IMG/VR virus record: IMGVR_UViG_3300034012_001325
Span: 1 to 36,124 of that record
Origin: a virus
Strand: one strand, 5' to 3'
DNA length: 36,124 nucleotides
The notes below the pieces were generated by a model. The model searched no databases and was not told the origin of the DNA. It was given only the letters and a program-made list of their open reading frames with translations. Below are positions 1 through 36,124 of this stretch, piece after piece (the first letter of the stretch is position 1; each line of letters opens with the position of its first letter). The position numbers were made by a program, and so were the translations under genes.

Positions 1-157
1 TTGGCATTAAATTTCTTCGCCTCCGTCTGTTCCTCCGTCTGTTCCTCCGTCTGTTCCTCCGTCTGTTCCTCCGTCTGTTCCTCCGCCTCCGCTCCCGCCT
101 CCGTTTTGTTCCGAGTCTAAATTGTTATACGCTGCTTCTAGTTCGGCAAGCTCGTCT
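1..157. repeat. Terminal redundancy of the contig, left copy
   Basis: Bases 1-157 match 35980-36124 across their whole length except for one extra 12-bp unit in this copy (157 versus 145 bases). Such a duplication at the two ends of an assembled phage contig normally means the molecule is circular or circularly permuted. The junction is biologically coherent: the gene ending at position 7 follows the gene starting at 35986 with a one-base TAATG overlap. Because the two copies are not identical, this is not a plain exact k-mer assembly overlap. Confidence 0.9.
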
Positions 158-954
158 TGAGCTTCGGCTTTGATTTGTTCTGACCATTGGTAGAAAAGAG
201 AAATTTGCCTAATGATTTCGGCTCTCAAATTAGTATACGGCGTTTTTTCGTTGGCGTTTCTCATCACAAGCAGCTTTTCAATTTCTTCATTTGCTGCTGC
301 ATTGATTGCTGCTGTCGCTTTTTGTTTTTCGTTCGCAAATGTTGCCGCGTGGTCAAAGTAAATATCGGCAATGACGTCGTATTCTTTAAATGCTGGAATA
401 CCGCGGTTGCTTTCCCAAGCGCTCAAAACTTGCTCCACTGCTTCGGCGCGGATTGCTGAATAATCTTCGGTTACGAACGAGACGTAAGGATATTGCTCAG
501 TTGAAAACGCTGGAATTTCGTCTGTGAAATCTTTTCGGACTGTTTTTACCCACTTCAAATCGCCTTGCGGCAATTTAAGTTCTCGAGACTCAAAATTTTG
601 CGCCGCAATGATTCCTTGTTCGTTGTCGGTGAGCCCGGCAAGATCCCACGTTGCAAAAAAAGTTCCGTCGGTTGTCGCGGAGCAGCGCCCGGTGTACCCT
701 TCGACGTTTGGTTTTTCTTCGAATTCAAGTTTGATTTGGTATTCGGCAACTTGCCACAAAAGCTGAAGCGCTAAATCTTTGGGAATTTTTATTGGGTGGC
801 GTCCTCGCCATTTTGGAAAAGTGCTTTTGCCAGTTTGATCCAGAGACGGGCCTTGAAGCGTCGTCATTGCATAAAACGGCGGCACTGCATCCCAGTAAGC
901 TCCGTGGCGAAGCTGCTGGGTGACAAATCCGGGCGCTTGTTTAGTGGTCGACAC
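7..954 (-). CDS. Probable distal tail protein with C-terminal Gly/TDGG repeats
   Basis: A 315-aa protein with a GTG start (952-954), three bases after the TAG of the upstream gene. I do not recognise the family. Residues 1 to about 285 are mixed alpha/beta and end in a long helical, Glu/Ala-rich stretch. They are followed by a Gly-rich segment and five TDGG repeats, ending in GGEEI. It lies in the run of genes after the tape measure and before the fibres, so a baseplate or tail-tip structural role is inferred from position only. Its TAA overlaps the ATG of the next gene (35984-35986 across the contig join) as TAATG, which supports circular continuity. The Gly/Thr/Asp tail looks like a flexible linker and differs by one repeat unit in the terminal duplicate. 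Confidence 0.75.
   Translation of the reverse strand: MSTTKQAPGFVTQQLRHGAYWDAVPPFYAMTTLQGPSLDQTGKSTFPKWRGRHPIKIPKDLALQLLWQVAEYQIKLEFEEKPNVEGYTGRCSATTDGTFFATWDLAGLTDNEQGIIAAQNFESRELKLPQGDLKWVKTVRKDFTDEIPAFSTEQYPYVSFVTEDYSAIRAEAVEQVLSAWESNRGIPAFKEYDVIADIYFDHAATFANEKQKATAAINAAANEEIEKLLVMRNANEKTPYTNLRAEIIRQISLFYQWSEQIKAEAQDELAELEAAYNNLDSEQNGGGSGGGGTDGGTDGGTDGGTDGGTDGGEEI
25..84. repeat. 12-bp tandem repeat, five units (four in the right-end copy)
   Basis: Five perfect units of GTCTGTTCCTCC start at 25, 37, 49, 61 and 73. On the minus strand each unit encodes Gly-Gly-Thr-Asp, giving the TDGG repeats at the C-terminus of the protein at 7-954. The terminal duplicate has only four units (36004-36051), so unit number varies without changing the frame. 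This is a minisatellite-like slippage site in a coding region. Confidence 0.9.
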
Positions 955-955
955 G

Positions 956-1690
956 CTAGTTTTGTTGATTTTCCCAAGTGACTCGAGCCGGCGCTGTCCA
1001 GGGCATAATTATAGGCCCAACAACGTAGTTAATAACCCCGAGCTTGAACCCAAGGTGTGAGTTTACAAGCGGACGCAAAACTCGCACTTCCCCGTTGACG
1101 TCAAAACTTTCTCCAACAACATTTTCTCCCTCTGCGTGAATTTCTGCGAGGCAAATGCGAGAATATCGGCACTCCTTAAGTTTGTTTGTCGGTTCGTCTT
1201 CGTCAGAAAGCTGAAGCGGACACGGAAAGTTGGTCCACCCTTTGGACTCAGGGTACCCCGACTCGATGTATGCAGCGGTGACGATTAGGTTGTAAACTTC
1301 GAGAGTAAGCCAAACGCATTCCCCAATGTTTGGGAAAATAATCATCCCGTCGTTTTCGTCTTGGTTTTCAATTCCCCCAACAACGGGTCCGAGTCCAGCA
1401 ATTGGGACGGGTTTGCCTGTTTCAATGTTTTGAAGGTAGGTCTGTCCTGCAATTTGCAGTCGTATTGCGCCTTCGTTGTTTGTCGTTGTAAAAAACTGAA
1501 ACGGCTCTGTGGTGTTTTGTTTTTTGCCGCCACCACCTGCGCTGCTGTTATCGATTGAAATTGCAGTGCCCCCGCCGTTTCGCACAAACGACCCGCCAGT
1601 TACACTTGTAATTGTCGATCTGTGGATTTCATCAATCAGCTCATTAAATTGAGCCGCGCGAATTGGATCTCCGATGTTTACTTTTCTCAT
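956..1690 (-). CDS. Distal tail protein, unknown family
   Basis: A 244-aa protein starting at ATG 1688-1690, which shares one base with the upstream TGA (TGATG). The first 25 or so residues (MRKVNIGDPI, then a helix rich in N, E, L and I) resemble the short N-terminal helix common in phage structural proteins that precede receptor or fibre modules. A low-complexity SSAGGGGKK linker follows at about residues 50-56, and the rest appears beta-rich. No enzymatic motif is visible. Position after the tape measure and before the fibre cluster suggests a tail-tip component. Function is inferred from gene order; the coding call itself is strong because of length, spacing and coupling. Confidence 0.75.
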   Translation of the reverse strand: MRKVNIGDPIRAAQFNELIDEIHRSTITSVTGGSFVRNGGGTAISIDNSSAGGGGKKQNTTEPFQFFTTTNNEGAIRLQIAGQTYLQNIETGKPVPIAGLGPVVGGIENQDENDGMIIFPNIGECVWLTLEVYNLIVTAAYIESGYPESKGWTNFPCPLQLSDEDEPTNKLKECRYSRICLAEIHAEGENVVGESFDVNGEVRVLRPLVNSHLGFKLGVINYVVGPIIMPWTAPARVTWENQQN

Positions 1691-2457
1691 CAGTACAAGT
1701 CAGTGTCCCAGTTTTTTTGCGGGGATGAGCCAAGCCATTCATATGTAGTTTCCCAGACGCCTGTTGCTAAATTTCTGCGAGCGCTGCATCCGTTTAAAAT
1801 CCAATTGCCGTTCCAACCTCCCGTGAAAGGAGGTTGCGATATGCGCCCGACGGCGGCTAAAGCTGTCGGGCTGTGGTTGTACAGCGTCTGCCGAGCAATT
1901 ACTCGAGGCGCTAAATATTCTGTGACGCCAGACATCCATTTTTGAACAAATTTTGAGATTTCTCCAGGCTGCGATGGATGTGTTGGGTCCCAATACCCGT
2001 TTCGAACGTAAATTTTTTGACCTGTTCGTCCGCCTAGTTTTGCCGCCGTTAAAAGGTCGTTGGTCTTGTCTTGTTTCCAGACTTTCCAACAAATCCAAAA
2101 CTCCTGACTAAATCCGCTCCATCTCGGATGGGTTTCAAGCGGTTCCATTGAGGTTGAAATTTCAATGGAAAATTGATCGTTGGTAAGATTGGGGTTCGAT
2201 CCGCCGCCGCCTCCGCCGCCTCCGCCGCCTCCGCCGCCTCCGTCTGGAACAGTGTCATTGCCCCCGCCGGTGCGGATTTCGTAATACTGAATTAGTTCGC
2301 CGGAATATTTGTAAACGCCGTCCTCTAGAACGTATTGCTGGTTGCTTAGATTTTGCGCTTCGTTCCCAAATCCTTGCAAGGATTCAAAAAAATATTTCTG
2401 CGTGCGAATCCCCTCTTTTGTGTTGTAGGTGCATTCGTATTTTACTTGGGTACCCAT
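1690..2457 (-). CDS. Distal tail protein with a 14-glycine linker
   Basis: A 255-aa protein. I chose the ATG at 2455-2457 because it sits one base after the tape-measure stop (TAATATG); the frame is open further upstream, but that would run into the tape-measure gene. An N-terminal domain of about 70 residues is joined by a pure run of 14 glycines (DNA 2200-2241) to a C-terminal domain of about 160 residues rich in Trp and aromatics (WKVWKQDK, WMSGVTEYL, NGNWILNG). This two-domain, flexible-linker design suits a tail-tip or baseplate protein, and its place directly after the tape measure is where distal tail proteins lie in siphophages. The family is not recognised. Confidence 0.75.
   Translation of the reverse strand: MGTQVKYECTYNTKEGIRTQKYFFESLQGFGNEAQNLSNQQYVLEDGVYKYSGELIQYYEIRTGGGNDTVPDGGGGGGGGGGGGGGSNPNLTNDQFSIEISTSMEPLETHPRWSGFSQEFWICWKVWKQDKTNDLLTAAKLGGRTGQKIYVRNGYWDPTHPSQPGEISKFVQKWMSGVTEYLAPRVIARQTLYNHSPTALAAVGRISQPPFTGGWNGNWILNGCSARRNLATGVWETTYEWLGSSPQKNWDTDLY
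2200..2241 (-). repeat. GC-rich 9-bp repeat encoding Gly14
   Basis: On the minus strand the 9-bp unit GGAGGCGGC repeats about four and a half times, giving 14 consecutive glycine codons. Both GGA and GGC are used in a fixed rotation, so the DNA itself is repetitive and prone to slippage in 3- or 9-bp steps that keep the frame. Confidence 0.85.
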
Positions 2458-2458
2458 A

Positions 2459-4033
2459 TTATTGGAATTTTGCCTGTTGCCCCGTTTTTGCTTGTTTAAA
2501 CAAATCTTCCCGGACTCCCACAAGTGTTTTGTTTTGCTCTTGCAAAAATTTGTTGGTGATTTTTTGCTCGTCGACCATTGGCATTACGGTGATATTTGCG
2601 CCTCTTGTGATCCCTCCTCCGAGTCTTCCTAGGCTGGAAGTGATAGCCTCAAAAGAGCGAGCTTGAACGCTTGGCGGAACGACATTAAATCCAGATGGCG
2701 CCGCTTTTGTTTCTGGCTTTTTTAGTCCTTCTTTGTTTTGTGTGATTTGTTTGTTGGCCGTCGCCACCATTCCGTTTAGGTCTTTTGCCAAGGTGTCAAT
2801 GCTGTCTTGCATTGGCGACAAATCAAGATTGTCTATGATTGGCAAAATTTTGTCCGCCGCGGTAGATAGTGCTTGTCCAAGATCAAGCATTCCGTTGTCT
2901 ATGTTTGCTTGAGCTTTTAATAAGTCGGCTTCTGCTGTTTTTGCCGATTCTGAAAAGGCTGAAGTGATTGATTCTCCGGTGCCCTTAAGCCCAGGAATTT
3001 GTGAAAGCCCTTCTCCGATGGCCATCATGGCTTTACTTACTCCAAGGCTCAAATAAGAAACCAGTTTTTGAAATCCGCCCAGCAAGGTGGAAATCATTCC
3101 GCTCCAAAATTCTCCCTCGGCCAGCATTAAAAATGGTACGGATGCCGCTAAAACCGCTTTGGTGAGAGTCGTTGAAATGTATTGCGCGACTTTTAAAATG
3201 GCAATTTGCATGCCAATTGAAAATGCATCACCGATGATGTTGCTTTTAATAAGTTCAACTAAAACCGCAATGCCATTCCCGATCTGCACTCCGAGTTGAG
3301 AAAAATCAATGCCGTTGATGGCATCCGCGGCCGCCATTAAATCCGGAACAATTGCTGATGCAAGCCCGACAAAGAAACCTTGTACTTTGAGCGCTGCGGT
3401 TCCGAGTTTATCTGTGATTTCATCGAAATAAGCTGCGTTTTGAGCCATCAATCGAGCTTGTCCTCCGAGAGCTTCTTGGGCGCCGGATAGTCCTCCGCTT
3501 GCAAACAGCGCCAGCATTCGCCCGCCACTTTTGCCAAAGATTTCCATCGCCGCCGCGGATCGTTGGGCGGGATCTTGGATTGCCATGATTTTATTTCCGA
3601 CTTCCTCGAGTTGCCCCGCTGCGTCCATTTGCCCGAGCGATTGAAGCGAAATTCCCAAGTTTGCAAACATTGCCTGCCCGCTTGCGGATCCGTTTGCCGC
3701 GTCAGCGATCGAGCGTTGCATTTTATTGACCACGCTCCCGACTTCATCCGCCCCGAGGCCGGCCTGTTCAAACGCAACCTGCAACTCCATCAGCTTATCG
3801 ACTGCAAGCCCGGTCTGCTCGCTAAGGTCGACCAGTTCGCCGCCTTTACTCATGGCATCGTACATCCGCTGTGCTCCAGATTGCACAATTGAGGCGGCTC
3901 CCTGAAAGGCTGCGGATGTTCCACGCATAACCGTGGTTATGTTCGCCGCAATTTGCAGTGATGACTCTTTAACTTGAGCAACCCCTCGGCGGAACCCCGC
4001 CACGTCAATTTCAAATCCAACTTGAATGCTCAT
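2459..4033 (-). CDS. Tail tape measure protein
   Basis: A 524-aa protein and the longest in the tail-assembly block. It directly follows the G/GT chaperones and one minor tail gene, the canonical place for a tape measure. The N-terminal 170 residues contain the pattern seen in many small tape measures: helical segments, then a DLSEQTGLAVDKLMELQ stretch and an FGKSGGRML stretch. Residues of about 205-350 hold several hydrophobic segments (for example GNGIAVLVELI and AVLAASVPFLMLAEG), as expected for a protein that inserts in or crosses a membrane during DNA ejection. The C-terminus is polar and Lys/Gln-rich. At about 0.15 nm per residue it would specify a tail of roughly 80 nm, a textbook scaling rather than a measurement. 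The start overlaps the upstream stop as ATGA. Confidence 0.92.
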   Translation of the reverse strand: MSIQVGFEIDVAGFRRGVAQVKESSLQIAANITTVMRGTSAAFQGAASIVQSGAQRMYDAMSKGGELVDLSEQTGLAVDKLMELQVAFEQAGLGADEVGSVVNKMQRSIADAANGSASGQAMFANLGISLQSLGQMDAAGQLEEVGNKIMAIQDPAQRSAAAMEIFGKSGGRMLALFASGGLSGAQEALGGQARLMAQNAAYFDEITDKLGTAALKVQGFFVGLASAIVPDLMAAADAINGIDFSQLGVQIGNGIAVLVELIKSNIIGDAFSIGMQIAILKVAQYISTTLTKAVLAASVPFLMLAEGEFWSGMISTLLGGFQKLVSYLSLGVSKAMMAIGEGLSQIPGLKGTGESITSAFSESAKTAEADLLKAQANIDNGMLDLGQALSTAADKILPIIDNLDLSPMQDSIDTLAKDLNGMVATANKQITQNKEGLKKPETKAAPSGFNVVPPSVQARSFEAITSSLGRLGGGITRGANITVMPMVDEQKITNKFLQEQNKTLVGVREDLFKQAKTGQQAKFQ

Positions 4034-4734
4034 TTGTTCCTCCCCCGAGTGCGCTGTGTCATCCGAGCCTGAAGTTGCGCCTGTCGTTTTTCAACTTGCT
4101 TCCAAAGATTCCTTGCTTGCTGGTCAACTGCGATTTGCATGTACCGCTCGACGCCTCGAAGATTGCCGGCAAATGAGGCGTTATTGATTGCATTAAATCG
4201 CAAAAGATTTTCTTTTGCCGAAATGATTGCCGATCCTCCGGCGTTTTTGTCCGTGATCCAGTTTGGGACGCCCCCGAATTTTGCTTTTGTTTTGAGTGCA
4301 TTCCATCCGCTTGCAAAGTATCCAACGCTTTTTTTCTTTTGAGCAATGTATTCTTTTAGAACTTTTCCTTGCGCTGGAATATCCCGGCGCTTGCCTCCAA
4401 CTCTGCCGCGCCGGTTGCGTTGTTGCTCGTGAAGTCGTTTTATTTCATGGAGCGAATCGATAACCTTTCGCCCGTCGTTGTTTTTCTTTGAGCGCGTCGA
4501 AATGAAAACTTTTAAAATGTCCGAAACTGTCGCAGCTTGTCCCCTGGCTTTACCGGTTGCAAAGGTATCATTCCCGAGCCGAGTTGCCTGCATTGGCGGG
4601 GAAACCATTACAATCTGTTTCCCGATGAGCTTGCATTGCTGGTTAAAAAGCTGTTCCCAGCTTTTTTTAGAATTTTGCGCAAACGCATCAAGCGCATCCC
4701 AGAATCTATTTGCATCAATTTTTACTTTGACCAT
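4030..4734 (-). CDS. Minor tail protein between chaperones and tape measure
   Basis: A 234-aa basic protein rich in Lys, Arg and Gln, with RNRRGRVGGKRRD near its middle. The ATG at 4732-4734 is chosen because it lies one base after the stop of the frameshifted chaperone (4736-4738); a start ten codons upstream would overlap that frame. No enzyme motif is seen. In lambda-like phages the tape measure usually follows G/GT directly, so an extra gene here is a variation. Its strong positive charge and position suggest a minor tail or tape-measure-associated protein, but that is inference. Its stop overlaps the tape-measure start as ATGA. Confidence 0.75.
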   Translation of the reverse strand: MVKVKIDANRFWDALDAFAQNSKKSWEQLFNQQCKLIGKQIVMVSPPMQATRLGNDTFATGKARGQAATVSDILKVFISTRSKKNNDGRKVIDSLHEIKRLHEQQRNRRGRVGGKRRDIPAQGKVLKEYIAQKKKSVGYFASGWNALKTKAKFGGVPNWITDKNAGGSAIISAKENLLRFNAINNASFAGNLRGVERYMQIAVDQQARNLWKQVEKRQAQLQARMTQRTRGRNK

Positions 4735-4735
4735 A

Positions 4736-5346
4736 TCAATCTTCCGGTGTGTCAAAGCTGGCAAATAAACGCTCTAGCTCAATTTCTGGAGCTTCTTTTG
4801 GTTCAATTGTCCATTGTCCATTGGTCCAGAGCGCCGCGTGGTAATATTGAAGCGCTCGAGACATTGGAAGCTCCCAGAGAATAAAATATTCAGACCATCC
4901 CGTTTCTTTTGCCAGGGTGAAAGTGATTGCCGCCGTCCACCCCGGCTTGATCAGTTTGGGGGCGTGTCTCCATCGCTTGAGTTTGGCTTTGGCTGAACAT
5001 CAACTGCTGCATTTTTAATTCCGTTTGAGATGCGGTTGATTTCTTGCACTAGGTGATCGATTTGCCTTGGGGTGATCCCAAATTCAAATTCTTCGACGGC
5101 CTCTACCCATTTTCCGGATCGAATTGCCTGCAAGACCTGCGCAAGAGGTGCCGATTGCGCCCACGCAAACGCCATTATTTGCCGTTGCTGATCAATTCCG
5201 CTGTCGTCACCTTCGCCGGTAAACATTGAGAGGTTTAGTTGCTTGCAAACGGAAAGCGTCCCAATGGTAAATGGTCTTAGTTTAATTGATCCTGCTGTGC
5301 TTTCCGCTTCAGTGAAAGCAATTTCATTTTGCGCGTCGCGGGTCAT
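4736..5346 (-). CDS. Tail assembly chaperone GT fusion (programmed -1 frameshift)
   Basis: Reading 4951-5346 in frame to the codons CCA AAC, slipping one base back on CCCAAAC (4954-4960), and continuing in the -1 frame gives 72 more codons ending at TGA 4736-4738. The fusion is 203 aa. The extension begins LIKPGWTAAITFTLAKETGW, contains YYHAALW, and ends ERLFASFDTPED, so it looks like a real folded segment rather than random translation. It fills the otherwise empty space before the next gene exactly. In lambda, gpG and gpGT made by the same mechanism chaperone the tape measure during tube polymerisation. Length, position just upstream of the tape measure, and the heptamer placed two codons before the zero-frame stop all agree with that family behaviour. 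Confidence 0.88.
4951..5346 (-). CDS. Tail assembly chaperone G-like protein (zero-frame product)
   Basis: A 131-aa product that terminates at TGA 4951-4953, immediately after the slippery heptamer. Residues 1-110 are mostly helical with a conserved-looking opening (FTEAESTAGSIKLRPFTIGTLSVCKQL) typical of small tail chaperones that begin with a short beta element followed by helices. The last 20 or so residues are polar and Pro/Asp-rich, as often seen just before a G/GT frameshift. Most ribosomes should stop here and make this form, with the longer form as a minor product. The start overlaps the preceding stop as ATGA. Function follows from gene order and frameshift architecture rather than from a recognised sequence signature. 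Confidence 0.85.
   Translation of the reverse strand: MTRDAQNEIAFTEAESTAGSIKLRPFTIGTLSVCKQLNLSMFTGEGDDSGIDQQRQIMAFAWAQSAPLAQVLQAIRSGKWVEAVEEFEFGITPRQIDHLVQEINRISNGIKNAAVDVQPKPNSSDGDTPPN
4954..4960 (-). promoter_or_regulatory. -1 ribosomal slippery heptamer CCCAAAC
   Basis: On the minus strand the zero-frame codons read CCC CCA AAC TGA. C-CCA-AAC matches the X XXY YYZ pattern exactly, and slipping back allows re-pairing on CCC AAA. The stop codon is the next zero-frame codon. The -1 frame then stays open for 72 codons and ends one base before the next gene's ATG. Confidence 0.88.
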
Positions 5347-5795
5347 AGCATTCCTAGTAGTTTTTCACGTTTAGCCTGGTCGCAATCTTGCGGGATTAAA
5401 GCCATTCGATTTCCTCGACGAATTAGCGCGAGTGGTCTGGATTGTTTCACAAAATCCGTAAGTCGGTTTAAATTGTCGTTGAACGCTCGAAGATAAGAAA
5501 TTGGGTGATCCGGGTTGTTTTCGCACCACTCGAGGTCGTCATACCGTTTCCGGATTTCACTGAACGTCAGCGTCTCTTCTTCAAAGTTGGGGCGGAAAAC
5601 GGCTTTGGTGTCGCCGTCCATGTTCCATGTCACGGTCCGCTGTGGTCCTTTGTCCGTGTTCTCGATCGTATCGACAAAGGGACGCTCCGAGAATTTACAC
5701 CCGCACGACAACGCTGCTGCGATGGTACGGGTATTTTTGCTTTTCACCGGGTTTTCGTTGTCCCGGATCCACTCAATCGACTGTCCTATTTTCAT
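5343..5795 (-). CDS. Tail-region protein of unknown function upstream of the chaperones
   Basis: A 150-aa protein starting at ATG 5793-5795 with its stop overlapping the chaperone start (ATGA). Residues 1-60 appear beta-rich (IGQSIEWIRDN, SERPFVDTIEN) and the remainder helical. No catalytic motif or Zn ligand cluster is evident, although C32 and C34 (SCGCKF) form a CxC. Location between the tube-like proteins and the tail chaperones suggests a tail assembly or structural component. The coding call rests on length, tight packing and coupling. Confidence 0.72.
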   Translation of the reverse strand: MKIGQSIEWIRDNENPVKSKNTRTIAAALSCGCKFSERPFVDTIENTDKGPQRTVTWNMDGDTKAVFRPNFEEETLTFSEIRKRYDDLEWCENNPDHPISYLRAFNDNLNRLTDFVKQSRPLALIRRGNRMALIPQDCDQAKREKLLGML

Positions 5796-5819
5796 GGGTG
5801 ATCTCGTTTTTGTTTTTAA

Positions 5820-6134
5820 CTAAGAGGCGTTTAAGTAAGCAGTTCCGCTGTACTCGTATCTCTCAAAGTCTTCGTTTGTCTGTGAAGTTTTGACGCTTGT
5901 CACAATAATTTTGCCAACAACAAAAGAAGGCGCTCCGCTATTGCTCCCGACAGCAACAGAAGGTGTACCCCATCCTTTGACAGAAAAAGTTCCAGTTGTG
6001 TCGTATAAATGCGCTTGTGCAAAATCTCCGTTTGCATTCATCAACATTTTTGTTTCTGAATCAAAGGAAATTTCAATGCTTTCAATCGATTCATCCGACA
6101 AATAAGAAATCCCGAACCCGTTTGTGGATGGCAT
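5820..6134 (-). CDS. Tube-like tail protein, paralogue B
   Basis: A 104-aa beta-rich protein. Its C-terminal segment (VGKIIVTSVKTSQTNEDFERYEYSG) aligns by eye with the C-terminus of the neighbouring 103-aa protein (GAGKVTSTKVSESNDDF), and both begin with MP and an early FG. Small beta-sandwich proteins placed before the G/GT chaperones are usually the tail tube subunit. Two adjacent related copies suggest a duplication, with one perhaps forming the tube and the other capping it or decorating it. Which copy does what cannot be told from the sequence. Confidence 0.72.
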   Translation of the reverse strand: MPSTNGFGISYLSDESIESIEISFDSETKMLMNANGDFAQAHLYDTTGTFSVKGWGTPSVAVGSNSGAPSFVVGKIIVTSVKTSQTNEDFERYEYSGTAYLNAS

Positions 6135-6138
6135 AAAA

Positions 6139-6450
6139 TTATAAAATTTCGTATTTTGTGAACGTCACTTCGCCTGTTCTGAAATCGTCATTTGATTCAG
6201 AAACTTTCGTTGAAGTTACTTTTCCGGCTCCAAAATCGCCAGCGGTTGCCGTGGTAATTGAAACGTCGCCTTTGGCCTGAATTACAACTTGAGTGGTTTT
6301 CACTCCTTTAGGTTGTGCAACAACAGTGATCCCGGTCATGTTGCGAATGGTCGCAACTTCGCAGGTCTCGGTTTTCTCAACCGATTGAATATATCCGCCT
6401 GTTGGGGCTGTGCCCCCCAAGTTACTTGTGACTCCAAAATTCGCTGGCAT
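6139..6450 (-). CDS. Tube-like tail protein, paralogue A
   Basis: A 103-aa beta-rich protein separated from its paralogue by only four bases. It shares with that neighbour the I(Q/E)S(V/I)E motif at about residues 19-24, a mid-protein beta hairpin, and the GK-VTS-K-S-(N)-DF C-terminal pattern. No sheath-like gene is present nearby, consistent with a non-contractile tail. Assignment as major tail tube protein is inferred from position after the tail-completion-like gene and before the chaperones, and from size, which is at the low end for tube subunits. Confidence 0.72.
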   Translation of the reverse strand: MPANFGVTSNLGGTAPTGGYIQSVEKTETCEVATIRNMTGITVVAQPKGVKTTQVVIQAKGDVSITTATAGDFGAGKVTSTKVSESNDDFRTGEVTFTKYEIL

Positions 6451-6466
6451 AACTTTTTGTCGGTTG

Positions 6467-6850
6467 TCAACCTTCGGTCGGTCCGTAGCCGATGATGAAG
6501 GTGAGTATGGTTTGAAAATGATTTCCGTCTGTCTCGGATTTTGTCGTTGTTGGAACGACTCCGTAAAGGTTCACGATTTCCGATTCGATCACAACTTCCG
6601 TCACGGCTTCTGCGACGGATTTCACAAGGTCGGCGTGCTGTTGTGTCGTGTACTCATTGCAGCTCGTCATCACGGTCACCTCGAGCGATCCGCGAACCAA
6701 TGGTCCGCCGGTGACTGCCTCGCCGCTAAGGTTTAGAATACACGCCGGAATGCTGATCGACGCCGGCTCATGTGGCACCCCGATAAAAACACCAGGGAAT
6801 TCTGGTGCTAGAGTGTCGCGTAAAGCCTGGCACAGTGGGAGGTCGATCAT
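6467..6850 (-). CDS. Probable tail terminator / minor tail completion protein
   Basis: A 127-aa protein, MIDLPLCQALRDTLAPEFPGVFIGVPHE at the N-terminus, followed by alternating strands (ACILNLSGEAVTGG; GSLEVTVMTSC) and a helix with DLVKSVAEAVTEVV. The opening helix followed by strands that describe a small domain with a repeated 'short helix, beta, beta' order is typical of tail terminator proteins (lambda gpU/gpZ class), and the gene occupies that slot between joining and tube genes. The start overlaps the upstream stop as ATGA. The assignment is positional and structural by eye, without a diagnostic motif. Confidence 0.65.
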   Translation of the reverse strand: MIDLPLCQALRDTLAPEFPGVFIGVPHEPASISIPACILNLSGEAVTGGPLVRGSLEVTVMTSCNEYTTQQHADLVKSVAEAVTEVVIESEIVNLYGVVPTTTKSETDGNHFQTILTFIIGYGPTEG

Positions 6851-7146
6851 TGCGTGGTGTCTTCAACTGTCAGCGTGTAGGAAATTGGATCGGTAGCGAT
6901 GGATGCAATGTAACGCTCAACGCCCGCCACCGTGATTCGATCGCCAATTGTCGGCAGAGGGAATCCGGTTTTGCGAACGTAAACCGACGCTGCAAACGCG
7001 TTTTGACTTCCCCCGATTTGCAATTCTTGTTCCGCGGTCAGCTCGTTGATGATGGCTTTGACGGTCACCCCTTTGTAGGTGACGGCTTGCCCCATGTATT
7101 CAATGGCCTGCCGTGCTGCGCCAGCGTTGATTTCGTGGAATGTCAC
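6847..7146 (-). CDS. Probable head-tail joining protein (lambda FII-like position)
   Basis: A 99-aa protein with an N-terminal helix (INAGAARQAIEYMG) leading into a beta-rich core: VTYKGVTVKAIINE, FAASVYVRKTGFPLP and IGDRITVAGVERYIASI. The pattern of a short helix, 'V-TY-G-TV-AI', and a C-terminal 'GDRITV-G--Y-I' is that of FII-type phage head-tail joining proteins, which are of similar length (about 110 aa). It is coupled to both neighbours by ATGA overlaps. It would attach at the portal/connector complex so that the pre-assembled tail can dock. Confidence 0.7.
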   Translation of the reverse strand: MTFHEINAGAARQAIEYMGQAVTYKGVTVKAIINELTAEQELQIGGSQNAFAASVYVRKTGFPLPTIGDRITVAGVERYIASIATDPISYTLTVEDTTQ

Positions 7147-7373
7147 AATACGGCTTTGCGCCCGCGCTTGGGTGCGTCTTGGATTAATTCCGCGGCCACC
7201 GGCTCTGATTTGATTTTTTTAGTGCGCTCCGGAGTCGGATGCACAAACAGGCAAATCTCCCCGGTGCCTTTGAATCCCCGATAAAACTCAACAGCTTTCG
7301 CGGACTTTTCGGAAGAAAACAAAATCTCAGTTTTTGCGCCGGCTCGACGCGTCACAAAGGCAATCTTTGTCAT
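7143..7373 (-). CDS. Small basic protein after the major capsid gene
   Basis: A 76-aa protein, strongly basic (KRGRK near the C-terminus), with a beta-like N-terminus (KIAFVTRRAGAKTEILFSS) and central FYRGFKGTGEICLF. No family recognised. It starts after the hairpin following the capsid gene and overlaps the joining protein by ATGA. A head-completion role is possible from position. No SD-like sequence precedes its ATG. Confidence 0.65.
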   Translation of the reverse strand: MTKIAFVTRRAGAKTEILFSSEKSAKAVEFYRGFKGTGEICLFVHPTPERTKKIKSEPVAAELIQDAPKRGRKAVL

Positions 7374-7391
7374 GGTGATCTAAAAGCCACT

Positions 7392-7420
7392 AGCCGCCCC
7401 CCGTTTTTAGAGGGGCGGCT
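7392..7420 (-). terminator. GC-rich hairpin downstream of the major capsid gene
   Basis: AGCCGCCCC (7392-7400) and GGGGCGGCT (7412-7420) form a perfect 9-bp stem with an 11-base loop, 13 bases after the capsid stop in the transcribed direction. It is followed on the minus strand by AGTGGCTTTTAG, so the T-run is short and six bases away. It may act as a partial terminator or as a 3' mRNA-stabilising stem that keeps capsid message abundant. It lies between the capsid gene and the 76-aa gene. Confidence 0.6.
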
Positions 7421-7433
7421 TGGCAAGTTGAGT

Positions 7434-8318
7434 TTAGTCGTTGATGATGCGAACTCCGAAGTTCTGTCCAACGCTCATCCCGTACAGGATGCCGCAGGAA
7501 TACTTCAGCACCCCGAGGTCTGGATCATACCACTTGCGGAACTGCACAGGCAGCCCGAGGTCGGGAATGACCACGTCGGCCACTTCAACGCCCGAGGATG
7601 CTGCGCCGGTTGCGTCAACCGAACGGCCTGCCATTAGCAGGGAAGACTTGTGGAATGCAAAGCCCTGGAGGTACTCGCTGTTGGCGTCGGCGAGATCCGT
7701 TTGGTAAACATCGAACCCTGCAACTCGAGGAACAACGCCCTCGGCTTTGTCAGCGGTGATGCCAGGGATTTCTGCGCTATTCAGGCTCTTGACCAGTGAC
7801 GCGTAGTAGGTCGGGTTGAGGACAACGGAACGGCCCTGCTTTGGCGCCTTGAGATCGCCGGTGAGCGTTGCGCTGAGGTCAGCCAGATCGCTGCGATCGA
7901 AATCGCCTGCGGTTGTGTTCAGCGGAGTCTGTGCGAAGTTTGCTGCGGTCACAAGGTTCCACAGATCCCCGAACACTTTGTTGCCAAGTGCTTGGAGTGC
8001 GGGCTGGATGAACAATTCGTTCAGCATGATGCTGGACTTTGACCGCTCAACGTCCGTGAATCCGTAAACGAATCCGAAAAACGTGTTCAGCGTGATGGTC
8101 TTTGGAGTCATCGACACGTCGTTGACCGTGTATCCGCTCGACAAATCAATTGCCGTTGGGTTTACAGGGAAACGGGTTGTGACGGATGCGCCGCGGCTGG
8201 AGATGTCCGAAGAAAAATCGGTCGTCAACGCTGCGAGTGGTGCAAAAGTGGATTTGAGGTTTGGAAGGCTTTCCTGTGCGATTTCCGCCAGATTAGCCCC
8301 TGCGATGGTGTTGCTCAT
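7434..8318 (-). CDS. Major capsid protein
   Basis: A 294-aa protein in the expected place after protease and scaffold. It begins with a helical arm (residues 1-30) and then a strand-rich domain (ASVTTRFPVNPTAIDLSSGY). Near residues 66-90 it has the turn DVSMTPKTITLNTFFGFVYGFTDVE, followed by the helix LFIQPALQALGNKVFGDLWNLV, a 'spine helix' type element. Further on are SVVLNPTYYASLVKSLNSAEIPG and a C-terminal beta segment. This order fits the HK97 fold. With about 290 residues it is normal for a small siphophage capsid. Flanking hairpins upstream (8778-8815) and downstream (7392-7420) suggest that it is expressed separately from its neighbours. The ATG follows AAATT with no obvious SD. Confidence 0.85.
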   Translation of the reverse strand: MSNTIAGANLAEIAQESLPNLKSTFAPLAALTTDFSSDISSRGASVTTRFPVNPTAIDLSSGYTVNDVSMTPKTITLNTFFGFVYGFTDVERSKSSIMLNELFIQPALQALGNKVFGDLWNLVTAANFAQTPLNTTAGDFDRSDLADLSATLTGDLKAPKQGRSVVLNPTYYASLVKSLNSAEIPGITADKAEGVVPRVAGFDVYQTDLADANSEYLQGFAFHKSSLLMAGRSVDATGAASSGVEVADVVIPDLGLPVQFRKWYDPDLGVLKYSCGILYGMSVGQNFGVRIIND

Positions 8319-8347
8319 AATTTAGTAAGAGTCTGAGTTGGTTGTGG

Positions 8348-8749
8348 TTAGTCGCGCATTGCTGCGCGGTTTGATTGGTAAAATTTGTTGCGAGCTTCAA
8401 CGGGAAGGCTGTGGTACGTTGCCCAGAGGTCTGCCTTGGTCTTCACCGGCTCAACTGGCTCCGGAGAAACGGCCACTGGCGGAACACCGAGTGATGCGAC
8501 AATTTCGTTTGCCCGTGCTTCAACGGTCTGCGCGTTTGCGGACAGTGCGGTCAACTGAGCGTTTGCTTCGTTTAGCTTTGCCAAAAGATCCGCGTTGTCG
8601 GTCTCGAGCTTGGCTTTGACTTCCTGCAAGTCGGATGCCTCAGCGATGATTGCGTTTGCCGCGGTGAGGTCGGCCTCGAGCGTCAGTAGTCGGGAATTGG
8701 AGGCTTCGAGCGCCTCAAGGGCGGACGAAAGCGTGGTTGGTTTTTCCAT
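8348..8749 (-). CDS. Probable capsid scaffolding protein
   Basis: A 133-aa protein. I chose ATG 8747-8749 because it is preceded by AAAAAAAGG, one of the few SD-like leaders in the genome, and because the longer open frame would run through the terminator. Residues 1-90 form an Ala/Leu/Glu-rich coiled coil (SALEALEASNSRLLTLEAD, KLETDNADLLAKLNEANAQ), and a Pro-rich hinge (VPPVAVSPEPVEPV) leads to a short C-terminal module (LWATYHSLPVEARNKFYQ). This coiled coil plus small basic C-terminus is typical of scaffolds that bind the capsid interior. In lambda the scaffold (Nu3) is an internal product of the protease gene; here it is a separate gene behind a terminator. Confidence 0.72.
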   Translation of the reverse strand: MEKPTTLSSALEALEASNSRLLTLEADLTAANAIIAEASDLQEVKAKLETDNADLLAKLNEANAQLTALSANAQTVEARANEIVASLGVPPVAVSPEPVEPVKTKADLWATYHSLPVEARNKFYQSNRAAMRD

Positions 8750-8777
8750 AACCTTTTTTTGCGTTGTCAACTCGCGC

Positions 8778-8815
8778 AAAAAAAAGAAACCCTCCGCCAG
8801 CGGACCAGCGGAGGG
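8778..8815 (-). terminator. Intrinsic terminator between protease and scaffold genes
   Basis: On the minus strand a perfect 8-bp stem CCCTCCGC / GCGGAGGG (8808-8815 with 8790-8797, 10-base loop) is followed directly by TTTCTTTTTTTT (8789-8778). This is a classical rho-independent terminator. It sits in the 135-bp gap between the protease stop (8885) and the scaffold ATG (8749), so scaffold and capsid need their own promoter or controlled read-through. Confidence 0.88.
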
Positions 8816-8884
8816 AGTGACTTTGTTTCCTAGGGACGAAAATTCAAAAAAGCCCCGTCGGCGGATCTCCCGCCGCACCATACG

Positions 8885-9694
8885 TCACAATTTTCCCAAA
8901 AGCATTTGGTACGCCTCTTCCTCGGTTTGAACAATGGCGTCGATGAGATTATTTTGCAGTGCCCGGGGAGCAAAGAAAGATTGCCCGCGCATTGCATCGT
9001 CTGGCACTGCGCGGTTGCGGAGGACATTACCGCGGAACATCTCAAAAGCGTCCTGGACGTACTGTTCGAGTGATGCCCGCTGATCTGCGGTCAGGCTCGG
9101 CCCGTGCATTGCGCTCTTAAGGTCCCCCTCGGCGTTTGTAATCGGGTCAAATCGTTTGCCCTCGATTTCCCACATCACGGATTCGTCTTCCCACGGAATG
9201 ATGCACCCAACCGATCCCCAGGTTGAAGACGGGGCGCCGACAATAGTATCACATGATGCCGCGATGTTGTACGCGGCGCTGCAAGCCATATCGTCTGAAT
9301 ACGCCAGCGTTGGGATTTCGAGCGATTGCACAAGCTCCGCAATCTCGTGATTCCCCACGACGGTGCCGCCTGGAGAACTGATTTCCAGCATCAATCCCCT
9401 GACGCCCATTTCGGATGCGTCCTCGATCTCGTCAGCAATCTGTTCGTAATCGGTCGACCCGCACGACTTTTCAATGGGAGAAAGCCCTTTGCCCAACGTT
9501 CCGCAAACGTGAATGATCGCAATGCCGTCCGGTGTCACTTCCATTTCTTCCCGCGGATTGACCAGTGCGCTGATATCCATCCCGCCGTTTGCCGCCAGCT
9601 TGGACTGGATTAACTGCCGGACCGCTCGATGCCCCCCCGGTGTGATGTACCAGGGTCGAAAATAAATCTGCTCAATGACTCGTTGAAACTTCAT
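8885..9694 (-). CDS. Prohead protease, S49/SppA family (lambda gpC-like)
   Basis: A 269-aa protein with the S49 peptidase layout. IAIIHVCGTLGKG lies at about residues 58-70, EISSPGG at 104-110, and the nucleophile region DDMACSAAYNIA at 134-145 with the presumed catalytic Ser139, followed by VGAPSSTWGSVG. These match the ClpP-like fold used by lambda gpC-type proteases to remove the scaffold and mature the capsid. The general-base Lys was not placed with certainty. It lies directly after the portal gene, overlapping it by ATGA. The protein is shorter than lambda gpC because it lacks a fused scaffold region, which is here supplied by the separate gene at 8348-8749. Confidence 0.9.
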   Translation of the reverse strand: MKFQRVIEQIYFRPWYITPGGHRAVRQLIQSKLAANGGMDISALVNPREEMEVTPDGIAIIHVCGTLGKGLSPIEKSCGSTDYEQIADEIEDASEMGVRGLMLEISSPGGTVVGNHEIAELVQSLEIPTLAYSDDMACSAAYNIAASCDTIVGAPSSTWGSVGCIIPWEDESVMWEIEGKRFDPITNAEGDLKSAMHGPSLTADQRASLEQYVQDAFEMFRGNVLRNRAVPDDAMRGQSFFAPRALQNNLIDAIVQTEEEAYQMLLGKL

Positions 9695-11175
9695 GGCTGT
9701 ACGGGTTCGGTCGGCGCTGGATTGCCGTTAGGGGTCAGAATTCGGAACGCGGATTCCGGTAGGTTGCTGCGCTGCATCCGCTCGCGGATCGCCAGTTCCT
9801 CCCGCTCGCGCTGGTCGAGGTGCTCGTCGAGACTTTGTCCTGCCTCCCCGAGGATGTCGCTGAGGTTGCGCATTCCGAGCTTGTACGCCTCCCGAGCATC
9901 TTGTCCCGCGTAGCCTGCGTCGGCGGTCAAAATCGGTGGCATTGTAAAGCCCCACTTCAGCGATCCACCCAAATCTGCCCCGCGGTACTCTGGAAGGATC
10001 CCGCGCTTGATAGCCTTGCTGACTGCGTATCCGACACGGCGCCGCGCCACCCCCCGCAAAAGGTCTTGCCGGTCGGCCACGGTACGGTTCACCTTGGAAA
10101 TGATCATGCGGACCGATGCCCCGCCAATTTTAGACGGATCCCAATAAAATTCTGGCGGCATCCCCGCGCCCAGCATTGCATTCCTGATTAGTCGCTCCAT
10201 CAAGCGGTCGGTCGCTTCGGAAGGTACTTCGGATTTGAGTTGCTCGAGTTTGGCGCCCGCGCCGGCTCGGAAATACCGGGTCGTTCCCCCATAAAGCTCC
10301 TCCATTGCAAACTTTGATGCCGGGGCGTGGTCGCTGAGTGCAAAGGCTGGATTGGAAATATCTGCCATTCCAAGTTCGTTGTGCTCGATCAGTCCGATGG
10401 TAGCCGCCAGCTTTGCCGCCTCGCGGACGTAGCCCTGCACGGTGGTCAGGTCCCGAAGGTCGATGATTGCCGGGGTGAATGCCGGAAGCCCCCGCCCTTG
10501 ATCGACCGCCAGCGGCTCGCGGATGAAATCCATGTCCCGCGCTGAAATGTCGCGGTCGTCTGCCGGTGTCTGTCCTAGGATCCGGTACGCTACGGGGCGC
10601 CCAAATTGATTAAAAATCACCCCGTTGTACTGCCGGAGTCCCTTGTACGGTCCGGCCTGCACGATGTCCGCGCCGGTGCGGTCGCCGATAGCGTGCCAGG
10701 GAATGATTTGAAACTGTGGGTAGCCTTCCGGCGTCTCTGTGTAAACGCACGCGCTGTCCCCGTCGCGATCCACGGCCACTGACTGCATGAAAAGCCCTGT
10801 CTGGAAGTCGTTGCCGTCAATGAACGCCACGTCGTAAAATTGTCCGCGTAGCCATTCCTCAGCCACTTTGCCCCACTCTTTGTCGGATCCTTCAAATTTA
10901 GGCAACCAAGAGCGGCCAACACTGAACATTGACTTATCGTTGATTGCCCCGGCTACCGGGCCAAAATTCCAATACAGCTTTTGAGATGCTGAGACAATAT
11001 TGCGCCACTCTCCGACCGAAACCTCCTTTTGCATCCCTGCGGTGTGCGTGCCCCAGTACGGGCGGTTGCCGCTCCATCCGCCGTTGATCATTCGATAGTG
11101 CCCGGGCATTCCGATCCCGCCGGCGTGCGCCGCGACGGTCGGCTTCTTGAAGAGTTTCAAAATTTTGTCGAGCAT
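9691..11175 (-). CDS. Portal protein (lambda gpB-like)
   Basis: A 494-aa protein, normal length for the lambda-type portal family. Recognisable features are the Trp/Gly-rich N-terminal region ending in RNIVSASQKLYWNFGPVAGAINDKSMFSVG (residues about 58-87), the IDGNDFQTGLFMQSVAVDRDGDSACVY segment, and PQFQIIPWHAIGDR, followed by the IREPLAVDQGRGLPAF block. The C-terminal quarter holds a long helix and a Pro-rich end. As the portal it forms the twelve-subunit ring at one capsid vertex through which DNA is packaged. It starts at TAATG on the upstream gene's stop and overlaps the protease by ATGA. The terminase-W-portal-protease order is that of lambda. Confidence 0.92.
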   Translation of the reverse strand: MLDKILKLFKKPTVAAHAGGIGMPGHYRMINGGWSGNRPYWGTHTAGMQKEVSVGEWRNIVSASQKLYWNFGPVAGAINDKSMFSVGRSWLPKFEGSDKEWGKVAEEWLRGQFYDVAFIDGNDFQTGLFMQSVAVDRDGDSACVYTETPEGYPQFQIIPWHAIGDRTGADIVQAGPYKGLRQYNGVIFNQFGRPVAYRILGQTPADDRDISARDMDFIREPLAVDQGRGLPAFTPAIIDLRDLTTVQGYVREAAKLAATIGLIEHNELGMADISNPAFALSDHAPASKFAMEELYGGTTRYFRAGAGAKLEQLKSEVPSEATDRLMERLIRNAMLGAGMPPEFYWDPSKIGGASVRMIISKVNRTVADRQDLLRGVARRRVGYAVSKAIKRGILPEYRGADLGGSLKWGFTMPPILTADAGYAGQDAREAYKLGMRNLSDILGEAGQSLDEHLDQREREELAIRERMQRSNLPESAFRILTPNGNPAPTEPVQP

Positions 11176-11441
11176 TAGCTAAATATGGCTTGGGTCCGAG
11201 TAACAGGGGCGCAAAGTCCGCGCGCCTTGTAATCAAGCGCGAGTTGAGCAAACGTCAAAATCTGCATCGGGTTCAGACTGGACGGCACCGAAAAGTTAAA
11301 GCTCGATCCGTTGACGCTCGAAGAGACCAGCACCCCCGCCCCCGACTGCACGACGTCAAATTGGTTGTCCCTGAGTGCTCGAAGCGCCGCAACGTCGAGT
11401 TGCAGGAAAACCGAAAGAATAACCTGAGGCGCCGCGATCAT
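11175..11441 (-). CDS. Small head-completion protein at the gpW position
   Basis: An 88-aa protein between large terminase and portal, the place of lambda gpW. It has an N-terminal helix (SVFLQLDVAALRALRDN), a central hairpin (FDVVQSGAGVLVSSSVNGSSFNFSV) and a C-terminal helix with LTFAQLALDYKARG, the helix-hairpin-helix order of the gpW fold, though longer than gpW (68 aa). Sequence identity to gpW is not evident, so the call relies on order and topology. Its TAA overlaps the portal ATG. Confidence 0.68.
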   Translation of the reverse strand: MIAAPQVILSVFLQLDVAALRALRDNQFDVVQSGAGVLVSSSVNGSSFNFSVPSSLNPMQILTFAQLALDYKARGLCAPVTRTQAIFS

Positions 11442-11450
11442 GTCAAAGTC

Positions 11451-13187
11451 CTAGCTGTCAACCTGCCCCTTTAGCAGTCCGACCATCATTGCCGCGGCAA
11501 CCTGCATCGCTTCACAGTCCCACAGATGGTTGTGGGTCCGCACTTTGACGTAACGCATTTTGACCTGCTTGGTACTTTTGTCGACGGTGTCGCGCTTTAC
11601 CTCGGAGTTGATTTGGTTGAGGTAGCCCTCGGCGCCGTTGTCGCTTACATCCTGAGGAAATTCCCAATGGGGCGCCCCGAGTGCCCGAAGTTTTACCAAC
11701 TCGTCTTTGACTCCTTCGTTGCTCCAATAAATATATCGAGCGTTTCCCCCGTTTGGCGCCTGCGCCATCTTTGCCGGACTAAAGAATCGTCGCACCTGTT
11801 GCCGCCCCTCGCCGTGCGTGAATCCGTCATACCCAGACCCGTGGAGCGCCGTCCACCCGTACCGAACGCAGTCGTCGTAAACGAATCCGGTAAAAAATTG
11901 AGCGTCCTGAAAGGTCAGCTTGTCTTTAACCTTTAAGCGTTGCTGTAAATTGCGGATCGATTCGCTGGTTAGTAACTTGCCCTCCCAGATTAGCCGGCTG
12001 GATCCGTCTGCCCTCCACGCCCGACAGATCGCCCAAAAGTGATCCCGCTGCCGGTCCACGGTCAGAAACCGCGCCGCTTCGTTGTCGATCGGTTGCCCGT
12101 CGATAAAGTCACCTTTAGAATACTCCGAGGCGGTCAAAGAAATTGCAGGCGCCTCTGAAATTTCCTTCCAAACGTGCGCCAGTCGTTTTTGCAAAAACTG
12201 CCGGAGCGCTGAAAAGTCGCCGCGGTGTTTCAACTCCTGCGCTTTCACCCATTCAATGACGAGTGAAGACCACGGAATCCAGTAAACAGAAAGCGCGGAC
12301 CAAGTAAACGACGCGCACCCCGCCACCGGATTGCATTCTTGCCGCTCGTACCGTCCCCGCTCGGCCATTGCCCGGCGCCCGCCGGTTGTGTCCGGCGTGA
12401 CATGCTCGCAATGCGGGCAAACGTGGCGGACTGATGCGGTCAGCGCCTCCCAATCCCATTCGCCCGACGCCGTCTTGGCTTCGTCGTACCGGATTGATGA
12501 CCACAACATCTTGTGCCATTTACCGCACGCTTCACAGACCGAACCCCACTCGTTGAGGTCGCCAGCGTCAAAAAACGCGTCGGCTTCGTGTCCTTGGTCC
12601 CATCCCTGGCTGATCCCGATCACCACCGAGTTCCAGCGGTCATGCGTACGTCGCACGGCCTCTCCGATCATTCCCTCACGGTAGCGCCAAATTTCATCCA
12701 TCCAAACGTAGCGCATGGATTTCTCTTGAAGGCTGGACAGATTTGCCCCCGCCAGAAACAAAGGCATGTGCGGAAAAAGTATGCTGGTTTTCCGTTTTTG
12801 GTGCCGGTCTTTGGGAAACAATTTTGCCACCGGCGGGCAGGCATTCAGGACCGGAATCAATCGAGTTTCGGCAAAGTCTTTGCTAGTGTCGTCAGACTGC
12901 CCGACCAGAAGCATCCCCCCGGGCGCCTCGGCCACGACCCAAGTGACTAGCAGTTCTAGCAAAGTTGTTTTCCCTCCCCCGACCGGAGCGCGAATTGCAA
13001 TCTGTCGAGTTTGACCATCCGAGAACCGGCGGATGATGTCGTTGAGCCACGGTGCAATTGCCGGATCAAAGTTCGAGCTGCGTGCTGAGTGCGGAAGGCG
13101 AACATTCTCCTTTAGCCATTCGATCGGATCTCCAGAGAAGCGCCGCTGCATCCCGGCGCCCCAAGCGTCAAATACCGTCGCTTTCAT
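11451..13187 (-). CDS. Terminase large subunit, lambda gpA-type
   Basis: A 578-aa packaging motor. The ATPase domain has a Walker A motif APVGGGKTT (67-75) and a Walker B YVWMDEIW (160-167, Asp164/Glu165). A CEAC (218-221) and CPHC (257-260) four-cysteine Zn-binding insert is typical of the gpA/GPA family. The C-terminal nuclease domain begins near FLTVDRQRDHFW (375-386), with Asp379 a likely metal ligand. It translocates DNA into the prohead and cuts concatemers. Lambda-type terminases usually act at a defined cos site, so cohesive ends are expected. It overlaps the small subunit gene by 20 bases. Confidence 0.94.
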   Translation of the reverse strand: MKATVFDAWGAGMQRRFSGDPIEWLKENVRLPHSARSSNFDPAIAPWLNDIIRRFSDGQTRQIAIRAPVGGGKTTLLELLVTWVVAEAPGGMLLVGQSDDTSKDFAETRLIPVLNACPPVAKLFPKDRHQKRKTSILFPHMPLFLAGANLSSLQEKSMRYVWMDEIWRYREGMIGEAVRRTHDRWNSVVIGISQGWDQGHEADAFFDAGDLNEWGSVCEACGKWHKMLWSSIRYDEAKTASGEWDWEALTASVRHVCPHCEHVTPDTTGGRRAMAERGRYERQECNPVAGCASFTWSALSVYWIPWSSLVIEWVKAQELKHRGDFSALRQFLQKRLAHVWKEISEAPAISLTASEYSKGDFIDGQPIDNEAARFLTVDRQRDHFWAICRAWRADGSSRLIWEGKLLTSESIRNLQQRLKVKDKLTFQDAQFFTGFVYDDCVRYGWTALHGSGYDGFTHGEGRQQVRRFFSPAKMAQAPNGGNARYIYWSNEGVKDELVKLRALGAPHWEFPQDVSDNGAEGYLNQINSEVKRDTVDKSTKQVKMRYVKVRTHNHLWDCEAMQVAAAMMVGLLKGQVDS

Positions 13188-13752
13188 TTGCCTCTTGTCG
13201 CGCTTTGCCCAGCTCCGCGCATTTGAGCTTTACCTTGTCCACTAGTAGGTCAATCCGTGCCAGCATTTTGTCCCGGATCTGAGTTTCGAGCAATCCGACA
13301 AGCTGCCCTGGGACATCGTTTGCCAGTGCGTACAGTTCCGCCGTGAATGCGGCCACCGCTGCGATGATGTCCTCGCGGATTTGTGTTGCGGATATAAATT
13401 CCCCTTTTTCTCGACAAAGTCTAAATTGCAAAAGTTCAGCCTCAAGTTTTAGTTTAAGGTGTCGGGCGGCATTTAAATCTGGGGGCGCTTTTGTTCCTTG
13501 TCCTAAAAGTTTGTTTCTTTCATTGTTCCAGGCATGCAACTCATCCTCAGTTTTTACAAGGCATCCTTGTTTTATTTTTTTGTCAGCAGCTTGCCGTGAA
13601 ATTTTCAAAATTTCTGCAATTTTTTCAGCTTTAAAAAAAACTGGCTGAAGTTTTTGCGCTTCAAATTTCAAAAATTCTTTTTCTTCTGTTGTCAACGCAA
13701 TGCCGGCGGCTTTTTTTGCTGCAAGTTCTGCAATTTTGCGATTATTTTTCAT
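13168..13752 (-). CDS. Terminase small subunit, Nu1-like
   Basis: A 194-aa protein. Residues 38-62 (FFKAEKIAEILKISRQAADKKIKQG) form a winged-helix/HTH segment like that of Nu1-type small terminases, and the middle and C-terminal part is helical (RHLKLKLEAELLQFRLCREKGEFI, then a long helix). It would bind the packaging site and recruit the large subunit. It lies immediately before the large subunit with a 20-base overlap and overlaps the upstream small gene by 11 bases. Confidence 0.85.
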   Translation of the reverse strand: MKNNRKIAELAAKKAAGIALTTEEKEFLKFEAQKLQPVFFKAEKIAEILKISRQAADKKIKQGCLVKTEDELHAWNNERNKLLGQGTKAPPDLNAARHLKLKLEAELLQFRLCREKGEFISATQIREDIIAAVAAFTAELYALANDVPGQLVGLLETQIRDKMLARIDLLVDKVKLKCAELGKARQEANESDGI

Positions 13753-14101
13753 CGGGTTCTTTTAGTAATTCCGCGATGTCGTAAATTTGTTCCGGTTCCG
13801 TGGCTTTAATTTTGGATCCGTACAATCCCAAGAGTTTATTTAATTCTTTTTGCGCTGATATTGCTGTTTTAAAATCTTGAACCTTGAGTCCGTTTAAGAA
13901 AATTAGGTTGAGCCTAGAGTAAGCCCGGCCAATTTCCACGTCTGGGTTAAAGTCGGCCAGTGTTTTGTAGTACGTTAAGACATTCTCCAACGCTTCAAGG
14001 CTTTGCGTTTCATTTCCTCCTTGCTCCTGAATTTTGGAGCGGATGTCGTTGAATGAAGCGCCCGCGGTTGCAAGCTGAAGTGCCGTTTCGGTAAAATTCA
14101 T
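13742..14101 (-). CDS. Helical protein between the PLD-like and small terminase genes
   Basis: A 119-aa, mostly helical protein. It opens with a short helix-turn-helix-like stretch (ALQLATAGASFNDIRSKIQEQG) and ends in a helical pair (SRLNLIFLNGLKVQDFKTAISAQKELNKLLGLYGSK). The second stretch resembles small packaging-module proteins beside terminases, but no family is certain. It overlaps the upstream gene by ATGA and the terminase by 11 bases, so co-expression with packaging is likely. A DNA-binding or terminase-accessory role is possible. Confidence 0.7.
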   Translation of the reverse strand: MNFTETALQLATAGASFNDIRSKIQEQGGNETQSLEALENVLTYYKTLADFNPDVEIGRAYSRLNLIFLNGLKVQDFKTAISAQKELNKLLGLYGSKIKATEPEQIYDIAELLKEPDEK

Positions 14102-14733
14102 TTTTCAATTATTTCCTGCATCCATGTTGCATGAAATTCTGAAACTGTTTTGCTGCCGGTGACAAGATTTTGCTCGATTCGAGGGTTTGCCGTTAGGTTT
14201 GCCGATCCTTCTATTGTGATGGTGTGATTTTCTGAAATGAGGACCGCAACCTTGGCGTGGTTTTCAGAGCATTTTAGTCTGTGTCCCCTTTCCGCAAGTC
14301 CGGTCGCCAGTCTTGCGTAGACCGCTGGCTCTCGTCGTTTAAAATACAAGCCCGACAGCATCCATACTTTTTTGATTTTTCCACTGTCTAGGAGTTCGAA
14401 CAGCTCTTTGCATGTGTTGTGATTGAGAGTCCAGGTCGAAATGTACGCGCGGGAAATTGGCTCCCCAATCATTTCGACCAAAATTGAAAGAATAGACCAG
14501 TAATCAAAAGCCCCGTTTGAAATTGTATGGAAATATTCCCCATCTGTCGGTAGTCGGTCAAAAAACTCTTTGGCGTTTTCTTTTTTTAGCCTGGAAATCA
14601 AAACGGCCTTTGCGGCGTTCCTTCGTTGTCGGGGACTTATTGATTCCACCGTTTCGGTAGATCCGTCGATCATTGTGGTGGAAAAAATGTCACTGAGTGT
14701 CGTTTCGATGAGTCTGTCTTTTTCTTTAGGCAT
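14098..14733 (-). CDS. Phospholipase D-like (single HKD-type) protein
   Basis: A 211-aa protein. The C-terminal part contains NHAKVAVL (about 157-164) and GSANLTANPRIEQN (about 175-188), a match to the HxK...GSxN signature of the phospholipase D superfamily with one motif per chain. Such proteins (Nuc-like) typically act as dimers on phosphodiester bonds, often as nucleases. The N-terminal 90 residues appear regulatory. Its place at the head of the packaging operon, just after the non-coding gap with a 34-bp dyad, suggests a role tied to DNA ends or packaging. The catalytic Asp after the Lys is not clear (AKVAVLISEN), so activity is uncertain. Confidence 0.72.
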   Translation of the reverse strand: MPKEKDRLIETTLSDIFSTTMIDGSTETVESISPRQRRNAAKAVLISRLKKENAKEFFDRLPTDGEYFHTISNGAFDYWSILSILVEMIGEPISRAYISTWTLNHNTCKELFELLDSGKIKKVWMLSGLYFKRREPAVYARLATGLAERGHRLKCSENHAKVAVLISENHTITIEGSANLTANPRIEQNLVTGSKTVSEFHATWMQEIIEK

Positions 14734-14805
14734 GGCAACTGGTTTTTAAAAAGAATACTCACAAAACTTCGTCGGGAGACGCATCACACGCAAAGGGTAA
14801 ATTTT

Positions 14806-14839
14806 GCCTAGTAGACTCCTTATAGGGGGCGTACTAGGC
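14806..14839. other. 34-bp imperfect dyad, possible cos site
   Basis: GCCTAGTA (14806-14813) is the exact inverted complement of TACTAGGC (14832-14839), and the symmetry continues inward to a TA-TA centre at 14822/14823: of 17 base-pair positions 13 are complementary and two more are G-T. It starts three bases from the helicase stop, in the 108-bp gap (14734-14841) upstream of the packaging genes. The minus-strand product has only a short AAAATTT behind it, so it does not look like an efficient terminator. Position before a gpA/Nu1-type terminase makes a cohesive-end cutting site a reasonable candidate. Confidence 0.55.
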
Positions 14840-14841
14840 AT

Positions 14842-16140
14842 TTATTGCCGCCCCTCCTCAAAAAATCTAGCACACTCCCCCTGAAATCCTAGCAACATCG
14901 ACGCCCCGACCACCCCGTCCCTCTGCTTCCCAATGTCGATGCGCCGCCGGCTCTGATCTAGCTCCGCATCCTCGGTTGGCTTAAGCACCCGCACCCCGTC
15001 CACGTCAACCATTGAGACGGTCAGCACCTGAGTTGCATCCATATTAACCTGGCTGGATTCTCGAGCGTCGCCTTGTTTGTTTAGCTGAGTGATCCCGATC
15101 ACAAGCGCCCCTGTCTCAATGGCCAACAGTCGCAGGGTCCTGCTAACCTCGGCCACCTGTTGCTCTCTAAGCTCATGCGTTGGTCCCGTAACCAATTGCA
15201 GATAATCCACCATTAGCACCCTCAGTCCCTTGGCACTGTGAACCCCTCGAGCAACGGCCATGATGTCTGCTAGGTTGTGGCAATCGTCCCGCAGGACCAG
15301 CGGCCAACGGTAGATCCGTGAAATGCCAAGCTCTACCCTTTCCATTTCATGCTTAAACAGCCCGCCCTGCTTGAGTCGCTTGGTCCCGACTCGTGACTCC
15401 GCCGCCAGCATCCGGTCAACGATTTGCCCGTGCGGCATCTCGAGGGAACAAATCACGCACGCCCCTGGGGCGCCCTCCCGTAGGATGTTGGCAACGATAT
15501 TCAGCGCCAGCATCGTCTTACCCGATCCCGTGGTGCCGCCGATCACCATGAAATCCGAACGCTCGAGCGGCATGGTTTCATCCAGCTCGGCAAATCCGGT
15601 TTTTATAACTGCGGCTTGATCTTTCCCCCGAGTATACACCTCAAGCCTCGACGCGATTTGCTCGCCCCACGTCTTCGACAGCTTAGTGGCGCCAGTGCGC
15701 TGCAACGTCTGAATCTCGGTGCGAGTAGCCTCGAGGATGTCACCGGTCGGCTCTTGCCCTTGCAAACGGTCAAGTGCAAGGATGGAAAGCTGGATCGCTT
15801 TTCTGCGTTGATCCGCGGCCTTCACGGCATCAATCCACGATCCAAGCGCCGCCAAGCTAATCCCCTCGCCGGCCAGTTCCGTAATTCTCGACGGATTAAG
15901 CGTTGGCCACTGAATCTTGAGCCCGGTGACGACGGAAACAAAGTCCGCGGACTGATTTGCTCCGACTCGAGCGATCACAAGTTCCACCAAATCCCTAGCC
16001 AACGGGTCAACGATACAGGAAGGCGAAAAATAGGCTTCTTGGACCTTTGCCGCTGATTCCTGCGGGAAGTTAATGAAACAGCCCGCAATGGCCCTTTCTG
16101 CCTCCGCAGCGTGCGGTAGGCGGATGTCGTTTGAATTCAT
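14842..16140 (-). CDS. Replicative DNA helicase, DnaB type
   Basis: A 432-aa protein. An N-terminal all-helical domain (1-110, LPHAAEAERAIAGCFI) and linker precede a RecA-like motor: Walker A GGTTGSGKTM (201-210), the H1a-type sequence CSLEMPHGQIVDRMLA (231-246), Walker B VLMVDYLQLV (308-317), and a Q-rich H3 region (IGITQLNKQG). These are the signature elements of DnaB/gp4-type 5'-3' helicases, slightly shorter than E. coli DnaB (471 aa). It would unwind the fork after loading by the upstream initiator. Its ATG overlaps the initiator's stop as ATGA. Confidence 0.92.
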   Translation of the reverse strand: MNSNDIRLPHAAEAERAIAGCFINFPQESAAKVQEAYFSPSCIVDPLARDLVELVIARVGANQSADFVSVVTGLKIQWPTLNPSRITELAGEGISLAALGSWIDAVKAADQRRKAIQLSILALDRLQGQEPTGDILEATRTEIQTLQRTGATKLSKTWGEQIASRLEVYTRGKDQAAVIKTGFAELDETMPLERSDFMVIGGTTGSGKTMLALNIVANILREGAPGACVICSLEMPHGQIVDRMLAAESRVGTKRLKQGGLFKHEMERVELGISRIYRWPLVLRDDCHNLADIMAVARGVHSAKGLRVLMVDYLQLVTGPTHELREQQVAEVSRTLRLLAIETGALVIGITQLNKQGDARESSQVNMDATQVLTVSMVDVDGVRVLKPTEDAELDQSRRRIDIGKQRDGVVGASMLLGFQGECARFFEEGRQ

Positions 16141-17003
16141 TTCGCCGCCTTCCTACTCCTAGCCAGCCACGCCCCAAGGAAATTCGGCATCCCGGCTGCG
16201 GTTTTTCGTTTCGCCGGATTTGTCTCGAGCCATACTGCCGCCATCCTGCAGTTATCTCGGATCTCGGACTCTTTGTAAAACGTGCGGAACGTATTCAGCA
16301 ATTGTTCCGACAACTTCCACGTCTCGCCCGTCCGTAGCCTAAATAACAAACCTTGAGCCCATACGCTCGAAAGCGCGTTTCCTTCCCCTCTTCCCCTTGC
16401 ATCCCCTACTCCCTTACCATCCTTATTCTTAAACTCATTCAGCACTGTACACTGTGATACTGTAGTACTGTCTTCTTCTTTAATATTAATACTAGTGACA
16501 AGCTTTGAGTCAAGCTCAAGTTTCTGCAAAGTTTCGACCGACTTCTGACACGCATATTCGGGCGTTTTACTCTGTTGAATGGTAGACGTCTCCGAGATGT
16601 CTAGGAGATGTCTAGGAGATGTCTCCGAGACGTCTCGGACGTTGGGTTGATTTTCAATGGTTTGCGTCGAAGTTCGCGGCAAGTTCGCGTTGCGTTCGCG
16701 ACGGGTTCGTCCGATTTTAAACCTCCGAATCCGCTCGCGCCGGCGCCGTTCCTCTTCTTCCTGCGGATAATAAAGGACCCGCACCAGAAGCCTGCGGACA
16801 TTGAGTAACGGATTCGCCGCAAGTTCCTCCCGGGTTGCGCCGGTCTCCGCAATGGCGTCGCCTAGGTTAAGCGTGCCGCCTGACTCGGCACTAAGTGCCA
16901 GTTTCAGCAATAAAATGTACTGCACCCGCTGCCGGTCAGATGATTCTCTCCACTGACTGGAGGTCAAAGAGGAGTCCAGTATTGAGTTGTGGTTGCTCTG
17001 CAT
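16137..17003 (-). CDS. Replication initiator / helicase loader-like protein carrying origin-like repeats
   Basis: A 288-aa protein. The ATG at 17001-17003 is chosen because it follows the AACACGAC leader motif; a start 12 codons upstream is possible. The N-terminus has a helical domain (WRESSDRQRVQYILLLKLALSAE), then a charged, low-complexity centre (about residues 80-210). The C-terminal domain (LLNTFRTFYKESEIRDNC, then WLETNPAKRKTAAGMPNFLGAWL) resembles the end of phage replication proteins next to DnaB. The centre is DNA-repetitive: two 11-bp-period iteron arrays lie in it, as in lambda gene O. It sits immediately before the helicase, the O-P type arrangement. Function is inferred from context; no catalytic motif is visible. 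Confidence 0.78.
   Translation of the reverse strand: MQSNHNSILDSSLTSSQWRESSDRQRVQYILLLKLALSAESGGTLNLGDAIAETGATREELAANPLLNVRRLLVRVLYYPQEEEERRRRERIRRFKIGRTRRERNANLPRTSTQTIENQPNVRDVSETSPRHLLDISETSTIQQSKTPEYACQKSVETLQKLELDSKLVTSINIKEEDSTTVSQCTVLNEFKNKDGKGVGDARGRGEGNALSSVWAQGLLFRLRTGETWKLSEQLLNTFRTFYKESEIRDNCRMAAVWLETNPAKRKTAAGMPNFLGAWLARSRKAAK
16444..16496 (-). other. ACTGT repeats and AT-rich block, possible DNA unwinding element
   Basis: Four ACTGT copies (16444, 16451, 16459, 16467) spaced 7-8 bases are followed by the AT-rich TTCTTTAATATTAATACTAG (16476-16494). The block lies about 90-140 bp downstream of the iteron arrays within the initiator gene, a spacing resembling the iteron/AT-rich pairing of lambda-type origins. 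It is a candidate site for initial strand opening. Confidence 0.5.
16584..16635 (-). repeat. Iteron array 1: five AGA(C/T)GTCT repeats, 11-bp period
   Basis: AGACGTCT occurs at 16584 and 16628, and AGATGTCT at 16595, 16606 and 16617, all exactly 11 bp apart with 3-bp spacers CCG, AGG, AGG, CCG. The outer copies are perfect palindromes. An 11-bp period is not a multiple of three and places each copy on the same face of the helix, so it is a DNA signal rather than a coding repeat. It falls at about codons 123-140 of the initiator gene. Confidence 0.85.
16672..16709 (-). repeat. Iteron array 2: GTTCGCG repeats, 11-bp period
   Basis: GTTCGCG starts at 16672, 16683 and 16694, and a partial copy GTTCG at 16705, again exactly 11 bp apart; a degenerate GTTTGCG lies at 16660. 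This second array lies 36 bp from array 1 and has the same helical period but a different sequence. Two iteron families with equal spacing side by side suggest two sets of binding sites at a replication origin. Confidence 0.75.
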
Positions 17004-17166
17004 TTGTCGTGTTTGGGTTCTTTGGTGGCACAAATTCAATGGTGCCGATGAATAGCTCTAGAGCTCGCCGGATAATTTTCCGTTCGTGCTTTGTGGTGTT
17101 GGTAAAAGACTTTTCAAAATCGACCATTTGCCGGTCGATGTTAAGCTCGGTAGCTTTCTCCCTCAT
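16936..17166 (-). CDS. Small protein between the dNMP kinase and the initiator
   Basis: A 76-aa ORF that overlaps the kinase by 26 bases and the initiator start by 68 bases. It has a helical, charged N-terminus (IDRQMVDFEKSF, then KHERKIIRRALELF) and a C-terminus carrying NPNTTN, the peptide produced by the AACACGAC leader element of the next gene. An internal ATG at 17125-17127 is an alternative start. No family recognised. It fills the only space between two coupled genes, which supports coding. Confidence 0.6.
   Translation of the reverse strand: MREKATELNIDRQMVDFEKSFTNTTKHERKIIRRALELFIGTIEFVPPKNPNTTNAEQPQLNTGLLFDLQSVERII
17006..17013 (-). promoter_or_regulatory. AACACGAC leader motif upstream of the initiator gene
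   Basis: AACACGAC lies two bases before ATG 17001-17003. The preceding bases AACCCA are the same as those before the exonuclease gene at 22100, so about 18 bases are shared. It does not resemble a Shine-Dalgarno sequence. Confidence 0.6.
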
Positions 17167-17608
17167 ATATCACCTCGAGCTCGTTTTCAAAATACTCGTC
17201 GTTTGTCACGTTGTAATCCGCCACGATGTGCCGCTGTTCTGTTTCCGACGAGTGATCCATCGGCGTGAGTCCTGGGCAGATGATGCGGATAATGATTCCG
17301 CCGACCGCACGGATCGCCGCGGCCTCGTTAATGTAGCGTAGGTCGTCGATGATCACCGGTCGGTCGGTCGGCATCCGGTTGATCCAGCATTGCCGGTCGT
17401 ACTCGCGGCCGATGGATCCGAGGTCCTGCAATAGCTTCCGCCCGCGGGTATCCTTCTCGCCGTTCCAGCCCATCGTTTCCGCGATGCACTTAATCTCCGC
17501 CGCAAAGGACCATATCTCGCCGCCGGTCCGCAGCTTAAACCAGGTTGCTGCGTAGGTCTTGCCTGCGCCGGCTAGTCCAGTGATGCCGATGGTTTTGTTA
17601 AGTCTCAC
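17141..17608 (-). CDS. Deoxynucleoside monophosphate kinase-like P-loop protein
   Basis: A 155-aa protein starting at GTG (17606-17608, GTGA overlap). It has the P-loop GLAGAGKT (11-18) and the segment KDTRGRKLLQDLGS (about 52-65), a hallmark of phage dNMP kinases of the T4 gp1/T5 class, then INEAAAIRAVGGIIIRI. It would phosphorylate deoxynucleoside monophosphates to feed replication. At 155 aa it is shorter than T4 gp1 (241 aa), so the substrate-lid region may be reduced. Confidence 0.82.
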   Translation of the reverse strand: MRLNKTIGITGLAGAGKTYAATWFKLRTGGEIWSFAAEIKCIAETMGWNGEKDTRGRKLLQDLGSIGREYDRQCWINRMPTDRPVIIDDLRYINEAAAIRAVGGIIIRIICPGLTPMDHSSETEQRHIVADYNVTNDEYFENELEVIYEGESYRA

Positions 17609-17985
17609 CTTTGCACCTCCTTCACCATTTCGGTGCGCTCACCAGATTGGTGCCATTTAAATAGTGTCCGCAGAAACGCCTCTGCGCGTTCGCGAGCTGT
17701 CGCATGAATAGCCCGGCCATCGCTGATGCATGCTAAATTACGGTTATAGTTCCACCAGTTTTCTGAAAAGTTATTCCAACTTCTCGGGGCCAGTGACTTC
17801 TCCGCCTCGTGCATCGCGTTTAGGTCGTTGCAGTAGTCTGGCAAAAAGTTGTATGAATTTCCTCCTTGCCCCGGCTTTTCCGGCGGGTACCCCCAAGGCT
17901 TAAAATTATGCCATATTCCACTGTCGTGAATCTCTGTCCACCCGCACAACTCTGCAATACGATGGTTGATTTCTTTGTCAGTCAT
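17605..17985 (-). CDS. Phage ABA-sandwich-type protein, copy 2
   Basis: A 126-aa protein beginning MTDKEINHRIAELCGW, with LPDYCNDLNAMHEAEKSL in the middle and ATARERAEAFLRTLFKW near the end. These three blocks are characteristic of the small phage 'ABA sandwich' family of unknown role. It is the tandem neighbour and paralogue of the gene at 17978-18298, which has the same blocks, and the two overlap by 8 bases (ATGACTGA). Its middle section is longer, with a Gly/Pro-rich insert before the DYC block. Confidence 0.8.
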   Translation of the reverse strand: MTDKEINHRIAELCGWTEIHDSGIWHNFKPWGYPPEKPGQGGNSYNFLPDYCNDLNAMHEAEKSLAPRSWNNFSENWWNYNRNLACISDGRAIHATARERAEAFLRTLFKWHQSGERTEMVKEVQR

Positions 17986-18298
17986 TACGCGCCTCCTCCC
18001 ATTTGCCTAGCGTCCGCAGAAACGCTTCTGCCCTGTCTCTGGCGGAAATGTGGACCTCCATCATCTTAAAATCAGTCTTCCAGTCATTCCTGTTCCTGAG
18101 ATGCCAGACGTAGGTGTGGATTTGCTCGTAGCCTTTCAGCACCCTCTCTGCCTCATGCATGGCGTTTAGGTCGGCGCAATAGTCTGGAATATCCCAAGCA
18201 AATGCAGAAAGCCCGCTTGAATCTTTCCACCGGTAACCTTGATCCCATCTCCACCCGCACGCCTCGGCAATCCGCTGGTTAATTTGTTCGTCGGTCAT
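17978..18298 (-). CDS. Phage ABA-sandwich-type protein, copy 1
   Basis: A 106-aa protein. Start 18296-18298 is preferred because it overlaps the upstream stop as ATGA; a longer open frame upstream overlaps a neighbour. It has MTDEQINQRIAEACGW, IPDYCADLNAMHEAERVL and SARDRAEAFLRTLGKW. Comparison with the following paralogue shows matched blocks at both ends and in the middle, so a tandem duplication with divergence is clear. The function of this family is unknown, but it is common among small early genes of phages. Confidence 0.82.
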   Translation of the reverse strand: MTDEQINQRIAEACGWRWDQGYRWKDSSGLSAFAWDIPDYCADLNAMHEAERVLKGYEQIHTYVWHLRNRNDWKTDFKMMEVHISARDRAEAFLRTLGKWEEARND

Positions 18299-18486
18299 AG
18301 CGTAGATTTCCGCCCCTCCTCGCGTGCGATTGCGTCGTCCAGGATGTGCGCCTGCGCTTGCCGGTACTCGGACAAAAGACGCAAGAAGCATAAATATGCG
18401 CTGTCGTTCTCCGTCTTTGCAAATTCATCAAGCCACATTGATATGCGGCTCAGTTCGCGGGAGTGATCGTCGTGTTGGGTGGTCAT
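18295..18486 (-). CDS. Small helical protein, unknown
   Basis: A 63-aa protein, predicted helical (SRELSRISMWLDEFAK, CFLRLLSEYRQAQAHILDDAI). It overlaps both neighbours by ATGA. An AACACGAC motif falls inside its first codons (18469-18476). No family recognised; likely one of the small early proteins in this run. Confidence 0.65.
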   Translation of the reverse strand: MTTQHDDHSRELSRISMWLDEFAKTENDSAYLCFLRLLSEYRQAQAHILDDAIAREEGRKSTL

Positions 18487-18848
18487 TTGCTTTTCTGTTT
18501 ATCAAATTCTTGTCTCCACGCAAAAATCCTTGAGTGATCCGTTTTCAGATGTTCTGCGAAATCAAGGGCGCACTCAGGATGAAACCAAATAGGAGTGGCG
18601 TCTTTTTCATCAGTGCCGTGACATCCGTTCCACATTATTGCTGGCAATTTTAAATCGTTTCCGCAAAGAAAACAGCGATTGGGAATTTCACAAAAACTAA
18701 AAAGAGGACTAATGCTTTGGTGTAAAGATTCTAGTTCATTTACAAACTCTTTAAGTGTCCATTCCCCGTTTTTAGCTTCTTGAATAATTTCCTCCAAATA
18801 CTCAAAGTGATTTGGTCGATTTAAAAATTCTTTTTCTGTTACTAGCAT
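18483..18848 (-). CDS. Cys/His-rich protein, probable zinc-binding
   Basis: A 121-aa protein. Residues about 53-95 contain CEIPNRCFLCG, MWNGCHG and WFHPECALDFAEHL, arranged like a treble-clef or LIM-like zinc site (CxxC followed by HxxC). The N-terminus is helical and acidic. Small zinc proteins of this kind in phages often bind nucleic acid or host protein. Function unknown. It overlaps the next gene by ATGA; its own ATG is preceded by an A-rich leader without SD. Confidence 0.68.
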   Translation of the reverse strand: MLVTEKEFLNRPNHFEYLEEIIQEAKNGEWTLKEFVNELESLHQSISPLFSFCEIPNRCFLCGNDLKLPAIMWNGCHGTDEKDATPIWFHPECALDFAEHLKTDHSRIFAWRQEFDKQKSK

Positions 18849-18863
18849 TTTTTTGTTTTTGTT

Positions 18864-19226
18864 TTAGGTTGTCGCCGTCTTTCCGGCTGTCTTTGCAAAA
18901 GTTTCCATCCCATCCCGCATCAGTCGAAAAAACAAGTCCGCCCCCATCGTCACCTTCCACCCGCTGCGACTGCGCTTGTGCGCTACGATCCAAGGCTTGC
19001 CTCCACCATCTCGCTGCGCCTGGTTGCAGGCGTTCTCAAGGTTCAAAGATTCGACGAATTTGACTTCTTGATGTAGCCCAGCGAGCTCCTGGCATATCAC
19101 ATCCGGCGAGTCTGTCCCGCCTGCAAATTGCTGCCCCCGGCGTGCTGTAAACCCCGCGGCTCGCAGCTCGTCGCGCCACATGCGTTCGCCGCGGGCGCCT
19201 TTTTGCTTACTGTTGATTTTTCCCAT
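18864..19226 (-). CDS. PD-(D/E)XK nuclease, Holliday-junction-resolvase-like
   Basis: A 120-aa protein. KGARGERMWRDEL (9-21) supplies the N-terminal Glu, GGTDSPDVI (36-44) the Asp, and HQEVKFVE (53-60) the E-x-K: the classical PD-(D/E)XK order of Hjc-like resolvases and related phage nucleases. A basic segment KRSRSGWKV follows. It may resolve branched DNA before packaging. The length is typical for this compact fold. Confidence 0.78.
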   Translation of the reverse strand: MGKINSKQKGARGERMWRDELRAAGFTARRGQQFAGGTDSPDVICQELAGLHQEVKFVESLNLENACNQAQRDGGGKPWIVAHKRSRSGWKVTMGADLFFRLMRDGMETFAKTAGKTATT

Positions 19227-19230
19227 AACC

Positions 19231-20166
19231 TCAGTTGAAAAGTGTTTTTGCGTTGTCGATGCGCTTTTTCTGCAATGCCTGATACGATTGATTTAATTCA
19301 CACCCCAAATATTTTCGTCCATGTATTAAAGCGACTGAGGCAGTTGTTCCGCTGCCCATAAAGGGGTCAAGCACTACATCCCCGACGCGCGAGCCAGCCA
19401 ACACGCAAGGCTCGATCAGCGCGGGCGGGAAGGTGGCGAAGTGGGCTTCTTTGTAAGGGCGGGTGTGAACACTCCAAACAGAGCGACGGTTGCGCTTATT
19501 GCTTCCTGTAAACTGTCCGCCCGGCGAGTGGTGAACGCCATCGCCTTTACTGCCCCCCACCTTGTCATTCCGAACGCGCCCCGCCTGAATGGCTGGCTCT
19601 TTCATCGCCTCACTGTCAAAGAAGTACCGCTCCGACTTTGAAAGCAGAAAGATATATTCGTGTGATTTAGTGCAGCGGTCGCGCACGCTCTCAGGCATAG
19701 GGTTTGGTTTGTGCCAGATGATATCTTGCCGCAGATACCAACCGTCAGCCCGAAGAGCAAAGGCAAGCATCCAGGGGATTCCAATCAAATCTTTATGTTT
19801 AACACTTGAGCCACTAAAAGTAGAAGCAATGCGTTTTTTTGCGCTGCCTTTTGGTACTAACGTCCCCGTATTATCGCCACGTGTCGTGTCAGGGGTGGCC
19901 TTTCCATCACGATAACTAGCGTAGCTATCTCCAATGTTCAGCCACAGCGTTCCGTCGCCGGTAAGCACGTCGTACACGCAGCGAAAGACTTCGACCATTG
20001 CTGCGATGTATTGCCCTGGCGTTTCTTCAAGCCCAATTTGCCCGCTGTGCCCGTAGTCACGCAGCCCAAAGTATGGCGGCGATGTAATGCAGGTCTTTGC
20101 TTTCACGCCCTGCTTTGCCCATGCCTTCATTATTTCCCTGCAATCTCCAAATTCAATAAGGTTCAT
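19231..20166 (-). CDS. DNA methyltransferase, beta class (probably N4-cytosine)
   Basis: A 311-aa protein. The catalytic motif TSPPY (28-32) precedes the AdoMet motif DPFMGSGTT (267-275), the permuted order of beta-class amino-methyltransferases; the SPPY form of motif IV is the one usual for N4-methylcytosine enzymes rather than N6-adenine (DPPY). DIIWHKPNPMPES (148-160) and the target-recognition segment lie between. No restriction partner is adjacent, so it is a solitary enzyme. It could protect phage DNA against host restriction or mark it for replication. Its ATG overlaps a small upstream ORF and follows an AACACGAC leader motif. Confidence 0.9.
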   Translation of the reverse strand: MNLIEFGDCREIMKAWAKQGVKAKTCITSPPYFGLRDYGHSGQIGLEETPGQYIAAMVEVFRCVYDVLTGDGTLWLNIGDSYASYRDGKATPDTTRGDNTGTLVPKGSAKKRIASTFSGSSVKHKDLIGIPWMLAFALRADGWYLRQDIIWHKPNPMPESVRDRCTKSHEYIFLLSKSERYFFDSEAMKEPAIQAGRVRNDKVGGSKGDGVHHSPGGQFTGSNKRNRRSVWSVHTRPYKEAHFATFPPALIEPCVLAGSRVGDVVLDPFMGSGTTASVALIHGRKYLGCELNQSYQALQKKRIDNAKTLFN

Positions 20167-20336
20167 AGTCGTGTTAAAATTGCGCGGTTAACGGATGCGC
20201 GCCCCCCGGTGTCTAGTCTCTCCCAGTGTCGCACCACTGACTCAACCGGCGTATGCATTAGGTGCGATGCCGATCGAGCCCAGCGGCATGAAGCCACTAG
20301 CAGGTGTCGCTCGCCAATTGGCGGATGTGGGGACAA
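20163..20336 (-). CDS. Putative 57-aa protein with TTG start
   Basis: A frame open from TTG 20334-20336 (immediately after the SSB stop) to a TGA at 20163-20165 that overlaps the methyltransferase ATG as ATGA. The C-terminal half (MHTPVESVVRHWERLDTGGR, then ASVNRAILTRL) begins at an internal ATG and looks like an amphipathic helix plus a basic end. Without it, a 170-base gap would exist in an otherwise fully packed operon. The TTG start and short length keep this tentative; the internal ATG would give a protein of about 31 aa. Confidence 0.5.
   Translation of the reverse strand: MSPHPPIGERHLLVASCRWARSASHLMHTPVESVVRHWERLDTGGRASVNRAILTRL
20168..20175 (-). promoter_or_regulatory. AACACGAC leader motif upstream of the methyltransferase gene
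   Basis: AACACGAC lies one base before ATG 20164-20166. The sequence upstream is AATTTT rather than the AACCCA seen at 17003 and 22100, so the octamer itself is the conserved part. Confidence 0.55.
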
Positions 20337-20876
20337 TTAAAAGGGAATCTCGTCCCCGTCAAGATCGCTCGCAGTCTTTTGTCCTGGCGTTTCGTCTACG
20401 TCGCGCAATAGCCCTTTAAACGCCTCAACAGGCAAAACTTTTTGCTTTTCGTCGTCTTCAACCGGCCCGATGTCGGCAATGTTGGCGTACTCGCGCCCAG
20501 GCGTTTTCATCGACGCCACTCGCTCCACGCGGATCTCGGCCCCGACGCCCTTTAGTGATTGCGTATCAAATCCGGCCCCGGGCGGCTTGCCGGTCCAGCC
20601 TTTAATAAATTTGACCAGCGCCGCCTTTTCGTGGATCGACAATTTCATCGGCTTTGACTTCACGACGTGTGGGCGCCCCTCCCTGTCTTTGAACCCAAAG
20701 TAAAAGGTCGTAAGGTCGACGATCTCGGTTTCGCTCGACTCGAATTTCTGCCGCTCGACTCCGAGCTCGTCATGCACCTCAATGCACGTCGCAATGCAAC
20801 GGCCTTTTGGCGGTGTTTCTGTTAGGATGATTCGGCTTCGGGATCCGCCGCCGCTGTTTGCTGCTAATATTGCCAT
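20337..20876 (-). CDS. Single-stranded DNA-binding-like protein with SSB-type C-terminal tip
   Basis: A 179-aa protein. The core (residues about 22-140) is strand-rich: TCIEVHDELGVERQKF, EIVDLTTFYFGFKD and GVGAEIRVERVASMKTPGREYANI, typical of phage SSB-like/DUF669-style replication proteins. The last residues DLDGDEIPF match the acidic-hydrophobic SSB tip (DDDIPF) that recruits replication partners. It lies between the exonuclease group and the methyltransferase in the replication module. It would protect single-stranded DNA and organise fork proteins. Leader ATCACACAAAATG has no clear SD. Confidence 0.82.
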   Translation of the reverse strand: MAILAANSGGGSRSRIILTETPPKGRCIATCIEVHDELGVERQKFESSETEIVDLTTFYFGFKDREGRPHVVKSKPMKLSIHEKAALVKFIKGWTGKPPGAGFDTQSLKGVGAEIRVERVASMKTPGREYANIADIGPVEDDEKQKVLPVEAFKGLLRDVDETPGQKTASDLDGDEIPF

Positions 20877-20932
20877 TTTGTGTGATGTATTGTTCCCAAC
20901 CTTGATCCGGGGTCAGGTCAACCGGTCGAGTT

Positions 20933-21172
20933 CTAGGGTCTCGCAACCGACATTCTTTTCCGTTCGTGAACTAAAATTTCGTGGCACTCGCGGCAGTATT
21001 TCTGACTTGAGATGTTTTTCATAAAATCCACTTTGCACCTCTGACAGGTGCCTGGTGTTTGTTTTGTCCGCCGGTACTCCCGTTCCTTGAGCATTGGCGG
21101 ATAGCTTAAAACTCCCCGTTTTAGCCCATCGAGTGCCACCTTGTTGCACCAAATTAAAAATTCCTCAGTCAT
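20933..21172 (-). CDS. Small zinc-ribbon protein
   Basis: A 79-aa protein starting at ATG 21170-21172, overlapping the upstream stop by 8 bases (ATGACTGA). Residues about 43-66 contain CQRCKVDFMKNISSQKYCREC, two CxxC knuckles 14 residues apart that form a zinc ribbon. The flanks are basic (KREYRRTKQ-like; HERKRMSVARP at the end), so nucleic-acid binding is likely. No specific family is recognised. The first residues (TEEFLIWCNKVALDGLKRG) form a helix. Confidence 0.7.
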   Translation of the reverse strand: MTEEFLIWCNKVALDGLKRGVLSYPPMLKEREYRRTKQTPGTCQRCKVDFMKNISSQKYCRECHEILVHERKRMSVARP

Positions 21173-21326
21173 TGGCTGTGCAGATGTACAGAAGAGCCCC
21201 CTCAAAGATTGTGATGTCGTATCCGGTGATCCCGCAGCATGCGGTCAACCCGTGCCACCCCGCTTCAATTAGCGCCCCGATTAAGATTGTTTGTAAGAGT
21301 CGCTGTAGGTGTTTGACGTGGGTCAT
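21165..21326 (-). CDS. Small protein, unknown
   Basis: A 53-aa frame from ATG 21324-21326 overlapping the upstream 72-aa gene by 62 bases and the following zinc-ribbon gene by 8. The sequence is hydrophobic and Cys-containing (QTILIGALIEAGWHGLTACC). The tight junction with the following gene supports it, but the long overlap upstream lowers confidence. No family recognised. Confidence 0.45.
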   Translation of the reverse strand: MTHVKHLQRLLQTILIGALIEAGWHGLTACCGITGYDITIFEGALLYICTAND

Positions 21327-21483
21327 GGGTGCGAATGAAGGTTGAAAAATCTGATAAAACAACGTGGACGGCATCCCTCCAACAATCGCCATCCAAATCT
21401 GAATCCTTTGGGCGTCCGTGGATAATGAGTTCAAGCGTTGCAAAGTAGATGGCTTGCAACTCTCGAAAAGTCTCTAGCGTCAT
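21265..21483 (-). CDS. Small acidic helical protein after the exonuclease
   Basis: A 72-aa frame whose ATG overlaps the exonuclease stop as ATGA. The first two thirds are helical and acidic (TLETFRELQAIYFATLELII, DGDCWRDAVHVVLSDFSTFI); the end is polar (TATLTNNLNRGAN). No family recognised. Coupling to the exonuclease is good evidence for translation. Confidence 0.6.
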   Translation of the reverse strand: MTLETFRELQAIYFATLELIIHGRPKDSDLDGDCWRDAVHVVLSDFSTFIRTHDPRQTPTATLTNNLNRGAN

Positions 21484-22100
21484 ACTCCCATCCTCCTTGC
21501 TAACAAACGCGTCAGCTCGACGTCGTGTTTTAAATAGGCGACGGCTTCCTCAATCGAGGTGTGCATCAAGTCGGCAAAATGTTTGCCACTTCCTAGCTTT
21601 GGCGGCAGTCCGCAAAACTTAGCGAGGTTGTCTAAGCTAACTCTGGAGCTATTATCAAACCACGTCCACCTCTCCATTAAGTCAAGGTTGTTGGATGATA
21701 GGCGTCGGTTTGGCTCAAAAATCCCGTGTGGAATTGTAAGCCCAAGTTTCAACGACCGCCGCCAGAGAAACGGAAGATCAAACGCGTTGCTGTTAAACCC
21801 GACCAGGCGCTGTGCGCCCCGGGTCGCGTTCCAGAAGGTCTCGATCACGTCAGCCTCCGTGACGGTCGAGGTTTGGGTGATGATTGTCACGTCCCCGTCG
21901 TCCCCCGCCCATCCAATGGCAAGGACTTGTCCCGTCAATGCGCTCAACGCTAATTTATCCCACCATGCCTGTCGTTTATCGGCAATGTCCGCCGCGATTT
22001 TTGCCGGATCTTTTAGGACCTTGCTTGCCTCGAATTGGGGCTCAAATTGAACCGCGTCGATTGCGGGTCCGGTTTCAATGTCAAAATATAGGTTCTTCAT
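21480..22100 (-). CDS. 3'-5' exonuclease, DnaQ/RNase H-like (DEDDy)
   Basis: A 206-aa protein. Exo I is FDIETG with Asp7 and Glu9, Exo II is GFNSNAFDLPFL (101-112, Asp108), and Exo III is YLKHD (189-193, Tyr189/Asp193), matching the DEDDy class of proofreading-type exonucleases, notably the PolB-associated-like family. No polymerase domain is attached, and none is encoded in the window, so it may act on its own or with the host replisome. Its ATG follows AACACGACAA and overlaps the upstream small gene by 20 bases. Confidence 0.85.
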   Translation of the reverse strand: MKNLYFDIETGPAIDAVQFEPQFEASKVLKDPAKIAADIADKRQAWWDKLALSALTGQVLAIGWAGDDGDVTIITQTSTVTEADVIETFWNATRGAQRLVGFNSNAFDLPFLWRRSLKLGLTIPHGIFEPNRRLSSNNLDLMERWTWFDNSSRVSLDNLAKFCGLPPKLGSGKHFADLMHTSIEEAVAYLKHDVELTRLLARRMGV

Positions 22101-22302
22101 TTGTCGTGTTTGGGTTTGTTTTGCTGCCGTAAGAGATCCGGTTCCAGTTTTCGTGAATCAATCCGCGTTTCCTAAGCCATCGGTCGCACGCTTTGTTCAT
22201 TTCGGCTAGTTCCGGAAAGTCTGGAAATTTTGCGCATTCCCAATCGATTGGAAGGGAATGCTGAATTTTTATAGATTTCTGCGCTGCCTGTCTCCCGTTC
22301 AT
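22081..22302 (-). CDS. Small protein upstream of the exonuclease
   Basis: A 73-aa protein from ATG 22300-22302 (ATGA overlap upstream; the open frame extends further up but would overlap two genes). It contains IQHSLPIDWECAKFPDFPEL and a helix with ACDRWLRKRGLIHENWNRI. The last residues NPNTTNEEP are encoded by the shared AACCCAAACACGAC element, as in the gene preceding the initiator. Function unknown. Confidence 0.6.
   Translation of the reverse strand: MNGRQAAQKSIKIQHSLPIDWECAKFPDFPELAEMNKACDRWLRKRGLIHENWNRISYGSKTNPNTTNEEPIF
22103..22110 (-). promoter_or_regulatory. AACACGAC leader motif upstream of the exonuclease gene
   Basis: AACACGAC lies two bases before ATG 22098-22100 and is preceded by AACCCA, the same arrangement as at 17003. 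The element falls inside the end of the upstream gene, so it is also translated as NPNTTN. Confidence 0.6.
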
Positions 22303-22454
22303 TTTGCGGTTGCGCTTTGAATCATCAACCACGTCGCCATAAGCGCCAATGGAAGCACCACCCACGCCGTTGGGGTGTGCTCGAAATATTTGATCAGCGC
22401 CACATCGCTGAATGCTAGGACGGCGCTTAGGCCGAAGATTGTCGTGTTGCTCAT
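22299..22454 (-). CDS. Small membrane protein
   Basis: A 51-aa protein from ATG 22452-22454 (ATGA overlap). It has one or two hydrophobic segments (GLSAVLAFSDVALIKYF; AWVVLPLALMATWLMI) in an inner-membrane-type arrangement. Too short for the usual ORF cut-offs as annotated from this start. Function unknown; in the early module it might alter the host membrane. An AACACGAC copy lies within its first codons (22441-22448). Confidence 0.6.
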   Translation of the reverse strand: MSNTTIFGLSAVLAFSDVALIKYFEHTPTAWVVLPLALMATWLMIQSATAK

Positions 22455-22744
22455 AGAATCTCTGTTTTTTCTGCGATTTCGTAGGCTGGATTGAAAGCAA
22501 TGCCGCGTTGTTCCGCAATCCATTTTGCCAGTAATCTGCGTTTTTGGGCCCTGACTACGTCCCAAAGTTTTTGCATGTGAATCAAATCAAAACGGCCTCC
22601 GCCTGCAATTTTCCAATAAATTTCGTCTGCGATAAAATCGGCAAACGTTGATTGAAAGTTTTCGTAAATGTGCCGAGCGTAATCAGCGACGCAACTAATA
22701 TGCTGCGTTTTTGCCCATTCAATAGGATAAGTCGTGTTTGTCAT
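22451..22744 (-). CDS. First gene of the replication module, unknown function
   Basis: A 97-aa protein from ATG 22742-22744, placed right behind an AACACGAC leader and after a 150-bp non-coding gap. Sequence: TYPIEWAKTQHISCVADYA, then helices with DFIADEIYWKIAGGGRF and KRRLLAKWIAEQRG. Motifs of a known family are not seen. As the first gene after the intergenic region it may be strongly expressed early. A second AACACGAC lies at 22731-22738, six codons into the gene or fewer. Confidence 0.62.
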   Translation of the reverse strand: MTNTTYPIEWAKTQHISCVADYARHIYENFQSTFADFIADEIYWKIAGGGRFDLIHMQKLWDVVRAQKRRLLAKWIAEQRGIAFNPAYEIAEKTEIL

Positions 22745-22896
22745 TGTCGTGTTTTTTTGGTTGGTGTCGTTGTGACGGCGTTTACTACAGGCTAAAATCC
22801 AAGGTCGATCAAGCCCTTTTTTGATAAAAAACAACCATTCACAACTTGCGTATTTCCTGCAAGTTGCGTTGATTCCGTGCAGATTTGACGTAAAAA
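22745..22896 (-). promoter_or_regulatory. 152-bp intergenic region with dyad, candidate promoter region
   Basis: The largest non-coding gap in the early half. It contains a perfect 8-bp inverted repeat CAACTTGC / GCAAGTTG (22842-22866), separated by nine bases, and on the minus strand a TTTTTT run about 11 bases after it (22831-22826). A weak sigma-70-like pair TTGATC and TGTAGT, 17 bases apart, lies just downstream of that. The dyad could be a weak terminator for the gene ending at 22897 or an operator for the replication operon; sequence alone does not decide. Confidence 0.45.
22746..22753 (-). promoter_or_regulatory. AACACGAC leader motif at the start of the replication module
   Basis: AACACGAC lies one base before ATG 22742-22744, in the untranslated region of the first gene of the operon (not inside an upstream gene). 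This is the copy that shows the element can exist without coding pressure. Confidence 0.6.
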
Positions 22897-23484
22897 TTAT
22901 GCGATTTCTTTTCGGATTTTATCCAAAAAAGTCATCACCGGCTCAAAGTCTCGCAAGATTTGTTCCTTGTCCTCTCGGGTCCAATTACTTACCGGCGCTT
23001 TCTTTTGCCACGATTCAAACTTATCGACTACCGAAAGCGGAGTGGTCCAAGTGTTCACACTTCGCCCCGCTGAAATTTCCGACTTTGACATCGGCTTTCC
23101 GGCCCGAACTGCAACTGCAAGCTCCTGAGGTGTTAGCCCCTGCGATTGAGCCCACTCAAGCGCAAGCTCCGGCTGTTCCGCCCGGGCGGCAATGACGTGA
23201 TGCTGGAAACTTAAAGATGCCACTCGTTTTGACGGCGGGATTTTACGTGCAACCGTGACGGAGGTTGAAAGCTCGTCGAAACTAAAAGTTGATTGCTCGA
23301 GGATGCCATTGACCCAATCTTTCCCGAAGCGTTCCTCGCAAACGATCGCCCAATCCCCGATCGCGTACGAAAGCCCTTGGCTGAGTGTTTCGAGTTGTTT
23401 AAATGCCCAGGCTGCGTGCGCGTGGTCCGCGTCGGCTGCAATGGTGAGGCCCTGTTGATGGATTTCGTATTTTGGGGTGATCAT
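22897..23484 (-). CDS. ParB-like/HTH regulator-type protein
   Basis: A 195-aa protein from ATG 23482-23484 (ATGA overlap). Residues about 34-105 contain LSYAIGDWAIVCEERFG, FDELSTSVTVARKIPPSKR and LSFQHHVIAARAEQPELALEWA, followed by GLTPQELAVAVRAGK. This is a family found in phages and integrative elements with a pattern of helices like ParB/KorB DNA-binding domains ('W-IG-W--YGE', '-A-Y-T---A-RV---RR-LSFSHH', 'GLS-RELR'). A DNA-binding regulatory or partition-like role is likely. Paired with the adjacent helical HTH-type gene. Confidence 0.65.
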   Translation of the reverse strand: MITPKYEIHQQGLTIAADADHAHAAWAFKQLETLSQGLSYAIGDWAIVCEERFGKDWVNGILEQSTFSFDELSTSVTVARKIPPSKRVASLSFQHHVIAARAEQPELALEWAQSQGLTPQELAVAVRAGKPMSKSEISAGRSVNTWTTPLSVVDKFESWQKKAPVSNWTREDKEQILRDFEPVMTFLDKIRKEIA

Positions 23485-23924
23485 AATTGGAATTTGCGAC
23501 TCCGCCACGGATTAGCCGCCTGCACCGCGGAGTAGGTGTTGGCGTGCTCTGGTTTCTTGTTATTGACGTTTCTCGGCAGTCCAAGCGCATCCTGCGCCCG
23601 AAGTGTTAGCTTTGAAATTTCCGCCACGGTGTACCCTAACTCCCGAGCTGCGTCCCGCATCGAGTTCCACCGGATCCGCCGGTTGAGTCCGGCCGCAAAG
23701 CAAAGCGCCACCGCTGCAAGCCTAGCGTTCTGCCCCTCGGCCAAAAAGAATTGGCAAACGCGCCCCAACTGATCCGCTTGTGTTGCTCTGGTTGAATCTG
23801 CGTTGGTCTTGTTCCGCCATACGATCACTCGACTTGCCTGCTCGACGGTTAGTCGCAGTTCCTCGGCCAGCATCTCGGCCTCGGAATCTAAGGTTGAAGG
23901 ATCGAATATCGTGTGCGGCTCCAT
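23481..23924 (-). CDS. HTH-like DNA-binding protein, partner of the ParB-like gene
   Basis: A 147-aa helical protein. AELRLTVEQASRVIVWRNK (early) and SMRDAARELGYTVAEISKLTLRAQDALG (about residues 86-113) look like helix-turn-helix units. It starts at ATG 23922-23924 right after the glycosyltransferase stop and overlaps the ParB-like gene by ATGA. No specific family is certain. These are the only regulator-like proteins recognised, placed just before the replication-module intergenic region. Confidence 0.6.
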   Translation of the reverse strand: MEPHTIFDPSTLDSEAEMLAEELRLTVEQASRVIVWRNKTNADSTRATQADQLGRVCQFFLAEGQNARLAAVALCFAAGLNRRIRWNSMRDAARELGYTVAEISKLTLRAQDALGLPRNVNNKKPEHANTYSAVQAANPWRSRKFQL

Positions 23925-25055
23925 TTAATATTTCCTGAGCCACTCAAGGTCGGTGCGTTCCGGTCGTTCAGCATACCACCCGCCCGAGCCGTCGTAGATG
24001 TCGAGAATTTTGCGGAAAACTTCGTTGTACATCCGCCCGACCCGCTCGTTGCTGTAATTTTTCACGGCCCAATCTCGGCAGACTGTTGGCGAGATCCTCC
24101 CCACATTCTTAAGAGCCCAGACCGTATCCTCCATTGTGCGGACTCGATACCCCGTCTCCCCGTGCCGGATCGTTTCAGGAAACACGCCCCAATCGGATGC
24201 AATCACCGGCGCCCCGCTCATCATTGCCTCAACTGCGACGCCGCCGAACGGCTCGATGTATTGCGACAAAATGATCAGCGCCCCGCAGCGGCTCATCAAA
24301 TCCCGGCGTTTCTCTCGGTCGGCGTACCCGACGTACTCGACGTGGTTCATTGACTCCGTATATGGAATGTCCTTAAAATCGCCTTGCCCCGCAACGATAA
24401 GGCGCTTTCCAGCCCGTCTGGTAGCGTCGAGGATAATGTGGAGTCCTTTCCCCTGCGTCATGCGCCCGAGGTAAAGGATCCAATCCTCGCGCTCTAGTTT
24501 GAAACTAAAGTCCTCCGGGTCGAAATGGTTTGGGACCACAAAGGAGTTATAAAACCCCATTTTTGCCTCCCGCACGAATTCCGTGCCGTGAAAAGCATGC
24601 ATCAGCGCGTAGGATTCAAAGATTTTGAACTGTGCAAACGAGTCGCTGTATCCGATTCCGGACTCAACGCAAATTAGATCCGCGTGCGCGTCAGCGATTC
24701 GTTTGTGGCCCCACCCGAACGGTAATAATAGAAAGTCGTTGGGGCGTTTTCGGTGTTGAATTGCCTGCACGGTATTTTCAGCATGCACCTTGAACGCGTG
24801 GTCGTTTTGGTCGTGCTTAAAAAACTCTTTTCGCCAGTTGTAGTCGCCGTACGCCTCGCGCAAAACTTCGTCGTTTGTGACTGTGACGTGCTCTGAGCAA
24901 TCAACTGTCGATCTCTCGTGCCCGTAGTGGATAACGTGATGCCCTAGGCTTTTGAGCATCCCGCAAAGTTTAAAAACTTTTTGAGTAAACGCGCATGCGC
25001 TGTACTGGCTCGACTCGGTGACGGTGTGCGCCAACCCGGGAATGTGGAATCTCAT
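23925..25055 (-). CDS. Glycosyltransferase family 4 (GT-B fold)
   Basis: A 376-aa protein. N-terminal Rossmann half with a sugar-acceptor-like region (TVTESSQYSACAFTQKVFKLC, then LKSLGHHVIHYGHE). The C-terminal half starts near ILYLGRMTQGKGLHIILDA (about 195-213) and contains the donor-binding signature EPFGGVAVEAMMSGAPVIAS (about 272-291), including the E-x7-E core typical of GT4. It would transfer a sugar from a nucleotide donor. Possible targets are host surface glycans or phage DNA or proteins; no hydroxymethylation enzyme was seen, so DNA is less likely. Unusual for a 36-kb phage. Preceded by a 95-bp gap with no SD. Confidence 0.88.
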   Translation of the reverse strand: MRFHIPGLAHTVTESSQYSACAFTQKVFKLCGMLKSLGHHVIHYGHERSTVDCSEHVTVTNDEVLREAYGDYNWRKEFFKHDQNDHAFKVHAENTVQAIQHRKRPNDFLLLPFGWGHKRIADAHADLICVESGIGYSDSFAQFKIFESYALMHAFHGTEFVREAKMGFYNSFVVPNHFDPEDFSFKLEREDWILYLGRMTQGKGLHIILDATRRAGKRLIVAGQGDFKDIPYTESMNHVEYVGYADREKRRDLMSRCGALIILSQYIEPFGGVAVEAMMSGAPVIASDWGVFPETIRHGETGYRVRTMEDTVWALKNVGRISPTVCRDWAVKNYSNERVGRMYNEVFRKILDIYDGSGGWYAERPERTDLEWLRKY

Positions 25056-25150
25056 GGGAAGTGAAAAGTGACGCGACGCCGGAAAACACGACTAATCCGA
25101 CGCCGCGACCCGCAATGGGTAATCCCAAATTGCCACAGTCCGCCAATACG
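25056..25150 (-). other. 95-bp non-coding gap before the glycosyltransferase gene
   Basis: No strong promoter pair or terminator stem is visible. A 69-residue open frame (24970-25179) crosses this gap but overlaps two real genes. An AACACGAC copy occurs here on the plus strand (around 25085), not placed at any start codon. Confidence 0.4.
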
Positions 25151-25420
25151 TCAAGCGGATGCCGGCTCGTTGTCGTCATCGTCGCCGTCCTCGTCGTCGC
25201 CGTCCTCGTCCTCGTCCTCGTCGTTAAGAATTACTCGATCTTGGTACCGGAGCGCGATGTGCCGGTCCCGCGCCAGTCGGTTGCCCCAGCCTCCGACCCA
25301 GGTTGATGTCTCGTCAATTTCTGGGTCGTGGTCTTGGACCAAAATCTCGCCGGCCTCAAAATGTTCGCACAATAGATCTCTCGCCCGCTGGATGATTGCC
25401 AGCTTTTCTTCGTTGCTCAT
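25151..25420 (-). CDS. Small protein with very acidic C-terminal tail
   Basis: An 89-aa protein with ATGA overlap upstream. Residues 1-68 are mixed (AIIQRARDLLCEHFEAGEIL, TWVGGWGNRLARDRHIALRY); residues about 69-85 are almost all Asp/Glu (DEDEDEDGDDEDGDDDDNE), encoded by a GAC/GAG-rich tract. The acidic tail resembles DNA-mimic or protein-interaction tails. Function unknown; it is coupled to the metallophosphoesterase gene. Confidence 0.68.
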   Translation of the reverse strand: MSNEEKLAIIQRARDLLCEHFEAGEILVQDHDPEIDETSTWVGGWGNRLARDRHIALRYQDRVILNDEDEDEDGDDEDGDDDDNEPASA

Positions 25421-26292
25421 CTGGTTTGAGTGATTTCAAAGTTGAAGCTGCGCGTGTTTGAGTTTTCAACGTAAAACCGCACCCAAGCGCCCCCCTGAAC
25501 CTTGGGCGGCATCCCTCGCTCAATTGACCATCCGCCGATCCCCTCGGCGTACTCGTCTTTGTACCCTCCCGTGCGGACATGAACCTGCGTTTCCTGCACA
25601 ATTTTGTTATAGTGGTTGAGCCTAATGCGCCGGATCGGAAATTGCCACGAGTCGTGACTGTGCCCGGTGTGGACGATGTGCGCATCCGTTAAATAGGTCG
25701 CCATCCGGTTTGTCCCGATAACTCCCTTGGTCACCGGCCCGCCAGCGTTTGGTCCGTGATGGTAAAAATAAAGAAACCCGTCGCTTTTGGTCGATGCAAG
25801 CCCGCACGTTAGCCTGACATAGCCCGAGTATCCACCAACGCACGAAATGCCGCCGCGGGCGCGGAGTGTTGATGTTAGCCGGTCAAGAAGGTCTGTTTCG
25901 TGGTTTTTAGCGATGGCTGTCTCGTGGTTTCCCTGAGCAAACAATACAAGGTTGCGCTTGTACGGCTCGAGCCAGTCCGCGGCAGTCTCGACCAATGCGT
26001 CGAGGTAGTTGTTCACTTGATGCTCCGGCCTGCAATCCTTCTTTGATGCCCGCCGGTCGTATTTGCCCTGCATGGCGCAAAAAAAGTCGCCATTGGAAAA
26101 CACCAGCGCGTTTCGTTCAACGGCCAGATCCAAGTCGCGTTTTAATTTTTTGCGGTCACATTTTGGATTGTCCCAGTGAACATCCGAAAGCAATAAAACC
26201 CATCCATCCTCCGAAGCCTTGTTGAGCTTTAGAAGTCCGGTGTGAACGTTCCTGGTAACTTCATTCCATGTCCAAGGGAATTTTGGTTTCAT
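25417..26292 (-). CDS. Calcineurin-like metallophosphoesterase
   Basis: A 291-aa protein. The ATG at 26290-26292 is used because it overlaps the lysozyme stop as ATGA. It shows the metal-site motifs in order: SDVHW (36-40), NGDFF (67-71), GNHE (121-124), YHHG (177-180) and GHSHD (210-214). These are the conserved ligands of the dimetal phosphoesterase fold. Substrate is unknown; phage members of this fold include nucleases, protein phosphatases and phosphodiesterases. The C-terminal part is beta-rich. Its position after lysis genes, before the glycosyltransferase, is unusual. Confidence 0.88.
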   Translation of the reverse strand: MKPKFPWTWNEVTRNVHTGLLKLNKASEDGWVLLLSDVHWDNPKCDRKKLKRDLDLAVERNALVFSNGDFFCAMQGKYDRRASKKDCRPEHQVNNYLDALVETAADWLEPYKRNLVLFAQGNHETAIAKNHETDLLDRLTSTLRARGGISCVGGYSGYVRLTCGLASTKSDGFLYFYHHGPNAGGPVTKGVIGTNRMATYLTDAHIVHTGHSHDSWQFPIRRIRLNHYNKIVQETQVHVRTGGYKDEYAEGIGGWSIERGMPPKVQGGAWVRFYVENSNTRSFNFEITQTR

Positions 26293-26888
26293 GCAAATGC
26301 ACTTTCCCAAAGTTTCGCTTCGTCTTCACGTCGGCGGACCAGTCCGGATCCCTGCGGCCAAAGTCGTTTCATTTGGCGAATAAGAAACGGAACCTTTTCC
26401 GGCTGCCCTGCGCTGATTACTTGCGCAATCTGCGCCATTTCCACGCGCCGCTCGCCCCGGGTCGATGTCCCCCGGTTAAATACAAGACTAAAGAGTGACG
26501 CCTGCGCGTCTGCCGGCAGATTAACCGCCGCCGGCGCAAATCGAAACATGTTTAACGCGTGCTGTGCGCATGTGTGAGTCGTAAAGACCTCGAGCGCCAG
26601 ATCCCAGTCAATCTTGATGTCTTTAAATGCGGAAACAAATGGGCGTGCGTTAAGCCCCTTAATTCCTAATGATTTTCCAAGTCTTCCAAGAATATCCCCG
26701 TCCAACGCGCTCCAGTGGCTTTTAAAGCCTGTTTCCGTGGCGTAGCCTAGGTCGTACCCGATCCCAATCGTGATGCCGCTTTCAAAACCCGGCCACGTCG
26801 GCGTTGACAGGTATTTTTCAAAATACGGTTTCCCGCCCCCCACCTCGTGTTCAAGTAGGAGTTCCAATCCCTTTTTAGATAAATTCAT
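26289..26888 (-). CDS. Endolysin, lysozyme-like (GH24/pesticin-like)
   Basis: A 199-aa protein. LLLEHEVGGG (11-19) supplies the catalytic Glu (Glu15 or Glu13) and GITIGIGYDLG (38-48) the conserved turn of the T4-lysozyme-like fold (E...TIGxG). SLFSLVFNRGTS (about 131-142) corresponds to the C-terminal helical 'ALxSFxFNxG' region, and the rest is helical. No signal peptide, so release depends on a holin. The enzyme would cut peptidoglycan. Coupled by ATGA to both a small membrane protein upstream and the phosphoesterase downstream. Confidence 0.88.
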   Translation of the reverse strand: MNLSKKGLELLLEHEVGGGKPYFEKYLSTPTWPGFESGITIGIGYDLGYATETGFKSHWSALDGDILGRLGKSLGIKGLNARPFVSAFKDIKIDWDLALEVFTTHTCAQHALNMFRFAPAAVNLPADAQASLFSLVFNRGTSTRGERRVEMAQIAQVISAGQPEKVPFLIRQMKRLWPQGSGLVRRREDEAKLWESAFA

Positions 26889-27040
26889 TTTGTGAGCATT
26901 CGGTACAGCGTCACAATTCCGATCAGTAGACTGATCGCAAGTCCGCCAATTCGTAAACCTTGCTCGATGCCTGAAAAGCTAAGAGCGACGGCTGCGAGGT
27001 TTAGCCCGATTGCGGGAAATGGGTTTGCGTGCTGTTCCAT
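26885..27040 (-). CDS. Small membrane protein, holin-like
   Basis: A 51-aa protein from ATG 27038-27040, overlapping the preceding gene by 62 bases and the endolysin by ATGA. Two hydrophobic stretches (AIGLNLAAVALSFSG and IGGLAISLLIGIVTLY) with a short loop give a class-II-holin-like layout. A longer frame upstream exists but would overlap more. Adjacent to the lysin, a holin or holin-accessory role is likely. Confidence 0.62.
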   Translation of the reverse strand: MEQHANPFPAIGLNLAAVALSFSGIEQGLRIGGLAISLLIGIVTLYRMLTK

Positions 27041-27338
27041 CCGCTTTTGGTTTTTCGTCAACTGCAAGACCAGAGAACCATGAGAGCCAAACGTAGTTGC
27101 ACGCCACGCCAATGTTCAAAATAAATTCCGTCACCGGCGGCGGTTCGTGCGCAAAGATGTTTGCGACGGATCCGCAAATGGTAATTGTCGTTGCTAGTTT
27201 ACAAAGGTGCGCCGCGTATTTGTGCCGGTAGATGGCGGAATCCTCATGTCCAAAAATTTTGAGCCAAAGATGGATTGCCGAAACAGCAAGAACGCTATTT
27301 GCGACCGCGTTTGCGAGTATTAGGGGCGTGAGGTTCAT
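26979..27338 (-). CDS. Small membrane protein, three hydrophobic segments, basic tail
   Basis: A 119-aa protein: hydrophobic segments at about residues 5-27 (LILANAVANSVLAVSAIHLWL), 45-62 (LCKLATTITICGSVANI) and 70-90 (TEFILNIGVACNYVWLSWFSG), followed by a highly basic tail (RKPISRNRAKPRSRRS). Three transmembrane segments with a basic C-terminus recall class I holins. It overlaps the previous gene by 44 bases. Confidence 0.65.
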   Translation of the reverse strand: MNLTPLILANAVANSVLAVSAIHLWLKIFGHEDSAIYRHKYAAHLCKLATTITICGSVANIFAHEPPPVTEFILNIGVACNYVWLSWFSGLAVDEKPKADGTARKPISRNRAKPRSRRS

Positions 27339-27612
27339 TTGTTGGTATCAGTTTTTCACTGAGTGTCTCGACAGCTCGCAATCCGCAAAAGCCAAGAAGA
27401 AATCCGGCTGCGTAACCGTACTGCGGCTCCCCCTCAAGGTGCGCTATTTTTAGCAGGAGCGGAGTGACGTAATTCGCAGACGCCGCCCCGCCAACAAGAG
27501 ACGCAATCGCACGCGGCAGATTGGCGCCGGCCTGTTTGCTGCTCATGAGGATTGACCCGAATAGACCAGCGATAGCTAAGCCAAGGTCGATCCCTGCGTC
27601 CTTCAGATTCAT
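27295..27612 (-). CDS. Small membrane protein in the lysis cassette
   Basis: A 105-aa protein from ATG 27610-27612, chosen over an upstream in-frame ATG because it overlaps the o-spanin-like stop as ATGA. Hydrophobic, Gly/Ala-rich segments (GIDLGLAIAGLFGSILM; RAIASLVGGAASANYVTPLLL; YGYAAGFLLGFCGL) and a basic tail (NTRKRGRK). It may be a holin, antiholin or another membrane factor. Confidence 0.65.
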   Translation of the reverse strand: MNLKDAGIDLGLAIAGLFGSILMSSKQAGANLPRAIASLVGGAASANYVTPLLLKIAHLEGEPQYGYAAGFLLGFCGLRAVETLSEKLIPTNEPHAPNTRKRGRK

Positions 27613-27863
27613 CGGCTGTGAGCTTGTTTGAGCGCCGCCGTTGCATTGATCAGTTCTTGCTCTAAAGCGCGATATCGCCCGTCCGAGTGCCACGTTTCAT
27701 CCGCCTGCGCCGCGTACCTCTCCCCGGATTTCAACCGCAAGATCTGGTTGTTTGGGGATGGCAATGCTCGAGGAGCGGAGCAACTTGTGCCGCAAAAGAT
27801 CAGCGCCAGCGTGATCCCCTTCAATGCGTTTCTCGTCGATGAGAGTTTCAATGTGTTCAACAT
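27609..27863 (-). CDS. Probable o-spanin (Rz1-like lipoprotein)
   Basis: An 84-aa protein beginning with a basic N-terminus and hydrophobic signal (MLNTLKLSSTRNALKGITLALIF) ending in a lipobox-like CGTSC, so Cys28 or so would be lipidated, followed by a Pro-rich SAPRALPSP. It overlaps the adjacent 85-aa gene by 167 bases in another frame, the embedded arrangement typical of Rz1 within Rz. It would sit in the outer membrane of a Gram-negative host. The lipobox lacks Leu at -3, so the call is probable. Confidence 0.65.
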   Translation of the reverse strand: MLNTLKLSSTRNALKGITLALIFCGTSCSAPRALPSPNNQILRLKSGERYAAQADETWHSDGRYRALEQELINATAALKQAHSR

Positions 27864-27954
27864 AAAGGTCGATTTCCCGTTCTAAATCCCATCGTGCCCG
27901 AATTGCTCGAAGCTCGAGCAAATATTGCAGGGCCTTGATCAATGGAACGATCAC
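27697..27954 (-). CDS. Probable i-spanin (Rz-like)
   Basis: An 85-aa protein with a GTG start overlapping the preceding stop as GTGA. A short hydrophobic N-terminus ([15 protein letters not shown]) is followed by a charged coiled-coil stretch (RARWDLEREIDLYVEHIETLI), as in inner-membrane spanins; the hydrophobic part is brief. The lipoprotein gene is nested out-of-frame in its 3' half. Together they would fuse the membranes at lysis in a diderm host. Confidence 0.55.
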   Translation of the reverse strand: MIVPLIKALQYLLELRAIRARWDLEREIDLYVEHIETLIDEKRIEGDHAGADLLRHKLLRSSSIAIPKQPDLAVEIRGEVRGAGG

Positions 27955-28115
27955 GACTCCTTGCGGAAAATGTTGACCAGACCAATGAGCGCCAATCCTG
28001 CGCTGATAATGGCTTCCTGCAATTCAGGATGCAGTTTAACCCCGACCGCGGTCACCATTGCCAAAATACCGCGCCACGTTGATGGTTCTTTGAGTCGCTC
28101 GAGTAAATAGGTCAT
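27951..28115 (-). CDS. Small holin-like membrane protein
   Basis: A 54-aa protein, ATG 28113-28115 (ATGA overlap upstream, GTGA downstream). It begins [18 protein letters not shown], then two hydrophobic stretches separated by ELQE ([27 protein letters not shown]) and ends KES. This arrangement is common in small phage holins that follow fibre genes. Not captured by longer-ORF thresholds. Confidence 0.75.
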
Positions 28116-29419
28116 ACAAGTTTAGGTCGTTTGATTTCCACCTTTGCCGCTGCGTCAACTGTCTCACTAAAAGTCAGCACCCCGCTGGAAAGCGTGTACG
28201 CCTCGGCGTGTTGGTTCACGCCGTCAATGCTGACGTGGTAAAGCGCCGAAATATCTGCGGTGGTAAATCCGTTGATGGAAATGGTTGTCAGCGCAACCCC
28301 GCTCGATGTTGTAAGGTCCCACGCAAAGGTCGGCGTCGCTACTGGTCCGGTGGCGCCCGTAGCGCCCGTGGCGCCCGTCGCTCCCGCAACGCCCGCAACG
28401 CCCTCAAGGTTCACGATCCAATTTGACCACGTGCCGTTGCCGGTGCGCTGGGAAATATCTGCAACTAAAACTCCGGTCGTTTGATTGTATGAGACAACCA
28501 CCCCGTGCATATGCTCGCCGTTTCCAACGTATGCAATGGTGACGGGTTGCCCGAATGAATAGGAAAGTCCCGCTTGAGTCGTTAGCGTTTTTGTCCCGTT
28601 GCTAACGGTCAACGTGGTGGTCGAAGTCCCGTAATATTTGTCTGCAACGCCAGCCGGACCCGTCGCTCCCGTACTGCCCTGAGGTCCCGATACGGTCGAC
28701 GCTGCCCCCGTGGCGCCCGTCGCTCCTTGTGGCCCCGATACGGTTGATGCGGGTCCTGTAGCGCCCGTGCTGCCTTGGGGTCCCGATACGGTTGAATCCG
28801 CTCCAGTAGCGCCCGTGGCTCCGGCTGAAACTAGCAATTCCCAATTGTACCCCGGAGGCGCTCCCCCAACGGTCCACCCCCCCGTTGCCGGCAACCACCA
28901 AAGCGATCCGAGGTGGGTCACTGCGTCATAAAGCGAATAGGATGCAAAGTTGTCCCATGCACCTCGGTAGTTGTAAGGCATCGGCCCTGTCGCTCCGGTC
29001 GGGCCTGCTACGGTCGACGCTTCGCCAGCTGGCCCCGTGCTGCCCGTGCTCCCGATAACCGACAACCCTGATGCCCCGACGGGGCCTGTCGACCCGCGTG
29101 CGCCCGAGGCGCCCGTCGCTCCAACTTCGCCCTGATTGCCTTGCTGCCCTTGGACGCCTTGAATTCCCTGCTGTCCGGTGGAGCCCTTCTCGCCGCGTTC
29201 GCCCGTGTCTCCTTTAATGGACAACCCGCTTGCGCCCGTTGCTCCCTGCGGACCGGGAACTGTTGACGCTTCTCCGGTGTCGCCTTTAATTGAAAGCCCC
29301 GAAGCGCCGACAGGACCAGTGGCCCCTTGAACGCCCTGAACACCTTGAACGCCTTGCTGCCCTCGCTGGCCTTCAAGGATTTCAACGCAGACCGTTTTGA
29401 GTGATGGCGAGCAACTCAT
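28112..29419 (-). CDS. Collagen-like tail fibre protein 2
   Basis: A 435-aa protein. The N-terminus [17 protein letters not shown] resembles that of the larger fibre (Cys residues, then V-EIL-G). Gly-X-Y repeats ([10 protein letters not shown] type) run over about residues 18-148. A Trp-rich segment ([27 protein letters not shown], about 152-185) resembles CBM5/12-like carbohydrate-binding modules. A second Gly-X-Y block runs to about 258. A beta module (about 260-345) is shared with the larger fibre, and a C-terminal beta tip follows. Collagen-like triple-helical rods with receptor-binding tips are known in phages. It overlaps the small 57-aa gene and the holin-like gene by ATGA. Confidence 0.88.
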
Positions 29420-29589
29420 TCAACTGGTGCGGTAAAGGTGCCTTCTGCGTAGGTCCAATCTGGACCTGCTACTGTATCGCCGAGTGCAATTAAATCAAAG
29501 CCGTTTGGGACTGGAAAATAGGCTTCCCCGTCCCAGATGATGACGTTATCAACGCGGCCAGTTGCGGTTTCAATGAGTGCGTAGCGCAT
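29416..29589 (-). CDS. Small tail-fibre accessory protein
   Basis: A 57-aa protein from ATG 29587-29589. It begins [21 protein letters not shown], with [16 protein letters not shown] and [11 protein letters not shown] at the end. This is a recurrent small phage domain (start 'M-YA-I----V-NVI-WDG', then 'P-G--LV-L-D---GW-Y--G-F') found next to fibre genes, sometimes within tail-fibre assembly proteins. It ends in an ATGA overlap with the collagen-like gene. Too short for many gene callers. Confidence 0.75.
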
Positions 29590-29590
29590 A

Positions 29591-30538
29591 TTAAAAATAG
29601 GTTGTGATGATTATAATGCCTGCTGCGCCGTTCCCGCCGTTACCTCCGCTGCCGCTGCCCTGAGTTGCTCCTCCGCCGCCACCACCGCATCCATTAATAG
29701 TTCCATTCCCGCCATTGCCGCCACTTCCGGTTGAAAATGTTGATGCCCCGCCGCCACCGCCGCCGGATCCAGTAAATAGCGCGGATGGAATGCCTGTTTT
29801 TAAACTTCCGTTGTTGCCATTCCCCCCGTTAGCTGTGGTTGATAATGCTCCGCCTGATCCTCCATTAAGTCCAAATGGAACATTAGCCCCGCCAAGCGCC
29901 CCCGCAAAAGGAGCTGACGTTGAACATCCTCCGCCGCCACCTCCAGACGCTGGTCCCCGATTACTTCCTGACGCACCGCTTGCCGTGGTTGTAATATTAG
30001 ACGCGCCGCCCGCGTTCGTGCCATACGTTCCGGACGTTCCTCCTGATCCTGCTGTTGTAGTTCCAGTGCCTCCTGCGCTACCTCCCGATGCGCGAGCAAT
30101 AATTCCTTGCGTTGCGCCCGTAACGGTTGCTGTTCCTCCTGCCGTTGCTGCTGTGCCCCCAAAAATTCCGCCATTTCCTCCCGCTGCAATCGCAATTGTA
30201 TAGCTTGCGTCTGCCAAATTTGCCGCGGCATAACTAATCGAGGTATATCCGCCACCGCCGGCACCGCCGCCTCCAAAAATTGCAGTTCCCGCCGCCGCTT
30301 TGCCTCCAGCTCCACCCCCACCTCCGCCTCCAACGACGTCAAAAACCACAAGCGTTGCTCCTGCGGGTTTTGTCCAAGTCCCAGCACTCGTAAAAATTTG
30401 TTGGTTTGGACTTGCGCCCCCAAACGGTCCAGGCGCTGCGGTAGCCCGTCCTGCGGCATCAAAGGTCACGCCTCCATAGGTTCCGGCGGTCAACCCGGTT
30501 GTTTGCATCATCCCGCTTGAAACTTTGGTCAGTGGCAT
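29591..30538 (-). CDS. Glycine-rich tail fibre/adhesin
   Basis: A 315-aa protein. The N-terminal part (MPLTKVSSGMMQTTG, FDAAGRAT, then QIFTSAGTWTKPAGATLVVFDVVG, residues about 1-70) has a characteristic opening seen before glycine-rich fibre domains. Residues about 70-310 are dominated by Gly (many runs of 3-7) with Ala/Ser/Thr/Asn. Such glycine-rich sheets form polyglycine-II lattices in phage adhesins like gp38 of phage S16. Likely a receptor-binding tip or head-fibre. Its repetitive DNA produces long shadow frames on the other strand. Confidence 0.85.
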   Translation of the reverse strand: MPLTKVSSGMMQTTGLTAGTYGGVTFDAAGRATAAPGPFGGASPNQQIFTSAGTWTKPAGATLVVFDVVGGGGGGGAGGKAAAGTAIFGGGGAGGGGYTSISYAAANLADASYTIAIAAGGNGGIFGGTAATAGGTATVTGATQGIIARASGGSAGGTGTTTAGSGGTSGTYGTNAGGASNITTTASGASGSNRGPASGGGGGGCSTSAPFAGALGGANVPFGLNGGSGGALSTTANGGNGNNGSLKTGIPSALFTGSGGGGGGASTFSTGSGGNGGNGTINGCGGGGGGATQGSGSGGNGGNGAAGIIIITTYF

Positions 30539-30560
30539 ATTTTAAAAGGTTGGTGTCAAA

Positions 30561-31724
30561 TTACTGAACGTAGACGTATTGCTGAACCGGCGTGTACGTT
30601 CGATCTTTGGAAATCGACAAGCGCCCGCCGTTTTCGTTGAAAAAAATACACGAACCAATGCGATTACCAGTGATTCCAGACCCAAGCAAAGCCCAAGACG
30701 TACCGTTCCGCTTGTAAACTTCAACTATCCTGTCGCTTCCGTTTGTGCTCTTTACAGTAACAAATTTTGTCCCGTCTTCAGATAGCAGTTGTCCGTTTGG
30801 AAACATGTATTCACCGTGCAAGTGAAAAATGTTGAAAGTGATAGCGTTCCCAAATTGCTGCCAAGTGTTGTTTGTTAATTCATACGTCGAGTAACGCATT
30901 TGATACGTTGCCCCGCTGCTTGTGCTTGAAATTAAAATTTGCCTAATAATTAACAAAACGGTCCCGTTGGCGTTTAAAAACATTTTAATGATTCCGCCAG
31001 TGTCTGACCCTATAAAATAAGCAGTTTGGACAAAAGGGTCAGCAAGGTTTCCAGTATATTTGTAAATTGCGCAAAACGCTCCCCCAGACGTTGCAAGAGT
31101 GTCTCCGTCTCCGCTATATGCAATTTCAATGTCGGATCCTAAACTAATGTTATTTTGCGTATCTTTGCCTTCGGTTCTTAAAATGTACCATGTCTCGTTG
31201 ATTTTTTTAAAAAATGTAGTCACTGCAGCGTCGTTTCCAAGCCAGTTCAGCAAATACATAAGAACAGCCGCTGTGCCGCCAGAAGACGAGCTGAAATAAT
31301 TTCTTCTGGGTGCGCCGCTTTGCGGAGTAAGTCGCCCTTGAAAAGAAAAAGATTGCTCAACTTCCCAGTTTCCAGCTTGGTTAAGCTGCAAAAATTCCGC
31401 AATGCCATCGTAACTTCCCCCGCCGGGCCCTGTTACAAAATTTTCAGTAAAAAGATTGATCGAAAATTTTCCGTCAAAAGTGAGTCCGTTTACATCCACC
31501 CAAGTGTTCAAGGTGTTAACATAAACGCCGTTGGCTAGAGTCCACTTGTACCCGCCCTCATAAACAATTGAGTTGTCTTCTGAAACCCAAAGTGTTTTCC
31601 CGTCGTTCATTCCGTCGGGAAACGTCTTTACTAATTCCCAGTAGTTAGGGTTGTTGATGCCCGTAATTGGCGGCGTGTAAAAAGGGCGGCTGGCTGCGCT
31701 CGAGAATGTTCGAAAAATCGACAT
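30561..31724 (-). CDS. Repeat-rich tail fibre protein, probable beta-propeller
   Basis: A 387-aa protein. It contains repeats of the type 'LSEDGTKFVTVK...RIVEVYKRNGTSWALLGSGI', 'NNTWQQFGNAITF' and 'NANGTVLLIIRQ', that is, a W-x-x-(L/F)G-(N/S)-I strand plus 'DG(T/N)' turns, resembling FG-GAP or WD-like blades. The N-terminal part (ITGINNPNYWELVKTFPDG) starts immediately after the large fibre (TGATG overlap). No collagen segment. Probably an adhesin or head-proximal fibre element; blade count not determined. Confidence 0.7.
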   Translation of the reverse strand: MSIFRTFSSAASRPFYTPPITGINNPNYWELVKTFPDGMNDGKTLWVSEDNSIVYEGGYKWTLANGVYVNTLNTWVDVNGLTFDGKFSINLFTENFVTGPGGGSYDGIAEFLQLNQAGNWEVEQSFSFQGRLTPQSGAPRRNYFSSSSGGTAAVLMYLLNWLGNDAAVTTFFKKINETWYILRTEGKDTQNNISLGSDIEIAYSGDGDTLATSGGAFCAIYKYTGNLADPFVQTAYFIGSDTGGIIKMFLNANGTVLLIIRQILISSTSSGATYQMRYSTYELTNNTWQQFGNAITFNIFHLHGEYMFPNGQLLSEDGTKFVTVKSTNGSDRIVEVYKRNGTSWALLGSGITGNRIGSCIFFNENGGRLSISKDRTYTPVQQYVYVQ

Positions 31725-34363
31725 CAGATGAAGCGAGTAATATTTGCGAGCACAGTGTACGCGGCTGAACCTGTTTTAATGACGGTATACGTCCAAGCCT
31801 CGATGCAATTTGGAGAACCTGAAACCGTAAGGTTGCCAGCTAAAAATTTAGGCAAAACCGAAACGCCATCAATAGTTAAAGCTGTTGCTTTATATCCGGT
31901 TGCTCCGTTTGTGTTTAAAAAGGTGACCGTGACGGATTCTCCGGTGTTTAAAATAGAGTTTAAAGACTCTGTTTCAGAAGATTGTAAATTGAGCGTCCAG
32001 TTGCTTGTCGCTGCAAGCGTGTAGTATAACGTGGCTTGGTTGCTGACGTTAAATTGTACAGTTGAGGCCGCCGCGGTAGGTTGAATATTGACCTGTTCCC
32101 GTAAAAACGTAAACGCGTTTAACGCTCCGGCCGGTCCGATTGGACCTCGTTCGCCAAAGATTGCTCGGACTTGAATTGTGGATCCTGCCGCCGGTGGCGC
32201 TGTAAACACTATTTGCCCGCCGTTAGACGAGTTGACCGTGTAGGCTGTGGCGCCTTGATAAGTGGCGTTTTGAACCACCCCGTTGATAGTGACAATATAG
32301 GCCGCGTCGTTTGTAAATGTCCCAATGCCGTTAAACTCAGTTTCTGCGCCTGTGCCGGTAAATTCAATAACGGTTGAAAGCCCGGGCGAGACAACTCCGC
32401 TTGCGCCGGTTGCGCCGATGCCTGTTGCGCCTTGCGGCCCCGTAGCGCCCGTCGATCCCTGAACGCCCGAACTGCCAGTCGCGCCAGTTTTTGAGTATAG
32501 CGACCAATTGAGCGCTGTAGTCCCAAGGTTGATGTTGCCCGCGGTGGTTAAATACCAGCTTGATCCGCCGTTAATTGTACCGTTTGAAATTGAAACAGCG
32601 TCGCCCGTTTTTATTTTGGTGTTGGTGTTGCTATCTCCTCGACGATCTAAGTGCCAAGGAGTGGACGCCGATCCTGCCGAGATTACAACATAGATGCCAT
32701 TGTTTGTTGCAAGCGTTTGATCTTTGATTAGCAACTCGTCGTCATCGTTTAAAGTAATTCCATCAACGACAAGTGTTCCGTTGGCAGACGCAATAAGCGA
32801 TTGATGGTTGTTGTCGGCAGTGCCTGCAAGATTTGCTGTTGTCGCAACGCGAACCGGAGTTTTGATGTTGATGCCCGCGCCGGGTTCTCCGCTTGGTCCT
32901 GTAGCGCCCGTCGCGCCCGGGATGATTGATTGCGGCCCCGTTGCGCCGGTAAATGATAAACCCGTTGCGCCAACTTCACCACTCGGTCCGGTTGCGCCCG
33001 TGGCCCCGGGAACGGTTGAAACGGGACCGGTGGCGCCCGTACCCCCGACTGGTCCTGACACTGTTGACGCTTCGCCGGTTGCGCCCTGAATTCCCGTGGC
33101 GCCCGTAGCGCCCTGCACTCCTGCCAGTCCATTGAGATTTATTTGCCAATCGCTGTAGGTTCCGCTGCCCGAAATTGCATCGACTATGACGGTTATTGCT
33201 CCGGTTGACGGATTGTAACTCGCCACAAATCCAGTCATTTTTGCTCCGCTGGATTGATTTGCGATGATGATTGGCTGTTGAGTTGTCCAGGATAAACCAG
33301 TTTGTACGGTGAAACTTTTTTCACCAATCGAGACGTTGATGTTTGTAGTCGATGCAGTTTGGTAGCGATCGCTTTGGCCGGGTTGCCCGGTAGCACCCGT
33401 CGCGCCGCTTGCGCCAATAACAGATATACCGTTTTGTCCTGCCGGTCCTGTGCTTCCTGTGGCGCCAACGATTGATTGTCCTGGTTGACCCGTGGCGCCC
33501 GTGCTGCCGCGTGCTCCGGTTGCGCCCGTAAACGCTGCGCCGGTTGCGCCTGTGCTCCCAATAACGGATTGCCCTGCCGGCCCTGTAGCGCCTGTCGCTC
33601 CGCGGCTTCCGGTGGCTCCGGTAAAAGCTGCGCCTGTTGCCCCAGTGTCTCCAATACCGGAAAGCCCACTTGCGCCCGATGGCCCCTGTAATCCCGTGTT
33701 GCCGCGAGGTCCAATTGTTCCGGATGCGCCCGTGGCGCCAACAATAGAAAGCCCGCTTGCGCCTGTAGCGCCTGCGACGCCCGTGTCTCCGCGCTCCCCT
33801 TGCAGTCCCGAACTGCCAGTTGCGCCAGCTCCTGATGGCCCTGTGGCTCCGCGGACGCCCGTGTCCCCGCGCTCGCCTTGTAATCCTCGAGGTCCGCTTG
33901 GCCCAGTGATCGATTGCCCAGCAGGGCCGGCGATGCCGGTGTTGCCGCGTTCGCCGGTGTCGCCCTTGCTGCCTGGAATGCCCGATGGCCCAGTCACCGA
34001 TTGACCGGATGGCCCCTCAACTCCGGTGTCGCCGCGTTCTCCGCGTTCTCCGGCTAACCCGCGAGGCCCAGATGCGCCTGTGGCGCCGACAATAGATTGG
34101 CCGGCTTCTCCGGTGCTTCCTTGTTCTCCGCGTTCGCCGGTGGCCCCGACAGATCCAATGCCTGACTCGCCCTGCGGTCCCGTGGCCCCCGTATTCCCTC
34201 GAGGTCCTGAAATTGTGGAAGGCAGTCCGGATGGTCCTTGTGCGCCGCTTGGCCCTGTTGCCCCTTGAATTCCCTGCGGTCCACCGAAAGCTCCAGGCGC
34301 CCCTGCTAGGATCTCAAGGACGATGATTTCCTGCTCGCTGTTGCAGTTGTTGCAGTCGCTCAT
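31724..34363 (-). CDS. Large collagen-like tail fibre protein 1
   Basis: An 879-aa protein, the largest gene. N-terminus [21 protein letters not shown] with two cysteines (residues 4 and 7), then Gly-X-Y repeats from about 21 to 330. A beta module (about 331-413) is shared with the 435-aa fibre. A second Gly-X-Y stretch reaches about 495, and a beta domain runs about 496-626 ([29 protein letters not shown]). A short Gly-X-Y block is followed by a common fibre domain (about 663-743; [23 protein letters not shown]) and a C-terminal beta domain of about 135 residues. It is likely the main receptor-binding fibre. Couples to both neighbours (ATGA and TGATG). Confidence 0.9.
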
Positions 34364-34692
34364 AATTCGGAAACACTGCCGGAAATTGTTACCTTACCCT
34401 CAACTAAACGGATCCGTCGCCCGTCGCCTGTGATTGCCAGCAAATCCCATTTTGCGCTTTGTGCCACAAGACTGTCGGTTGCCGCCCCATCAAGCCCAAT
34501 CCGGATGGTTTCGTTATCCTCGCAAAGCTCGACGTTCAGGTCGGCAATTAGGTTTCCATCCACCGCGGTTCGAATTTGAGCTTTAAACGTCCATTCCGAC
34601 AGGTTTTGCTGTTCCTCGTTAATCTTTACGCGAACCCCAAAAGCGAGGTCAGCACCCTCTTCAATAGTGAAATTATAAACGCCCGCGGCCAT
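34360..34692 (-). CDS. Beta-rich protein upstream of the fibres
   Basis: A 110-aa protein. It begins [20 protein letters not shown] and contains [16 protein letters not shown], then [34 protein letters not shown]. This is the BppU-like/upper baseplate N-terminal beta pattern ('F-I--G-----L---D--G-P-DL-GYT--AQIR', 'YDL-----G---RLL-G'), common in phage baseplate proteins that anchor fibres. Its stop overlaps the fibre ATG by ATGA. It may attach the collagen-like fibre to the tail tip. Confidence 0.72.
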
Positions 34693-34708
34693 ACCGAATC
34701 ATTGGTTG

Positions 34709-35986
34709 TCAATCAATCAAGTCGGGGTCTTCTTCTGGCGGCGGTTCTGGCGGCGGTTCCCAGTTAAACCGTTTGATTGTGTAAGTGAGATCGAGGTTTT
34801 GAATTGGCACCAGTTGCTTCCCGTAAATTGCCGTTTCAAATAAAATCTGACCTTCCTTGTCTCGAATTGTAAAAGTTCCCTTTTCCTCGGTTGGTGAAAT
34901 TGGCTCACGAAGTTGAACGCAATCGGAAACTAGCTTGTCAAATTCTTCTTTTGCTCCAGCGCCTTTGTTGGACATAAAATCTCCACTATACACTACATCT
35001 TGAATATTGTGTGTGATTTCATCTCCGGAAGTAAGTTCATTTTCCGGTAAATTCCATTTCAACGGCGCAAAATCCGGAAGAGACGTTGTTTCTTTTGGCG
35101 TCAAAGTTTCAACGTCGTAAAAATCGCTTAAGCCTGCTTGGACAGTAATGTTGCCAACTTCGTATTGCTGAAACCCTTCAAAAACATAATACGTTCCGCT
35201 TTGAAAAGATCCGTTTGGCGTTGAATTGATGCTTGCTTGCGCTCGAGTATCGTCAAAAGCAAAATCGGACAGGTTGACAGAAAAAGTTAACCCAACGCTT
35301 CCGGTGACATCGAGCGTCGGCTCTTGGTCTGTTTCAAGACCGGGTTCTTGGTCTGTTGTTTGCCCAATTGTTGATGCTGGAACAGGACTCGGATATTTTT
35401 GAGTGAACCGAGAAACTAAAACTTGGAAAATTGGCGTGCAGGTTGGCGCTATTATTGGCCTCTCTAAACATTGACCGTTAGGCTCGCCGTTTTCGTCAGT
35501 TCCTTCCGTGCACCATTCGAGAGGTCTGTCTCGATCCAAAGGGAGCGGTGCGTTTTTGAATGGGTCGATATAATATTTGCAAAACGGGTAGTCTAGATTG
35601 GGCTTTGTCACCAATATCTCTTCCTCATTGATTTCATTGCTTTGAAACAACAAGTCTTCTCGAAACTCTTTTACTAGTTCGCATTGGAATGTTAACTGAG
35701 GCAAATCGATTACAAGGTTGAAATCTTGAAGCGTTTCGTCTTCTTCGTTTTGGGTTGAGCAAGACCCTACAAACGCACCTCCCAACGAGGGCGGCTTGGC
35801 GTTAAAAAATCCCCACGGAGCGAGCGTTCTGTGTCGGGCGTACTCTGGGAAATCAAGTTGTTTTTCAAAGCCATTTTCCCAACCGAACCACTCAAGCTGC
35901 GCTCGTTGTCTGATTTTGTTTTTGTATTTTTCAGCAACAGCAATCGCTAGTCTTGCATATGCCTTTTCTTGCGCTGGTGTTGGCAT
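34709..35986 (-). CDS. Distal tail structural protein, unknown family
   Basis: A 425-aa protein starting at ATG 35984-35986, with TAATG overlap to the 315-aa gene across the contig join. It opens with a long helical stretch (MPTPAQEKAYARLAIAVAEKY), then a mostly beta-strand body, with two similar TDQEP segments (about residues 211 and 219) and a Pro/Glu-rich end (PPPEPPPEEDPDLID). No motif recognised. Position between the glycine-linker tail proteins and the fibres suggests a baseplate/tail-tip role. Confidence 0.7.
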   Translation of the reverse strand: MPTPAQEKAYARLAIAVAEKYKNKIRQRAQLEWFGWENGFEKQLDFPEYARHRTLAPWGFFNAKPPSLGGAFVGSCSTQNEEDETLQDFNLVIDLPQLTFQCELVKEFREDLLFQSNEINEEEILVTKPNLDYPFCKYYIDPFKNAPLPLDRDRPLEWCTEGTDENGEPNGQCLERPIIAPTCTPIFQVLVSRFTQKYPSPVPASTIGQTTDQEPGLETDQEPTLDVTGSVGLTFSVNLSDFAFDDTRAQASINSTPNGSFQSGTYYVFEGFQQYEVGNITVQAGLSDFYDVETLTPKETTSLPDFAPLKWNLPENELTSGDEITHNIQDVVYSGDFMSNKGAGAKEEFDKLVSDCVQLREPISPTEEKGTFTIRDKEGQILFETAIYGKQLVPIQNLDLTYTIKRFNWEPPPEPPPEEDPDLID

Positions 35987-36124
35987 TAAATTTCTTCGCC
36001 TCCGTCTGTTCCTCCGTCTGTTCCTCCGTCTGTTCCTCCGTCTGTTCCTCCGCCTCCGCTCCCGCCTCCGTTTTGTTCCGAGTCTAAATTGTTATACGCT
36101 GCTTCTAGTTCGGCAAGCTCGTCT
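35980..36124. repeat. Terminal redundancy of the contig, right copy
   Basis: A second copy of bases 1-157 with one 12-bp unit fewer. It includes the C-terminal end of the gene at 7-954 on the minus strand. This part should not be counted twice in a circular map. Confidence 0.9.
35986..36124 (-). CDS. Partial duplicate of the distal tail gene (contig-end copy)
   Basis: The last 46 or so codons of the gene annotated at 7-954, cut off by the end of the contig. It encodes four TDGG repeats instead of five. It is not a separate gene; it documents a repeat-number variant of the same locus. Confidence 0.85.
   Translation of the reverse strand, partial: DELAELEAAYNNLDSEQNGGGSGGGGTDGGTDGGTDGGTDGGEEI

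Follow-up and report, generated by a model that had tools for sequence, protein, structure and literature searches.

Genome context and replication genes

The window is the whole stretch of DNA analysed, 36,124 bp of the virus record IMGVR_UViG_3300034012_001325. Because the ends of the record overlap by about 150 bp, the genome is probably circular, with a length of about 36.0 kb. Among named phages, its terminase is nearest to that of Verrucomicrobia phage P8625 (23.6% identity), a weak pointer to a host in Verrucomicrobiota. The overlapping ends carry a 12-bp repeat, (CCTCCGTCTGTT)n, in 5.5 copies at 20-85 and 4.5 copies at 35999-36052, so that either the protein ending there (7-954, with a GGTDGGTDGG tail) or the assembly varies in length. 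The genome also encodes two long tail-region proteins with collagen-like Gly-X-Y sequence, 435 and 879 aa in length (28112-34363), and a glycosyltransferase (23925-25055; Glycos_transf_1, E 1.8e-20).

A replisome-organizer-like initiator gene, an ORF of 288 aa, lies on the minus strand at 16137-17003. Directly downstream, and overlapping it, is a gene for a DnaB-type replicative helicase on the same strand (14842-16140; phrog_19, E 3.3e-51; DnaB_C, E 2.7e-44). Scans of the 288-aa initiator against Pfam, PHROG, and NCBIfam gave no family above cut-off, the lambda O family models included. Its C-terminal domain, likely the helicase partner, matches those of two other phage initiators, L124 (E 5e-8) and L072 (E 5e-5). 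The N-terminal region matches no family and could not be aligned with the other initiators that have arrays of the kind described below. The AF2 model of the protein was poor (mean pLDDT 51), and a Foldseek search of it against PDB gave no significant match.

Repeat arrays and flanking elements in the initiator gene

On the coding strand, read 5' to 3', the middle of the initiator gene contains array A, a small dyad, array B, an AT-rich block, and a purine-rich tract. Array A (16668-16711, minus strand) consists of four GAAC units at 11-bp steps, one GACGAAC and three CGCGAAC, which read GACGAACCCGT, CGCGAACGCAA, CGCGAACTTGC, and CGCGAACTTCG from 16711 to 16668. An earlier, sequence-only reading had described three and a half copies of GTTCGCG here; that array exists and is the opposite strand of these units. 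The dyad at 16646-16658 is ATTGAAAATCAAC in the window and GTTGAAAATCAAC in its relatives. Array B (16581-16635, minus strand) lies about 370 nt past the initiator start codon and comprises five 11-bp units with the palindromic core AGAYRTCT, which read AGACGTCTCGG, AGACATCTCCT, AGACATCTCCT, AGACATCTCGG, and AGACGTCTACC from 16635 to 16581. The five AGA(C/T)GTCT copies first noticed at 16584-16635 were found there as AGA(C/T)(A/G)TCT, with core starts at 16584, 16595, 16606, 16617, and 16628; the 36-kb record holds these five AGAYRTCT sites and none elsewhere. Measured between their centres, arrays A and B lie about 65.5 bp from each other, or nearly 6 x 11.

The AT-rich block (16444-16499, minus strand; 69% AT) carries conserved ACAGT repeats and is a candidate DNA unwinding element. 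Its presence had also been pointed out before, and the wider stretch at 16441-16520 is indeed 67% AT, but this is a local maximum only: at a scale of 60 bp, AT content peaks elsewhere in the genome, reaching 77% near 18.8 kb. The purine-rich tract (16374-16421, minus strand) is 85% A+G on the coding strand and is conserved in the relatives. A G-quadruplex in this tract was considered and rejected: four G-runs are present in the window and in the relative L001 but are lost in the relative L021.

Chains of four GAAC units are expected about 1e-6 times on one strand of this genome. Periodicity was assessed over periods 5-39 by 5000 synonymous codon shuffles in which the protein and the codon usage were held fixed. 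The 11-bp periodicity of array B was reached in 0 of 5000 shuffles, both in the window gene and in each of two relatives, and that of the array A region in 10 of 5000 in the window and in 3 and 33 of 5000 in the relatives. The periods that stood out were 11 and its multiples 22 and 33, with no others.

Conservation in relatives

Two relatives of the initiator were found on virus contigs, at 75% (L001/L009) and 66% (L021/L034) protein identity; they are few and lie on contig fragments, and deeper searches returned no further initiators. The three genes have the same length, 864 nt excluding the stop codon, and align without any indel. Both arrays are intact in unit number and spacing, and all 12 array A units of the three phages retain GAAC. 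Array A and the N-terminal region are nearly constant between the relatives, unlike array B, whose units drift from AGAYRTCT followed by C (window and L001) to ASWCGTCT followed by T in all five L021 units. Full replacement of the array B motif in L021 was ruled out, as A at position 1, C at position 4, and RTCT at positions 5-8 are conserved in 15/15 units of the three phages; what changed is some of the left half, along with the flanks. The peptide encoded by array B changes from VRDVSETSPRHLLDISETST to NQDVLNTSSTRLEHVLKTSS while the DNA units persist.

Silent sites were compared at residues identical between the window and L001. Codons were identical at 64/71 such residues in the arrays, AT block, and purine tract, versus 260/492 elsewhere (p=3e-10), where the comparison group of 492 comprises the N-terminal part, the C-terminal part, and the helicase, and one variable 66-nt stretch is excluded. 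The same comparison with L021 gave p=2e-5. The sequence-only reading had held that selection is on the DNA, and a test set beforehand bears this out: in the relatives, the step of 11 bp is retained over a peptide whose residues differ. With the spacing retained and the silent sites frozen, selection acts on the DNA across the arrays, the AT block, and the purine tract.

Distribution of GAAC arrays

The pattern CGCGAAC x3 at 11 bp was present in 18 virus contigs, in about 14 of them inside initiator-type ORFs as judged from translations, whereas the reversed-motif control was present in 8 contigs, once in an initiator-type ORF. The contig counts alone are weak (18 versus 8), and it is the location inside initiators that separates the motif from its reversed control. 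About 700 bacterial genomes from two phyla gave no match to CGCGAAC x3, a sample too small for a claim about hosts.

The looser pattern GAAC x5 at 11 bp was found in at least 120 virus contigs. Among the matches listed, 58/80 loci have the array in an ORF of 150 aa or longer, in coding-strand orientation and with a median start at 350 nt; the argument for this class is position and strand within ORFs, and a few of the 58 may be non-initiators. The N-termini of the GAAC-array proteins are of the WIKLHRK type in many cases and different in others. In L071-L150 and L055-L068, GAAC units at exact 11-bp steps lie inside phage initiator-type genes, mostly five per array and in phages whose N-terminal domains differ; many have in common units of the TGAACAACAAA type that end in GAACACAAACAAGAA or something close to it.

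Three different N-terminal sequences used as queries led to 15 initiators of cultured phages. Ten of these have an array within the gene, of period 11 or 12, that no more than 4% of synonymous shuffles reached, and none of 27 control genes passed (closest 5.8%). The period is 12, not 11, in the actinophage initiators L065, L066, and L067 (Gordonia phages William and Ailee; Mycobacterium phage WillSterrel). GAAC arrays with the 11-bp step recur at a common position in the initiator-type genes of many phages, including cultured ones. As judged by motif, spacing, and position, array A belongs to a widespread phage iteron type, and array B alone is unusual. No description of the GAAC 11-bp class was found in titles and abstracts; most older phage-origin papers lie beyond that search, and an earlier description is possible.

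Rarity of a second iteron family

A second 11-bp array, defined as neither GAAC nor a plain purine run, was sought in 70 GAAC-array ORFs, three of them from the window clade, the sample being selected for GAAC arrays with redundancy included. Six of the 70 scored at least 28 of 33, namely the three of the window clade, L026, L040, and L132. In L040 and L132, one base of the core is all that sets the second array apart from the first, which leaves a truly different second family in the window clade and in one unrelated phage (L026). The earlier remark that a two-family array is not the standard layout agrees with this count, and a second array of different motif beside a GAAC array is rare among such ORFs.

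AGAYRTCT x3 was also tried as an initiator motif beyond the window clade and discarded, as its matches in genomes and viruses were scattered and no other initiator-type gene was recognised among them. Separately, AGAYRTCT units at 11-bp steps, in 5 to 9 copies and without a long ORF, occur in three bacterial records: L011 2709-2804 (Eremiobacterota), L013 1457-1508 (Mycoplasma haemofelis), and L019 2668-2719 (Bacteroidetes).

Interpretation as a probable replication origin

The array region is very probably the phage replication origin. This reading draws on lambda and SPP1, whose initiator genes contain repeats together with AT-rich DNA. The likeness to a lambda-type layout proposed from the first reading holds up, as iterons and AT-rich DNA lie within the initiator gene and the helicase gene adjoins it. 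The best explanation as a whole, to which we assign a probability of roughly 0.8, is an origin within the initiator gene at which the initiator would bind iterons, AT-rich DNA would open, and helicase would be delivered.

Binding, melting, helicase loading, and the reader of array B are inferred from the layout as follows. The origin would sit where the gene codes for the linker that joins the N-terminal region to the C-terminal one. The spacing of a single unit every 11 bp suggests that the initiator binds GAAC units head to tail and that the bound molecules line up in a row on one face of the double helix. Arrays A and B plausibly share the same helical face, given the distance between their centres and the absence of any indel between them in the relatives. 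Array B would lengthen the initiator row by five sites, its reader being the same initiator as first choice or else a second protein. The loaded complex could then open the downstream AT-rich block, and the C-terminal domain could hand the DnaB helicase, the product of the next gene, to the opened DNA. The points against the origin reading are the modest AT-rich block, the unalignable N-terminal region, the poor fold model, and the lack of an origin signal in GC skew; the last of these had been proposed as a check and proved uninformative because the genes lie nearly all on one strand.

Which protein reads array B is the point at which the evidence divides. The common period and register favour the same protein for both arrays, with the initiator as first candidate, while a second reader is favoured by the different motif and by the faster drift of array B, next to which the N-terminal region hardly varies. 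It is possible, though less probable, that array B is bound by a second protein of host or phage, in which case the origin would need two factors or one of them would repress or time initiation. The array B motif is unrelated to GAAC and palindromic in the window and L001, and its divergence between relatives fits such a protein; no candidate second factor was found, however, and an array that shares the 11-bp step and near register of array A is most simply explained by one reader. A more specific and more doubtful proposal is an origin of two specificities, in which the conserved N-terminal region would read GAAC, a second factor or surface would read AGAYRTCT in register, firing would need both, and array B might change between relatives, for example following the host.

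That array B is an operator for the initiator or for a repressor controlling the initiator gene, apart from any origin, is very unlikely: palindromic 8-bp cores would fit a dimeric repressor, but the array lies mid-gene, the same silent-site constraint extends past it over the AT-rich block and the purine tract, and arrays recur at this place in the initiator genes of many phages. Still less credible is a parC-like partition site. The parC site of plasmid R1 has clusters of 11-bp repeats, and the repeat length and two clusters seen here fit; against it, ParM, ParR, ParA, and ParB were absent among the proteins scanned, which are part of the gene set, and the arrays lie inside an initiator gene with a helicase gene adjoining. 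Neutral, slippage-made tandem repeats in a disordered linker can hardly be the explanation either, for although tandem repeats do arise in linkers and the L021 units changed in concert, spacing and unit number are exact over 25-34% protein divergence with no indel, silent sites are frozen, and the same GAAC pattern recurs in many unrelated initiators.

Searching for GAAC units repeated every 11 bp in coding-strand orientation, past the N-terminal region, is a simple rule that picks out candidate origins in many phages whose initiators show little or no detectable similarity at the N terminus. The origins and initiators of uncultured phages could therefore be located from sequence alone. The rare second array offers a test case between one initiator with two iteron codes and origins needing two factors.

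Comparison with known systems

In lambda and Stx phages, iterons lie in the middle of gene O with an AT-rich region beside them (PMC7466680), and in SPP1, oriL has direct repeats and an AT-rich region within gene 38, which encodes the origin-binding protein gp38 (PMC6316719). In both lambda and SPP1, helicase loading follows from the binding of the initiator (PMC7466680, PMC6316719). The window resembles lambda in its mid-gene iterons and adjacent AT-rich DNA, and differs in that lambda has one family of longer inverted-repeat iterons (four, or six in Stx phages) where the window has two 11-bp families. SPP1 is likened to it by layout, not by repeat sequence, with repeats and AT-rich DNA inside the initiator gene; its helicase loader gp39 has no identified counterpart in the window.

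Closer in the repeats themselves are the initiators L124 and L072 and those of Pseudomonas phages KLEP17-4 and Orisa03 and Gordonia phage Tardus, which have coding-strand GAAC at 11 bp past the N-terminal region; L124 and L072 in addition match the window initiator in the C-terminal domain. All five are without a second, different array, and their N-terminal regions are not alignable with that of the window. The unrelated phage with a second family, L026 (IMG/VR 3300033076_001062), has, within an initiator-type ORF, CGCGAAC units followed by an 11-bp-step array of CACATACCGAC x3 and one variant unit; its protein is unrelated, its second motif is another one, its arrays follow without a gap, and the ORF is incomplete, with the array at the end of the contig stretch. 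The window has the tandem iterons in an initiator gene, the AT-rich element beside them, and the adjacent helicase gene of the lambda and SPP1 kind, together with the run of at least four coding-strand GAAC units at 11 bp past the N-terminal region (16668-16711) that marks the GAAC-array class. On this layout, the locus is best described as a putative lambda/SPP1-style origin with an unusual second iteron family.
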